A DNA stretch of 54,394 nt, taken from contig JAFUDC010000032.1 in assembly GCA_017459345.1 (NCBI GenBank), positions 1-54,394 on the forward strand, written 5' to 3'. The notes below the pieces were generated by a model. The model ran no database searches. It saw nothing but the letters and a program-made list of their open reading frames with translations, and had not been told where the DNA came from. The DNA comes from Eubacterium sp. (GTDB lineage Bacteria > Bacillota > Clostridia > Lachnospirales > Lachnospiraceae). Positions 1-54,394 of the stretch are shown here, piece after piece. The position numbers and the translations under genes were made by a program. The number at the start of each line of letters is the position of its first letter. Position 1 is the first letter of the stretch.

Positions 1-84
1 GACTTTCTAACGAACACGAAGTTCAAGGAGAAATCCGTCCAAACCAATGCCACTACATTCTAACAGCTTAAGCAACAAGATGAC

Positions 85-114
85 TATACCCCCAGCTGGC
101 TGTTGGGGAGTATA
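85..114 (+). other. Leader hairpin upstream of the SDR gene
   Basis: Five base pairs (85-89 with 110-114) and four G-C pairs (90-93 with 105-108), with one bulged A, form a hairpin about 40 bases before the SDR start. No T-run follows, so it does not look like a standard terminator. Its role is unknown. Nothing else can be recognised in bases 1-151 apart from the AGGAGG-type ribosome binding site near 135. Confidence 0.35.
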
Positions 115-151
115 ACCACTACACTTATATATTAGGAGGAGACGAAAGAAT

Positions 152-910
152 ATGGATTATGGCCTTTCAGGAAAAAATGTACTGGTGACCGGCTCTACCA
201 AGGGCCTGGGAGAGGCAATTGTCCGGGTTCTTGCAGCTGAGGGAGCCAATGTGATCGTATCCGGCAGGAATAAGGAGGAGGCAGATGCTGTCGCTTCACG
301 AATCAGGGAAGAATATGCAGTACAGGCTGTGGGGATTGCTGCCGATTTGGGAGATAAAGGTGCAGCGGACAAGCTTTTCGATGAGAGCATTGCTGCTCTG
401 GGCAGCCTGGATATTCTGGTCAATAATGCCGGAATCTGGCCCACCGCCTACGTCCGTGAGATGGCACCGGAGGATTTCGAGAAGACCTTGTATGTGAATC
501 TGGAGGTTCCCTTTATCCTCAGCAAACGGATGGTAAACCACCTGTGTGATCGGGAGGCCAGGGGGAAAATAATCCAGATTGTATCTCAGGCAGCTTTCCA
601 CGGGTCTACCACAGGGCATGCCCACTACGCCGCTTCCAAGGCGGGGCTGGTTACATTTATGCGGTCTCTTGCCAGGGAGGTGGCAGGATACGGCATCAAC
701 GTGAATGCCGTTGCCCCGGGTATGGTTGCCACACCCATGACAAAGGAAGCTCTTGAAAAGAAGGGAGACTATTATAACAGCAGGATTCCCATCGGCCGGG
801 TTGCCCGGCCGGAGGAAGTGGCCTACTGTGTGGCCTTTCTGGCTTCCGACAAGGCGGACTATCTGACAGGGATTACCATTGACGCCACCGGCGGCATGCT
901 GATGCGATAG
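152..910 (+). CDS. SDR family NAD(P)-dependent oxidoreductase
   Basis: A 252-residue classical short-chain dehydrogenase/reductase. The Rossmann glycine motif TGSTKGLG lies at residues 13-20, the NNAG structural motif near 91-94, and the catalytic Tyr and Lys of YAASK near 159 and 163. The C-terminal block before the last strand (YLTGITIDATGG) is also typical. Length is normal for the family, and an AGGAGG site lies a good distance before the ATG. The substrate cannot be read from sequence. The sugar kinase that follows on the same strand 137 bases later suggests a sugar or polyol, which is inference from position only. Confidence 0.9.
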   Translation: MDYGLSGKNVLVTGSTKGLGEAIVRVLAAEGANVIVSGRNKEEADAVASRIREEYAVQAVGIAADLGDKGAADKLFDESIAALGSLDILVNNAGIWPTAYVREMAPEDFEKTLYVNLEVPFILSKRMVNHLCDREARGKIIQIVSQAAFHGSTTGHAHYAASKAGLVTFMRSLAREVAGYGINVNAVAPGMVATPMTKEALEKKGDYYNSRIPIGRVARPEEVAYCVAFLASDKADYLTGITIDATGGMLMR

Positions 911-1047
911 GAAACATGGCGGCGGTTCTATGTCTCCTCATGCTGGTATTGCGAGTAACATCAGGATTGATTGGTGCTCTCACGGATAAAGGGGAAGCGG
1001 GTTAACTGATTATAGGACCTAATTAATTAGCAGGAAGGGGTTGCAGT

Positions 1048-2556
1048 ATGAAGAATTATCTGATAGGTATTGATGCGGGGAATACATCAAGCAAGGTTGT
1101 CATCTTTGATGAGTTCGGTACGATTATGTCCGAGGCATCCACACCCAGCATGCGTTTTGAGCAGAGAGGTCCCGGCTTTGAAGAATTTGATATGGATAAT
1201 CTCTGGAAAGATATCACGGTATGCATCCGGACAGCCATCGACAAATCAGGAGTAGATGCCAAAGATATCAAGGGAATCGGCGTCACCTCCTTTGGAAACG
1301 GTGTGGCCTTTGTGGGAAAGAACGGGGAGACCATCGCTCCGGGATGTTTCTCTCACGACCACCGGGCCGATGATATCATTGCCATGTACAAGGAGCAGGG
1401 GGTCTACGATAAGATTAATGACATCGTAAAAGGTACTCTCTTTGCAGGAGAACCCGGACCGATTCTGCGCTGGTATAAGGAGCATGAGAGGGAGGTCTAT
1501 GACAAGATCGGCGGTGCCATGATGTTTAAGGACTACATCATGTACAAGCTCACCGGCGTCCTTGCCACAGATCTAAACTGCTGGGGCGGGTCCTTTATGT
1601 TCGACCTGGAGACCATGGATTATTCGGAGGAGTTATTTAAGCTCTATGGTATCGAGGAGATGATGGATGCCATGCCGGAGCTTCATGAGGCCACGGATAT
1701 CGTGGGTCGGGTGAAGGCAGATGTATCTGAGATAACCGGTCTGGCAGAGGGAACTCCGGTATGTGCCGGCATGATGGATATTCTGGCCTGCTTGGTGGGG
1801 TCCGGTGCTATCGATGACGGAGTTTACACCGCCGTTGCCGGATCCTGGAGCATCAACGAGACCCATTCCCATAAGATCCTTCCGGGTCTGTCCTCCAACA
1901 TGCCCTACCTGTATAAGGGCCAATACCTGAACTGTTCTTACACCGGAGCCTCCGGATCCAATTACGAGTGGTTCACCAAGATTCTGGGTGACCGGGCCAA
2001 AATCGAGGCAAAAAAAAGGGGAATCTCTTTCTATCAGGTTCTGGATGAGATGATTCAGTGTGTGGATCCTGCAAGTACGGATGTCATCTTCGGACCATTT
2101 GTGGCTCAGCCAAGCCTCCATCCCAATACCAAGGCGCATTTTATCAATATCGATCTGAACACCACTTATGAGGAAATGTGTCATGCTGTTGCAGAAGGCT
2201 GCGCTTTTATCCATAAGCATCACATTGATATCTTACAGAATGCGGGACTTCCTCTTGAAGTGGTACGTCTGACAGGAGGAACCGCCCGGAGCAAGGTCTG
2301 GAATCAGATCTTTGCCAATATCCTCAAAGTCCCAATCGTGGGAGTAGACTGTGAGGAAACCGGAGCCCTGGGTTCTGCCATCGCGGCCGGAATCGGAGCC
2401 GGAGTCTACAGGGATTATGAGGATGCTTTCGATAAAGCCGTGAAGATTCTTCCGCCGATCTATCCGGATGAGAGTATGTATCCGATCTACGATAAGAAGT
2501 ATGCAGAATGGGTGAGACTGAATTCCATCCTGATGGAGTACTGGGAGAAGAAATAG
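1048..2556 (+). CDS. FGGY-family carbohydrate kinase (xylulokinase-like)
   Basis: A 502-residue kinase of the FGGY branch of the actin/hexokinase/Hsp70 fold, predicted to transfer phosphate from ATP to a sugar or polyol in the cytoplasm. The N-terminal phosphate loop DAGNTSSK begins at residue 9. The second ATPase domain carries AGSWSINE, LTGGTARSKVWNQI and the adenosine-binding ETGALGSAIAAG stretch. Length and the overall pattern are close to L-xylulose/3-keto-gulonate kinases, but related kinases differ in substrate and I do not assign one. The start has an AGGAAGGGG ribosome binding site. It may be co-transcribed with the upstream SDR gene. Confidence 0.88.
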   Translation: MKNYLIGIDAGNTSSKVVIFDEFGTIMSEASTPSMRFEQRGPGFEEFDMDNLWKDITVCIRTAIDKSGVDAKDIKGIGVTSFGNGVAFVGKNGETIAPGCFSHDHRADDIIAMYKEQGVYDKINDIVKGTLFAGEPGPILRWYKEHEREVYDKIGGAMMFKDYIMYKLTGVLATDLNCWGGSFMFDLETMDYSEELFKLYGIEEMMDAMPELHEATDIVGRVKADVSEITGLAEGTPVCAGMMDILACLVGSGAIDDGVYTAVAGSWSINETHSHKILPGLSSNMPYLYKGQYLNCSYTGASGSNYEWFTKILGDRAKIEAKKRGISFYQVLDEMIQCVDPASTDVIFGPFVAQPSLHPNTKAHFINIDLNTTYEEMCHAVAEGCAFIHKHHIDILQNAGLPLEVVRLTGGTARSKVWNQIFANILKVPIVGVDCEETGALGSAIAAGIGAGVYRDYEDAFDKAVKILPPIYPDESMYPIYDKKYAEWVRLNSILMEYWEKK

Positions 2557-2576
2557 AGCAGCAGAATAATGAATCA

Positions 2577-2608
2577 GGGGCAGAATAGCGTAAACGCTAT
2601 TCTGCCCC
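2577..2608. terminator. Perfect palindrome between convergent genes
   Basis: A 14-bp perfect stem (2577-2590 with 2595-2608) with a TAAA loop lies between the kinase stop and the 3' end of the opposite-strand hydrolase. It probably stops transcription from both sides. There is no T-run on either side, so a Rho-independent role is an inference from position and stem strength. Confidence 0.55.
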
Positions 2609-2656
2609 AACTATGTTATCAATCATAATTGTCTAAACACACTCAACTGTAATTAA

Positions 2657-3583
2657 TCAGTTAGCATAGTGCAGCAGCCAGACCCGGATATCCCGGTAAA
2701 CCTTCTCATAGTCCAGTTCATTTAAGATCTCATGCCGGTCATCTTTATAAAGTCTCATGCGGATATCCCGGATTCCTGCCTTTCGGTAATCATGGACCAC
2801 CTTTCTGACGCCTTTTCCGTAATTACCCACTGGATCATCCCTGCCGGAAACAATAAGAAGGGGGCAGTCCTTAGGGATCTTATCTATATTGCTCTTACTT
2901 TGTATAAACTGTATCCCCTTAAACATTTCATAGAAGCCATTCAAGGTAAAGACAAAGGTACACCAGGGATCCTTCATGTAGATATCCACAATCGATTCAT
3001 CTCTGGTCAGCCAGTCATAGGGAGTCCGGGCAGGCTCAAAGCGCTTGTTGTTGGAGGAAAAAGCCATGGAGTTTGCCAGGCTGCTCCGATAATTCCATCC
3101 ATGGAATAAGGATAAGAATTTACAAAGTGACTTTCCTGCCATAAGAACCGGACCGGGCTGACTGCCGGTCCCCATGATGATGGCTCCGGCCAGACCCTCT
3201 CCATGCATCATCAGATACTGGCGGATCAGGAAGGAACCCATGCTGTGGCCCAGCACGAAATAGGGGCGGTCAGGATATTTCTCCGCAGTAATACGGCGAA
3301 GTTTATGAATATCAGCGATTACACACTGGTTGCCGTCCGGATGATGAAAGTAGCCGTGCTTATCATCGCCTGTTACCGACTCCCCATGTCCCAGGTGATC
3401 ATTTCCAACAACATAGATACCATATTGATTGAGGTAACTGGCAAAGCGCTCGTAGCGGCTGATATGCTCTACCATACCGTGGCTGATCTGGAGAATGGCC
3501 CGAACATCTCCCTCCGGGATCCATTCCATGGCATGAATTGTAGTTTCTTTATCAGAGGATGGGTAATAAAAGTTGTTAATCAT
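2657..3583 (-). CDS. Alpha/beta hydrolase, lysophospholipase/monoacylglycerol lipase type
   Basis: A 308-residue serine hydrolase of the Hydrolase_4 (monoglyceride lipase-like) group. The oxyanion-region HGMVEH, the GNDHLGHGES strand, the nucleophile elbow GHSMG and the C-terminal Asp/His pair (GRDDPVGN and DDRHEILNE) are all visible, so the catalytic triad appears complete. There is no signal peptide, so it should act in the cytoplasm or at the inner face of the membrane on lysolipids or monoacylglycerols. It is transcribed alone and has its own promoter upstream. Confidence 0.88.
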   Translation of the reverse strand: MINNFYYPSSDKETTIHAMEWIPEGDVRAILQISHGMVEHISRYERFASYLNQYGIYVVGNDHLGHGESVTGDDKHGYFHHPDGNQCVIADIHKLRRITAEKYPDRPYFVLGHSMGSFLIRQYLMMHGEGLAGAIIMGTGSQPGPVLMAGKSLCKFLSLFHGWNYRSSLANSMAFSSNNKRFEPARTPYDWLTRDESIVDIYMKDPWCTFVFTLNGFYEMFKGIQFIQSKSNIDKIPKDCPLLIVSGRDDPVGNYGKGVRKVVHDYRKAGIRDIRMRLYKDDRHEILNELDYEKVYRDIRVWLLHYAN

Positions 3584-3658
3584 TGGAAACTCCTGTAAAT
3601 GAAAGTTAAATTATATGAAATCATACTGTTGCGTGCTCGAATCAGCAATTGTTTTTAT

Positions 3659-3687
3659 ATCATACTACAATTTTGGGATTCTGTAAA
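3659..3687 (-). promoter_or_regulatory. Predicted sigma-A promoter of the hydrolase
   Basis: Read on the minus strand, TTTACA (3687-3682) and TATGAT (3664-3659) are separated by exactly 17 bases, about 75 bases before the hydrolase start codon. Confidence 0.55.
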
Positions 3688-3983
3688 TGTAGAGCCATAT
3701 GGTAGATAGTGTTAGATAGCAAACAGTGTTATTGCTGAAGTTCACTCAGAGTGACCAGTAAAAAAAATTGATACTGTAAGCAAGAAGTCCAGAGATGTAG
3801 GAGATGAAATCCCAGTCAGAGAAAGTTTTTATCCACTAAAGTAGATAAAAGGAAAGAAGATTAATATAATTATCCACCCAAATTAGGGTGAAAAGATGTG
3901 ATACACCCAATTATGCAGCTTGGCGGTAGATAAATATGCATTGATTGATAGAATTTATCTGAGATTTACGATAAAAAACATGA

Positions 3984-4165
3984 AAAAACAAAGCTTTATC
4001 TCCTGGAACTCCACGCTAAGCTGAAAAAGTTAAAAACGAAGCTGTATCTCCCAGAACTCCAAGCTAAGTTGAAAAAGTTAAAAACGAAGCTGTATCTCCC
4101 AGAACTCCAAGCTAAGCTGAAAAAGTTTAAAAACGAAACTGTATCTCCCATAATTCCCTCCTAAG
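3984..4165. repeat. 48-bp tandem repeat, three full units and one partial
   Basis: Units at 3984-4031, 4032-4079 and 4080-4127 and a decayed partial unit at 4129-4165. Units 2 and 3 differ at one base, while unit 1 and the last unit carry several changes. Each unit holds the conserved block GCTGTATCTCCCAGAACTCC and ends in a short A-rich stretch. This is the most distinct content of the 750-base gap 3584-4333. The rest of the gap is A+T-rich with no convincing gene. Confidence 0.9.
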
Positions 4166-4333
4166 ATGGTATTGAATGATGTGAATTGAGAGTTAACAGT
4201 TATGTGTGGTATGCCCATCTTTAACTTTAACCTATCCTTGATTATATAATAGATTTTGTTAAACCTCTCGTGTTATAATAAATAAATAATCTCGATATTA
4301 ACATTGTTTCATGTTAGAAAGGAGCCCACCATC

Positions 4334-5209
4334 ATGAGCAATCCCGGGAATGCAGTACTGTCCTTTGCAAAGCGTGCTGCCAAAAAGGTGGAAAATACGG
4401 CTAAGTATCCCTACAGATATACCAGAAAGCAGGTCTTAAGAAGAAGAGTAAAACTGGAGAGGGACTCTGTATCCTATGTTGCCCATCGAGGCCTGTCTGC
4501 CCTGGCACCGGAGAATACTCTGGCTGCCTTCCGGCTGGCGGCTGAGGTACCTTTTGACTCCATGGAGACGGATATCCGACGGACCAGAGATGGGAAGCTG
4601 GTTCTTATGCACGATGCCAGTCTTAAGCGAATGTGCGGCCTGGATGTCCTGGTAAAGGATCTTACTCTGGAGGAGATTCGTGCCATCCCTGTCATCGGCG
4701 GTAATCATCCTGATCAATACACAGATGATCCTGATGCCCTCCGGGTTCCCCTCCTGACTGAATTCCTTGAGGTATGCAGGGACAGCGGTATGGTGCCTAT
4801 GCTGGAGCTGAAGGACAACTGGGATGTAAAAGAACCCCTGCCCTATGATTACCTGGAGGATGTGATCAAAGAAGTAACGGGAATTATGGAAGACAGACCT
4901 GTCATCTATGTATCATTCAATCTGAGATCCCTTGTCAGGATGAAGAAAATGTATGACAGGGAGAATAAAGACAATGTCACATTCTGCCATCTGGTGCAGA
5001 CCATTGACCTGTCCAGACTGTCCACATACAAAAGGCATGGGATCAATCTTTCCGTAAATGGAAAAAAGAATAAGCTGATGGCCATCAAAAAAGTAAAGGA
5101 GGCCGGCCTTTCAGAAGTCATATGGACTGTGGATGATCCGGATCAGGCCAGACTTTATATCACGGCAAATGTGGACTGGATTGCATCCAATGGCCGGCTG
5201 TGGGAGTAG
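4334..5209 (+). CDS. Glycerophosphodiester phosphodiesterase
   Basis: A 291-residue GDPD-family TIM-barrel enzyme that cleaves glycerophosphodiesters to glycerol-3-phosphate and an alcohol. The signature residues are present: AHRG, PENT, the METD metal ligands and MHD. The C-terminal WTVDDPDQ and DWIASNGR segments are also typical. A very basic stretch of about 35 residues precedes the domain, and no clear signal peptide is seen. I place the start at 4334 because AAAGGAG lies 9 bases before it; an in-frame ATG at 4304 has no such site. A strong hairpin follows the stop. Confidence 0.9.
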   Translation: MSNPGNAVLSFAKRAAKKVENTAKYPYRYTRKQVLRRRVKLERDSVSYVAHRGLSALAPENTLAAFRLAAEVPFDSMETDIRRTRDGKLVLMHDASLKRMCGLDVLVKDLTLEEIRAIPVIGGNHPDQYTDDPDALRVPLLTEFLEVCRDSGMVPMLELKDNWDVKEPLPYDYLEDVIKEVTGIMEDRPVIYVSFNLRSLVRMKKMYDRENKDNVTFCHLVQTIDLSRLSTYKRHGINLSVNGKKNKLMAIKKVKEAGLSEVIWTVDDPDQARLYITANVDWIASNGRLWE

Positions 5210-5215
5210 GAGACG

Positions 5216-5264
5216 GGGAGGGTTCTCTGTCTCCTGGATCAGTAAGGTGACAGAGAACCCTCCC
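5216..5264 (+). terminator. Hairpin terminator, also a short interspersed repeat
   Basis: A 16-bp perfect stem (5216-5231 with 5249-5264) begins 7 bases after the phosphodiesterase stop and is followed by a weak T-rich run. Its left arm, read on the minus strand, matches 19 of 20 bases of the sequence at 6810-6829, so this is both a terminator and a member of a small repeat family. Confidence 0.75.
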
Positions 5265-5289
5265 TTTGTCTTATGAGAGGAGTGATTTT

Positions 5290-6780
5290 ATGATACTTGC
5301 TGCCTATATGGTACCTCACCCGCCCATGATTGTTCCAGCTGTGGGCAGAGGAAGCCAAAGTCAGATAGAGGCCACGACCAATGCCTACAAGAAAGTGGCC
5401 CAGGAGATTGCAGACCTGAAGCCGGAGACCATCATCATATCCAGCCCTCATGCCACCATGTATGCTGACTATTTTCACATATCCCCTGGTCAAAAGGCTT
5501 CAGGTTCTTTTGCAAACTTTCGCGCTCCGGAAGTCAGCTTTAAGGAGGAATATGATACAGAGCTGGTAAAGACTCTGGAAGCCCTGGCAGAGGAGGAGGA
5601 CTTTCCGGCCGGGACCCTTGGGGAAAGGGAGAGAAGCCTGGATCATGGAACCATGGTACCACTTTATTTTATCCGGGAGAAATACCAGGGAGCTAGAATT
5701 GTCCGGATCGGATTATCAGGTCTTCCCTTGGTAGACCATTACCGATTGGGCCAGATGATCTCTGAGGCTGTCCGGATAAGCGGAAGAAGGGCGGTTTACA
5801 TTGCGAGCGGAGACCTCTCCCACAAGCTGCAGATCTACGGGCCTTATGGATACGCTCCGGAAGGGCCTCTTTATGATAAGAGGATTATGGAGGTCTGTTC
5901 TAAAGGAGATTTCGGTCAGCTCTTTGACTTTGATGAAGCATTCTGTGAGAAGGCAGCGGAATGCGGACACCGGTCCTTTGTCATCATGGCCGGAGCCCTG
6001 GATGGGCTGGAGGTGGAGGCTGAACAGTTGTCCCATGAAGATGTGACCGGAGTCGGCTATGGAATCTGTACATTCCATCCTATGAATTCCGAAGATGATA
6101 AAGGATCTGATTTCGTCCGTGCAAGCCAAACGGTACAGTTAGGAAATCAAGCATCAGGACAGTTATGTCAGAAGAAAAGCAATCATTTTAAAGCAGATAG
6201 TTCTGATCGTAGATTTCTTGACCAGTATTTGAAGAAGAAGGAGACCGAGATGGAGAAGAAAAGGGCTGATGAGGACGCCTATGTCAGACTGGCAAGAAAC
6301 ACCATAGAATGCTACATCCGTTTCGGGGAGGTCATACAGATACCCTCAGCCCTGCCGGAGGAACTGAAAACGACAAAAGCTGGTGCCTTCGTCTCCATCC
6401 ATGAGCACGGCAGACTCCGGGGCTGTATCGGAACCATACTTCCCACCCAGGGCTGCCTGGCGGAGGAAATCATCCGCAATGCCATCAGTGCCTCGGTAAG
6501 AGATCCACGTTTTGACCCGATTCAGGAAGAGGAGCTTCCCTGGCTGGAGATTAACGTGGATGTGCTGGGTGAGCCGGAAGAGATTGCAACTGTGGAAGAG
6601 CTTGATGTGAAAAAATATGGGGTGATCGTCAGTTGCGGCAGGAAAAGAGGACTCCTCCTGCCGGATCTTTCCGGGGTTGATACTGTGGAGCAGCAGGTTT
6701 CCATCGCCCGGCAGAAGGGTGGTATCCGGGAAGGAGAGAAGATAAGGCTGGAGAGATTTGAGGTGGTGAGGCATCTGTGA
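5290..6780 (+). CDS. AmmeMemoRadiSam system protein: MEMO1-AMMECR1 fusion
   Basis: A 496-residue two-domain protein. Residues 1 to about 262 are a MEMO1/LigB-like domain ([45 protein letters not shown]). Residues about 320-496 are an AMMECR1 domain ([20 protein letters not shown], then RDPRFDPI and [14 protein letters not shown]). The two are often separate genes. With the radical SAM gene that overlaps its stop they make the conserved three-domain AmmeMemoRadiSam set, whose reaction is unknown. The linker, about residues 271-295, is encoded by DNA resembling palindromic repeats elsewhere in the window. The start at 5290 follows GAGAGGAG; the longer in-frame form has no site. Confidence 0.9.
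6101..6171 (+). repeat. Palindromic repeat copy inside the MEMO-AMMECR1 gene
   Basis: Bases 6107-6125 match 21980-21998 exactly over 19 bases, and the similarity continues through the GGAAATC..GCATC..GGACAGTT..TGTCA part to about 6171. The copy keeps the reading frame and encodes the linker between the two protein domains. Short pairings GATTT/AAATC and CCGT/ACGG survive. Confidence 0.8.
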
Positions 6781-7733
6781 GAATTCTTAGAGATCAAATC
6801 AGGCAAAAAGGAGACAGAGAACCGTCCCCTGTCCCCATGTCAAGATGCAATGTTTGTTTCAGACACTGCCGGATTCCTGAGGGAGGCCGGGGTTTCTGCG
6901 GGGCGAGAATCTGTAAGGATGGAAATATCATCCCGGAAAACTATGGAAAGATTACATCCATGGCCTTGGATCCTATAGAGAAAAAGCCTCTTAAAAGGTT
7001 TCATCCGGGCAGTCTGATTCTCTCGGTGGGAAGCTATGGATGCAATCTCCGCTGCCCTTTTTGTCAGAACTATGAGATCAGCTGGTCGGACCATATCAGG
7101 CAGTTCCAGGATCAGGCACAGGATTCCGGTGAGCCGTGTCGTGATAGGCATACAGAGTATATCAGTCCGGAAGAGCTGGCGATGACTGCACTTTATTATC
7201 AGAATAAAGGCAATATCGGTATTGCCTACACCTACAATGAGCCCATGATCGGATATGAATATATAAGAGATTGCGCTATGCTGGTACATGAACAGGGCAT
7301 GAAAAATGTTCTGGTCACAAATGGCACTGCTGAGCTAAACGTTCTGGGAGAAATCCTGCCCTATATCGATGCCATGAATATCGATCTAAAGGGTTTTAAT
7401 CATAATTATTATAACAATATCCTGAGAGGAGATCTGGACATGGTTCTCTCTTTCATAAAGGAGGCGGTAAAGTACTGCCATGTGGAGCTGACCACCTTAA
7501 TTGTTCCGGGAGAGAATGACTCGGTAGAGGAGATTCGTCAGATTGCCCGGTGGATCTCCAGTCTGGAGGACGGAAAAGGGCAGGTAATCGGCCAGGATAT
7601 TCCCCTTCATGTGTCCAGATTCTTTCCACGGTTTCATATGACAGACCGGGCTGCCACTCAGGTAGATAAGGTATATGACCTGGCTGGGACAGCCAGGGAG
7701 TATCTGCGGTATGTGTATACTGGGAATTGCTGA
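6777..7733 (+). CDS. amrS: AmmeMemoRadiSam system radical SAM enzyme
   Basis: A radical S-adenosylmethionine enzyme of up to 318 residues. The cluster-binding motif CNLRCPFC (CX3CX2C) lies near residues 89-96, with an N-terminal cysteine-rich segment ([19 protein letters not shown]) that is conserved in this family and probably binds metal. YTYNEP and VTNGT match radical SAM substrate-region motifs. It follows the MEMO-AMMECR1 fusion with a 4-base overlap (GTGA), so the two are translated together. The first 20 residues are encoded partly by a short repeat (6810-6836). The ATG at 6837, just before the first cysteines, is the likely ancestral start, although it lacks a well-placed ribosome binding site. 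Confidence 0.9.
6810..6836 (+). repeat. Short interspersed repeat at the 5' end of amrS
   Basis: GGAGACAGAGAACCGTCCCC at 6810-6829 is, with one mismatch, the reverse complement of the left arm of the hairpin at 5215-5234. It continues with TGTCCCC. The repeat lies in frame between the overlapping GTG and the internal ATG at 6837. Confidence 0.75.
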
Positions 7734-7779
7734 GTATGGGCAGTCAGGAGCTGCTGCTGTCGCAGTTGCAGGGGATTTC

Positions 7780-7808
7780 TTTACATTTGCTAAGTGACTT
7801 GATATAAT
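7780..7808 (+). promoter_or_regulatory. Predicted sigma-A promoter of the AAA-ATPase gene
   Basis: TTTACA (7780-7785) and TATAAT (7803-7808) are separated by 17 bases, 72 bases before the start codon at 7881. Confidence 0.65.
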
Positions 7809-7880
7809 TAAGCAAATCAAACACAAAACAGACCACATTAATCAAATAATAACCTGCGTTTTTAGTAGAGGAGTTGTATT

Positions 7881-9485
7881 ATGGGTGTCTATTTTAATCC
7901 TGGGAATCGGGGATTTGCTGAGATCAATGATTCAGATTATGTAGATAAAACCGCATTAATTGAATTGATAAATCAAACAGTAGAAAAGAAAAACAAGCTT
8001 ACCTGTATCAGCCGTCCCCGCCGATTTGGGAAATCCTTTGCAGCAAAAATGCTGACGGCCTACTATGATTGTTCCTGTGATTCCCATGCTTTGTTTGATG
8101 ATAAGAAGATTGCCGGGACACAGGACTATGAAAAATATTTGAATAAGTACAATGTGATTTATCTTGATATTACCGGCTTTATCTCCGAGGCAAAGTCAAA
8201 ACATCAGTCTCTTCGAGATGTCCCTGTAATGATTCAGTCGGCGCTTCTTAAGGATTTGATTGCAGGTGGGTTTGAGTATATCAAAGGAGACAGTTTGTCG
8301 GAGTGTCTGCTCCGCAATGTTTCTAAGCCGGATGTAAGCAGATTTGTTTTCATTATTGATGAGTGGGATGCTTTAATCCGTGAAGCAAAGGATGATGAAA
8401 CTGCCCAGCAGGCTTATCTTAATCTGCTTCGAGGATGGTTTAAAAATAATAATTTTACTCCGAAGGTGGTTGCCGCGGGATATATGACAGGGATTCTTCC
8501 GATAAAAAAAGATGGATCACAGTCTGCAATATCTGATTTCAAAGAGTATTCTATGATAAAACCTCGTAAATTTGGAGAATTTGTCGGGTTTACAGAGGAT
8601 GAGGTAAGGGAACTCTGCCAGCAAAGGAATATTCATTTTGATTCCATGAAAATGTGGTATGACGGATATCATTTTCAGGGGGTCGGATCGGTATACAATC
8701 CTAATTCTGTTATACAAGCCATAGAGAATGAAGATTTTGATTCTTATTGGACAGAGACATCTGCTGCAGAGGGACTCCTTGAATATATCAGCAAAGATTA
8801 TCATGGCCTTACGCAGACGATAGCGGAGCTGATAGGAGGTGTTGATGTCACAATCAATACTATGGGGTTTGCGAATGATCTGACCAGCTTTAAGGGGAAG
8901 GATGATGTCCTGACGCTGATGGTTCACCTGGGATATCTATCTTACGATGCTGAGCGTAGAACAGTCAGAATCCCAAATGAAGAAATAAAGCAGGAATTTG
9001 CAAGGTCCGTTCGCGAAGTAAAGCATGAAGCGACCTTGAAACGACTGGCAGAAAGTGATCAGTTGTTTGCTGATACAATTCAGGGAAATGAAATGGCTGT
9101 TGCAAATCAGATTGAAAAAATACACGATGAAGAATGTGCACCGCTTCACTATAACAAAGAGGATAGTCTGAGAAGTGTAATAAAGCTAGCTTATTATACT
9201 TACAGAGATTATTATCTGCAATTTGAAGAGCTTCCTTCGGGAAAGGGATATGCGGATATCGTTTATATTCCCAGAAAAACTTCAGAATGGCCTGCACTGG
9301 TGGTTGAGCTTAAGTGGAATAAATCTGCTGAAGGAGCAATTGATCAGATACTGAAGAGAAAGTATCCTGATGCATTGGTTAATCTTGATTGCCCTGTTCT
9401 TCTTGTGGGAATTGCATACGATAAGGATGCAGAGGGTGGAGAGAAAAAGCATTTCTGTAAGATTATCAGGTATGATCATAGTTAG
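7881..9485 (+). CDS. AAA-ATPase-like protein with C-terminal PD-(D/E)XK nuclease-like domain
   Basis: A 534-residue protein matching the AAA-ATPase_like/PDDEXK_9 architecture that occurs in many paralogs in Clostridia and Bacteroidetes. The N-terminal ATPase shows RPRRFGKS (Walker A-like, near residues 45-52) and FIIDEWDALI (Walker B). The C-terminal part has YADIVYI and VVELKWN about 15 residues apart, which are the Asp and Glu-x-Lys ligands of a PD-(D/E)XK fold. The biological role is unknown; a mobile or defence role has been suspected for the family. It is transcribed alone from its own promoter and ends at a strong terminator. Confidence 0.85.
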   Translation: MGVYFNPGNRGFAEINDSDYVDKTALIELINQTVEKKNKLTCISRPRRFGKSFAAKMLTAYYDCSCDSHALFDDKKIAGTQDYEKYLNKYNVIYLDITGFISEAKSKHQSLRDVPVMIQSALLKDLIAGGFEYIKGDSLSECLLRNVSKPDVSRFVFIIDEWDALIREAKDDETAQQAYLNLLRGWFKNNNFTPKVVAAGYMTGILPIKKDGSQSAISDFKEYSMIKPRKFGEFVGFTEDEVRELCQQRNIHFDSMKMWYDGYHFQGVGSVYNPNSVIQAIENEDFDSYWTETSAAEGLLEYISKDYHGLTQTIAELIGGVDVTINTMGFANDLTSFKGKDDVLTLMVHLGYLSYDAERRTVRIPNEEIKQEFARSVREVKHEATLKRLAESDQLFADTIQGNEMAVANQIEKIHDEECAPLHYNKEDSLRSVIKLAYYTYRDYYLQFEELPSGKGYADIVYIPRKTSEWPALVVELKWNKSAEGAIDQILKRKYPDALVNLDCPVLLVGIAYDKDAEGGEKKHFCKIIRYDHS

Positions 9486-9527
9486 GACCAGATATGGAAG
9501 GAGTTGAAAGTCTGCGGCAGGTATGTG

Positions 9528-9560
9528 AAAAAACGGCGGATTCTTGTCCGCCGTTTTTTT
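9528..9560. terminator. Bidirectional Rho-independent terminator
   Basis: A 13-bp stem AAAAAACGGCGGA/TCCGCCGTTTTTT with a six-base loop, giving a T-run on both strands. It lies between the convergent ATPase gene and the metal P-type ATPase gene and probably serves both. Confidence 0.9.
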
Positions 9561-9589
9561 GATACTCGATTATACCTGGTAGATGATGA

Positions 9590-11557
9590 TCATGAAACTG
9601 CAAGCCGTGGATATTTCCTGTCATAAAGCAAAGCTGCCAGCAGGACTACAAAGCAGGATCCGGCGTTGTGGACCAGGGCCCCTGTCGTGGGATTTAAGAC
9701 TCCCGTCACTGACAGGATGATGGCCACGAAGTTGATGCACATGGACAGGGTGATGGCTCCCTTGATGGTTTTTACTGTGGTGTTGGAGAGCCATTTCAGG
9801 TAGGGCAGCCTGGTGATGTCGTCTGTCATGAGGGCCACATCCGCTGCATCCACCGCGATATCGCTTCCCATGACCCCCATGGCTACACCCACGTCGGCAG
9901 TCTTTAAGGCGGGAGCATCGTTTACCCCGTCTCCGATCATACAGACATTTCCTTTGCTTTTCAGGTCCATGATCCCTGCAACCTTCTCCTCCGGGAGAAG
10001 GTCTGCCCGGATTTCGGTGATACCGGCTCTGGAGGCGAAATAGCCGGCTGCCTCCTCGTTATCTCCGGTGAGAAGGACAGCTTTTGTGTCCATATCCTGA
10101 AGATCACGGATCATGTCGAAAGCTTCGGGGCGGAGAACATCGGACAGGGCGATAATACCAATGACCTTTTCCACATCAGCGGCAATGACAGAGGCCTTGC
10201 CCTGGGCGCGGATCTGGTTTAACAGATCTTTTGCTTCATTGCCAAGCATTAGCTTGTCATTTGAATTGTCGATACCTGTTTTCTCTGAATTAAATATTTC
10301 ATACCCTGCCAGTTGTTCTTCGATAAATTTATCATACCCTGCCAGCTGTTCCCTGATATATTTTTCATTTCCAAAGAAGTAGCGCTGTCCATCTATCTCA
10401 GCTGACACACCTTTGCCGGCTTCCATCTTAAAATCAGTCACATCATAAAGGGAAATCTGCCTGGTATCAGCCTCCTGGGCTATGGCTTTTCCCAGAGGGT
10501 GTTCGCTGCGGCTTTCTGCGGAGGCAGTAAGCCTTAATAATTCATCTGCTCCGATACCGGATATGGGAAGAATATCACTTACCTCAAGTTTTCCGTAGGT
10601 CAGGGTTCCGGTCTTGTCGAATGCCATGATGTCAGCCTTGCCCATCTTCTCCAGAGCTTCTCCGGATTTGATGATAACCCCATGCTTAGCGGCCTGTCCG
10701 ATGGCAGCCACGATTGCTGTGGGAGTGGCAAGAACCAGGGCGCAGGGACAGAATACAACCATGACAGTCACAGCCCGGATGATATTCCCTGTGACCAGGT
10801 AGGCAGCGATGGCAATCAGGAGGGCGACCGGGACAAGCCAGCTGGCCCATTTATCCGCGATACGCTGGGTGGGAGCCTGGTTTTTCTCCGCATCCTCCAC
10901 CATGCGGATCAGCTTCTGCAGGGAGCTGTCACTGCCTGCCCTGGTCACATTGATATCGATTGATCCAAATCGGTTGATGGTTCCGGAGTAGACCTCATCG
11001 CCGGGCATTTTATCCACCGGCAGGCTTTCCCCGGTCATCACCGACTGGTCAACAGAGGTTTCCCCTTTGATAATGCTGCCATCCACGGGAATAGTCTCCC
11101 CCGGAAGGATGCGCAGGATATCCCCGGGAAGGATGTCAGATACAGAAACAGTGACTTCTTTCCCATCCCGGATCAGGCGGCCTGTCTCCGGTGCCATGGA
11201 GATCAGATTGGTGATTCCCTTCTTGGCCCGGTCAGTGGTCATGTCTTCTAATAGGGCACCGATTTCCATGATGAAGGCCACTTCGCCTGCGGCGAAGAGA
11301 TCTCCGATCAGGAGGGCGGCGATCATAGCCATGGTGATGAGGAGGGCGGATGAAATCTTGCTGATTCCCTTGTTATAGATAATTCGCCATATGGACAGAT
11401 AAAGCAGAGGGATGCCGCAAATCACCACACAGACCCAGGCCAGGTATTCCCCCTTCGGGTATCCTGTGCGAGGTAAGATAAAGGATGCGGCCAGAAAGAG
11501 GCCCCCGATTATCGTCATGGGCCAGCCCGCCAGAATGTCGTTGATTTTTTTGATCAT
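9590..11557 (-). CDS. Heavy-metal-translocating P-type ATPase
   Basis: A 655-residue P1B-type ATPase that would move a metal cation out of the cytoplasm using ATP. The metal-site CPC in transmembrane helix 6 (VFCPCALVLATP), the phosphorylation loop DKTGTLT, the HP motif in SRSEHPLGKA, and GDGVNDAPAL are all present. TGES in the actuator domain is also seen. There is no N-terminal HMA metal-binding domain, so the protein is short for CadA or CopA. The nucleotide-binding domain contains a tandem 11-residue duplication (EQLAGYDKF/EEQLAGYEIF). The metal cannot be fixed from this; CPC fits Cd/Zn or Cu. It is divergent from a TetR-type gene. Confidence 0.92.
   Translation of the reverse strand: MIKKINDILAGWPMTIIGGLFLAASFILPRTGYPKGEYLAWVCVVICGIPLLYLSIWRIIYNKGISKISSALLITMAMIAALLIGDLFAAGEVAFIMEIGALLEDMTTDRAKKGITNLISMAPETGRLIRDGKEVTVSVSDILPGDILRILPGETIPVDGSIIKGETSVDQSVMTGESLPVDKMPGDEVYSGTINRFGSIDINVTRAGSDSSLQKLIRMVEDAEKNQAPTQRIADKWASWLVPVALLIAIAAYLVTGNIIRAVTVMVVFCPCALVLATPTAIVAAIGQAAKHGVIIKSGEALEKMGKADIMAFDKTGTLTYGKLEVSDILPISGIGADELLRLTASAESRSEHPLGKAIAQEADTRQISLYDVTDFKMEAGKGVSAEIDGQRYFFGNEKYIREQLAGYDKFIEEQLAGYEIFNSEKTGIDNSNDKLMLGNEAKDLLNQIRAQGKASVIAADVEKVIGIIALSDVLRPEAFDMIRDLQDMDTKAVLLTGDNEEAAGYFASRAGITEIRADLLPEEKVAGIMDLKSKGNVCMIGDGVNDAPALKTADVGVAMGVMGSDIAVDAADVALMTDDITRLPYLKWLSNTTVKTIKGAITLSMCINFVAIILSVTGVLNPTTGALVHNAGSCFVVLLAALLYDRKYPRLAVS
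10297..10364 (-). repeat. 33-bp in-frame duplication in the P-type ATPase
   Basis: Two adjacent 33-base copies containing CATACCCTGCCAG are seen in the N domain and encode two near-identical 11-residue blocks (about REQLAGYDKFI and EEQLAGYEIFN). They differ at a handful of bases, so the duplication is not brand new. Confidence 0.8.
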
Positions 11558-11582
11558 GGTAGTTTCCCCTTCCTATGATGTA

Positions 11583-11612
11583 TTGACAATACAACATAAA
11601 TTATCATATAAT
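11583..11612 (+). promoter_or_regulatory. Predicted promoter for the TetR-type gene
   Basis: TTGACA (11583-11588) and TATAAT (11607-11612) with an 18-base spacer lie in the divergent region between the P-type ATPase and the TetR-type gene, 160 bases before the latter. The region is A+T-rich, and I could not single out an operator or the opposite-strand promoter. Confidence 0.5.
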
Positions 11613-11772
11613 ATATACAATACCGAACAAAATGTACATTAACTTTGCTCTAATTATATTAATATAATTGTGGAAATACAAGAATCAGAATCTCACATAC
11701 GTTCATTACTGAACATTTATGGGCAAATGTCCTGAAAAGAAAGAAATACGAACGAAAGGATCAGATTACAGG

Positions 11773-12337
11773 ATGGACAGAAGACAGCAAAAAACCAGGA
11801 AGGCAGTTTTCCAGGCCTTTACCAGACTGCTGGAGCATAAGAATTACAACAGCATTACGGTGCAGGAAATCATTGATGAGGCTGATATCGGGAGGAGTAC
11901 ATTTTATTCGCACTTTGAAACCAAAGATGACCTTTTAAAGGCCTTATGTACGGAAATATTTGATCATGTATTTTCTCACGAACTGATGAAGGAAAAGACT
12001 CATGATTTTTCTGAAGATGAGAAGGGAATGGAGCAGATTGTGACCCATATCCTTTATCACTTTAGAGACAGCAGATCTTATATCAAGGGAGTTCTGCTCA
12101 GTGAGAGCGGAGAGATTTTTATGAGGTATTTAAAGGAACATCTCATGCATGTATTTGAACATGCGGTTGAAGAAGTGGAATCTGATATCCCCAAAGACTA
12201 TATGTTAAAATCACATGGTCTGTGATTTCGCGGAGAGTGTCAGATGGTGGATGAACCATGAGGAGTATAGTCCTGAGGAAATCGGGAGTTTCTATCTGGC
12301 ATCCACCCCTGATCTGGCGGGGATTAAGATGTTGTGA
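11773..12337 (+). pseudogene. TetR/AcrR-family regulator interrupted by a frameshift
   Basis: The N-terminal HTH (QQKTRKAVFQAF, VQEIIDEADIGRSTFYSHFETKDDLL) is intact and matches small TetR-like regulators with a C-terminal helical domain. In the start frame the protein stops at 12223-12225, ending MLKSHGL. The frame starting at 12209 continues with NHMVCDFAESVRWWMNHEEY and then SPEEIGSFYL, which is the expected C-terminal helix, to a stop at 12335-12337. One extra A in the run at 12207-12210 explains the break. I place the start at 11773 after AAAGGA; an upstream ATG at 11719 has no site. It could be a real loss of function, a sequencing slip, or programmed slippage. Confidence 0.8.
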
Positions 12338-12956
12338 TTGATATCTTTGCGTTTAAACACTGGCCTTCCAGATAGCCGGCCACAAGGCTGAAATCATCCG
12401 GCGTGACATATATAGTATACCAGGTAAGAAATGAGTGGATTCTAATCTCACCCTTTTCCGGAATGAATTTCAGGGATTTGATATCCTTATAGCTGGTCTG
12501 AACCACCTGCCTGGCTGCACCTGCCAGTCCTGCTATGTAGACTCCCGGGTTCTGACCCAGTACTCCCGTTGCAGCAGTAAAAAGCCCGATGATGGCCTGC
12601 CTGGAAGCCTGGCTTGCCGGCTGTGCGGTGGTAATGGTCTGCTGATCCATAGTATAGATCGCCACATAATTGCCGCCATAGAGGGCAGCCACCAGCAGAT
12701 ATGACAGGACTGATATAATCAGAATCGCAATGGCGATGATGGCAAGAATACCGAATACTTCCAGGAAATCCTCCATCGTGCCCTGATTCTTAACACACAG
12801 GCATACCAGAATCAGGACAGGGATTAAAAAACAGATTCCCATGGCCTTAAGGACTGTCTTTAATATGGAAAAATTTCGGAACATGGGGAGCCTGTAAACC
12901 CAGTGATATACACCATATTCATCCTTATATACTCTGGTTGTTTCCCGGGTATTCAT
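12324..12956 (-). CDS. Hypothetical membrane protein with two transmembrane segments
   Basis: A 210-residue protein of unknown function. Two strong hydrophobic helices (about residues 34-55 and 65-92) are separated by a short polar loop (CVKNQGTMEDFLE). A Gln/Thr/Ala-rich stretch follows, then a C-terminal region of beta-like character (YKDIKSLKFIPEKGEIRI, TWYTIYVTPDDF) that resembles a PH-like domain by eye. The start at 12956 follows GGAGGAT; an in-frame ATG 27 bases upstream has no site. Its 3' end overlaps that of the frameshifted TetR gene by 14 bases on the other strand. Confidence 0.7.
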   Translation of the reverse strand: MNTRETTRVYKDEYGVYHWVYRLPMFRNFSILKTVLKAMGICFLIPVLILVCLCVKNQGTMEDFLEVFGILAIIAIAILIISVLSYLLVAALYGGNYVAIYTMDQQTITTAQPASQASRQAIIGLFTAATGVLGQNPGVYIAGLAGAARQVVQTSYKDIKSLKFIPEKGEIRIHSFLTWYTIYVTPDDFSLVAGYLEGQCLNAKISITTS

Positions 12957-13080
12957 TCTAGGATTATCCTCCTGTAAAACCAATAGTTTATGCTTAACAA
13001 TGTCATCTGAATGCTCGATTCTTTAGCCCTTTCTGCTATACATTCACGAACGTAATCGGTTCATCTGAACATCGATATAC

Positions 13081-13878
13081 TTAAGGTATCGCTATATGAT
13101 TCGGACCCAGATGATCCGGATCATAATCTGCGCTCATGCATACATAATTCATGGCAAGCTCAACCGCAGCCTGAGTAGCCTTCTTGACCTCAGTATCTTC
13201 AGGATAATATTTGGTCTTGTAAACCATCACGCCGTCTGTCAGCTGTTCAACATATACAAACTCTTCAATGGATTTACCGGAATCCGGATCCAGATAATTC
13301 GCTTTTACGCTGAAAATAGTCCGGTTGCCTGCCTGCATCTCCTGAGGTTCTACCGCTCCTCCTGCCAGGTACTTCTCATGCTCTTCCTCGATGGCCATGG
13401 CCTCCCATAAGGCATAGACATAGGCTGTTTTATCTGTTGTGTATCGGTTCAGAGTATAGTAGGGGATGTCCTCCCCGGGATTCGTATAAACGACTGCTCC
13501 CCCATTGCCATATGTTTTTGCGGTATCCTTATAGTCGGCTGGAACGTAAAAACAGAAGTCCTGTTCCTCGTCAATAAAGACATATACTCCATTGCTGTTC
13601 TTCCCGGAAACCTCTTCTGATACTTCAGTTTCCTCCATGAGAGGAGTTCCTTCCTCTGCACTCTCAACAGATTCCGCCTCGGAGAGGGATGCCTCTTCCT
13701 GGTCTGAGATTTCTTCCTCAGATTCCACTGATTCGCTGACTTCTGCCTCTGTGGACTTTTCTTCCAGCTCCGTGGAAGCTTCCTGGCTCCCGGGAGACTC
13801 TGATGTGCACCCGGATATTGCAAAAGCAGCAAGAATAATCATGAGAAAAAGATAAAATAGGCTGTTTCTTCTTGACAT
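13081..13878 (-). CDS. Putative lipoprotein, Glu/Ser-rich N-terminus
   Basis: A 265-residue secreted lipoprotein. A hydrophobic signal segment ends in the lipobox AISGC near residue 24, so the mature protein should be attached to the outer face of the membrane. Residues about 25-90 are extremely rich in Glu and Ser and probably form a flexible acidic tether. The remainder looks globular (GVYVFIDEEQDFCFYVPADYK, then GNGGAVVYTNPGEDIPYY). I do not recognise a named domain. An AGGTATTTAT-type ribosome binding site precedes the ATG. Confidence 0.75.
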   Translation of the reverse strand: MSRRNSLFYLFLMIILAAFAISGCTSESPGSQEASTELEEKSTEAEVSESVESEEEISDQEEASLSEAESVESAEEGTPLMEETEVSEEVSGKNSNGVYVFIDEEQDFCFYVPADYKDTAKTYGNGGAVVYTNPGEDIPYYTLNRYTTDKTAYVYALWEAMAIEEEHEKYLAGGAVEPQEMQAGNRTIFSVKANYLDPDSGKSIEEFVYVEQLTDGVMVYKTKYYPEDTEVKKATQAAVELAMNYVCMSADYDPDHLGPNHIAIP

Positions 13879-14092
13879 ATAAATACCTCCATATTAGCAA
13901 TTAATTTGATCACGATACATACAAGTTCGGGGAAGGCCGAAGACTTCCGGAAAATAAACTGACCCTCCCCAGATTGATTTAAGTCCCCCCAACCTCAAAA
14001 CACCCTATCTGGGTGTGCAGCACAGGAAGGGTCAATCTCTTAATACTATACTAAAAACAGTGACGAAATGGATTGAGAATTCCGGTTTGTCA

Positions 14093-14121
14093 TTGACAGA
14101 TTGGAATTATACTCATATATT
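14093..14121 (+). promoter_or_regulatory. Predicted promoter of the double-HTH gene
   Basis: TTGACA (14093-14098), a 17-base spacer and TATATT (14116-14121) lie 105 bases before the start at 14226. The remainder of the 347-base gap 13879-14225 holds a small ACACCC/GGGTGT hairpin near 13999-14017 inside a wider TGACCCT..AGGGTCA inverted pair, of unknown role. Confidence 0.6.
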
Positions 14122-14225
14122 TAAACTAACTTTAGCTTTATCTATGAGAGAAAGCGTCATAGGAGCTTAGGTTTTCATGGGTCGGGGTAGTTTTCGTTTA
14201 AAGGATAATATAAGAAAGGCTGATC

Positions 14226-15995
14226 ATGACATTTTCTGAAATATTTAATCACTATTTAGATATATATGATATATCCCTATCCGCCCTCTCGGAAGTATCG
14301 GGTATATCCATGTCTGCCTTAAGGCGCTATCATCTGGGGGAAAGGGTTCCCGGGCCGGAAAGTTCTGAGATTATCAGGCTGGCTCAGGGTATCGCAGAGA
14401 TTGCAGCCAAAGCAGCTCATTCTACGGAGGCAGTTTCCTCACAGAATTCTTCCTCCACTTCATCTGCCTCTGTCATCAATGATAAAAAGATTCTTGAAGA
14501 ATTCATCCATGCCTCCCGGGGAATGACTCTGGACTACGATGAATTCCTCAGACACCTGAATGTACTGATGGATAAGCTTGATATCTCCAATAATGAGCTT
14601 GCCCGTTTTATGGGTTTCGATCCTTCCCATATATCTAGAATCCTGTCCGGGAAGCGCCGCCTTAACCATGTGACGGAATTTGTCAACCTCTTCTCCAATT
14701 ATATTGCCAAGAAATGTAACTCCCTTTCGCAAAGGTCGACCCTGATTCAGATTATCGGCCGTCCGGAATCTGACTTTGAATCTGAGAGTAAATGTTTTCA
14801 AAGTATCTTTCAGTGGATTATCACAGGACAGATAACAGAAAAAGAAGACTCCATATACGGTTTTTTAAATGCTCTTAATGACTTTGATCTGAACGAGTAT
14901 ACACGCGCCATTCACTTTGATAGTCTCAAAGTGCCAACGGTACCCTTCCAGCTGCCCACATCCAGGATATATTCTTCCCTGCCTGAGATGATGAATGCGG
15001 AACTGGATTTCCTGAAAGCGGCTGTCCTGTCAAAGTCCATGAAGGATGTCACCATGTACAGCGACATGCCAATGGAGGAAATGTCTAAAGACCCTGAGTT
15101 CCCAAAGAAGTGGATGCTGGGAATGGCCATGCTGCTGAAGAAAGGGATTCATCTGAATATCATTCATAATATTGACAGGCCATTTCAGGAGATGATGCTG
15201 GGGCTGACCAGCTATATCCCCATGTACATGACAGGCCTGATCTCACCCTATTATCTGAGAGACAGGCAGAATGATACTTTTTTACATTTTCTCAGAGTAT
15301 CGGGAACAGTGGCCTTAAGCGGAGAGGCCATCGCCGGACATCAGGGTGACGGCCGCTATTATCTCTCAAAAAAAGCGGAGGATATCCGCTACTACCAGAA
15401 AAGGGCTGACCAGCTCCTTGCCAAGGCCCGCCCCCTGATGAAGATCTACCGGAAGGATCAGCAGAGAAATCTGGATGAATTCCTGGAAAAGGAGAGACGA
15501 AAAGAGGGAAACCGGAGATTTATTCTGTCCGGCCTTCCGCTGGCGTCGATTCCCGGCAGTGTTTTACAATCCATTTGCCGGAAAAATAATGTTAATTCGG
15601 AACTAATGACAGTAATCAGCCATCATCTGGAATCCTCACGGCAGGCAATGGATGATATGCAAAAAGGCGGCAGTGTCACCATGGAATTGACAAAACTATC
15701 AGAAGAAGAATTCCGGGCATATCCGCCATCCCTCAACCTGGCAGATCTTTTTATAGAACAGAAGATATATTATGACTATGAAGATTATTTAAAACACTAC
15801 GAAACAACCTTCAAGATGGCAGAGAATCATGACAGGCTTGTATTAAAAGAGAATAAGTCTGCCTTGTTCCGAAATATCCAGATTATGATAAAGGAGGGGC
15901 GATTTGTTCTGGTGTCCAAGGCAGATTCTCCGACCATTCACTTTGTTATCACCCATCCCAAGATGTTGAAGGCTTTTGAGAATCTGATTGTTTAG
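14226..15995 (+). CDS. Large regulator-like protein with two N-terminal HTH domains
   Basis: A 589-residue protein. Two XRE-like helix-turn-helix regions are visible: residues about 8-50 (LSALSEVSGISMSALRRYHLGE) and about 105-155 (ISNNELARFMGFDPSHISRILSGKRR). A Ser-rich linker near 75-90 separates them. The 430 residues that follow are mostly helical and include ESSRQAMDDMQKGG and a C-terminal ligand-domain-like part. I do not recognise a named family beyond the HTH. It may be a one-component sensor. It stands alone behind its own promoter, with AAAGG before the ATG. Confidence 0.75.
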   Translation: MTFSEIFNHYLDIYDISLSALSEVSGISMSALRRYHLGERVPGPESSEIIRLAQGIAEIAAKAAHSTEAVSSQNSSSTSSASVINDKKILEEFIHASRGMTLDYDEFLRHLNVLMDKLDISNNELARFMGFDPSHISRILSGKRRLNHVTEFVNLFSNYIAKKCNSLSQRSTLIQIIGRPESDFESESKCFQSIFQWIITGQITEKEDSIYGFLNALNDFDLNEYTRAIHFDSLKVPTVPFQLPTSRIYSSLPEMMNAELDFLKAAVLSKSMKDVTMYSDMPMEEMSKDPEFPKKWMLGMAMLLKKGIHLNIIHNIDRPFQEMMLGLTSYIPMYMTGLISPYYLRDRQNDTFLHFLRVSGTVALSGEAIAGHQGDGRYYLSKKAEDIRYYQKRADQLLAKARPLMKIYRKDQQRNLDEFLEKERRKEGNRRFILSGLPLASIPGSVLQSICRKNNVNSELMTVISHHLESSRQAMDDMQKGGSVTMELTKLSEEEFRAYPPSLNLADLFIEQKIYYDYEDYLKHYETTFKMAENHDRLVLKENKSALFRNIQIMIKEGRFVLVSKADSPTIHFVITHPKMLKAFENLIV

Positions 15996-16070
15996 CTGAT
16001 TATTTCTGATAGCTGGACATTGATGTTGAATTATTGTGAAAAAGTATTGGGATTAAGAAAAAGGAGACAT

Positions 16071-16619
16071 ATGGAATACTTTGATATTGTAGACGATAAG
16101 GGGATGCCAACCGGGGATATCGTCTCCAGGGAGACTGCCCACAAGCTGGGCATCCAGCACCGGACTGCCCATGTATGGATTGTGAGAAAAAAGAACAAAG
16201 GATATGATATCCTGCTCCAGAAAAGGAGCAAGGAAAAAGATTCATTCCCCGGGATGTACGATACATCATCTGCCGGACATATTCCGGCTGGTGATGAGCC
16301 GCTGGAATCCGCCTTGCGGGAATTAAAAGAAGAGCTTGGGATCGCTGCCTCAGCAAAACAGCTGACCTATGCCGGCATGTTCCACGGGCATTATGAAAAA
16401 GAGTTTCATGGGAGCATCTTCAGGGATAATGAGATCGCAAGAGTCTATGTCTATCAGGAACCAGTGGTTATAGAAAAGCTGACGCTTCAGGCTAGCGAGG
16501 TGGAGGAAGTCTGCTGGTTTGATCTTGACCAGGTCTGGGATGAGATTCATTACAGCAGAGAAAGAATCTGTGTTCCAGAGGGCGGCTTGAGTGTCCTTAG
16601 AAAGTATCTTGATGTGTAA
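16071..16619 (+). CDS. NUDIX hydrolase, isopentenyl-diphosphate isomerase-like
   Basis: A 182-residue NUDIX protein. The Nudix box runs from SAGHIPAGDEPLESA through LRELKEELGI, with the REL..EELG metal-binding residues intact. The N-terminus (YFDIVDDKGMPTGDIVSRETAHK) and the WIVRKKNKGYDILLQKRS strand are typical of the IDI-like subgroup, which often hydrolyse nucleotide or sugar diphosphates; the substrate is unknown. The start at 16071 follows AAAGGAG at an ideal distance, while an upstream in-frame ATG at 16020 has none. Confidence 0.88.
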   Translation: MEYFDIVDDKGMPTGDIVSRETAHKLGIQHRTAHVWIVRKKNKGYDILLQKRSKEKDSFPGMYDTSSAGHIPAGDEPLESALRELKEELGIAASAKQLTYAGMFHGHYEKEFHGSIFRDNEIARVYVYQEPVVIEKLTLQASEVEEVCWFDLDQVWDEIHYSRERICVPEGGLSVLRKYLDV

Positions 16620-16659
16620 TTATAATTAACTGATTATCTATCAGAAAGGAACTACAGAT

Positions 16660-17439
16660 ATGACAGGAAAGATATTATTAGGTATTATCATTCCCTTTAT
16701 CGGCACCAGTCTTGGTGCCGCTATGGTATTCTTATTAAAGCAGCAGATCTCGGATAACCTCCAGAAGATTCTCACCGGGTTTGCAGCCGGAGTAATGGTG
16801 GCTGCCTCCTTCTGGAGTCTGCTGGAACCAGCTTTGGAGAGCAGCGAAGGAATGGGAAAACTGGCTTTTATCCCGGCAGCTGTCGGATTTATGGTTGGCA
16901 TTGGCTTCCTGCTTCTTTTAGATGAAGTAACGCCTCACATGCATATGGATCATCAGATGGAAGGACCCCAGAGCAAATTAAAAAAGACCACCAAGCTGAT
17001 ACTTGCGGTAACCCTGCATAATATTCCGGAAGGCTTAGCCGTGGGCGTTGTCTATGCCGGATGGAGATCAGGCCAGGCGGGTGTGAACCAGGCTGCAGCG
17101 CTTGCGCTTGCTCTTGGTATCGCCATCCAGAATTTCCCGGAAGGAGCCATCGTATCCATGCCTTTAAGAGCAGAGGGGATGCCCAAAGGAAAAACATTTA
17201 TCTACGGTGTCCTATCCGGTGCGGTAGAGCCGGTTGCATCCGTAATTACTATTCTTTTCGCCAGTCTGGTTGTACCTGTACTTCCCTATCTACTGGCCTT
17301 TGCCGCCGGTGCCATGATGTATGTGGTGGTAGAGGAATTGATTCCGGAGATGTCTGAGGGAGAGCATTCCAATAAGGGAACCATCGCTTTTTCACTTGGG
17401 TTTGTGGTGATGATGGTTCTTGATGTGGCATTAGGGTGA
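16660..17439 (+). CDS. ZIP family metal transporter
   Basis: A 259-residue membrane protein with eight predicted transmembrane segments, of the ZupT/GufA-like group of ZIP transporters that import divalent metals such as zinc. The metal-site motifs HNIPEGLAVG in helix 4 and QNFPEGAIVS in helix 5 are intact, and a His-rich cytoplasmic loop (HMHMDHQ) lies between helices 3 and 4. The start follows GAAAGGA. The next 1.4 kb has no intact gene; the stop codon is followed almost at once by the 17447-18598 element. Confidence 0.92.
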   Translation: MTGKILLGIIIPFIGTSLGAAMVFLLKQQISDNLQKILTGFAAGVMVAASFWSLLEPALESSEGMGKLAFIPAAVGFMVGIGFLLLLDEVTPHMHMDHQMEGPQSKLKKTTKLILAVTLHNIPEGLAVGVVYAGWRSGQAGVNQAAALALALGIAIQNFPEGAIVSMPLRAEGMPKGKTFIYGVLSGAVEPVASVITILFASLVVPVLPYLLAFAAGAMMYVVVEELIPEMSEGEHSNKGTIAFSLGFVVMMVLDVALG

Positions 17440-17451
17440 ATAATTATTTAA

Positions 17452-17627
17452 GTGAATAAGTCCAGCACCATGCGACAGGACAAGCTGTCATGCTAGCATG
17501 TAAAGCTGGCCTGGCATATGGTGCGACAAACAGTATCGAGATGAAGCACGATTAGTGCGAAATCGAGATACTGTGGCGGATTGAGGGAGCTGCTTTAGCA
17601 GCGAAGCAATCCGTGGGACTTATTCAC
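17452..17627. repeat. Cloverleaf of nested inverted repeats
   Basis: A 12-bp perfect outer stem (17452-17463 with 17616-17627) encloses three hairpins: GCACCAT/ATGGTGC (17465-17471, 17518-17524), ACAGTATC/GATACTGT (17530-17537, 17567-17574) and GGATTG/CAATCC (17578-17583, 17607-17612). Each of the three has a further short palindrome in its loop: GACAG/CTGTC, GCAC/GTGC and GCTGC/GCAGC. The geometry is like a tRNA-style four-way junction, but no tRNA motifs are present. Confidence 0.8.
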
Positions 17628-17689
17628 GCCATTAGCGAGCCAGAAACAGCCCGTGCTTGCACGGGCTGGGACGTATGCACTATCTTCCA

Positions 17690-17838
17690 AGGCTATTGAA
17701 CAGACTCCTCAACAGGCATATATATGGATAAATATCAATATCAGGAAATCTCAATCATGTTTTGCGGAAAAATCATGATTTGAGATAATTTTTTACGCAA
17801 ATAATGGGTAAATCAATATGGTTTGGTCTTTTCTACCC
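17690..17838 (+). repeat. Copy 1 of a 150-bp A+T-rich non-coding repeat
   Basis: This stretch aligns to 54245-54394 through shared blocks such as GGCATA.ATATA, AATATCAATAT, CATGTTTT.CGGAAA, TTTTTTACGCAAATAAT and the shared end CTTTTCTACCC. Identity is roughly three quarters by eye. It lies inside the 17447-18598 element. Confidence 0.75.
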
Positions 17839-18062
17839 ACGAGCTCCGGCACCTGTCCTGGAGTTATTTATAATTAAGGAAAAACCTGTGGGTAGAGAAT
17901 CTCTTCCCGGTATTTCAATACCCAATTTTGTGGAAAAAAACAGTAGTATGACGAAAAAGTTACTTCATATATGATTTTATCGATATATTAGAGTAGATTA
18001 TAGGTAAGCCGTTACCATATATATTTACTCAGTTCGCTTGTTCAGTAACCATCTGGCTATAA

Positions 18063-18215
18063 GAATTGGCGGATCTTGCGAATCAGGACGGTTTTAAAGT
18101 CAAAGGGCTGCGAACATTACATTCATATATTTGCGATTATATTAATGAAGATGGTGATTTTGAATTCAGAGTCATTTTATCAACAGGATTTGATAATATA
18201 CCTGAGGCTCATTGA
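18063..18215 (+). pseudogene. Coding remnant, module copy A
   Basis: A 50-codon open frame without a start codon, preceded directly by a stop and ending at TGA 18213-18215. It reads as ordinary soluble protein (LADLANQDGFKVKG, DYINEDGDFEFRVILSTGFDN). It resembles, at protein and partly DNA level, the module encoded on the other strand at 18241-18396. I do not recognise the family. Confidence 0.5.
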
Positions 18216-18240
18216 AACCATCGACAGATTTCACTGTAAA

Positions 18241-18403
18241 TCAGACAAAATGAGCAGATTCAGTCGAAAAAATTGGATAGTTATATGATTTCCCCGTATA
18301 ATTATCAAAATCTGTTGCTAAAAAGGGCCCAAAACTGACATCACCATCTTCATCAGTATATATGTCAATATGTAAATAGAATGGCGGGCTGTCACTTTAG
18401 CAT
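18241..18403 (-). pseudogene. Coding remnant, module copy B, frameshifted near its start
   Basis: On the minus strand a strong ribosome binding site AAAGGAGG (18416-18409) precedes an ATG at 18403, but that frame stops after three codons. Dropping one A from the following AAA would open a 50-codon frame (SDSPPFYLHIDIYTDEDGD, then FGPFLATDFDNYTGK) to a TGA at 18243-18241. The blocks D-x-DEDGD and LATDFDN parallel copy A (NEDGD, LSTGFDN). The two copies face each other with 25 bases between their stops. Confidence 0.5.
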
Positions 18404-18659
18404 GCGTTCCTCCTTTCGGCTGCTTTAATTGAACTGATATCAGCCCTTCGGGCTGACTCACTTTGGCTCATTCTTCAGTCTATGGCTGGCCAAAAGGGGC
18501 AATTGCATCCACTAATTTCTAAAGTACAATCGTTGCTGACTTTCCGGATAAATCTCATGCCTTGCTCAGCCGCTACGCACTGGACTTATTCACTTAAAAA
18601 GTTATACACATCAAACATTCAACAGAATAATTACTTCATATATGGTAGTTTTAGAACGT

Positions 18660-18706
18660 CCATAAATGGAAATGTGGTTGACAAACGGAAATCCATATAA
18701 TACTAT
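18660..18706 (+). promoter_or_regulatory. Promoter and candidate operator of the first HTH-Uma2 gene
   Basis: TTGACA (18678-18683) and TACTAT (18701-18706) with a 17-base spacer. Just upstream lies the near-palindrome CCATAAATGG (18660-18669), similar to the CCATATGG sites at the second HTH-Uma2 gene. Confidence 0.45.
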
Positions 18707-18823
18707 TAATATAGCTAATATCTAACATGAGCTAAAGGAGCTATAAGATGATATGTGAGAAATGACTCCTCATGTCAGGCTTTCCAACTTACGCACAATC
18801 TTTTATAAAGAGGTGGTTTCACG

Positions 18824-19741
18824 ATGTTAACTATCGAAGAGCTGAAAGAATTAAAAAAGAATACAGGATATACCAATGAAATGATTGCCAGGCTTTCCGG
18901 AGTTCCAATCGGGACGGTTCAGAAGATTTTTGCCGGCATCACAAAAAGGCCAAGATATGACACCCTCAAAGCCCTTGATCAGGCTTTGACCCGTGACGCT
19001 GTCACTGAGACTTCTGATAGCCCTGGTATATTATCCCTGAAAGATAGTGAAGCGGCTTATCATTATACGCCGCATAAAGCTTCAGCTTATCAGAGGATTG
19101 GCGGCTTTGTTCTTGACAGGCAGGGACAGTACACGATAGATGATTTTGAAAAACTGCCGGAAGATGGGCATTATGAGCTGATTGATGGTGTGATCTACGA
19201 TATGGCAACAACCACCTTCCTGCACCAGATTCTCATTGGGATGATATTCACGGAGTTCATGCAGTATAAATATAAGAGCGGCAATGATTGCTGGCCGGTA
19301 CTTTCCCCTTTTGATGTCAGACTTGATAGGGATGACAGGACCATGATAAAGCCGGACCTTATGGTTCTGTGTGCTGATGACAGGGTAGAGGACGACATGG
19401 CAGGGCAGACCGATCAGACTGAAACAGATCAGGCAGCTGCCAATCTGTCGGTCCTTCAGAGAAGGCGCAATCATTACCATGATGGTGCCCCCAGATTCGT
19501 TATGGAGGTGATATCGCCTTCAAGCCGCAGGCGGGACCTGGTACTGAAGCTGAATAAGTATATGGATGCCGGAGTGTATGAGTACTGGATCGTCGATCCC
19601 GACCAGGAACAGATACTGGTCTATGATTTTAAGAGTGACAATTATCCGGATGTTTTTACCTTCCAGGATAAAGTGCCGGTTGCCATCAGCGGGGGAGAAC
19701 TGTCAATTGATTTCGCTCAGATTCTGGATAGGTTAAGGTAG
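18824..19741 (+). CDS. HTH-Uma2 fusion protein (XRE-like DNA-binding plus Uma2 endonuclease-like domain)
   Basis: A 305-residue protein. Residues about 1-55 are an HTH (TNEMIARLSGVPIGTVQKIFAG). Residues about 100-300 are a Uma2/DUF820 domain of the PD-(D/E)XK fold: LIDGVIYDM, KPDLMVL, VMEVISPSSRRRD and LKLNKY supply the expected Asp, Glu and Lys positions, and YWIVDPD is the usual final block. It carries a polar insertion of about 30 residues (EDDMAGQTDQTETDQ) between the Asp and Glu strands that the second copy in the window lacks. The function of Uma2 proteins is unknown. It lies directly beside the 17447-18598 element. AGAGGTGG precedes the ATG. Confidence 0.85.
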   Translation: MLTIEELKELKKNTGYTNEMIARLSGVPIGTVQKIFAGITKRPRYDTLKALDQALTRDAVTETSDSPGILSLKDSEAAYHYTPHKASAYQRIGGFVLDRQGQYTIDDFEKLPEDGHYELIDGVIYDMATTTFLHQILIGMIFTEFMQYKYKSGNDCWPVLSPFDVRLDRDDRTMIKPDLMVLCADDRVEDDMAGQTDQTETDQAAANLSVLQRRRNHYHDGAPRFVMEVISPSSRRRDLVLKLNKYMDAGVYEYWIVDPDQEQILVYDFKSDNYPDVFTFQDKVPVAISGGELSIDFAQILDRLR

Positions 19742-19848
19742 AAGTCTATATCTGATAAAAACATTGATTCTTTTCGAAAAAAATGATAGACTATATCGGA
19801 TAGTCATTTTATTAAAATATCAATATCATATATAAAAGAGGTTATACC

Positions 19849-21636
19849 ATGAAGATTATTTACAACGATGGACATGCAGATAACTGTCCAAAGGAGATGG
19901 AACTGGAAGTTTTGCGTCATTCCGCTGCCCACATCATGGCCCAGGCGGTGAAGCGTTTATATCCCCAGGCAAGGTTCGGTTACGGTCCTGCCACAGAGAA
20001 GGGTTTTCATTATGATATAGATCTGGGTGATGTCACTTTGAGTGAGGATGATCTCCCAAAGATTGAAGATGAGATGCGAAAGATTGTCAAGGAGAATCAT
20101 AAGTTTAAGGTATTCTCCCTGCCTGCTGCTGAAGCGGTCAAGCTGATGCAGGAGCGCGGCGAGGTTTATAAAGAGGAGCATATCGGAGATTTCCCGGAAG
20201 ATGCTGTCCTGTCCTTCTATGAGCAGGGTGAGTATATCGATATGTGTAAGGGCCCCCATCTGGCCTATACCAAGGCTCTGAAGGCTTTTAAGCTGACGGC
20301 GGTTTCCGGTGCCTACTGGAAGAATAATCAGGCCAACAAGATGCTGACCCGTTTGAATGGTGTCGCATTTAATACTAAGGAAGAGCTGGCTGATTATGAG
20401 AGAAGGATGGAAGAGGCCAAGGAGCGCGACCATCGCCGGATTGGAAAGCAGATGAAGCTCTTTATGACGGATGAGCTTGTGGGCAAGGGTCTGCCTATGT
20501 TCCTGCCCAAGGGCTATACCATCTGGCAGGAGCTGGAGAATTATATCAAGGAGAAGGAGCGGATGCTGGGATATCAGCATGTGCTGACCCCATGTGTTGG
20601 TACCGTGGATCTTTATAAGACCAGCGGTCACTGGGCTCATTACAAGGAGAACATGTTCCCGGTTATGCAGCTGGAAGATGAGGAGTTTGTTCTTCGTCCC
20701 ATGAATTGTCCCCACCATATGATGATTTATGCCAACCAGCCTCATTCCTACCGTAATCTGCCCATCCGTATCGGTGAGATTGCCCATGATTTCCGCTATG
20801 AGCCCAGCGGAACCTTAAAGGGAATCGAGCGTGGAAGACATTTCTGCCAGAATGATGCTCACCTCTTTGTGACACCGGACCAGATCAAGGAAGAGGTATC
20901 TCAGGTAGTGGACCTGATCTTTGATGTATATAAAGACTTCGGCATTACGGATTACCGCTGTGTTCTTTCTCTGCGAGATCCGGCGGATAAGGTCAAGTAT
21001 CACCCGGATGATGCTATGTGGGATAAGGCGGAAGAGGCCTTACGAGAGGTACTCAACAGTTTGGATATTGAGTATACCGAAGAGATTGGCGAGGCTGCCT
21101 TCTACGGTCCCAAGCTGGATGTGAATGTGGTCCCGGCTGTTGGCGCTGAGTATACACTTTCAACCTGCCAGCTGGACTTCTGTCTGCCGGAGAAATTCCA
21201 TCTGACCTACACGGCCAGTGATAACAGCGAACAGACTCCGGTGGTTCTCCACCGTGCCATCCTGGGCAGCTTAGACCGCTTTATGGCTTATCTCATTGAG
21301 GAGACCAAGGGCGTCTTCCCCCTCTGGCTGGCCCCGGTCCAGGTTAAGGTGCTTCCGGTTTCCGAGAAGACGCTGGACTATGCAACAGAGGTTTACAATG
21401 CACTCAGGGCTGAGGGAATCCGTGTGGAGCTTGATGACAGAAACGAGAAGATCGGTTACAAGATCCGCAGCGCCAGACAGGAGGATAAGGTTCCTTATAT
21501 GCTGATTCTCGGCCAGAAGGAAGTGGCAGAGGGCAACATCTCTGTCCGCGACCGCGCGACAGACCAGACCAACCCTTACTCCCTGGAAGACTTTATCGAG
21601 AAGCTTCGCAAAGAAGTAAGGGAGCATAGTAGATAG
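19849..21636 (+). CDS. thrS: Threonyl-tRNA synthetase
   Basis: A 595-residue class II aminoacyl-tRNA synthetase that charges tRNA-Thr. The second editing domain (HSAAHIMAQAVKRLYP, and DMCKGPHL) and the catalytic core (MNCPHHMMIY with zinc-binding residues; FRYEPSGTLKGIERGR is motif 2; VVLHRAILGSLDRFMAYLIEE is motif 3) are present, with a normal anticodon domain at the C-terminus. The usual N-terminal TGS domain of about 60 residues is missing, so the protein begins almost at the editing domain. Only 107 bases separate it from the upstream gene and I see no T-box motif, so tRNA-sensing control is unlikely here. Confidence 0.95.
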   Translation: MKIIYNDGHADNCPKEMELEVLRHSAAHIMAQAVKRLYPQARFGYGPATEKGFHYDIDLGDVTLSEDDLPKIEDEMRKIVKENHKFKVFSLPAAEAVKLMQERGEVYKEEHIGDFPEDAVLSFYEQGEYIDMCKGPHLAYTKALKAFKLTAVSGAYWKNNQANKMLTRLNGVAFNTKEELADYERRMEEAKERDHRRIGKQMKLFMTDELVGKGLPMFLPKGYTIWQELENYIKEKERMLGYQHVLTPCVGTVDLYKTSGHWAHYKENMFPVMQLEDEEFVLRPMNCPHHMMIYANQPHSYRNLPIRIGEIAHDFRYEPSGTLKGIERGRHFCQNDAHLFVTPDQIKEEVSQVVDLIFDVYKDFGITDYRCVLSLRDPADKVKYHPDDAMWDKAEEALREVLNSLDIEYTEEIGEAAFYGPKLDVNVVPAVGAEYTLSTCQLDFCLPEKFHLTYTASDNSEQTPVVLHRAILGSLDRFMAYLIEETKGVFPLWLAPVQVKVLPVSEKTLDYATEVYNALRAEGIRVELDDRNEKIGYKIRSARQEDKVPYMLILGQKEVAEGNISVRDRATDQTNPYSLEDFIEKLRKEVREHSR

Positions 21637-21705
21637 AATATATATAAATAATAATTCTTCAGCGCTTAAAGCTGAGGCATTCTTGATTTATTATATTGTC
21701 AGCGG

Positions 21706-21750
21706 AAAAATCCGTCAGGAATACCCCAGGGGTTTTCCTGACGGATTTTT
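21706..21750 (+). terminator. Rho-independent terminator of thrS
   Basis: A 15-bp perfect stem (21706-21720 with 21736-21750) starting in AAAAATCC and ending in GGATTTTT, 70 bases after the thrS stop. The A/T ends make it functional in both directions. Confidence 0.9.
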
Positions 21751-21779
21751 GACTTTATCCGGACCATCATCAGCTGACA

Positions 21780-21829
21780 AAATCCTCATAAAAGAGCAAA
21801 TGATACAAATCCTCATAAAAGAGCAAATG
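21780..21829. repeat. 23-bp direct repeat pair
   Basis: The 23-base sequence beginning AAATCCTCATAAAAGAGC occurs at 21780-21802 and again at 21807-21829, exact, four bases apart. It lies upstream of the ferritin-like gene's operator and promoter. It may be a tandem regulator site or a simple duplication. Confidence 0.8.
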
Positions 21830-21848
21830 TTATGAGAGAATTCATAAT

Positions 21849-21929
21849 AATATTCTCAAAATGAGAATATTCATAATTATTCTAAATTGACTTTGTTTCA
21901 TTAATCTATATAATGATGTTGTGCACAAC
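21849..21929 (+). promoter_or_regulatory. Promoter and candidate operators of the ferritin-like gene
   Basis: TTGACT (21887-21892) and TATAAT (21909-21914) with a 16-base spacer. A 10-bp inverted repeat AATATTCTCA..TGAGAATATT (21849-21871) ends 15 bases before the -35, and a perfect 12-bp palindrome GTTGTGCACAAC (21918-21929) lies at the expected transcription start. Both look like protein-binding sites. A Fur/PerR-family or the OhrR-type regulator encoded downstream are candidates, by inference only. Confidence 0.55.
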
Positions 21930-21973
21930 AAGTTAGCGGGCGATACCCGCTGAGATGCGTTTGAATTTGAAAT

Positions 21974-22043
21974 AGGAGCCTGATTTCGTCCGTGCAAGTG
22001 AAGCTGCACGGCTGCGAAATCGTGCATCCGGACGGTTTTGTCA
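21974..22043 (+). repeat. Palindromic leader repeat, copy upstream of the ferritin-like gene
   Basis: GATTTCG/CGAAATC forms the outer stem and CCGTGCA/TGCACGG the inner stem of a hairpin within 21982-22021, followed by GTGCATCCGGACG. Similar sequence is found at 6101-6171 (inside a gene) and 50149-50210 (before glutathione peroxidase). It lies in the presumed 5' leader, 35 bases before the start codon. Confidence 0.8.
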
Positions 22044-22077
22044 CAAATAACTATCAGTTAATTAGGAGGATTTTATC

Positions 22078-22536
22078 ATGGCAAAGAACGAAAAATTATT
22101 AGCAGGATTACAGTTAATTGTTACCAATCTTTCACAGCAGGCAGATGGACATGCTATCCAGTCCAAGATCTTTGAGGCTCAGGGCCTTACCAAGCTGGCT
22201 GAGAAGTATGCAGAGCATGCAGAGGAGGAGAGAGGATGGGTAGATAAATGCATCACCAGAATCCTTGACCTTGGCGGCGAAGTAAAGAACGAGGCCAAGG
22301 AGGCTGCTCCGGTGTATACAGACGCTGTCGAGTGGATAAAGTATGATCTTCAGGTTTCCATCGACGGTCTTGCATACCTCGCTACTCTGGTGGAAGAGGC
22401 ACGTACGGATTACACTACATTTGATATTCTGAAGGAGTACTATCAGGATGAGGAAGAGGATATGTACTGGGGCGAGCAGCAGCTTGAACTGATCGAGAAG
22501 ATTGGAACCGTGAACTGGTACATGACCCTGATCTAA
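22078..22536 (+). CDS. Ferritin-like diiron protein
   Basis: A 152-residue four-helix-bundle protein. Iron-ligand-type residues are placed as in ferritin-like proteins: EAQGLTKLAEKYAEHAEEE in helix 2, VEEARTDYTTFD in helix 3 and YYQDEEEDMYWGEQQLE in helix 4. There is no rubredoxin domain. It probably stores iron or removes oxygen species. A perfect AGGAGG precedes the ATG. Its promoter region is rich in palindromes, and an OhrR-type regulator follows 54 bases later, which supports a role in oxidative stress. Confidence 0.8.
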   Translation: MAKNEKLLAGLQLIVTNLSQQADGHAIQSKIFEAQGLTKLAEKYAEHAEEERGWVDKCITRILDLGGEVKNEAKEAAPVYTDAVEWIKYDLQVSIDGLAYLATLVEEARTDYTTFDILKEYYQDEEEDMYWGEQQLELIEKIGTVNWYMTLI

Positions 22537-22590
22537 TTAAATTAGAACAAAAAGAAGATGAATTCAGACGGGGTTATGGAGAGCAAAACT

Positions 22591-23064
22591 ATGTCAATTA
22601 CAAATCAGCTGCAGACTGCAGATGATCCCTATGCCGCAATCCGGCTGGATAACCAGATATGTTTTCCCCTATACGCCTGTTCAAAGGAGCTGATCCGCCA
22701 GTACAGGCCTTCTCTTGACAAACTCAATCTGACCTACACACAGTATCTTGTCATGATGGTTTTATGGGAACATGGCAGCATGATTGAGAAGGAGCTGGGT
22801 GAAAGGGTTCATCTGGCATCCGGAACACTTGCTCCCCTGCTCAAGAGGATGGAGAGCCAGGGGCTGGTTCGCAGAAAGAGAACCCCCGCTGATGAGAGGA
22901 CGCTGCAGGTTGATCTTACCCCTTCCGGGGAAGCACTTAAGGAAAAAGCCCTGGCTGTGCCTCTTGAGATGGGCGGCTGCCTGAATATCACCGATGATGA
23001 AGCTGCCTTTTTATATAAGATTCTTTATAAGGCCCTGGCATCCATGGAGAACAGAGGATTATGA
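22591..23064 (+). CDS. MarR-family regulator, OhrR type
   Basis: A 157-residue winged-helix regulator. The N-terminal LDNQICFPLYACSKELIR block, with the cysteine that senses organic hydroperoxides in OhrR, and LDKLNLTYTQYLVMMVLWE are characteristic of OhrR. The wing RKRTPADERTLQVDLT is also typical. It should repress target genes until the cysteine is oxidised. I prefer the start at 22591 because GGAGAG lies 6 bases before it; an in-frame ATG at 22558 is possible. Its stop overlaps the next start by ATGA. No ohr gene is in the window, so targets may be the upstream ferritin-like gene or lie elsewhere. Confidence 0.85.
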   Translation: MSITNQLQTADDPYAAIRLDNQICFPLYACSKELIRQYRPSLDKLNLTYTQYLVMMVLWEHGSMIEKELGERVHLASGTLAPLLKRMESQGLVRRKRTPADERTLQVDLTPSGEALKEKALAVPLEMGGCLNITDDEAAFLYKILYKALASMENRGL

Positions 23065-23609
23065 GAAGAAAGACTGCCAAAGAGATTATTGCGGAATCTT
23101 TCCGGGAACTGGCCCAGACCCGTTCCATCGATAAGATTACGGTAAAAGAGATCACAGAAAACTGCGGCTATTCACCGGCTACATTTTATCGTCAGTTCAA
23201 GGATAAATATGATCTGATTGCCTGGGATTATACCAGGGAGATCGAGAAGATTCTCTCAAACATGGGTGCAGAGGGTTATTCATACAGGAAGATTTTGCTG
23301 GAAGCTGCAAGGTATTACCAGGCACAGAAGGACTATCTGGAGAATTTGTTCCTCCATACCAGGGGGATGGATTCCTTTATCTACTATATGCAGGAGATTC
23401 ATTATAAGGCCTTGAAGGATTCCATTATAAAACTGCTGCCGGACCAGGTACTTAATGAGACGCTAAGTATCTACATACGGATTTATGTATTGGGAACAGT
23501 TCACCTGACCTGCGAATGGATTCTGGGACATTATCATATCAGTCCGGAAGAGCTGGCCGAGGTGTACGGGAAATCCATACCGGAACCTCTGAAAGAATAT
23601 TTACTATGA
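23061..23609 (+). CDS. TetR-family regulator with DhaS-like C-terminal domain
   Basis: A 182-residue regulator. The HTH (ITVKEITENCGYSPATFYRQFKDKYDLIAWDY) is typical of the small TetR group that includes DhaS. The C-terminal domain (YYQAQKDYLENLF, YIRIYVLGTVHLTCEWILG) matches TetR_C-type helices. It overlaps the OhrR-type gene by four bases, so the two regulators are translationally coupled. No ligand is predicted. A terminator follows. Confidence 0.85.
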   Translation: MRRKTAKEIIAESFRELAQTRSIDKITVKEITENCGYSPATFYRQFKDKYDLIAWDYTREIEKILSNMGAEGYSYRKILLEAARYYQAQKDYLENLFLHTRGMDSFIYYMQEIHYKALKDSIIKLLPDQVLNETLSIYIRIYVLGTVHLTCEWILGHYHISPEELAEVYGKSIPEPLKEYLL

Positions 23610-23617
23610 TTGAGAAG

Positions 23618-23651
23618 GACCGCTGACTGTAAAAGCGGTCTTTCTCTTTTT
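23618..23651 (+). terminator. Rho-independent terminator
   Basis: GACCGCT (23618-23624) pairs with AGCGGTC (23634-23640) and is followed by TTTCTCTTTTT. It closes the ferritin-like/OhrR/TetR group. Confidence 0.8.
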
Positions 23652-23669
23652 GTGGAAATATTTTCAATA

Positions 23670-23698
23670 TTGTAAATGTATACAGTCTATATTACAAT
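23670..23698 (+). promoter_or_regulatory. Predicted promoter of the DUF89 gene
   Basis: TTGTAA (23670-23675) and TACAAT (23693-23698) with a 17-base spacer, about 100 bases before the start at 23797. Confidence 0.5.
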
Positions 23699-23796
23699 GT
23701 CAGTAGATATAACTATGCACACAACTGACCAGTTAAAATGAGTCGGCCCTGTTTTTCCAGGCGAGTTCGATTGAAGTATCATGGGGAGGAATTACT

Positions 23797-24720
23797 ATGG
23801 AGGAAATCTTAAGACGTATCGAGCATGTGCAGCATCTGGTTCCTGAGTGTATCAACTGCGCTTTTAATAAGTATAGCGGCAAATATCCGGAGGATGCACC
23901 CAGGGAGCAGCAGATCGAGTATATGCAGCGGGTGATGACCCTGCTGGCCCAGGCTGAGATCTCCACTGCCATTCCGGTTATCATCCGTGATATCGATAAT
24001 CTTAGAATTGAAATGTTTGGCTCAACAGACGATTATTCTGAGATTAAGAAGCACTTTAATGAGATGCTGCTGGAGCAGATGGACAGCTTCAGGGAGAGAA
24101 TCAGGGAGGCGGCAGACCCGCTTAAGCTTGCCATGCAGCTTGCACTGGTGGGTAATTATATCGATTTTGGCGTGGTGGCACATGTGGACGAGGCCTTTTT
24201 AAACCAGCTTCTGGCCGAGGCGGAAGGCAAGAGTTTAGACCAGGATACCTATATCCGGCTTAAAAATGATCTGGCTGATGCCGGTAAGCTTGTCTATGTT
24301 ACCGACAACTGCGGGGAGATCGTCATGGACCGGCTGCTGATTGAGCTGATTTCATCCATGTATCCCCAGCTTACCATTTCTGTCGTTGTCAGGGGTATGG
24401 ACACCATGAACGACGCCACTATGGAGGATGCAGACCAGGTGGGTCTTACATCCATGGACCAGATTGAGAGGGTGGTCGGCAACGGCAACAACATTATGGG
24501 AACCTGGTTCCCGGAGATTTCTGAGGAAGCTGCCGATGAGCTTAGAAGCGCTGACCTTGTGATTGCCAAGGGACAGGCGAATTTTGAGACCATGCGGCGG
24601 TGCGGACTGAATGTCTACTACCTCTTCCTCTGCAAATGTGATCTCTATGCCAACATGTTTGGCGTGCCCAAGCTTTCCGGCATGCTGATCAACGATTCAG
24701 ATCCCAGAAATCAGGGCTGA
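23797..24720 (+). CDS. DUF89/ARMT1-like family protein (putative damage-control phosphatase)
   Basis: A 307-residue protein of the DUF89 family, metal-dependent phosphatases thought to remove damaged sugar phosphates or related compounds. The diagnostic VYVTDNCGEIVMDRLLIELI region holds the Asp-Asn metal ligands near residue 169. ADLVIAKGQANFETM supplies the second conserved patch, and the N-terminal CINCAF with helical bundle is typical of the prokaryotic subgroup. The substrate is not known. It has its own promoter and stands alone. Confidence 0.82.
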   Translation: MEEILRRIEHVQHLVPECINCAFNKYSGKYPEDAPREQQIEYMQRVMTLLAQAEISTAIPVIIRDIDNLRIEMFGSTDDYSEIKKHFNEMLLEQMDSFRERIREAADPLKLAMQLALVGNYIDFGVVAHVDEAFLNQLLAEAEGKSLDQDTYIRLKNDLADAGKLVYVTDNCGEIVMDRLLIELISSMYPQLTISVVVRGMDTMNDATMEDADQVGLTSMDQIERVVGNGNNIMGTWFPEISEEAADELRSADLVIAKGQANFETMRRCGLNVYYLFLCKCDLYANMFGVPKLSGMLINDSDPRNQG

Positions 24721-24888
24721 TGAAGGAACAGCAAGAGTTCCAGGCTTTAAAGCATTTCCTGGACGGCCGATTGCTGCCGGTAAAAGATACACGTTAATTC
24801 CATAAATAATTCATAAATATTTCACAGAATTCATATAACCTCAAAAGAAATATATCTGGACATAGATTACTTTAAAAAGGAGGTCCTT

Positions 24889-27195
24889 ATGAATAATGTG
24901 AAAGAATTTATCTCAAAGACAAAGGGTAAAAAGAAAAAACTATTGATAACAGGGACACTTTTGGCAGCCGTCCTCGTCGCGGGCGGTCTATCTGCTAAAA
25001 GTGTCTTTTCTTCTGGGAAGAATAAGACTGCCGCAAAGATCCAGTCCTATGAGGTCACTACCGGGACCATTGACAGTACGGTATCTGCCACAGGCAATAT
25101 CTCCATGGAAGATCTTACAGATGTGGTGGTTTCCAGCGGAGTGATGGTGAAGGAGGTTCTGGTGGAGACCGGGGAAGAGGTCAAAAAAGGGGATATTCTT
25201 GCAAGGCTGGATAAGACCTCTGTGATCAGCGAGCTGATTGAGGCCGGGGATACGAAAGAAGATCTGGAAGACCAGCTGGATGATGATCTGTCCGACCTGG
25301 AAGAGGAGATGATTGAAGGAGAGATTGAGGAAATCACGGATCGGATCGCGGCTCTTAAAAAGCTTTATAAGAATCCGGTGATCAAAGCCACTGCGGATGG
25401 CGTGATAGCATCTGTCTATGTGTCGGCAGGAAGTGAGACGACCAACACGGTCACAAGTATCTCAAGTTCATCCGACTCTTCAGATTCATCCGGATCAGCA
25501 GGCAGCAGTGCGAGCGGAAGCACCAAATCATCAGGCAGCTCCGCTTCAGGCCAGACATCCGGCTCATCAAGCCAGACAGCTGCAGCTAAGACATCCTCCC
25601 AGACAGGGCTGACATCCTCCAATATGACAGCATCAGGAACGACAGGAGCTATAGCCACCAATCTGGCAACATCAGGAACAACAGGAGCTATAGCCTCCAA
25701 TCTGTCAATTTCGGGGACGAAAGCACTGATATCGGCAAGATTATCAACGAGTACTCTTTCGGACTCCAAAAGTAGTGCTAAGGATTACAGCAGTCAGAGT
25801 CAGGTAATCACAGACCTGTCAGCTCTAAAGATTACGGCACCTGCCCCGGGCGATGCTCCTCAAAGCAATATTTCATCAACAGATATGTATTCCGGGACTA
25901 TCTCCTGGAGTCCGGCTGTCAGTACATTTCAGGCGGATACCAGCTATACTGCAACAGTTATACTTACGGCAAAGGAAGGATATATTTTTGACGGCAATTA
26001 TGATGGGGGAACTATCACAGATCAGGGTAAAAAACTGAAACTGGAATTAAGCTATAAAACCGGATCGGATACCTCCTCAGATAATGTGGATGGCAGTACA
26101 GGGGAGTCTTCTTCAAATAATGGAGGAAGCGCAGATGCAGCTGGCAGCAATGATAATGCGGAGATTGCGGGCTCTTCCACCAGTGGAAGTAATCAGGCAG
26201 GGCAGACTGGCGGCAGTGATAGCCAGAGTTCATCCACAGATGCTCAGACGGGAGCAGGACAGACTCAGAGTACTCAGTCGAACAGTAATCAGACTCAGAA
26301 TGCCCAATCGAACAGCAATCAAACCTCAGATGCTCAGTCAGAATATGGTCAGACCGGGAAGGGCAGTGACCAGAAAAGCGGGAATCAATCCGGCAGTGCA
26401 CAGACTGGAGCAGGTCAGGCAGGAAATACTGCCGGATCAAAGTCCGCAGGCTCCATATCCATCGGTTCGGGAAGCAGAAGTATTTCCACAGGCTCGGGGT
26501 CAGCCTCATCATCATCCACTGCAGGCCGAAGTACAGAGTTTTATGGTACTTACCAGGGGGCAGCGTTTTCCATCAATAAGATGGAGAAAGCGGTGGTCAC
26601 CGTTAGCATTGACGAGCTTGATATCCTCTCCATCCAGGAGGGGCAGACAGCAAAAGTTACATTGGATGCTTTGGAAGGTCAGGAATTTGAAGGAACCATA
26701 AGCGGGATTTCCAACACGGCTTCCAGCAGTAACGGCAATACCAAGTACAGCGTAGATATTACCATTGATAAGACAGATGAGATGCTGGATGGCATGAGTG
26801 CATCTGTGGTTATCGTCACTGACAGTGCCCAAAATGCAGTACTGATTCCGGTGGCGGCTCTTCAGGAGCAGGGGGAAAAACAGTTTGTTTACACCAGTCA
26901 GGAGGAGGATGGAACTCTTTCCGGACAGATAGAGGTTGAAACGGGCCTGTCTGATGGAAGCAATGTGGAGATTATCAGCGGACTGTCCGCAGGGGATACC
27001 GTGTATTATCAGCTGGCTTCCGGGGATCAGGAGTTGGATATGAGGAGCCTTATGATGCAGGGCGGCGGCCCCGGAGGGGACGGCGGCAGGCCGAATGGCA
27101 ATTTCGGTGGTTCTGATGCTAACAGGGGCCCGGGAAACAGCGGGAATGGGCCTTCCGGCAATGGCGGCCCCGGAGGAAACGGGGGTGGACAGTGA
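24889..27195 (+). CDS. HlyD/MacA-like efflux adaptor with a large low-complexity and Ig-like insertion
   Basis: A 768-residue membrane-fusion adaptor. A membrane anchor (residues about 19-38) precedes a split lipoyl/barrel-sandwich domain: the first half ends with KATADGVIASVYVSAG near residue 184. Ordinary adaptor sequence resumes near 545 with KAVVTVSIDELDILSIQEGQ. Between them lie about 360 residues of Ser/Gly/Gln/Thr-rich sequence and one compact block of about 85 residues (ITAPAPGDAPQ, YSGTISWSPA, YTATVILTAKEGYIF) that looks like a surface Ig-like domain. The C-terminus is Gly/Pro/Asn-rich. It should link the following ABC transporter to the cell wall. Its stop overlaps the ATPase start. 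Confidence 0.85.
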   Translation: MNNVKEFISKTKGKKKKLLITGTLLAAVLVAGGLSAKSVFSSGKNKTAAKIQSYEVTTGTIDSTVSATGNISMEDLTDVVVSSGVMVKEVLVETGEEVKKGDILARLDKTSVISELIEAGDTKEDLEDQLDDDLSDLEEEMIEGEIEEITDRIAALKKLYKNPVIKATADGVIASVYVSAGSETTNTVTSISSSSDSSDSSGSAGSSASGSTKSSGSSASGQTSGSSSQTAAAKTSSQTGLTSSNMTASGTTGAIATNLATSGTTGAIASNLSISGTKALISARLSTSTLSDSKSSAKDYSSQSQVITDLSALKITAPAPGDAPQSNISSTDMYSGTISWSPAVSTFQADTSYTATVILTAKEGYIFDGNYDGGTITDQGKKLKLELSYKTGSDTSSDNVDGSTGESSSNNGGSADAAGSNDNAEIAGSSTSGSNQAGQTGGSDSQSSSTDAQTGAGQTQSTQSNSNQTQNAQSNSNQTSDAQSEYGQTGKGSDQKSGNQSGSAQTGAGQAGNTAGSKSAGSISIGSGSRSISTGSGSASSSSTAGRSTEFYGTYQGAAFSINKMEKAVVTVSIDELDILSIQEGQTAKVTLDALEGQEFEGTISGISNTASSSNGNTKYSVDITIDKTDEMLDGMSASVVIVTDSAQNAVLIPVAALQEQGEKQFVYTSQEEDGTLSGQIEVETGLSDGSNVEIISGLSAGDTVYYQLASGDQELDMRSLMMQGGGPGGDGGRPNGNFGGSDANRGPGNSGNGPSGNGGPGGNGGGQ

Positions 27196-27905
27196 TGATG
27201 ATTGACATTGAAAATGTATCTAAGATCTATCATATTGGCGATAATGAGGTCCGGGCCTTGGATCACGCCAGCCTGAAAATCAGAAAAGGGGAATTTGTCA
27301 GCATCATCGGTCCTTCCGGCAGCGGCAAGTCCACCATGATGAATATCATCGGATGTCTGGATACATTAGATGAAGGCCGATATTGCCTTGAGGGCCAGTT
27401 GATTGAGGAGTATTCCGAAAAAGAACTGGCCAGAATTCGCAATAAAAAAATAGGCTTTATTTTTCAGAACTTTAACCTTATCGGTAACCTGACCGCCAGG
27501 GAAAATGTGGAGCTGCCCCTGATTTATCAGCAGTTGGGTCGTTCAGAACGCAGAAAAAAAGTGGAAGAGGCCTTAGGCCGGGTAAAGCTTACCAGGAGGG
27601 CGGACCATAAGCCGACTGAGCTGTCAGGAGGACAGCAGCAGAGGGTGGCCATTGCCAGAGCCATCGCCGCAGGGCCCTCCATCCTGCTGGCGGATGAACC
27701 TACGGGTAATCTGGACTCTGCCACCGGCGAGGAAATCATGGGTCTCTTCCACGAGCTCCACGCCCAGGGCAATACCATCGTACTGATTACCCACGATGAG
27801 TGGGTGGCTGATCAGGCCCAGCGTAAGATTCGAATGAAAGATGGGCAGGTATTGGAGCAGGCAGACCAGAGAAATCGTATGGCTGAAGAGGAGGTGAATC
27901 TATGA
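27195..27905 (+). CDS. ABC transporter ATP-binding protein (MacB/LolD type)
   Basis: A 236-residue ATPase that powers the adjoining permease. Walker A GPSGSGKST (near residues 37-45), the Q-loop FIFQNFNLIGNLTA, signature LSGGQQQR, Walker B ILLADEPTGNLDS and the switch His in LITHDE are intact. The sequence is of the MacB/LolD subgroup used in antibiotic or peptide export. It starts within TGATG, overlapping the adaptor stop, and overlaps the permease start by four bases, so the three genes form a tight operon. Confidence 0.93.
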   Translation: MMIDIENVSKIYHIGDNEVRALDHASLKIRKGEFVSIIGPSGSGKSTMMNIIGCLDTLDEGRYCLEGQLIEEYSEKELARIRNKKIGFIFQNFNLIGNLTARENVELPLIYQQLGRSERRKKVEEALGRVKLTRRADHKPTELSGGQQQRVAIARAIAAGPSILLADEPTGNLDSATGEEIMGLFHELHAQGNTIVLITHDEWVADQAQRKIRMKDGQVLEQADQRNRMAEEEVNL

Positions 27906-29083
27906 TTTTCCAATCTGCCAGGATGGCATGGAAATCTATCGGTGCCAACAAGATGCGATCCTTCCTCACCATGCTGGGCATTATTATCGGAGTATTTACC
28001 CTGGTAGTCCTGGTATCCATCACCAGCAGTGCCACCGATTCGGTGACCGATTCCATCAATAGCCTGGGATCCAATCTCTTCTCGGTAAGTATCAATGACG
28101 ATAAAGGAAAACCGATTCATCTTACTGATCTTACAGAATTATCGGAAGAGGAAACAATCAAGCTGACGGCTCCTGTGGCCCAGACCTCCATGGTGATCAA
28201 TCAGTCCGGCGAGGATGAAGAAACAGCCACAGTTTATGGCACCACCGGCGACCTTTTCCTCATTCAGAATAAATCCCTGTCCTCAGGACGGTATCTGAAA
28301 TCAGTGGATATCAGCAGCCACAGTATGGTGGCCGTGATCAGCAGCACTACAGCAGAGGAGTTTTTCGGCAGCACCCATGTCACAGGGGAGTCTGTCACCC
28401 TCAATGGCCTGGATTACCAGATTGTCGGTGTTCTTGCAGAGGAGAATAACACCATGTCCGCCATGATGGGGGAAAGCTATGATATCTATGTACCCTTCAC
28501 CACCCTGATACGGACAGGATCCGGCCTCTCTTCCTACGTCACCCGCTTTTATGCTTCCTCAGCTGACCAGGATTCCATGGATCAGGCAGAGAGTACATTA
28601 AAGTTGTGGCTTCTTTCCCGATTTGATAACGATGAGGATGCCTACACCCTGATCAATCAGTCTTCCATCATGGAAGTGATGGAGAGCGTCAACGGTACCA
28701 TGACCCTTTTGCTGGGGGGAATTGCAGGGATCTCCCTTCTTGTTGGCGGCATAGGCATCATGAATATCATGCTGGTCTCCGTCACGGAAAGAACCAGGGA
28801 GATCGGAATCCGCAAGGCTATCGGGGCAAGCCGGGGGACAATCATGTGCCAGTTTCTGATTGAGGCTTTTATCATCAGTCTCCTTGGATGCGGCATAGGA
28901 ATACTTCTTTCTGGTGCAGCCATGCTCATCATCAATCATGTGGGAAATGTAGACTATCATCTGTCCGGAGGCGTTATCGTAGTCGCCGTTACATTTTCCA
29001 TGTTGGTGGGTCTGGTATTTGGTCTCTATCCCGCCAATAAGGCGGCCGGGAAAAAGCCTATCGAGGCATTGAGATATTTGTAG
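27902..29083 (+). CDS. MacB-like ABC transporter permease
   Basis: A 393-residue FtsX/MacB-type permease. The N-terminal helix (MRSFLTMLGIIIGVFTLVVLVSI) is followed by an extracytoplasmic MacB_PCD domain (about residues 45-240), then three helices of the FtsX domain (LLLGGIAGISLLVGGIGIMNIMLVSV, TEREIGIRKAIGA-type coupling loop, FIISLLGCGIGILLSG, VIVVAVTFSMLVGLVFGLYPA). It works by mechanical transmission with the adaptor and ATPase before it. Substrate unknown. Confidence 0.93.
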   Translation: MIFQSARMAWKSIGANKMRSFLTMLGIIIGVFTLVVLVSITSSATDSVTDSINSLGSNLFSVSINDDKGKPIHLTDLTELSEEETIKLTAPVAQTSMVINQSGEDEETATVYGTTGDLFLIQNKSLSSGRYLKSVDISSHSMVAVISSTTAEEFFGSTHVTGESVTLNGLDYQIVGVLAEENNTMSAMMGESYDIYVPFTTLIRTGSGLSSYVTRFYASSADQDSMDQAESTLKLWLLSRFDNDEDAYTLINQSSIMEVMESVNGTMTLLLGGIAGISLLVGGIGIMNIMLVSVTERTREIGIRKAIGASRGTIMCQFLIEAFIISLLGCGIGILLSGAAMLIINHVGNVDYHLSGGVIVVAVTFSMLVGLVFGLYPANKAAGKKPIEALRYL

Positions 29084-29144
29084 AAATCATCCTGAAAGTA
29101 TGTTATATTCTAACGGAGACTTTAGATTGGAGTATAAATATATC

Positions 29145-29705
29145 ATGAGCAATCATATCACAACCTACACCGGCTTATATTTTGAACCGACCAATCCTGA
29201 TGGAAGCAAGATCTGTATCGAAGATATCGCCCATGCCCTGTCCATGACCTGTCGGGGAAACGGCCATGTTAAAAGCTTCTGGTCTGTGGGAGAACACTGT
29301 ATCCTATGTGCAAAGGAGGCAGCCCTCAGGGGTTATCCGGACCGTCTGGTGCTGGCCTGCCTCCTTCATGATGCCAGTGAGTGCTATATGTCAGATCTGC
29401 CGAGGCCTTTTAAGCTGGAGCTGCCGGAATATAAAAAGCTGGAGACCAGGCTTCTCGCTATCATCTATGAGCATTTCCTTGGATCAGCCTTAAGTGAGGA
29501 AGAAGAAACTCTTTTAAAGGAGATTGATGATGCATTTCTGTGGTATGATTTAACCTGTCTTTTAAATGAGAAGCCGGAGGAGGACGAGCCTGAGGTACAT
29601 ATAAAACCGGACTACAGAGTCCGGCCCTTTGAAGAGGTGGAAAGAGAGTACCTGGCCATGTTCAGGCAGTATGATTTACAAGTTCAGAGAGGAGCCGGAT
29701 CGTGA
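29145..29705 (+). CDS. HD-domain phosphohydrolase (YfbR-like)
   Basis: A 186-residue metal-dependent phosphohydrolase. The HD motif occurs in CLLHDASECYMSDLPRP, with an upstream histidine in FWSVGEHC and a conserved Asp in EIDDAFLWYD. The N-terminal HITTYTGLYFEP is typical of short HD proteins acting on nucleotides. I favour the start at 29145, which is the conserved N-terminus; a longer frame from 29100 is possible. Its end overlaps the start of the GGDEF protein by four bases (GTGA), so the two are coupled, though a direct link to c-di-GMP is not shown because this is not an HD-GYP domain. Confidence 0.8.
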   Translation: MSNHITTYTGLYFEPTNPDGSKICIEDIAHALSMTCRGNGHVKSFWSVGEHCILCAKEAALRGYPDRLVLACLLHDASECYMSDLPRPFKLELPEYKKLETRLLAIIYEHFLGSALSEEEETLLKEIDDAFLWYDLTCLLNEKPEEDEPEVHIKPDYRVRPFEEVEREYLAMFRQYDLQVQRGAGS

Positions 29706-31831
29706 ATTCAATTATCGCCCGGGTGGCCATGGCACTGCTGATCGATTATTCCAGTGTCTATTATGTTGATTTAAAGACCAATAATTACCATTGCTATACG
29801 ACTAATCAGGGATACAAGAATCTGAAAATCCAGGAATCCGGTGAGGATTTCTTTTCAGCCAGTCAGCGGGATATTCGGGAGGTTGTCCATCCTGACGACT
29901 GGGACAAGGTATCCGAAATCCTCACCAAGGAGAAGCTTTTTCAGAAACTCCATAATGATGATGCGGTTTCCGTTGTCTATCGTCTGATGATTGACGGAAA
30001 ACCCATCTACCACACCATGCGCATCCTGCATGATGCATCAGGCGATGAGGACTGTCTCTTTCTGGGTGTATTGAATGTGGACAAGGCCGTCCGCACTGAG
30101 CAGGCTACCAGGACTTATAATGAGATTGCCCGCACCCTGGCTGACCGTTACGCCACCATCTATTATGTGGATCTTGCTGATGATCATTATATCGAGTACT
30201 CTGCCAGTCATGAATACAAGGATCTGGAAATTCCTCCGGAAGGCAGCGATTTCTTCAATGAATCCCGGGAGAACAGCTTAAGGGTCATCCATCCGGAAGA
30301 TCAGGGACTTCTCTTAAGTGAGTTTACCAAGGATAATATAATCAGACAGACGGAACACAGACGGACCTTCCAGTTAGAATACAGACTGATCATGAACGGG
30401 GAAGCCCACCATGTCCGTCTGAAGGCCGTGCGCACAGACGATGGAGAAAAGCTGATTGTTGCCATAGATAATATCGATGCGGAAGTCAAACGGCAGGAGG
30501 AACTGAAGAAGATCAATGAGCGGAATATCATTTTCTCCCACATTGCCGAGAGCCTGGCCAACCAGTATGGCATGATTTATTATGTCGATACAGAGACGGA
30601 CGAGTATATTGAGTTCACGGCCACAGACGCCTATAAGGAATTCAATATCAGTCCCACGGGCTACGATTTTTTCGGTGCTTCCCAGCGAAATGTCTCCATG
30701 ATCATTCATGCCGAGGACAGGGAAAGGGTTTTTAATGCCCTTGACAAGAAGACCATGCTCCGGCAGCTGAAAGAGAAGGGCTCTTTCACCCTGACCTACC
30801 GGCTCCTTCTTGCGGAGGGCAGCTCCTATACCCGTATGACCGTCTTCTGGGCAACAGACCATAAGCATATCATCATGGGTGTGATGAACATTGACCACGA
30901 AATCCAGAGGGAGAATGCCATGAAGAAGATGGCGGCCGAAAGCGCAGTATTCTCCCAGATTGCGGAAAGTCTGGCCAACCAGTATGATACCATCTACTAC
31001 ATTGACATGCTCACAGACCATTACATGGAGTTCTCATCTACGGATGTCTATAAGAGTCTGGAAGTACAGCCTTCCGGGGATGACTTCTTTGCCATATCAT
31101 TAAAGAATATCAACCGCGTAATCCATCCAGATGACCGGCGGGAATTCCAGCGAATCCTGACCAAGTCATCCATGATCCAGGCCCTGCAGGGCAAGCACAT
31201 GATCCTGCACACCTACCGCCTGCTTTTTGGAGACAGTGTCCGCTACGCCCGCATGTCCATCATGTGGGCCAACGATAACAAGCACCTGATCATCGGTGTC
31301 ATGAATGTCGACCAGGAGGTGCGGCGGGAGAAAGAAGCCCGGGAGCGGCTCAACCAGGCTAAAGCCAAGGCATATGTTGATGAGCTTACCGGGGTAAAGA
31401 ACAAGACGGCCTACACAGAGGCTTTGGAGCGGATCCAGAAGCAGGTTGATGACAAAACATTAATGGAATTTGCCATACTTGTATGCGATGTGAATGGTTT
31501 AAAGGACGTCAATGACCGCCTGGGACATATGGAGGGAGATGCATATATCAAGTCCGCATCCACCCTCATCTGCAATACCTGGGCACACAGCCCTGTATAC
31601 CGAATTGGCGGGGATGAGTTCACTGTCATTCTAAGGGGAAGTGATTACAGGAACCGCCATAAGATTCTTTTGGATATGCAGGAGACAGTCCGAAAGAACA
31701 AGGAGAGCGGGAAGGTTGTCATTGCCTGCGGAATGTCAGACTTTGATCCTGCCGGAGATACCTTTGTCTCGGAGGTCTTTGAGAGAGCGGACAGCCTGAT
31801 GTATGAGAACAAGGCTGAGCTGAAAATGTGA
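29702..31831 (+). CDS. Diguanylate cyclase with four tandem PAS-like repeats
   Basis: A 709-residue protein that would make cyclic di-GMP. The GGDEF domain lies at about residues 545-705 with an intact RIGGDEF active site near 637, DELTGVKNKTAY at its start and DVNGLKDVNDRLGHMEGD. Four repeats of about 135 residues precede it, each with the pattern Y-YVD-x(5)Y, DFF-x-S, V/I-HPED/DD, and YR-L. They resemble PAS sensor domains and have no transmembrane segment, so sensing is cytoplasmic. The start is a GTG overlapping the HD gene. No I-site RxxD is evident in front of GGDEF. Confidence 0.88.
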   Translation: MNSIIARVAMALLIDYSSVYYVDLKTNNYHCYTTNQGYKNLKIQESGEDFFSASQRDIREVVHPDDWDKVSEILTKEKLFQKLHNDDAVSVVYRLMIDGKPIYHTMRILHDASGDEDCLFLGVLNVDKAVRTEQATRTYNEIARTLADRYATIYYVDLADDHYIEYSASHEYKDLEIPPEGSDFFNESRENSLRVIHPEDQGLLLSEFTKDNIIRQTEHRRTFQLEYRLIMNGEAHHVRLKAVRTDDGEKLIVAIDNIDAEVKRQEELKKINERNIIFSHIAESLANQYGMIYYVDTETDEYIEFTATDAYKEFNISPTGYDFFGASQRNVSMIIHAEDRERVFNALDKKTMLRQLKEKGSFTLTYRLLLAEGSSYTRMTVFWATDHKHIIMGVMNIDHEIQRENAMKKMAAESAVFSQIAESLANQYDTIYYIDMLTDHYMEFSSTDVYKSLEVQPSGDDFFAISLKNINRVIHPDDRREFQRILTKSSMIQALQGKHMILHTYRLLFGDSVRYARMSIMWANDNKHLIIGVMNVDQEVRREKEARERLNQAKAKAYVDELTGVKNKTAYTEALERIQKQVDDKTLMEFAILVCDVNGLKDVNDRLGHMEGDAYIKSASTLICNTWAHSPVYRIGGDEFTVILRGSDYRNRHKILLDMQETVRKNKESGKVVIACGMSDFDPAGDTFVSEVFERADSLMYENKAELKM

Positions 31832-31856
31832 ATAAAAAGAACAGGAGAAACATAAT

Positions 31857-32336
31857 ATGCTGATTCGTGCTTACAGGGAAGATGACCTGCCGGAGATGAT
31901 TGCCATCTGGAATGAGGTGGTAGAGGAGGGCGTGGCCTTCCCCCAGGAAGATTTATTAGATGAGATTAGCGGGAAGGACTTTTTCGCAGGGCAGAGCTAC
32001 AATGGGGTGGCTGTCCACGATGGTAAGATAAAGGGTCTTTATATTCTTCACCCCAACAATGTGGGCCGCTGCGGTCACATCTGCAATGCCAGCTATGCGG
32101 TAAGCTCAAAGAACCGGGGACTGCATATCGGGGAGGCTCTGGTGAAAGACAGCCTGGTTCGGGGCCGGGAGCTTGGATTTGGGGTCTTACAGTTTAATGC
32201 CGTGGTGGAGACCAATATCCATGCCAGGCATCTCTATGAGCGGCTGGGCTTTGTCCAGCTGGGAACCATACCAGGTGGTTTCAGGATGAAGGATGGACAT
32301 TATGAGAATATCTGTCCATATTACCATACTTTATAA
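31857..32336 (+). CDS. GNAT family N-acetyltransferase
   Basis: A 159-residue acyl-CoA-dependent acetyltransferase. The N-terminal IRAYREDDLPEMIAIWNEVV and the acetyl-CoA loop region (SKNRGLHIGEALVKDSL) are recognisable, followed by HARHLYERLGFVQLGTIPGGF. The acceptor cannot be predicted. It lies 25 bases after the GGDEF gene and may share its transcript. AGGAGAAAC precedes the ATG. Confidence 0.88.
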   Translation: MLIRAYREDDLPEMIAIWNEVVEEGVAFPQEDLLDEISGKDFFAGQSYNGVAVHDGKIKGLYILHPNNVGRCGHICNASYAVSSKNRGLHIGEALVKDSLVRGRELGFGVLQFNAVVETNIHARHLYERLGFVQLGTIPGGFRMKDGHYENICPYYHTL

Positions 32337-32439
32337 TCAGATCATAACAAGGACATTGCCATAAAGTGTATTGGACATAAAGTGTAGTGTAATACCTATT
32401 GATAATTATAGATATAAAAAGGAAAACAGGTACATACAT

Positions 32440-35400
32440 ATGAAAATGCAAGGTAAACTGATCGGTTACGATACTTCTGCCTATGATAAGATTCCTGTCA
32501 GTATCATCATCTATGAGATCTTAAAGGATGAGGATGGTAATTTTGAAGATTATCGAATTGTCTACAGTAATCAGAGATTCGCTGATGATTACAAGATGAT
32601 TTATGACACAGATAAGGACTGTCTGGGGACTCTTGTAATCAGAGACCATCTGATGGATGATTACACCCTGGAGAGACTGGAGGAGTTTCAGACCAGGGAG
32701 CCCTATGCCTTCTCCTCCTATGTCCCCTATGCCAATATGCATATTCACATGGAGCCTCTTTCCGGCCTCCCGGAGGGACATCTGGGCTTTGTGATTACCA
32801 ATGTGGCGGACTTTGATGAACAGGAGTCCAAGGTACATTTCTTACGGGTAGTTTCCAGGATGAATAATAATGCCTGCCTGCTGCAGGAGCAGGAGGATGG
32901 GTCTGTTACCATGGTGACGGCGACGCCGGCTTTCTACAGCATGATGGAGTGTGAGACCAGGGAAGATGAATTAAAATATATGACCGGAAACGGTCTCCTG
33001 GAAAGTACCCATATGGATGACCGGCCCCTGGTCCGCCAGATGGTAAGAGAGCATGACAAGTCAGAGGGCAGTTTTGACATGACCATCCGGAAAATATCTG
33101 CCAAAGGCAATATTATGTGGGTAAATGCCCATTATGCTTTTATGGATGAGTATGGTGACCATTACATATATTGCAGCTATACGGATGTGACCATGTATAA
33201 GAATTATGAGGAGCGGCTGCAGAGTATCTACACCAGTCTGGGCAATAACTTCTATCAGGCAGATGAGGAGACCTTACTCCTTTGCCGGGTCAACCTGACC
33301 ACCAATCTGGTGGAAGAGTCAACGGAAGAGGCGCATTTTGATCTCGGGTTTGCGGGAATGGCCTACACAGAGGCCATGAAGCAGCGGGCCGCCTATCTGC
33401 CCATTGAACATGAGAAGGAAGAGTTTTTTGATGCTTTCGGCATTGATTCCATGACCAGAGCCTATATGGATGGCCGGGTAAATGTCAGCCGGGTTTTCTA
33501 TACCAGACTGGCTGACGGCCGGGTCACCTATGTGAAGCTGACGGCCAACCTGACCCGCCACCCGCTGACCGGAGACATTGTGGCCTTCCTGAAAGAGGAG
33601 CCCAATAATCCGGAGAAGCTGGCCTCCACCATCCACGGTAAGATTCTTGCCAAACAGTTTGACCTGGTTGCCTATATAGCCAGAGACCGCTATGATGTGG
33701 CCATCGGAGAACGGGAGCTGATTAAGCATGGCAACATCTTCCCGAATAAAAAGCATGGTTCTTATAAAGAATACCTGGAAGGTCAGATCATACCTGCATT
33801 AAGATATGATGAGGCTTACCGGCAGGAGATCCGGGAGGCCATGAGCCTTGAGATGGTCTTTAAGATGTTCCCGGAGAGGGAGCCTTACTCCGTTGATATT
33901 GAGGTGGATATGGAGGATGGCAACTTCTATAAGAGGTTTGACTTCTACTCCGTAGACCCTGAGTCGGAGTACTGCATTGTCTTAAAGAGCGATACCACGG
34001 AGCTGCGCTTAGAGCAGAAGAAGCAGGAACAGAAGTCCAGAGAGCTGGAACAGAGCAAAAAAGAGCTTGCCGATGCGGAGGATATCATCGCTGAGGCCGG
34101 CTTTGGTATGTGGCATATCGAGCTTAAGGACGGAACAGAGTCCAAGATGCGGGGGAATGCCAAGATGATGGAGCTTCTGGGCCTTTCAGGGAGAGAGATG
34201 ACCGAGGAAGAGGTTTACGCCGACTGGTACTCCAGAATTCATCCCGAGGATGAGGCCTCGGTTCTTAAAAGTGTTGGGGAGATGATTGAAGGTAAGGTTT
34301 CTGAGAATACCTACCGTTGGGAGCACCCCCAGTGGGGGCCCCTCTACGTGCGCTGCGGCGGGGCTGCCACGGTCTTAGATGACGGCAGGATCCTTCTTCG
34401 GGGATACCATAGTAATGTTACGGGAATTGTCAGGGAAGACATGGCCCAGAAGGAAGCCCTGTCCAACGCCCTGGCCGTGGCAGAGCATGCAAACCGGGCC
34501 AAGACCGCATTTCTTAACAATATGTCTCATGATATCCGGACTCCCATGAACGCCATCGTGGGCTTTACGGCTCTGGCAGCCTCCCATATCGATAACACGG
34601 AACAGGTGAAGGATTATCTTTCCAAGATCTCTGTTTCCAGCCAGCACCTCTTAAGTCTGATCAACGATGTGCTTGACATGAGCCGGATCGAGAGCGGCAA
34701 GATGACCCTGGACGAGACGGAGGTACATTTACCCGAGCTGATCCATGACCTTCGGACCATCATCCAGGCAAATGTCTCGGCCAAGCAGCTGGATCTCTTC
34801 ATCGATACCCAGGATGTGGTAAATGAAGATATCATTGCCGATAAGCTGCGCTTGAACCAGGTATTTTTAAATATCCTTTCCAATGCCATTAAGTTCACCC
34901 CAAACGGGGGAACCATAACTTTCCGGGTGATTGAGAAGCCTTCTTTATCAACCGGAACTACTGCCTTTGAGTTCCGGATCAAAGATACCGGCATCGGTAT
35001 GAGTGAAGAATTCCTGAAAACGATCTTTGAGGCATTTACCAGGGAGAAGACCAGCACGGTAAGCGGTATTCAGGGCACTGGGCTGGGCATGGCCATCACC
35101 AAATCAATCGTGGATATGATGGGCGGAACCATCTATGTCAACAGTGAGATTGGAAAGGGGACCGAGTTTGTGGTGGATATCCCCTGTAAGCTCAGCGGCA
35201 GCCCCACAAAGTTTGAGCAGATACCGGAGCTTAAAGGCCTGCGGGTTCTTGTGGCCGATGATGATACCAACACCTGCCTGTCCGTCTGCACCATGCTTAA
35301 CGACATCGGTATGCGGCCTGACTGGACCAGCTCCGGCAAGGAGGCAGTGATCCGGGCCAGACAGGCTCTGGACCAGAGAGATGAGTTCCGGGCCTACATC

Positions 35401-36036
35401 ATCGACTGGATGATGCCGGATATGAATGGGATTGAGACCGTCCGCCGGATCCGCAAGGTGATTGGAGATTCCATTCCAATCATTATTCTGACTGCCTATG
35501 ACTGGGCTGATATCGAGGAGGAGGCCAGGGAAGCCGGCGTCACAGACTTCTGCTCCAAGCCCATCTTCATGTCCGAACTGAGAAATGTACTGGCCAGACC
35601 CTTCCTCCATAAGGAAGAGGAGGAGAAGAAAGAGGAGCCCGGACAGGTTGATTTTACCGGAAGGCGGATCCTCCTGGCTGAGGATAACGAGATGAACCAG
35701 ATGATCGCCGTGGCCATCCTTCAGGAAGCCGGCTTTATCATCGATGTGGCCTCGGACGGAGCAGAGGCAGTCCAGCTCATGTCAGATCACCCTGCCGGGA
35801 CCTATGATGTGGTCCTGATGGATATCCAGATGCCCAACATGGATGGCTATGAAGCCGCCGGATTAATACGGGACCTTCCTGATAAGAACAAGGCAGAGGT
35901 GCCCATCGTAGCCGTAACCGCCAACGCCTTCGAAGAAGACCGGCAGCTGGCATTAAAGGCCGGGATGAACGGCCACCTGGCCAAGCCCTATGATATACCT
36001 AAGATGATGGAGACACTTAAGGACCTGCTGGGATGA
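32440..36036 (+). CDS. Hybrid sensor histidine kinase with two receiver domains
   Basis: A protein of about 1198 residues with no transmembrane helix. Several PAS-like regions occupy residues about 1-670 (e.g. ARKISAKGNIMWVNAHYAF-type strands), then HisKA with the phospho-acceptor in MSHDIRTPMNAI (His near 697), HATPase (NAIKFTPNGG, KDTGIGM, TGLGMAI), and two receivers with Asp near 988 (IIDWMMPDMNG) and near 1127 (LMDIQMPNMDG). It ends after the second receiver with no Hpt domain, so phosphate must pass to a separate Hpt protein. A TTG at 32371 opens a longer frame but has no ribosome binding site; 32440 is preferred but also lacks a strong one. Confidence 0.9.
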   Translation: MKMQGKLIGYDTSAYDKIPVSIIIYEILKDEDGNFEDYRIVYSNQRFADDYKMIYDTDKDCLGTLVIRDHLMDDYTLERLEEFQTREPYAFSSYVPYANMHIHMEPLSGLPEGHLGFVITNVADFDEQESKVHFLRVVSRMNNNACLLQEQEDGSVTMVTATPAFYSMMECETREDELKYMTGNGLLESTHMDDRPLVRQMVREHDKSEGSFDMTIRKISAKGNIMWVNAHYAFMDEYGDHYIYCSYTDVTMYKNYEERLQSIYTSLGNNFYQADEETLLLCRVNLTTNLVEESTEEAHFDLGFAGMAYTEAMKQRAAYLPIEHEKEEFFDAFGIDSMTRAYMDGRVNVSRVFYTRLADGRVTYVKLTANLTRHPLTGDIVAFLKEEPNNPEKLASTIHGKILAKQFDLVAYIARDRYDVAIGERELIKHGNIFPNKKHGSYKEYLEGQIIPALRYDEAYRQEIREAMSLEMVFKMFPEREPYSVDIEVDMEDGNFYKRFDFYSVDPESEYCIVLKSDTTELRLEQKKQEQKSRELEQSKKELADAEDIIAEAGFGMWHIELKDGTESKMRGNAKMMELLGLSGREMTEEEVYADWYSRIHPEDEASVLKSVGEMIEGKVSENTYRWEHPQWGPLYVRCGGAATVLDDGRILLRGYHSNVTGIVREDMAQKEALSNALAVAEHANRAKTAFLNNMSHDIRTPMNAIVGFTALAASHIDNTEQVKDYLSKISVSSQHLLSLINDVLDMSRIESGKMTLDETEVHLPELIHDLRTIIQANVSAKQLDLFIDTQDVVNEDIIADKLRLNQVFLNILSNAIKFTPNGGTITFRVIEKPSLSTGTTAFEFRIKDTGIGMSEEFLKTIFEAFTREKTSTVSGIQGTGLGMAITKSIVDMMGGTIYVNSEIGKGTEFVVDIPCKLSGSPTKFEQIPELKGLRVLVADDDTNTCLSVCTMLNDIGMRPDWTSSGKEAVIRARQALDQRDEFRAYIIDWMMPDMNGIETVRRIRKVIGDSIPIIILTAYDWADIEEEAREAGVTDFCSKPIFMSELRNVLARPFLHKEEEEKKEEPGQVDFTGRRILLAEDNEMNQMIAVAILQEAGFIIDVASDGAEAVQLMSDHPAGTYDVVLMDIQMPNMDGYEAAGLIRDLPDKNKAEVPIVAVTANAFEEDRQLALKAGMNGHLAKPYDIPKMMETLKDLLG

Positions 36037-36116
36037 GAGAACTCACTGAAAGAGGGATTAGCAGCCTGGGAATGATTGAGATGTCCTGAGCGGATGAGAG
36101 GAACAAGAAAGATTCG

Positions 36117-36287
36117 ATGAAGAATAGGAGAGACAGAGCGGATAAAAATAGCTTTAAGGTAAGAAATGCAGCAAGAGCAAAACCAAAGAAGGTCTCCAGG
36201 CGGCAGCGGAAGAAGCTTGCGAAGAAAAGAGAGCGCCTGGGGAACGGGTTTTTGCTGGTTATGACTCTGATTGACAGGTATCTGTAA
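36117..36287 (+). CDS. Possible small basic protein, 56 residues
   Basis: An ATG at 36117 opens 56 codons. The first 40 residues are very rich in Lys and Arg (KPKKVSRRQRKKLAKKRERL), and the last 15 are hydrophobic (GFLLVMTLIDRYL). A basic cytoplasmic face with a C-terminal membrane or amphipathic segment is plausible. The ribosome binding site is weak (AGAGGA 15 bases before), and I recognise no family. It fills the gap between the hybrid kinase and the convergent eutH. Confidence 0.35.
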   Translation: MKNRRDRADKNSFKVRNAARAKPKKVSRRQRKKLAKKRERLGNGFLLVMTLIDRYL

Positions 36288-36333
36288 TTAGGTGATATCA
36301 AGGAAAAAGGCTGATGTTTATTTCCATGCAGTA

Positions 36334-37422
36334 TCAGGATGCCGGGTCATTGACCGATATCCGGCTGACCAGAACCACACTCAGGATCCCGCATACCGCC
36401 TTGGCAAGCAGATAGACGGTCACACTGCGGGAGTCGGTCAGACTTGAGATGTAGCCCAGCTGTCCCCCGATGAGGTAGGCACCGCTGACGGAAAAGGCAC
36501 AGTTCATGATCTTTCCCTTGTCATCCATCTTATGGAAGATGGGAAGGAAGGCCAGGGAATTGGCCATGCCAAGGAGCAGACCCAGGACGGAGCTTTCGTT
36601 GACGCCAAGTTTAGCAGAAAGCCAGCGGATGGGGCCTGGGAAGAACTTAAGGACCAGGTCCGAGAGCACCAGGGCACCGCCTGCGATGGTACAGGACTTT
36701 ACAATGGAGAAGGCATTCTCCGCCGCAAAGGAGGCATCCACGAAGGCAAAGCGGGGAAAGAAGACTCCCAGCATGGTAAAAAAGAACATGGCAAATATAA
36801 CCCACTGAACCAACAGGGCTGCCCTGTGAACGATCTTCACAGTCAGCTCTGTTTTTTTAATAAGTCCCAGCATCAGAAAGCCGCAGAAGAGGAAGACAGG
36901 AATAAACTCCCTGAAAAAATCCTTAGCAGATAATCCGGTCATGAGGATGGCGATAAGGCCTGCCATAAGAAAACCGGCAGGCACCATGGCGATGCCCATG
37001 ATAAAGCCCCGGATGATCCGGTCATGGTAGTCCTTCTTCAGACTGGCCAGGAAGACAGGAATCTGAAAGGACACAGTCTGCCCCAAAATTGAAGAAAGTA
37101 TAACCCCGTTCATCAGGATGATACCTGGCTGATCCGAGAGCTGGCTGCAGATGGGCAGACCTCCCAGGTCAGGCGCCAGGATTGCACCCAGGATAACCCC
37201 GGAGTTAAAGGGAAGACTGCTTAAAGCCTTCTGAATTGCGATCAGATGATTACGGATCAGCATAACTCCGATGGAGCTTACTCCCACGGAGGAGATCAGC
37301 ATGGTGGGAATCATGGAAAAGCCGGTCATAAAATGTTCGGCGGTGCCAAGCTTTAAGTCAAATGTTCTGTCAATAAAACCGATAGCCGCAAAAAGCAGCA
37401 TGAAGATGACGATGGGGTTCAT
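36334..37422 (-). CDS. eutH: EutH family ethanolamine permease
   Basis: A 362-residue membrane protein with about ten transmembrane segments that matches EutH, the ethanolamine uptake protein. Recognisable blocks are LGAILAPDLGGLPICSQLS, GLLLGMANSLAFLPIF and SVSGAYLIGGQLGYISSL. No other eut gene (lyase, shell or regulator) is in the window, so it is an orphan transporter here and could carry another amine or alcohol. The start at 37422 follows AAAGGA; a 9-residue upstream extension has no site. Confidence 0.85.
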   Translation of the reverse strand: MNPIVIFMLLFAAIGFIDRTFDLKLGTAEHFMTGFSMIPTMLISSVGVSSIGVMLIRNHLIAIQKALSSLPFNSGVILGAILAPDLGGLPICSQLSDQPGIILMNGVILSSILGQTVSFQIPVFLASLKKDYHDRIIRGFIMGIAMVPAGFLMAGLIAILMTGLSAKDFFREFIPVFLFCGFLMLGLIKKTELTVKIVHRAALLVQWVIFAMFFFTMLGVFFPRFAFVDASFAAENAFSIVKSCTIAGGALVLSDLVLKFFPGPIRWLSAKLGVNESSVLGLLLGMANSLAFLPIFHKMDDKGKIMNCAFSVSGAYLIGGQLGYISSLTDSRSVTVYLLAKAVCGILSVVLVSRISVNDPAS

Positions 37423-37602
37423 GGGAGTCCTTTCTGTGTTGCTCTGCATTTGAGATTGAATAAAGGGGTTTTTTTGCCCTCCAGGGGATGCACACAGAAG
37501 TCTTTATAAAACAAAAAATAGTATTTGGCAAGTGCTTTGTTTTATATTTATTAAGATTTTTTACAACAGAAATACCATAAAGTAAAAAAACATTAAAAAG
37601 TG

Positions 37603-37803
37603 ATGAATGAACTGTCAGCTCTGGCCGTCAGATTGGAAACAGCCGGTAATCAGATGGATGTGGAGACGATCCGTCTCATGCACTCTGAGATGATGAGGCA
37701 ATATCTTGCTATAGTTGATATCCTGGCAGTTTACGTCAATATCGAAGAGGCTTGCGAAGACGATAGCGAGATATTGGAGTATCTACCGGAACAGAAAGCT
37801 TGA
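37603..37803 (+). CDS. Short Hpt-like protein, probably a 5'-truncated remnant
   Basis: A 66-residue frame (ELSALAVRLETAGNQMDVETI, then HSEMMRQYLAIVDIL) that resembles the C-terminal helices found in Hpt phosphotransfer domains. The segment that would carry the phosphorylated histidine is missing, and there is no clear ribosome binding site. It may be what is left of an Hpt domain once attached to, or working with, the hybrid kinase 1.6 kb upstream, the two being separated by the inverted eutH. Its stop codon overlaps the next gene's -35 box. Confidence 0.5.
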   Translation: MNELSALAVRLETAGNQMDVETIRLMHSEMMRQYLAIVDILAVYVNIEEACEDDSEILEYLPEQKA

Positions 37804-37827
37804 CTTTACATAGTAAAATAGTATAAT
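37800..37827 (+). promoter_or_regulatory. Predicted promoter of the MATE gene
   Basis: TTGACT (37800-37805) and TATAAT (37822-37827) with a 16-base spacer. The -35 box contains the TGA stop of the preceding short frame. Confidence 0.65.
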
Positions 37828-37887
37828 TCTTCTTGATTCTGAATGTTTTTTCAGAGAAAAATAATTCAGAAAAAGGAAGAATACTCA

Positions 37888-39291
37888 ATGAACGAATTAC
37901 TATTGGAAAAGATGCGAAGAGGGGAGGCTTTGACCAGGAAAGATCAGCTTATTATGGTAATCCTGCTCAGTATCCCTGCCATCCTGGCCCAGGTCTCCAG
38001 CATCATCATGGAATATATTGACGCCTCCATGGTGGGACGGCTCGGGGCGGGTGCATCTGCCGCGGTGGGCCTGGTGTCGTCAACCACCTGGCTGACCAGC
38101 GGCCTGTGTAATGCTATCGGTGTGGGTTTTACGGTCCAGGTGGCCTACCGGATCGGGGGCAGCCGGCCGGATAAGGCCAGGGAGACGGTGAAGTATGGCC
38201 TTATCACCAGTCTGGTCTTAAGTCTCTGCGTTATGACTGTCGTTCTTGCAGTCCACCGCCAGCTTCCCGGCTGGCTTGGAGGAGCTAAAGCAATTCAAAA
38301 GGATGCCTCATCCTATTTTATGATATACGGGATAACCCTTCCCTTCCTGGGGATCATCTACACGGCGGGAGGAATGCTTCAGTGCAGCGGCGACATGAGG
38401 ACACCCAGCGTGCTTAATGTTCTCATGTGCATTCTGGATGTGATATTCAACTTTTTTCTTATTTTCCCAGGACGGACCACTACATTTGCTGGAAGAAATG
38501 TATATATTCCCGGAGCAGGCCTGAAGGTTACCGGCGCTGCCATCGGAACATCCCTAGCTTCCATCTGCTGTGCATTACTGATGCTGGGGAGCCTCCTGAT
38601 TAAATCGAAAGATTTGCATCTTAGAAAAGGAGAGGGCTGGGTGTTTCCGCTTAATGATATCATCCGGGACCTTAGAGTCTCCCTTCCGGTGATGGCAAGC
38701 TCCGTGATCATGGGGGCGGCCTATGTGGCAGGGACCTACATTGTGGCTCCTCTCGGTACCATAGCCATCGCAGCCAACTCTTTTGCTGTGACAGCGGAGA
38801 GTATCTGCTATATGCCCGGATATGGTATCAGCGCAGCGGCCACCACCATCGTGGGGCAGGCAAAGGGGGCAGGCCGGGCCAAGCTGATGAAGAGGCTGGG
38901 CTGGCTTTCCATCGGCCTTGGTATGCTGGCCATGGGGATTATGGCGGTTTTTCTATATCTGGCAGCCCCCGGTATGATGCATATGATGACGCCGGATCCG
39001 GCAGTTCGCGTGGCCGGAAGCCGGGTTCTCCGTCTGATCGTATATGTGGAGCCCCTATTCGGAGCCTCCATTGTTGCTGAAGGAGTATACAGAGGCCTGG
39101 GTAAAACAAGAACACCAAGTATTCTGATTTTAATCAGCATGTGGTTTGTCCGCATCCCTTTAGCTGCATTTCTGGCAGGCCGCATGGGCCTTGACGGAGT
39201 ATGGCTGGGTCAGGGATTGGAGCTCTGTTTCAGAGGAGTCATCTTTCTCCTGGCCTTGGTTTGGGCAAACCGGATGTCTGGTTCTGAATAG
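37888..39291 (+). CDS. MATE family efflux transporter
   Basis: A 467-residue multidrug-and-toxin-extrusion type antiporter with twelve predicted membrane segments in two homologous halves (N-half starting IPAILAQVSSIIMEYIDASMVGRLG; C-half starting LPVMASSVIMGAAYVAGTYIV). It probably exports small cationic or amphipathic compounds driven by Na+ or H+. The start at 37888 follows AAAGGAAG; a frame open from 37843 lacks such a site. It is followed after 56 bases by the RACo-like gene on the same strand. Confidence 0.92.
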   Translation: MNELLLEKMRRGEALTRKDQLIMVILLSIPAILAQVSSIIMEYIDASMVGRLGAGASAAVGLVSSTTWLTSGLCNAIGVGFTVQVAYRIGGSRPDKARETVKYGLITSLVLSLCVMTVVLAVHRQLPGWLGGAKAIQKDASSYFMIYGITLPFLGIIYTAGGMLQCSGDMRTPSVLNVLMCILDVIFNFFLIFPGRTTTFAGRNVYIPGAGLKVTGAAIGTSLASICCALLMLGSLLIKSKDLHLRKGEGWVFPLNDIIRDLRVSLPVMASSVIMGAAYVAGTYIVAPLGTIAIAANSFAVTAESICYMPGYGISAAATTIVGQAKGAGRAKLMKRLGWLSIGLGMLAMGIMAVFLYLAAPGMMHMMTPDPAVRVAGSRVLRLIVYVEPLFGASIVAEGVYRGLGKTRTPSILILISMWFVRIPLAAFLAGRMGLDGVWLGQGLELCFRGVIFLLALVWANRMSGSE

Positions 39292-39347
39292 ACAAAAATG
39301 GGTATTAAGTGGAGAACAGTGATATCAGCTGCAGGGAGGATTATGCT

Positions 39348-40877
39348 TTGAAAAAGATTGAGACTCGCATAAATGATAAAAGTAAGTCCCTTCTAGATGC
39401 TTTGAGAGAGGATGGACATTTTCTTCCTGCTTACTGCGGTGGAAGGGGCACATGTGGTAAATGTAAGGTACGGTTTTTGACAGAGGCCCCAAAAGCGGAT
39501 GACAGGCAGCAGTCATGTCTTTCCAACCAGGAGATAGAAGATGGCTGGAGACTGGCCTGTCTGACTTATGTGGATGGATCTTGTGTTATGGAAGTTCCGG
39601 ATTACAGGGAGGACGAGATCGCCGCAGCGGATTCCTTTGCGGCGGATGAGCTTGCAGCTATAGGTTCCCCTGATGTAAATGCGAATCGGGCTGCCGCAGA
39701 TAGTACAGGTCACGGGCACAGCTTTGAGGGCACTGCGCTTGCTATCGACCTGGGAACCACAACAATCGCTGCCAGCCTGGTTAATATTTCTGATGGCGCA
39801 GCCTTCCATACAGTGACCTGCCTCAACCATCAGAGATCCTATGGGGCCGATGTGCTCAGCAGGATTGATGCCGCAAACAAGGGAGAAGGTCGGAGGCTTC
39901 AGGGCCTGGTTATGGATGACCTGAGCTATCTGTGCCGGCAGCTGGGTATTGCCGAACAGATCCAGGATGTGAATATCCCGGTCATAATCTCCGGCAACAC
40001 CACCATGGAGCACCTGCTCCAGGGCTTATCCTGCCAGGGCCTGGGCTTATATCCCTTTACCCCTGTGGATATCAGCCTGCACTCTTATGGGAATATGACC
40101 ATTCTCCCCGGCATCTCTACCTATGTGGGTGCGGATATAGTCAGTGGAATCCTGGCCTGTGATATAGACCGGAGGGAACAGGTATCCATCCTGGTCGATC
40201 TGGGAACCAACGGGGAGATGCTGATTGGGAACAAGGACCGTATCCTGGCGACATCTACAGCAGCTGGACCCGCCTTTGAGGGGGGAAATATCAGCTGCGG
40301 CCTGGCCGGAATACCAGGAGCGATTGATACGGTGCATATTGAGGATGGACAGACGAGGATTACTACCATAGCAGGAAGTGCCCCTGTGGGAATCTGCGGA
40401 ACCGGTGTCCTGGAGACGGTCTATGAGCTGGTTAAGGAAGAGATTGTGGATGAAACGGGACTTCTGGATGATGCCTGGTTTGAAGAGGGCTATCCCCTGG
40501 CAGAAGGAATTACATTTTCTGCGAAGGATATCAGGGAGGTCCAGCTGGCCAAGTCGGCAATCCGGGCAGGGATAGAGATTCTTCTGGTTTCCTATGGAAT
40601 TACCTACGACCAGGTGGACCGGCTCTATCTGGCAGGTGGCTTCGGACAGAAGATCAACTGCCATAAGGCAGTGGGAATCGGTATGCTGCCGGAGGAACTG
40701 GCTGACCGTATCGTGGCAGTGGGAAACAGTTCTATGAATGGGGCCTGCATGTTCGCCGCCAATCCGGAACTGGCTGACCGTTTTCACCATATCACAGAGA
40801 TATCGGAGGAGATCAATCTGTCCAATCACAAGCTCTTTAATGATCTCTATTTGGAGCACATGTTTTTTTATCTCTGA
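39348..40877 (+). CDS. RACo-like ATP-dependent reductive activator of corrinoid proteins
   Basis: A protein of about 509 residues with an N-terminal 2Fe-2S ferredoxin domain (cysteines in YCGGRGTCGKCKV plus a later SCLSN) and a C-terminal ASKHA-type domain with AIDLGTTTIAASLV and VDLGTNGEMLIG. Such proteins reduce the inactive Co(II) form of corrinoid methyl carriers using ATP. AGGGAGGA is placed perfectly for a TTG start at 39348; an in-frame GTG at 39309 would add 13 residues but has no site. The last three codons and the stop lie inside a repeat (40868-40966). A MtaA-like methyltransferase follows, so corrinoid-linked methyl transfer is likely. Confidence 0.85.
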   Translation: MKKIETRINDKSKSLLDALREDGHFLPAYCGGRGTCGKCKVRFLTEAPKADDRQQSCLSNQEIEDGWRLACLTYVDGSCVMEVPDYREDEIAAADSFAADELAAIGSPDVNANRAAADSTGHGHSFEGTALAIDLGTTTIAASLVNISDGAAFHTVTCLNHQRSYGADVLSRIDAANKGEGRRLQGLVMDDLSYLCRQLGIAEQIQDVNIPVIISGNTTMEHLLQGLSCQGLGLYPFTPVDISLHSYGNMTILPGISTYVGADIVSGILACDIDRREQVSILVDLGTNGEMLIGNKDRILATSTAAGPAFEGGNISCGLAGIPGAIDTVHIEDGQTRITTIAGSAPVGICGTGVLETVYELVKEEIVDETGLLDDAWFEEGYPLAEGITFSAKDIREVQLAKSAIRAGIEILLVSYGITYDQVDRLYLAGGFGQKINCHKAVGIGMLPEELADRIVAVGNSSMNGACMFAANPELADRFHHITEISEEINLSNHKLFNDLYLEHMFFYL

Positions 40878-40966
40878 CGCAGAATTTTCGTGACTTCAGT
40901 AGTAACATGAATGCCATAGTCAGCATCTCTCTGACAGGAGTTGTATACCAGCGGACGACTAAGATA
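40868..40966. repeat. Small interspersed repeat, copy 1
   Basis: About 95-99 bases that align to 49227-49321: shared blocks are TCTCTGACGCAG, TTTTCG.ATGAC-like, ATGAATGCC and TTGTATA.C.GCG. The left end overlaps the last codons and the TGA of the RACo-like gene. Its right terminal repeat is more decayed than that of copy 2. Confidence 0.7.
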
Positions 40967-41014
40967 TCTTGCCCACAAATAAAACTGCCTGGATTTTGCT
41001 AAAGGAAGCAGATT

Positions 41015-41875
41015 ATGATAAAGAAACTTACTTTAAGGACTGTCAGCTGGACCTGTCCTTCCATAGAAAACAGAAAAACTATAACCAGTCCGGACCAGAA
41101 GACCCTGGCCTTGCTTTGTGATGAGAATGAGGTCAGACGGCTTATGGAGGAAAACGCAGATCAGCCGGGCAGGTCCAGATATATTCTCCCCATCTGGCAG
41201 AATCTCGAATCCATGGTCTATGCCGGCAGGCTCCTTGCTGATGGAAGCTTTTTTAACCCATCCATATATTGCCTGGAAGACCTTGCGGACATTCTGGATA
41301 TAGACTTGGATCTTTTGTCAGATCCCATGATTCAGGCTGTGATTAAAACCATTCCTCACTATGCAGACAAGTCCCTTGTCCTTGAGCTGGAGTCTCCCTT
41401 CTCCGTCCTGTCGGCAATCATGAATCCCATGAATCTTTATCTATGCTTTGAGGAAGAAGGGGACCTCCTTAAGGACGTTCTCCACAGGATAGCAGATGCT
41501 TCGGCAGCTTATGTTAAGGCCTGTGCAGAGGCAGGCTGCCGGGTATTTTCTCTGGCTGATCCGGTGGGAACCATGAATTTAGTGGGGGAGGAATATTACA
41601 GGGATTTCTGTGGCCAATCGGAAGTTTATCTGATGAAACAGTGTCAGCCCTGGCTGGAGGGATCCATCATGCATATCTGCCTTAAGATGTCCCAGTCCCT
41701 GCTGATCGCGGGACTGGCTGAGGCTGAGCCCTGTCAGCTGTCAAAGAAAATGACTGATCATATGGATATTCTGAAAAAGATGGCAGAGGATGAGAGGATA
41801 CATTTTACCGGAATGACATGCATGCATAACAGCAATCCGGATCTGACTAAATCATATACCATAAAACTTAAGTAA
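41015..41875 (+). CDS. Uroporphyrinogen decarboxylase-family methyltransferase (MtaA/CmuA-like)
   Basis: A 286-residue TIM-barrel protein of the URO-D family. The zinc-site pattern of methylcobamide:thiol methyltransferases is visible: His-x-Cys in IMHICLKMSQ and a later Cys in GMTCMHN. It should therefore transfer methyl groups between a corrinoid protein and a thiol rather than decarboxylate a tetrapyrrole. It is shorter than usual (about 330-340) at the N-terminus. The neighbour RACo-like activator supports the corrinoid link, but no corrinoid-binding protein is in the window. AAAGGAAGC precedes the ATG. Confidence 0.8.
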   Translation: MIKKLTLRTVSWTCPSIENRKTITSPDQKTLALLCDENEVRRLMEENADQPGRSRYILPIWQNLESMVYAGRLLADGSFFNPSIYCLEDLADILDIDLDLLSDPMIQAVIKTIPHYADKSLVLELESPFSVLSAIMNPMNLYLCFEEEGDLLKDVLHRIADASAAYVKACAEAGCRVFSLADPVGTMNLVGEEYYRDFCGQSEVYLMKQCQPWLEGSIMHICLKMSQSLLIAGLAEAEPCQLSKKMTDHMDILKKMAEDERIHFTGMTCMHNSNPDLTKSYTIKLK

Positions 41876-41955
41876 AACCGGGCAGGAGGGAGATACTCTT
41901 TCCTGCTCAATCTTGTCCTGGCTGTTTTTTCGGAATTAATGAGTCTGAACTTTTT

Positions 41956-42003
41956 CCATATGGATAAAATGCGATTGACAATACAAACCATATGGAGTAC
42001 AAT
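41956..42003 (+). promoter_or_regulatory. Promoter with two CCATATGG sites before the second HTH-Uma2 gene
   Basis: TTGACA (41975-41980) and TACAAT (41998-42003) are separated by 17 bases. Perfect CCATATGG palindromes lie at 41956-41963, before the -35, and at 41988-41995, inside the spacer, 32 bases apart or three helix turns. They are well placed for repression, and the HTH domain of the gene itself is the natural candidate. Confidence 0.6.
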
Positions 42004-42108
42004 ATGGATATCAGAATGGCGTTTTTGCAGTTCGCAGAGATGCCTATGACATCATAGAATTCATCTGGAATCTTCTTGAGATTTTTGTCCATGGTCAGGG
42101 GGGATAGG

Positions 42109-42972
42109 ATGACAATTGACGAGATGAAGAACAGAAAGAAAGAGCTGGGATTGACCAATGAGATGCTGGCAAGGCAGGCGGGGGTGCCCGTAAGCACTGT
42201 GCAGAAGATATTTGGCGGGGTGACCAAGTCTCCAAGGAAGCTGACTCTTGAAGCCCTCCAACGGGTTCTTGAGACATCTGGGACCAGAAGAGGCCCTGAT
42301 TCTGTGGGAAGCAGGCTCCATGGGACAGGCAGCAGTGTGAGATATACGGATACACATGACATAAGCCCGAATAAACTGGGTGATCCCGGCCTTACTTATA
42401 AGGTCAGCCCTAATAAATGCCGGTATACGATCGATGACTATTATTCCCTTCCGGACGATCAGAGGGTAGAGCTTATCGATGGGGTCTTTTATGATATGGA
42501 GACCCCTGCTATGATTCACCAGAAGATTCTCGGAGACCTGTATGTTCTTTTCCGCAGGTGCGCTGACCATCATGATATGCCCTGTGAGGTATACCTGTCA
42601 CCCTGCGATGTAAGGCTGGACATGGATAACTACACCATGGTGCAGCCGGACCTGCTGGTCATCTGCCGGGACTATGATATCCATGCCATACGCTATGAAG
42701 GCGCTCCCGACCTTGTGGTGGAGATCCTGTCTCCATCTACCAGGTCCAAGGATATGATTTTGAAGCTGTATAAGTATCAGAATGCCGGAGTCCGGGAGTA
42801 CTGGATTGTAGACCCAAAGTTTCAGACTGTTACAGTACATTCCTTTGATGAGGAAGAATACCAGCCAAGGACTTATGATTTCAACTCGAAGATACCCATT
42901 GCCATATCAGGTGGGGAGTGTGAGATTGACTTTTCCATGATCATGGATGGAATCAGAAGATATTACGAATAA
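42109..42972 (+). CDS. HTH-Uma2 fusion protein, second copy
   Basis: A 287-residue paralog of the protein at 18824-19741. The HTH (TNEMLARQAGVPVSTVQKIFGG) and the Uma2 endonuclease-like domain (LIDGVFYDM, QPDLLVI, VVEILSPSTRSKD, LKLYKY, YWIVDPK) are both intact, with the acidic and Lys positions of a PD-(D/E)XK site preserved. Function unknown. The start at 42109 follows AGGGGGGAT; a 42076 alternative has no site. Two palindromic sites in its promoter suggest self-repression. Confidence 0.85.
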   Translation: MTIDEMKNRKKELGLTNEMLARQAGVPVSTVQKIFGGVTKSPRKLTLEALQRVLETSGTRRGPDSVGSRLHGTGSSVRYTDTHDISPNKLGDPGLTYKVSPNKCRYTIDDYYSLPDDQRVELIDGVFYDMETPAMIHQKILGDLYVLFRRCADHHDMPCEVYLSPCDVRLDMDNYTMVQPDLLVICRDYDIHAIRYEGAPDLVVEILSPSTRSKDMILKLYKYQNAGVREYWIVDPKFQTVTVHSFDEEEYQPRTYDFNSKIPIAISGGECEIDFSMIMDGIRRYYE

Positions 42973-43059
42973 TAAACTGACCATTTATTGTAAGCGAAAA
43001 AAGTAAATGCGGATTAAGCTGGATTAAAGCCGATGGTACTTTGATTAATAAATTCCTAC

Positions 43060-43088
43060 TTGTTTTTTTATTAGTGTAGTAGTATTAT
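43060..43088 (+). promoter_or_regulatory. Predicted promoter of the thi operon
   Basis: TTGTTT (43060-43065) and TATTAT (43083-43088) with a 17-base spacer, placing transcription start at the beginning of the TPP riboswitch. Confidence 0.55.
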
Positions 43089-43092
43089 ATAA

Positions 43093-43190
43093 AAGATGCA
43101 GCGGGAGCTTGTAGTACAGGCTGAGAGGAAGGTGTGACCTTCGACCGGAAACCTGATTTGGATAATGCCAACGTAGGGATGTGATTTATG
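43093..43190 (+). ncRNA. TPP riboswitch (THI element)
   Basis: The conserved thiamin-pyrophosphate aptamer blocks are present in order: GGGAGC, GGCTGAGAGGAAGG, GTGACCTTCGACC, GGAAACCTGATTTGG, ATAATGCCAACGTAGGGA. It is followed 13 bases later by a terminator and then thiS. It should turn the thiSFGHE genes off when TPP is abundant. Confidence 0.95.
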
Positions 43191-43202
43191 ATACGTATGA
43201 TT

Positions 43203-43238
43203 GGGAGTTGTCCGAAGGGCAGCTCCCTTCTTTATTTT
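43203..43238 (+). terminator. Riboswitch-controlled terminator
   Basis: An 11-bp stem with two G-T pairs (43203-43213 with 43217-43227) and a GAA loop is followed by TTCTTTATTTT. It is the expression platform of the TPP riboswitch. Confidence 0.85.
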
Positions 43239-43311
43239 CGCCCATATGCAAAATGTCCTGGAGGAACCGCATGGGAGCAAGGTTTGAAGAGATATAATTG
43301 GAGGTGAATAT

Positions 43312-43506
43312 ATGGTTATGATTAATGGAGAGGCCAGACAGGCGGCCGGGAAGTCCATATCCCAGTGCCTTAAGGAGATGGATTATGATCCCCGGACCGT
43401 AGCCGTGGAGCGTAATGAGGAGATTGTGCCAAAGGCGCAGTATGAAGAGACGATTCTGCAGGATGGAGACACAGTGGAGGTTGTCAGCTTTGTGGGGGGC
43501 GGCTGA
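43312..43506 (+). CDS. thiS: Sulfur carrier protein ThiS
   Basis: A 64-residue ubiquitin-like protein that carries sulfur as a C-terminal thiocarboxylate for thiazole synthesis. The sequence [36 protein letters not shown] is standard. It ends GGG rather than the usual GG, so one residue would follow the reactive diglycine unless the last Gly is itself used or trimmed. GGAGGTG precedes the ATG. thiF starts two bases after its stop. Confidence 0.93.
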
Positions 43507-43507
43507 T

Positions 43508-44203
43508 ATGAAGATGTCAGATCAGTTTGTTTCCAGTAAAAAAGAGCCTGTCAAAGGTATATCGAGTCCGATCCCCACAAAGGATAAATGGTACCAGGCA
43601 CTGGCTGACAGGCATGGAAAGGAGAGGCAGGAGGCATTTTCCTCTGCCACAGTGGCCATCTGCGGCCTGGGAGGTCTGGGCTCCAATATCGCCATATCTC
43701 TGGCCAGAGCAGGTATTGGTAAGTTAATCTTGATTGACTTTGACAAAGTGGATATCACGAATCTTCATCGTCAGCAATATAAAGCAAGCCAGATCGGCAT
43801 GTTCAAGACCCAGGCTCTTGCTGAGAATCTGAAGGAGATTGCTCCCTATGTGGTGACAGAGGTTCACACAGCACGGATTGATGAGGAGAATGCAGTTAAG
43901 CTCCTTTCCGGAGCAGATATCATCTGTGAAGCCTTTGACAATGCAGAGAACAAGGCCATGCTGGTCAACCTGGTCCTTGAGAAGATGCCGGAAAAGTATC
44001 TGGTGGCTGGATCGGGTATGGCTGGCTTTGGGTCTGCCAACACCATTAAAACCAGACGGATCATGAAGCGTTTTTATCTGAGCGGGGACGGGGTCAGTGA
44101 TGTCCGGGATGACATCGGCCTGGTATCCTCCAGAGTGATGGCCTGCGGGGCCCACCAGGCTCATATGGTTCTGCGAATCCTGTCAGGGGAGTTGGATCCC
44201 TAA
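43508..44203 (+). CDS. thiF: ThiS adenylyltransferase ThiF
   Basis: A 231-residue E1-like enzyme that adenylates the C-terminus of ThiS. The nucleotide loop GLGGLGSNIAISLARAG, the strand LILIDFDKVDITNLHRQQY and the Arg in HRQQY are conserved. It is of the short Clostridia type, in which the usual C-terminal CxxC zinc motif is not seen. The start at 43508 is the natural one, just after the thiS stop. Confidence 0.92.
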   Translation: MKMSDQFVSSKKEPVKGISSPIPTKDKWYQALADRHGKERQEAFSSATVAICGLGGLGSNIAISLARAGIGKLILIDFDKVDITNLHRQQYKASQIGMFKTQALAENLKEIAPYVVTEVHTARIDEENAVKLLSGADIICEAFDNAENKAMLVNLVLEKMPEKYLVAGSGMAGFGSANTIKTRRIMKRFYLSGDGVSDVRDDIGLVSSRVMACGAHQAHMVLRILSGELDP

Positions 44204-44233
44204 GCTATTCAAGAAGAAAGAAGGAATAAAGAT

Positions 44234-45004
44234 ATGAACAATGACAAATTAGTGATTGCCGGACATGAATTTAATTCCCGTTTTATCCTGGGATCCGGTA
44301 AATACTCTATGAAATTGATCGAGGCAGCGGTCAAGGATGCCGGTGCGGAGATCATTACCCTGGCTGTCCGCCGGGCCAATACCAAAGACCAGGAAAATAT
44401 CCTGGACTATATCCCAGAGGGTGTGACCCTGCTGCCCAATACCAGCGGAGCCAGGACAGCCAAGGAGGCAGTCCGTATCGCCAGACTTGCCAGAGAGCTG
44501 GGCTGCGGTGATTTTGTAAAGATTGAAATTATGCGGGATTCCAAGTACCTGCTGCCGGATAATTATGAGACCATAAAGGCAACAGAGATCCTTGTCAATG
44601 AAGGCTTTATTGTTATGCCCTATATGTATCCTGACCTGAACGTTGCAAGAGACCTGGCTAATGCAGGTGCTGCCAGCATCATGCCTCTGGCATCCCCTAT
44701 CGGTTCAAACCGGGGTCTTGCCACAAAGGACTTTATCCAGATCTTGATTGATGAGATTGATCTTCCAGTTATCGTGGATGCGGGGATCGGCAAGCCTTCC
44801 CAGGCCTGTGAGGCCATGGAAGCCGGAGCCGCCGCCATCATGGCAAATACTGCCCTGGCCACAGCAGGCGACCTGACCCTAATGGCCTCAGCCTTTAAGA
44901 AGGCCATCGAGGCAGGAAGGGAGGCCTATCTGGCCGGTCTTGGCCGGGTTCTGACCAGGGGAGCATCCTCCTCAGATCCTTTGACCGGATTCTTGAGAGA
45001 TTAA
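44234..45004 (+). CDS. thiG: Thiazole synthase ThiG
   Basis: A 256-residue TIM-barrel enzyme that condenses deoxyxylulose phosphate, the iminoglycine made by ThiH and ThiS sulfur into the thiazole phosphate. The catalytic Lys is expected in the GSGKY..MK or FVKIEIM region; [43 protein letters not shown] are diagnostic. The gene ends GAT TAA, and those bases are also the first bases of a short repeat (D1). Confidence 0.95.
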
Positions 45005-45043
45005 AGCCTTCGGTGCAAAGAAGGCCGAGGCCTTCTTGATTAA
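45000..45043 (+). repeat. Hairpin repeat D1 between thiG and thiH
   Basis: AAGAAGGC (45018-45025) pairs with GCCTTCTT (45030-45037) around a CGAG tetraloop, preceded by ATTAAAGCCTTCGG. The same arrangement with compensating base changes occurs at 49314-49415 (D2). No T-run follows, so it is not an operon terminator; it could affect mRNA stability. Confidence 0.7.
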
Positions 45044-45074
45044 CTGAAATTAATTGTATGGAGAATAATACTTT

Positions 45075-46328
45075 ATGGAAAACCAGTTTTTTGTAGATTC
45101 CGAATATTTATCCCAAAAGGCTCTGGAGCGGAAGCACCGCCTGGAGACAGATCCGACTTCCAGAAAGGACCATATGGAATATCTGCCGGGGATGGAACAG
45201 ATTGATTCCGACATCTGCTCTAAGGTGATGGGGCAGATGAATTCTTATGACTATTCCGTTTATACTGCAAAGGATGTGAAGGCCGCCCTGGAGCATGAGA
45301 CCTGCAGCCTTGATGATTTCAAGGCCTTACTTTCGCCGGCGGCGGAGCCCTTCTTAGAGCAGATGGCCCAGAAAGCAAGGCTGATCACCAGCAGGCATTT
45401 CGGCAATACGGTCTATCTCTTTACCCCCCTATATATTGCCAACTACTGTGAGAACTATTGCGTATACTGCGGATTTAACTGCTACAATCATATCAGCCGC
45501 ATGAAGCTTAGCATGGAGCAGATTGAAAAGGAGATGAAGGTCATCGCTGACTCCGGCATGGAGGAGATTCTGATTCTGACGGGAGAGAGCCGAAGCCAGT
45601 CAGACGTGAAATACATTGGGGAGGCCTGCAAGCTGGCCAGGAAGTATTTCCGGATGGTGGGTCTTGAGATCTATCCGGTCAATACCGATGAGTACCGCTA
45701 CCTGCATGAGTGTGGGGCAGATTATGTCACAGTCTTCCAGGAGACCTACGACACAGACAAGTATGAGACATTACATTTGCTGGGACATAAGAGGGTGTGG
45801 CCTTACCGCTTTGATGCCCAGGAGCGTGCCCTGATGGGCGGCATGCGGGGTGTGGCCTTTTCTGCCCTTTTAGGCCTGGCTGACTTCAGGAAGGACGCCC
45901 TGGCAAGTGCCCTCCATGTCTATTACCTGCAGAGAAAGTATCCCTACGCGGAGATGTCCTTATCCTGCCCCAGGCTTCGTCCCATCATCAATAATGATAA
46001 GATCAATCCTTTAGATGTCCATGAGCGCCAGCTCTGTCAGATTATCTGTGCCTACCGGATCTTCCTGCCCTTTGTGGGCATCACCGTATCATCCAGGGAG
46101 AGTGCGGAATTCAGGAACGGAATTGTAAAGATCGCCGCCACCAAGATTTCGGCCGGCGTCTCCACGGGAATCGGCGACCATGAGAGCAAGTACAGCGGCA
46201 CCGAGACAGAGGAAGCCCAGGGCGATGAACAGTTTGAGATCGATGATGGCAGGAGCCTTGAGACCATGTATCAGGATATGGAAGGGGCAGGCCTGCAGCC
46301 GGTACTGAATGATTATCTGTATGTATAA
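45075..46328 (+). CDS. thiH: 2-iminoacetate synthase ThiH (radical SAM)
   Basis: A 417-residue radical SAM enzyme that splits tyrosine to give dehydroglycine for ThiG. The 4Fe-4S motif CENYCVYC (CX3CX2C) lies near residues 128-135. The following GFNCYNHISRMKLS and the LTGESRSQSDVKYI stretch match ThiH. The C-terminal segment GISTGIGDHE-type (seen as GVSTGIGDHESKYSG) is also conserved. The oxygen-labile ThiH route, instead of ThiO, fits an anaerobe. Confidence 0.94.
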   Translation: MENQFFVDSEYLSQKALERKHRLETDPTSRKDHMEYLPGMEQIDSDICSKVMGQMNSYDYSVYTAKDVKAALEHETCSLDDFKALLSPAAEPFLEQMAQKARLITSRHFGNTVYLFTPLYIANYCENYCVYCGFNCYNHISRMKLSMEQIEKEMKVIADSGMEEILILTGESRSQSDVKYIGEACKLARKYFRMVGLEIYPVNTDEYRYLHECGADYVTVFQETYDTDKYETLHLLGHKRVWPYRFDAQERALMGGMRGVAFSALLGLADFRKDALASALHVYYLQRKYPYAEMSLSCPRLRPIINNDKINPLDVHERQLCQIICAYRIFLPFVGITVSSRESAEFRNGIVKIAATKISAGVSTGIGDHESKYSGTETEEAQGDEQFEIDDGRSLETMYQDMEGAGLQPVLNDYLYV

Positions 46329-46346
46329 AGAAAGGAAAGTTAATAC

Positions 46347-46979
46347 ATGAAACAATTCAACCCAACCCTTTACTTTATCACTGATTCTACATTCTGTGAT
46401 GAAGAAGAGTTTTTATATCGGACGGAGCAGGGTTTGATGGGCGGGGCAACCCTTCTTCAGCTGCGGGAGAAAGATAAAAGCACCCGGGAATACATCGCCA
46501 TAGCCGAAAAGGTCCACCATTTGACGAAAAAGTATAATGTGCCTCTGATCATTGATGACCGGATTGATGTGGCCATGGCTGTGGGAGCAGAAGGGGTTCA
46601 TCTGGGGCAGAGCGATATGCCTGTAAAAACCGCCAGAAAGATTCTTGGAGAGGATATTATCATCGGGGCAACCACCAAGACAGTGCCTCAGGCCCTGGAG
46701 GCTTATGAGCAGGGGGCAGATTATCTGGGTGTGGGAGCCATCTACCCCACCACGACCCATGTAAAGACCGTCCTTACATCCACGGAGACCCTGGATGCCA
46801 TCTGCAAGACCGTACCTATCCCGGTCAATGCCATCGGGGGGCTGAATAAGACTAATACGGATGTCTTAAAAGGAATCGGTATTGCGGGAATCTGCGTGGT
46901 ATCAGCCATTATGAAGGCGGAAGATCCCAAAACTGAGGCAGAGATTCTGCTGGAGATTGCCAAAAAGCTGACAAGGTAA
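46347..46979 (+). CDS. thiE: Thiamine phosphate synthase ThiE
   Basis: A 210-residue TIM-barrel enzyme joining the pyrimidine diphosphate and thiazole phosphate to make thiamine phosphate. LQLREKDKSTREYI, VPLIIDDRIDVAMAVGAEGVHLGQSDMP and YLGVGAIYPTTT are the family's phosphate- and pyrimidine-binding blocks, and the terminal PVNAIGGLN is also present. GAAAGGAAAG precedes the ATG. It is the last gene directly under the TPP riboswitch unless transcription continues to thiD. Confidence 0.94.
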   Translation: MKQFNPTLYFITDSTFCDEEEFLYRTEQGLMGGATLLQLREKDKSTREYIAIAEKVHHLTKKYNVPLIIDDRIDVAMAVGAEGVHLGQSDMPVKTARKILGEDIIIGATTKTVPQALEAYEQGADYLGVGAIYPTTTHVKTVLTSTETLDAICKTVPIPVNAIGGLNKTNTDVLKGIGIAGICVVSAIMKAEDPKTEAEILLEIAKKLTR

Positions 46980-47049
46980 TAATAACCGTTTCTTATTTTG
47001 GCTCAGTCATATCATACTTATAAGAGCTAAATTACAAAATTAATAAGGG

Positions 47050-47115
47050 AAGCATGCTCTGATCCTAATCGAAGGTCAGGAGCTTCAAGCGGTAAATCGG
47101 GGGCACCACTTTTTA
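47050..47115 (+). promoter_or_regulatory. Structured leader before thiD, class not identified
   Basis: A hairpin at 47050-47085 has stems AAGC/GCTT, CTGA/TCAG and CCT/AGG with an internal loop (ATGCT/GA), a bulged T and the loop AATCGA. It is followed by AAGCGGTAAATCGGGGGCACCAC and a short TTTTT. The 180-base gap between thiE and thiD is otherwise without a gene. It lacks the CTGAGA and ACCTGAT motifs of a TPP riboswitch. It may be an RNA switch for thiamin intermediates (an HMP-PP type is conceivable), but I cannot match it to a consensus. Confidence 0.4.
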
Positions 47116-47159
47116 TCGCTATATAAAAATAATGCAGTTGCACAGGAAAGGAGACTGAG

Positions 47160-47987
47160 ATGATGAAAACAGCATTATCAATCGCAGGCAGCGATTCCTG
47201 CGGAGGCGCCGGTATTCAGGCAGATATCAAGACCATGACCATGAATGGGGTATATGCCATGAGTGCGGTCACAGCATTGACAGCACAGAACACAACCGGC
47301 GTGAGGGCAATTCAGGAAGCGACTCCTGAATTCTTAGGACAGCAGATTGACGCAGTGTTTGAGGATATTTATCCTGATGCCGTAAAGATCGGGATGGTTT
47401 CTTCCGCTGAGCTGATCAAGGTGATCGCAGAGAAACTTAAATTTTACAAAGCAAAAAATGTGGTGGTGGATCCGGTTATGGTTGCCACCAGCGGGTCCTC
47501 TCTATTGAAAACTGATGCGGTGGAGACACTGATTAAGGAGCTTCTGCCCCTGGCGACAGTGATTACTCCCAATATTCCGGAAGCGGAGATACTCTCAGGA
47601 ATGACCATCAAAGATGAGAATGACATGAAGAAGGCCGCAAAGCAGATCGGAGACGCCCATGGATGCGCCGTCCTTTTAAAAGGAGGACACAGCATCAATG
47701 ATGCCAATGATCTTCTCTATACGGCCGGGATGCTGACCTGGTTTAGGGGACGGCGGATTGACAATCCCAATACCCATGGAACCGGCTGTACCCTTTCAAG
47801 CGCCATTGCTTCCAACCTGGCCAAGGACTTTGACCTGGCGGAATCCGTTGCCAGAGCCAAAAGCTATATCTCGGGAGCCCTCTCAGATATGCTTGACCTG
47901 GGTTCCGGTGCAGGTCCGATGAATCATGCATTTAATCTGACTGGTGATTACAGAGAGGAGGCTGATCTGGATGACTGGGATGACTGA
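47160..47987 (+). CDS. thiD: Hydroxymethylpyrimidine (phosphate) kinase ThiD
   Basis: A 275-residue ribokinase-fold enzyme that phosphorylates HMP twice. LSIAGSDSCGGAGIQADIKTM, VTALTAQNTTGV, VVDPVMVATSG and NPNTHGTGCTLSSAI (with the catalytic Cys) are all diagnostic. AAAGGAG precedes the ATG. The gene overlaps the transporter that follows, so import and phosphorylation of HMP are coupled. Confidence 0.95.
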   Translation: MMKTALSIAGSDSCGGAGIQADIKTMTMNGVYAMSAVTALTAQNTTGVRAIQEATPEFLGQQIDAVFEDIYPDAVKIGMVSSAELIKVIAEKLKFYKAKNVVVDPVMVATSGSSLLKTDAVETLIKELLPLATVITPNIPEAEILSGMTIKDENDMKKAAKQIGDAHGCAVLLKGGHSINDANDLLYTAGMLTWFRGRRIDNPNTHGTGCTLSSAIASNLAKDFDLAESVARAKSYISGALSDMLDLGSGAGPMNHAFNLTGDYREEADLDDWDD

Positions 47988-49143
47988 GAGAAGGACCAGT
48001 GTATTTGAGAACAGCCTCATCTGGTTTGGGGCCGGTGTCTCCATCGCGGAGATTCTGACGGGAACTTACTTTGCCCCCCTGGGCTTCTCCCGGGGACTGG
48101 CAGCTGTTCTTATCGGACATATCATAGGCTGCACCATGCTCTTCCTTGCCGGCCTTATCGGAGGAATAGTGAGAAAGTCTGCCATGGAGACAGCCCAGAT
48201 GAGTTTCGGCAGCAAGGGAGGCCTGCTCTTTTCCGTGCTTAATATCGTCCAGCTGGTAGGCTGGACCGCCATCATGATCTATGACGGGGCCCTGGCGGCA
48301 GGCGGTATATGGAATACCGGTTCCTATGTCTGGTGCCTGGTGATCGGCGGCCTGATTATCGTCTGGATTCTGATCGGTATTGAGAACCTGGGCAAGGTCA
48401 ACACAGTTGCCATGGCAGCCCTTTTTCTGCTGACCATCGTTTTATGTATAGTTATCTTTGGAAAAGGATCCATGATTCCTATTTCTGAGGATGCCATGAC
48501 CTTCGGCGCCGCAGTGGAATTATCTGTGGCCATGCCCCTGTCCTGGCTTCCCCTGATCAGCGATTACACCAGAGAGGCGGAGAAACCGGTCCAGGCAACG
48601 GCTGCCAGTGCCATCACTTACGGCCTGGTCAGCTGCTGGATGTACGTCATCGGCATGGGGGCTGCCATATTTACGGGAGAATCGGACATTGCCATGATAA
48701 TGGTTAAGGCAGGCCTTGGCATCGCAGGGCTTTTGATTATCGTATTTTCCACGGTGACAACCACATTTCTTGATGCATATTCCGCCGGAATCTCCAGCGA
48801 AACCCTTTCATCAAAGATTAGTGGAAAATGGATGGCGGTTCTGGTTACCGTAATAGGAACGGCAGCCGCGATATTTCTGCCCCTGACGGATATTACGGAA
48901 TTTCTCTATTTTATCGGTTCGGTTTTTGCACCCATGATAGCCATTCAGATTGCTGACTTCTTCCTGCTTAAGAGAGACAGTGAGGATGAAGCCTTTGATA
49001 TGGTCAACCTGGTCATCTGGCTGCTGGGATTTATCATATACCGCTTCCTGATGCGGATCGATATCATTGTGGGTAATACCCTGCCGGATATGGTTGTGAC
49101 CATCCTGATCTGTATTCTTGTTCGTAAACTGGCCAGGAAATAA
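47971..49143 (+). CDS. cytX: Putative hydroxymethylpyrimidine transporter CytX
   Basis: A 390-residue NCS1-family membrane protein with about twelve predicted helices. SLIWFGAGVSIAEILTGTYF, GKVNTVAMAALFLLT and PLSWLPLISDYTR match CytX, a pyrimidine importer found in thiamin operons. The start at 47971 lies inside the end of thiD, after GAGGAGG; other in-frame ATGs lie at 47944 and 47980. Its position directly after thiD supports HMP uptake. Confidence 0.88.
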   Translation: MTGMTERRTSVFENSLIWFGAGVSIAEILTGTYFAPLGFSRGLAAVLIGHIIGCTMLFLAGLIGGIVRKSAMETAQMSFGSKGGLLFSVLNIVQLVGWTAIMIYDGALAAGGIWNTGSYVWCLVIGGLIIVWILIGIENLGKVNTVAMAALFLLTIVLCIVIFGKGSMIPISEDAMTFGAAVELSVAMPLSWLPLISDYTREAEKPVQATAASAITYGLVSCWMYVIGMGAAIFTGESDIAMIMVKAGLGIAGLLIIVFSTVTTTFLDAYSAGISSETLSSKISGKWMAVLVTVIGTAAAIFLPLTDITEFLYFIGSVFAPMIAIQIADFFLLKRDSEDEAFDMVNLVIWLLGFIIYRFLMRIDIIVGNTLPDMVVTILICILVRKLARK

Positions 49144-49226
49144 ACACCAATCCCCAAGGAGATAACGATTAAACAATCCCGGGAACTATGCAGCAGATAT
49201 CAGTCTGCATGGTTTTCGGGTTCTTT

Positions 49227-49321
49227 TAATCTCTGACGCAGTTTTCGCATGACATTCATGAGATGAATGCCCAAGTGTTAACTTCTCTCCGAGTTGGATT
49301 GTATATCCGCGTCAGAGATTA
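49227..49321. repeat. Small interspersed repeat, copy 2, with 13-bp terminal inverted repeats
   Basis: Perfect ends TAATCTCTGACGC (49227-49239) and GCGTCAGAGATTA (49309-49321) define a 95-bp palindrome-ended unit. The interior aligns to 40868-40966. It lies 84 bases after the cytX stop and abuts the D2 repeat. Confidence 0.85.
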
Positions 49322-49415
49322 AAGCCTCCGGCGGATGCGCACGGATTCGGATTGGAATTATGTCAGCTGAGCTGACCCGAATCCGGCGCCAAGAACGCAG
49401 AGGCGTTCTTGATAA
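49314..49415 (+). repeat. Hairpin repeat D2 with a second palindrome inserted in it
   Basis: Outer parts match D1: AGAGATTAAAGCCTCCGG and the hairpin AAGAACGC (49391-49398)/GCGTTCTT (49403-49410) with an AGAG loop. Between them, not present in D1, is a nested palindrome: CGGATTCGG (49342-49350)/CCGAATCCG (49377-49385) enclosing GTCAGC/GCTGAC (49362-49376). Confidence 0.75.
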
Positions 49416-49469
49416 TGAGAAATATACCAATTAATATTTCATAATATGATAAAAATCAGAAATTGTATA

Positions 49470-49511
49470 TTGACTAAAAAAGGATAATGTGTATAATATA
49501 AGCAGTTGCAC
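49470..49511 (+). promoter_or_regulatory. Predicted promoter of the flavodoxin gene
   Basis: TTGACT (49470-49475) and TATAAT (49492-49497) with a 16-base spacer. GTTGCACACAAT lies just after the -10, similar in place and sequence to the GTTGTGCACAAC palindrome at the ferritin-like gene. The 150-base leader that follows holds no evident gene. Confidence 0.55.
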
Positions 49512-49667
49512 ACAATAAAAAAGCACGCAATACTAAATTTGTCATGAATTAGAGTCGGATATTGAAGGTTCTGCAATAAAAAACAGGCATTATCATCATG
49601 TAGACTCTGATTGAGCAGCAGAAAATAATTGGATTGATAATAGCAAGATGAGGAAGGAGTGTTATAT

Positions 49668-50063
49668 ATGAGTGCGGCAGTTAGATATTATTCAAGATCA
49701 GGCAATACGAAGGCTCTGGCCGAGGCTATCGCAAAAGGAGCCGGAGTCAGCGCAGTATCAGTGGATACCAGTGATGCAGCGATCAAAGAACCAGTTGATG
49801 TACTCTTTATTGGCGGAGCCCTTTATGCTTACGGTCTTGATAAGAATCTTAAGGAGTATTTAAAAACGCTGAAGAAGGAGGATGCAAAAAAGGCTGTGGT
49901 ATTCTCCACATCCTGGGTTTCAAAGCATTCCATCGACCTGATTCGGGAGGGTCTTAAGGAAGCAGGTATCCCTGTGGAAGATCAGGCCTTCTACGCGCGG
50001 AATAAGCCCGGCCAGAAGAAGCTGGCAGAGGCAGAGCGTTTTGCAAAGAGATGTCTCTTATAA
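49668..50063 (+). CDS. Flavodoxin
   Basis: A 131-residue flavodoxin-fold electron carrier. The FMN phosphate loop YSRSGNTKALAEAIA begins at residue 7. VDVLFIGGALYAYGLDKNLKEYLKTL and KKAVVFSTSW are the other flavin-loop strands. It is of the short, Clostridia type. AAGGAG lies 8 bases before the ATG at 49668. Next to glutathione peroxidase, a redox defence or electron-supply role is likely. Confidence 0.88.
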   Translation: MSAAVRYYSRSGNTKALAEAIAKGAGVSAVSVDTSDAAIKEPVDVLFIGGALYAYGLDKNLKEYLKTLKKEDAKKAVVFSTSWVSKHSIDLIREGLKEAGIPVEDQAFYARNKPGQKKLAEAERFAKRCLL

Positions 50064-50148
50064 ACCATTATATTTGCAGGTTGAAAAACATCCTATCCTA
50101 TATCATTTAATATTCATATGATTTGGATAGTTTCAGTAATGAAAAGAT

Positions 50149-50210
50149 CAGGAGCCGGATTTTGTCTCGATTGCGCAGCAAGAGAGGTACAAAATCGGGC
50201 ATCCGACAAC
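50149..50210 (+). repeat. Palindromic leader repeat, copy upstream of glutathione peroxidase
   Basis: GATTTTGT (50158-50165) pairs with ACAAAATC within this stretch, and CGGAT pairs with ATCCG further out. The unit begins AGGAGCCGGAT and ends GGGCATCCGAC, as in 21974-22043 (AGGAGCCTGAT ... GTGCATCCGGAC). Stem bases differ while pairing is kept. Confidence 0.75.
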
Positions 50211-50254
50211 ATTAGTCAGAAAAAAATATAAGTTTTTAGAGGAGGAAGAGGAAA

Positions 50255-50794
50255 ATGATCTATGATTTCAATATCACAACAGGTACAGGAGAAGAACTGA
50301 ATTTAGCCGATTATAAGGGTAAGGTGATCATGATTGTGAACACTGCCACCGGCTGCGGATTTACTCCCCAGTATGCACCGATCGAGAAAATGTATGAAGA
50401 TTACCATGATCAGGGTCTGGAGATTATTGATATCCCCTGCAACCAGTTTGGCGGTCAGGCACCGGGATCTGATGATGAGATTCATGAATTCTGTACATTA
50501 CATTATAATACCACATTTCCTCAGATGAAGAAGTCTGATGTCAACGGGGAGAATGAGCTTCCGCTTTACACCTATCTGAAAGAACAGAAGGGCTTTGAAG
50601 GCTTTGACGATCATGATCTCAAGCCCCTCCTTGAGAAAATGTTTGCCCAGGCTGACCCGGACTGGGATAAGAAGCCGGATATCAAGTGGAATTTTACCAA
50701 GTTCATCATTGACCGGGAAGGAAATGTTGCAGCCCGCTTCGAGCCGACAGCCGACATGGCTAAAGTGGAGGAGTGCGTGAAGGCCCTTCTGTAA
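50255..50794 (+). CDS. Glutathione peroxidase family protein (cysteine type)
   Basis: A 179-residue thioredoxin-fold peroxidase that reduces hydroperoxides. The active site VNTATGCGFTPQY carries Cys (codon TGC) in place of selenocysteine. PCNQFGGQAPG supplies the Gln, and IKWNFTKFIIDREG the Trp/Asn of the catalytic tetrad. Bacterial members generally use thioredoxin rather than glutathione. AGGAGGAAGAGG precedes the ATG. The leader carries the same palindromic element as the ferritin-like gene. Confidence 0.93.
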   Translation: MIYDFNITTGTGEELNLADYKGKVIMIVNTATGCGFTPQYAPIEKMYEDYHDQGLEIIDIPCNQFGGQAPGSDDEIHEFCTLHYNTTFPQMKKSDVNGENELPLYTYLKEQKGFEGFDDHDLKPLLEKMFAQADPDWDKKPDIKWNFTKFIIDREGNVAARFEPTADMAKVEECVKALL

Positions 50795-50846
50795 TAGAAT
50801 ACAGCCCTCAATCCGATGGGGAATACACTGGGGAGTTTATGATATG

Positions 50847-50877
50847 AAGACCTGCGATAAAGCAGGTCTTTTTTTCG
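50847..50877 (+). terminator. Rho-independent terminator of glutathione peroxidase
   Basis: AAGACCTGC (50847-50855) pairs with GCAGGTCTT (50862-50870), followed by TTTTTTC. Confidence 0.9.
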
Positions 50878-51021
50878 CCATAGAAAGTATTGGCTCAACT
50901 CGAACATGGACGGATAATCTTGGATAACTATGGAAAAGATAATCTTTTCATAGATTTTCAACATGATATCATGGTATACTTACATTATTAGGAAATGAAA
51001 AAACACAAAGGAAGTATTAAC

Positions 51022-51480
51022 ATGTATTACGAGTTTGAGAGCCGATTTAATATGAATAAACTGGTTTTTGACGATGAGTGTCTTACAGCAGGGGAGAAGG
51101 TATATCCTTATGATGAGATTGAGAAATTGGAGGTGACCAGCGCACCCCTTTTTGCCACTTACGGAGTACTTACCGTCTCCATGCAGGGTAAGGATATCCC
51201 AATACTCTTTCCCAGAAGCTACGCCGGAAAGATTCAGCGGGTCATTCATGAACTGGAGAGGGAGAGAAGCAGCAGACAGAGAGAGAATTCATCAAAGAGA
51301 TCAAGGGACCAGATGTCCGTGATTTCTGAGTCAGAACCTGATTTGGGGCAGGGTTCAGCCCGGCAGCCCCTTCAGATGGATCCCTATGAGGAGATGAAGA
51401 AACTTAAAGAGCTTTTGGATCTTGATATCATTACAAAAGAAGAGTTTGACAGGAAAAAGAAAGAGCTTCTTCATCTGTAG
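51022..51480 (+). CDS. SHOCT-domain protein with PH-like N-terminus
   Basis: A 152-residue protein. The C-terminal 32 residues (MKKLKELLDLDIITKEEFDRKKKELL) are a SHOCT domain, a short helical oligomerisation motif common at bacterial protein ends. The N-terminal part (YYEFESRFNMNKLVFDDECL, YDEIEKLEV, GVLTVSMQGKDIPILFP) has the strand pattern of a bacterial PH-like domain. A Ser/Arg-rich linker lies between. Its role is unknown. AAAGGAAG precedes the ATG at 51022; an in-frame ATG at 50995 is less likely. Confidence 0.78.
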   Translation: MYYEFESRFNMNKLVFDDECLTAGEKVYPYDEIEKLEVTSAPLFATYGVLTVSMQGKDIPILFPRSYAGKIQRVIHELERERSSRQRENSSKRSRDQMSVISESEPDLGQGSARQPLQMDPYEEMKKLKELLDLDIITKEEFDRKKKELLHL

Positions 51481-51505
51481 ATTATTGGAAAGCAGGTGTA
51501 AACAG

Positions 51506-52198
51506 TTGACACAAACCATAAAGAAGGCCTTCATCACTTCGATTCCCGTGATGGCAGGCTATATTGTTCTGGGGATCGGTTTCGGTATATTGCTTCATAA
51601 TGCAGGCTTTGGTATGATTTACTGTGCAGCCATGAGCCTGTGCATTTATGCAGGTTCTCTTCAGTATGTAGGAGTGAGCCTGCTGGCAGGGGGAGCGTCT
51701 CTGCTGACCACCGCCCTCACCTCACTGATGGTGAACGCCAGGCATCTCTTCTACAGCATATCCATGCTGGATAAATACAGGGATGCCGGTCCTCTGAAGC
51801 CCTATATGATCTTCAGCCTTACGGATGAGACCTATTCTCTTCTTTGTGATGGTTCAGTTCCCGAAGGCGTGAAAAAGCAGTCTTACCGTTTCTTTGTTTC
51901 ATTATTTGACCAGTGCTACTGGGTGACCGGCAGCCTGATTGGCAGTGCATTAGGAGCAGTAATCCCATTTTCCACGGCAGGGATTGAATTTTCCATGACA
52001 GCCCTCTTTATCGCTTCCTTTGTGGAGCAGTGGCTTACGAGCAGGAATCACATTCCGGCCCTTACCGGACTCATATGCAGCTTCCTGTGTCTGATTATCT
52101 TTGGACCGGGCCGGTTCCTGATTCCTTCCATGATTCTGATTACAGTCGTTTTGCTGCTGCTGAAAAACAAGATGAACAGGGAGGTGGATGATGAATAG
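51506..52198 (+). CDS. azlC: AzlC family branched-chain amino acid exporter subunit
   Basis: A membrane protein of about 230 residues with five or more helices. IPVMAGYIVLGIGFGILLH, LCIYAGSLQYVGVSLL, SLMVNARHLFYSISML and FSLTDETYSLL are AzlC signatures. With AzlD it exports branched-chain amino acids or analogues. I place the start at the TTG at 51506, where AGCAGGTG is well spaced and the conserved N-terminus begins; the frame is open further upstream into the previous gene. It overlaps azlD by 11 bases. Confidence 0.88.
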   Translation: MTQTIKKAFITSIPVMAGYIVLGIGFGILLHNAGFGMIYCAAMSLCIYAGSLQYVGVSLLAGGASLLTTALTSLMVNARHLFYSISMLDKYRDAGPLKPYMIFSLTDETYSLLCDGSVPEGVKKQSYRFFVSLFDQCYWVTGSLIGSALGAVIPFSTAGIEFSMTALFIASFVEQWLTSRNHIPALTGLICSFLCLIIFGPGRFLIPSMILITVVLLLLKNKMNREVDDE

Positions 52199-52520
52199 CC
52201 AAAGTTCATATGCAATGCTTCTGATAGCCGTGATGGCCGGCATCACTATTCTGCTTCGTACGCTTCCTTTTCTTATATTCAGTGATAAAGAACACACTCC
52301 CAGGATCATCAGCTGGCTGGGGGAGGTTCTGCCCTATGCCATGATTGCCATGCTGGTGGTCTACTGTCTAAAAGATGTGGATCTGGCCGCGAAGACCCAT
52401 GGATTGCCTGAGGGGATTGCAGCCCTGAGCGTGATTTTGCTCCAGTGGAGGAAGAGAAATTCCATCTTAAGTATTCTGGCAGGAACGGTGGTTTACATGG
52501 TTTTGCTGAGGATACTATGA
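52188..52520 (+). CDS. azlD: AzlD family branched-chain amino acid exporter subunit
   Basis: A 110-residue membrane protein with about four helices, the small partner of AzlC. TILLRTLPFLIF and WLGEVLPYAMIAMLVVYCLKDV are typical, as is the last helix GTVVYMVLLRIL. GGGAGGTGG overlaps the end of azlC and two adjacent ATGs (52188 and 52191) can start translation. Confidence 0.88.
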   Translation: MMNSQSSYAMLLIAVMAGITILLRTLPFLIFSDKEHTPRIISWLGEVLPYAMIAMLVVYCLKDVDLAAKTHGLPEGIAALSVILLQWRKRNSILSILAGTVVYMVLLRIL

Positions 52521-52530
52521 GAAGTTTATC

Positions 52531-52559
52531 TCGACAAACCTATTTCTTTATGATAGAAT
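52531..52559 (+). promoter_or_regulatory. Predicted promoter of tgt
   Basis: TCGACA (52531-52536) and TAGAAT (52554-52559) with a 17-base spacer, 30 bases before the start at 52589. Confidence 0.5.
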
Positions 52560-52588
52560 AAGCCACGTATGTAAAGGTTGGGAAGAGT

Positions 52589-53719
52589 ATGTATACATTA
52601 TTGACTTTAGACGGACTTGCCAAGCGGGGACGTGTTACCACAGTCCACGGAACAATAGAGACTCCGGTATTTATGAATGTGGGTACCGTCGGAGCAATCA
52701 AGGGTGCTGTGAGCACGGACGATCTGAAGCAGATCGGGACCCAGGTAGAGCTGTCCAACACCTATCATCTGCATGTTCGCACAGGCGATAAGCTGATTAA
52801 GGAGTATGGGGGGCTTCATCGGTTTATGAACTGGGATCGGCCGATCCTCACTGATTCCGGAGGATTTCAGGTCTTTTCTCTGGCAGGTCTTCGCAAGATT
52901 AAGGAGGAGGGTGTGACCTTCCAGTCTCATATTGATGGGCATTACATCTTTATGGGACCTGAGGAGAGTATTCAGATCCAATCCAACCTGGGCTCCACCA
53001 TCGCCATGGCCTTTGATGAGTGTCCATCCAGTGTGGCACAGGAATCCTACATCCGGGAATCAGTAGACAGGACCACAAGGTGGCTTGAACGCTGCAAGGA
53101 GAAGATGGCGGAACTCAATCAGCTTCCGGACACGGTAAATCCCAGGCAGATGCTCTTTGGGATCAACCAGGGCGGCATCTATGCCGATATCCGCATCGAC
53201 CACGCAAAAAGAATCAGCGAGATGGACCTTGACGGTTATGCGGTTGGCGGCCTGGCCGTGGGTGAGACCCATGAGGAGATGTATCACATTCTGGATGAGA
53301 CTGTTCCTTATCTGCCGCAGAATAAACCAACCTACCTGATGGGTGTGGGTACTCCGGCCAATATCCTGGAAGCCGTGGACAGGGGAGTTGATTTCTTTGA
53401 CTGCGTATATCCATCCCGGAATGGGAGACATGGGCATGTATACACACACCATGGCAAGCTCAACATGTTTAATAAGAAGCATGAGCTTGACCACAGGCCT
53501 ATCGAGGAAGGCTGTGGATGTCCCACCTGCCAAAGCTACAGCAGAGCTTATATCCGCCACCTGTTAAAAGCCAATGAGATGCTGGGAATGCGTCTTTGCG
53601 TTCTCCACAATCTGTATTTTTACAATCATCTGATGGAGGAAATCCGCCAGGCGATTGAGGAACACCGGTACAAAGAGTTTAAAAAATCCACACTGGAAGG
53701 ATTTTTGAATAAAGATTAA
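52589..53719 (+). CDS. tgt: tRNA-guanine transglycosylase
   Basis: A 376-residue enzyme that swaps guanine 34 of GUN-anticodon tRNAs for preQ1 in queuosine synthesis. TPVFMNVGTVGAIKG, LTDSGGFQVFSLA (catalytic Asp), FGINQGGIY and YLMGVGTPANILEAV, plus the nucleophile region VDFFDCVYPSRNGRHG, are present. The zinc ligands CxCxxC (EGCGCPTC) and the later His in LHNLYF are intact. Length is standard. It is followed by yajC, as in many Firmicutes. Confidence 0.96.
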   Translation: MYTLLTLDGLAKRGRVTTVHGTIETPVFMNVGTVGAIKGAVSTDDLKQIGTQVELSNTYHLHVRTGDKLIKEYGGLHRFMNWDRPILTDSGGFQVFSLAGLRKIKEEGVTFQSHIDGHYIFMGPEESIQIQSNLGSTIAMAFDECPSSVAQESYIRESVDRTTRWLERCKEKMAELNQLPDTVNPRQMLFGINQGGIYADIRIDHAKRISEMDLDGYAVGGLAVGETHEEMYHILDETVPYLPQNKPTYLMGVGTPANILEAVDRGVDFFDCVYPSRNGRHGHVYTHHGKLNMFNKKHELDHRPIEEGCGCPTCQSYSRAYIRHLLKANEMLGMRLCVLHNLYFYNHLMEEIRQAIEEHRYKEFKKSTLEGFLNKD

Positions 53720-53741
53720 TATTTTTAAATGGAGGGAAACT

Positions 53742-54056
53742 ATGCTACTTACCAGTACTGCCCAGAGCAGCTTAATGATGATTCTTGTATATGTTCTGCT
53801 TTTCGGAGGAATTATCTACTTTATGATGATTCGCCCCCAGAGAAAGCAGCAGAAGGCCACACAGGAGCTCCATGCCTCCATGCAGCCGGGGGACAGCGTT
53901 CTTACTACCAGCGGTTTTTACGGTGTGATTATTGACATCATGGACAACACCGTGATCGTAGAATTTGGTAATAACCGCAACTGCCGCATCCCCATGCAGA
54001 AGGATGCCATCCAGGCAGTGGAGAAGCCGAATCTGGCTAAGTCAGAGGAAGAATAG
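53742..54056 (+). CDS. yajC: Preprotein translocase subunit YajC
   Basis: A 104-residue single-span membrane protein that joins SecDF. The helix (SLMMILVYVLLFGGIIYFMMI) is followed by RPQRKQQK and the soluble domain (MQPGDSVLTTSGFYGVIIDI, VEFGNNRNCRIPM). AGGGAAAC precedes the ATG, 22 bases after tgt. Confidence 0.93.
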   Translation: MLLTSTAQSSLMMILVYVLLFGGIIYFMMIRPQRKQQKATQELHASMQPGDSVLTTSGFYGVIIDIMDNTVIVEFGNNRNCRIPMQKDAIQAVEKPNLAKSEEE

Positions 54057-54065
54057 GGGTTAACT

Positions 54066-54180
54066 ATTTAAGTTACTAACAGACGACCAATGGACCAGTC
54101 GTGGTGTGGAGGGGCGCACGAAGTCGCTTCACTCCACGACTGGTCCATTTATTTTGCGTTATTTTATATATTACTTAAAT
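54066..54180. repeat. 115-bp nested palindrome after yajC
   Basis: Outer ends ATTTAAGT (54066-54073) and ACTTAAAT (54173-54180) enclose a 16-bp perfect stem (54089-54104 with 54134-54149). It starts 9 bases after the yajC stop. The first bases resemble the ATTTAAGT left end of the 17447 element, which also starts right after a stop codon. Confidence 0.8.
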
Positions 54181-54244
54181 CGTTATCCGGTTAGAAGTTT
54201 AAGAGTATGCCATGCGAGTGTTGCAATACTTTATATATTGCTCA

Positions 54245-54394
54245 GTTAACGGACCTGAGTCCTTAAAGGGCATAGATATATTGACTAATATCAATATAAA
54301 TGAATCTCAAACATGTTTTACGGAAATTATTATTATTTCAGACATTTTTTACGCAAATAATTGTTAGAATAAAAACTTTTGGCCTTTTCTACCC
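54245..54394 (+). repeat. Copy 2 of the 150-bp A+T-rich repeat, cut by the window edge
   Basis: It aligns to 17690-17838 block by block and reaches the shared CTTTTCTACCC exactly at the last base of the window, so the repeat may continue beyond. In copy 1 the sequence goes on into a TCTACCCA..TGGGTAGA pairing. Confidence 0.75.

Follow-up and report, generated by a model that had tools for sequence, protein, structure and literature searches.

A gene-free repeat mosaic in Eubacterium sp. whose left end matches Clostridiales-1 RNA (RF01699), a family that behaves like small mobile DNA with a folded end

The window, i.e., the whole stretch of DNA that was analysed (54,394 nt of Eubacterium sp.; assembly GCA_017459345.1, contig JAFUDC010000032.1, positions 1 to 54,394, forward strand), contains a gene-free mosaic of repeats just downstream of a ZIP transporter gene, whose stop codon ends 1 nt short of the repeat border. 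This mosaic, referred to below as the window copy, consists of the following features, each given with the evidence that defines it.

17437..17439, + strand: stop codon of the upstream ZIP transporter gene (16660-17439; Pfam Zip)
17441..17452, + strand: outer left border motif TAATTATTTAAG, present as TAACTATTTAAG in many copies (homology between own-genome copies begins approximately here)
17447..17465, + strand: left 19-bp terminal inverted repeat (inverted-repeat search, Markov control)
17452..17463, + strand: terminal stem, 5' strand (pairing search, folding)
17457..17622, + strand: Clostridiales-1 (RF01699) cloverleaf, module A (cmscan, 78.6 bits)
~17465..17524, + strand: hairpin 1 (folding)
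~17530..17574, + strand: hairpin 2 (folding)
~17576..17614, + strand: hairpin 3 (folding)
17616..17627, + strand: terminal stem, 3' strand, the "third copy of the end" (pairing search, folding)
17635..17696, + strand: module P, a short hairpin piece (CCCGTGCTTGCACGGG) that also adjoins other cloverleaf copies (own-genome comparison, module map)
17697..18046, + strand: module B, a dispersed repeat of ~300-350 bp (own-genome matches, module map)
18106..18381, + strand: module C, a long imperfect inverted repeat with arms at ~18121-18201 and ~18296-18378 (module map, peptide search)
18407..18474, - strand: module D remnant, approximately half of a 128-bp (2 x 64) tandem-repeat unit (array comparison, module map)
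18490..18498, + strand: deletion scar, where sister copies hold ~405 bp (module F) (module comparison)
18498..18566, + strand: module Z, right-end region (module map)
18559..18604, - strand: right border, consisting of the left tip of a second cloverleaf subtype in inverted orientation (copy comparison, module map)
18580..18598, - strand: right 19-bp terminal inverted repeat (inverted-repeat search, Markov control)

Elsewhere in the window, a TPP riboswitch (RF00059) was found at 43091-43196 (+) with 65.4 bits.

The exact 19-bp pair TTTAAGTGAATAAGTCCAG (17447-17465 / 18580-18598) is the sole 19-mer inverted pair within 17300-18799; in 200 first-order Markov copies of that interval, the longest pair had 18 bp. 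With mismatches allowed, the inverted ends extend to 17436-17484 / 18561-18609 at 76% identity, so the perfect 19 bp are a core and not a border. Comparison with other copies placed the borders of the repeat unit at ~17441 and ~18604, and outside the left border the flanks of own-genome copies are unrelated. A preliminary description of the locus had given the extent of the element as 17447..18598, which is correct for the inverted pair but not for the borders. Its account of the structure was otherwise borne out: besides the exact inverted ends, it had reported a third partial copy of the end that forms a 12-bp stem with the left end, three hairpins within that stem and the absence of an intact gene or transposase. 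Indeed, 17616-17627 pairs with 17452-17463 over 12 bp, and 17447-17634 folds into this terminal stem plus three hairpins at -88 kcal/mol (z -9.5), a stability matched by none of 200 shuffles. Just two ORFs of at least 60 aa overlap the window copy (70 and 72 aa), neither of which had a Pfam match above cut-off. As for the insertion site, the ZIP stop codon looks native, since the orthologues read from relatives also end in ALG-stop. A search of 24 genomes from the genus matched the ZIP gene in 19, own genome included; in the eight sequences read, one from the own genome, the gene order behind it is not conserved, so no clean empty site of the window copy was found. A contig search with the downstream Uma2 protein found no close relative, and by eye no target duplication is present at 17441/18604, where the flanks differ.

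A covariance-model search (cmscan) showed that 17457-17622 is a full-length match to Clostridiales-1 RNA (RF01699; model positions 1-166, 78.6 bits against a gathering cut-off of 48, E 9.7e-16). Since the 12-bp stem and its three hairpins match this model, the left part of the window copy belongs to a described family, and the remark in the preliminary description that it knew of no described class with this layout is wrong for the cloverleaf. Judged by this match, the left end of the gene-free mosaic is an already known, unexplained "RNA" family. Rfam classes RF01699 as an sRNA gene, and Weinberg et al. (2010; PMC2864571) enter it in their table as "y n n, Clostridiales, human gut", in which y stands for probably RNA. 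Our search for further papers titled on Clostridiales-1 RNA or RF01699, with most subscription journals outside its reach, found none.

The 1152-bp window copy gave 96 matches in its own genome, and these cover separate pieces of it. Ten module queries were mapped onto 44 loci and two window stretches, and two types of island were recognised. In type I, the cloverleaf is followed by tandem 128-bp units, each made of two 64-bp halves, and by a second 64-bp array, after which the order is mirrored in reverse; the clearest examples, L034 and L044, each have one damaged cloverleaf end. The second array (L034 1114-1417, L044 ~1252-1650) lies at the centre of these mirror-symmetric islands and differs in sequence from the 128-bp units, yet has the same 64-bp period. 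In type II, the order is cloverleaf, B, C, inverted D, F, Z, and inverted cloverleaf tip. Eight loci (the window, L017, L019, L020, L036, L040, L046, and L047) were assigned to it because two or more of the modules B, C, F, and Z follow one another there in this order; L041, with F alone of the four, was left out. Module F (~405 bp) sits between short direct repeats in the sister copies and is present in seven of the eight; the window copy alone is without it and has, most simply, lost ~405 bp between such repeats. The two ends of the window copy are two different end subtypes, and it is because these differ that the perfect stretch is just 19 bp. At several loci the cloverleaf adjoins anything from a partial unit to several 64/128-bp units, as in a BOX-type composite repeat. 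By DNA similarity search, the 128-bp array stretch matched one of 61 genomes, its own. Module B also occurs alone elsewhere in the own genome, and one more copy fills 54257-54394 (+) at the window's right edge, which is the contig end; many contigs of this genome terminate within these repeats. At L195 (~1575-1728) the usual left border motif is followed by a cloverleaf in inverted orientation, as would result from a flip of the core between its end repeats. The arms of module C can be translated into similar short peptides on opposite strands, and a peptide from the C arm of L020 matched mainly copies of these repeats in the own genome. Modules B, C, and F were also considered as remains of a transposase, for which the two ORFs of the window copy gave no Pfam support; no transposase gene lies inside the window copy or L020, where there are short ORFs only.

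It is possible, though in our view doubtful, that the whole mosaic (A-P-B-C-D-F-Z-A') is one non-autonomous transposon of 1.5-2 kb that moves en bloc. The shared module order of the eight type II loci would fit such an element, as would the matching 46-bp ends of L020 (44 identical). However, the modules also occur in many other combinations, e.g., cloverleaf plus tandem arrays or lone B copies, no target duplication was seen by eye at the window copy or at L020, the two that have both ends, and the composite was not found in the eight relatives searched, save for weak matches in one.

Of 61 genomes searched for the RF01699 cloverleaf (the own genome and 60 relatives), 32 had matches at E<=0.001 and 26 had matches above cut-off, with up to 35 copies per genome among the matches listed. 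A class-wide sample gave matches in 12 of 293 genomes, own included (10 above cut-off), nine of the 12 belonging to the same family, and no match was found in 14 control genomes. For 86 units, a mostly high-scoring part of the more than 150 matches listed, in which tandem copies were counted as one, the flanks were compared. Borders were abrupt, with near-identical units amid unrelated neighbours. The unit ends follow the patterns TGATRYYRGGGTCAAAAG and TAACTATTTAAGTGAATAAGTCC, a candidate outer end of any kind was present in 49 of the 86, and the outermost 7 bp differ among subfamilies. In one relative (G025), the full unit with its outer right end kept reads TGATACCAGGGTCAAAAG...cloverleaf...CTTTTTGACCCCAACATCA or a near variant, and many of these end-preserved copies are flanked by direct repeats. 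Second copies of the ends, whose absence the preliminary description would have taken as a sign of chance, do exist, since the end pattern occurs within one mismatch at 26 sites, compared to two for a reversed control pattern. Target duplications of at least 5 bp (5-6 bp) flank 14 of the 86 units, whereas 5000 flank shuffles gave 1.1 on average and never more than 6; the same test detected none in the other 72. All 14 start with T and end with A (e.g., TAATA, TTATA, TGAAA, TTTAA, TATAA, and TAGTA), and seven of the 12 five-base ones read TWWWA. At the gltD locus, where 10 of 17 loci were readable, the unit is present in G008, G020, and G022 and absent in seven genomes; it begins exactly at the stop codon, which lies at the same place in genomes without the unit. 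Thus, empty sites and target duplications, which the preliminary description had proposed as checks, were found for units in relatives but not for the window copy. Its suggestion of a non-autonomous transposon built from palindromes largely holds, given the dispersal, sharp borders, duplications in relatives, and nested modules, whereas movement of the 1.15 kb as one unit has no such support. By eye, several unit-free genomes have a terminator-like hairpin at the unit's gltD position (L212-L215, L217-L219), and tandem partial duplications of the unit's 3' part, some with a piece of 3' flank, were seen at L060-L064, L072, L073, L075, and L078.

To describe where units sit, neighbouring genes were defined as open frames of at least 80 codons, independently of curated annotation. 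The upstream gene was on the same strand in 65 of the 86 units, on the opposite strand in 16, and without assignment in five; for the downstream gene these numbers were 58, 22, and six. Among the 65 units with a same-strand upstream gene, 26 start within -3 to +4 nt of its stop codon, and in 16 the unit's own first triplet is that stop. In the 14 nt directly before the unit, 32 of 86 units have TATAAT with at most one mismatch, compared to 7/86 and 9/86 in control windows. Of the 24 end sites read in the own genome, 14 are preceded, 9-18 nt before TGAATAAG of the end, by a stop codon that closes a frame of 150 codons or more, and eight of these 14 stops are the TAA/TAG of the border motif itself. 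The units therefore prefer stop codons and the downstream edge of -10-like boxes. At five loci of G005 (L086, L088, L091, L094, and L097), apparent truncated units have, by eye, their first hairpin shortly upstream of a possible gene start and directly behind an AT-rich, TATA-like stretch.

The covariation that the preliminary description had proposed to check proved to be strong. In 45 units (of 50 left after redundancy removal), 291 of 315 cells of the terminal stem are paired, and a single position can show as many as five pair types; none of 1000 partner shuffles gave more than 200 paired cells. The unit borders in this test were set by the covariance model, which favours pairing. Between G020 and G022 at gltD, 50 pairs are unchanged, five changes are double-compensatory, three are one-sided with pairing kept, and two pairs are broken. 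A functional RNA tolerates G-U but not A-C, whereas a DNA palindrome treats both alike. Symmetric scoring of mismatch cells in 72 distinct single units (130-185 nt) gave 70 G-U vs. 73 A-C, with G-U in excess in 20 units, A-C in 23, and a tie in 29, and four redundancy cut-offs gave 56/66, 52/54, 30/33, and 20/20. In contrast, tRNAs from three relatives, scored alike (39 of 54 passed the pairing filter, with the offset chosen per tRNA), gave 36 G-U vs. 4 A-C (Fisher p about 1e-6). Since a covariance model should favour matches that contain G-U, its bias would oppose a DNA-level conclusion. Neutral decay of perfect palindromes would likewise make G-U equal to A-C; however, together with the compensatory changes, this equality points to maintenance at the DNA level. 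The palindromes therefore look maintained as DNA, not RNA, and of the arguments against the sRNA label the equality weighs most. It also tells against a large structured RNA as the reason for the structure, which the preliminary description had offered as its alternative. That Clostridiales-1 is nonetheless a real RNA, small or cis-acting, whose place on or next to repeats is coincidental, appears improbable: the model match, the strong covariation and gltD compensations, the same-strand bias with neighbour genes, and the -10-like boxes just upstream would all suit it, but it must also accommodate the lack of a G-U excess, near-identical copies amid unrelated flanks, target duplications, and an uneven presence in the class sample (12/293).

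No autonomous element with these ends was seen among the end sites of G000, G005, G025, and G031, where the spacing of the inverted-repeat pattern was judged by eye for part of the sites, including 20 stretches of G005. A G005 pair 1.42 kb apart, considered as such an element, turned out to be two separate small hairpins, and the ORFs between them were not recognised as transposase, on reading rather than a family search. Four patterns were searched against viral contigs: three had no match, and the two matches of the fourth were without the cloverleaf and were taken as chance. Plasmids gave no match; the phage records include 10 unannotated contigs from human faeces that match part of a G025 unit. 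The own genome does encode one Y1 transposase, and the structure is kept while the end sequence varies, as expected for structure recognition. Both facts would suit REPIN-like units, whose folded single-stranded ends are moved by a Y1/HUH (RAYT or IS200-type) enzyme and not by a DDE transposase. However, the units have 5-6-bp target duplications, which Y1 enzymes are not known to make, and the contig with the Y1 gene carries no RF01699 among the matches listed, so this explanation seems quite improbable. Accumulation of unrelated hairpins by chance is refuted by the Rfam E of 9.7e-16, the fold z of -9.5, and the 96 own-genome matches.

In our view, the window copy is probably (roughly 0.75) a degenerate composite, built from mobile non-coding repeats, whose left end is a unit of a MITE-like RF01699 family. 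At the level of the family, the elements are MITE-like, with BOX/bcr1-like composites, and behave like small mobile DNA with a folded end. Units may be moved in trans by a putative transposase that makes 5-bp staggered cuts in T-A-rich targets, which would be frequent at stop codons (TAA) and -10 boxes (TATAAT); such a preference would explain both hot spots. The built-in TGA/TAA of the unit end would keep the upstream gene closed. The palindromes could be kept as DNA by recognition of a folded single strand or by palindrome-correcting template switching. In the own genome, units also bracket tandem 64/128-bp and other repeats and form BOX-like composites; the islands probably grew by accretion, and the window copy is one such composite that joins two end subtypes and has, most simply, lost ~405 bp. 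Several observations weigh against this account: the window copy and L020 have both ends but no target duplication; the same-strand bias (65 vs. 16) is not predicted for a pure DNA parasite; the variable outermost 7 bp are unusual for sequence-recognised ends; equal G-U and A-C are also expected of neutrally decaying old palindromes; and there is no autonomous element among the sites read and no duplication of at least 5 bp at 72 of 86 units. A tentative and, in our estimation, unlikely extension is that the mobile ends are recognised by shape, with a four-way cloverleaf whose terminal stem drifts yet stays palindromic, a DDE-like enzyme, 5-bp duplications, and an aim at stop codons and -10 boxes. 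If so, what is listed as an RNA family would stand for a class of transposon ends that are recognised by structure.

Compared with known systems, the units share with Clostridiales-1 RNA the terminal stem with three hairpins, 17457-17622 being a full-length member, but behave as mobile DNA without a G-U signature where Rfam lists an sRNA gene. BOX elements of Streptococcus pneumoniae, as described by Croucher et al. (2011; PMC3049150), have end modules with tandem internal modules between them, the number of which varies, and are highly folded, often transcribed, and clustered and nested with other repeats; the likeness is one of description. Here, by comparison, the end module is a 165-nt cloverleaf, the tandem units are of 64/128 bp, islands can be mirror-symmetric, and single units in relatives have target duplications. 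In the Bacillus cereus group, bcr1 and other bcr repeats, as described in PMC3446304 and PMC6542083, are likewise short and MITE-like and reach tens of copies; they frequently lie in UTRs or operon gaps, and the secondary structure of some is conserved. Their mobility is tied to a TTTAT motif, whereas the duplications here vary (TAATA, TTATA, TGAAA, TATAA) and the host group differs. With prokaryotic MITEs, as outlined in the review PMC10969869, the units have in common terminal inverted repeats, AT-rich targets, direct repeats, stable stem-loops, and the absence of a transposase, but they have no parent insertion sequence among the sites read and their end sequence varies with compensation. 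Terminal inverted repeats were found, as were duplications for units in relatives; the family is structurally a MITE, although the window copy itself is without a target duplication.

With these results, an Rfam "sRNA" family without assigned function, listed since 2010, gains a testable explanation as mobile DNA of Clostridiales. The G-U vs. A-C count with its tRNA control could also sort RNA structure from DNA palindromes in other orphan Rfam families. Finally, the targeting of stop codons and -10 boxes shows a way in which such elements could spread while leaving genes intact, and they could supply many mRNAs with a folded leader or tail.
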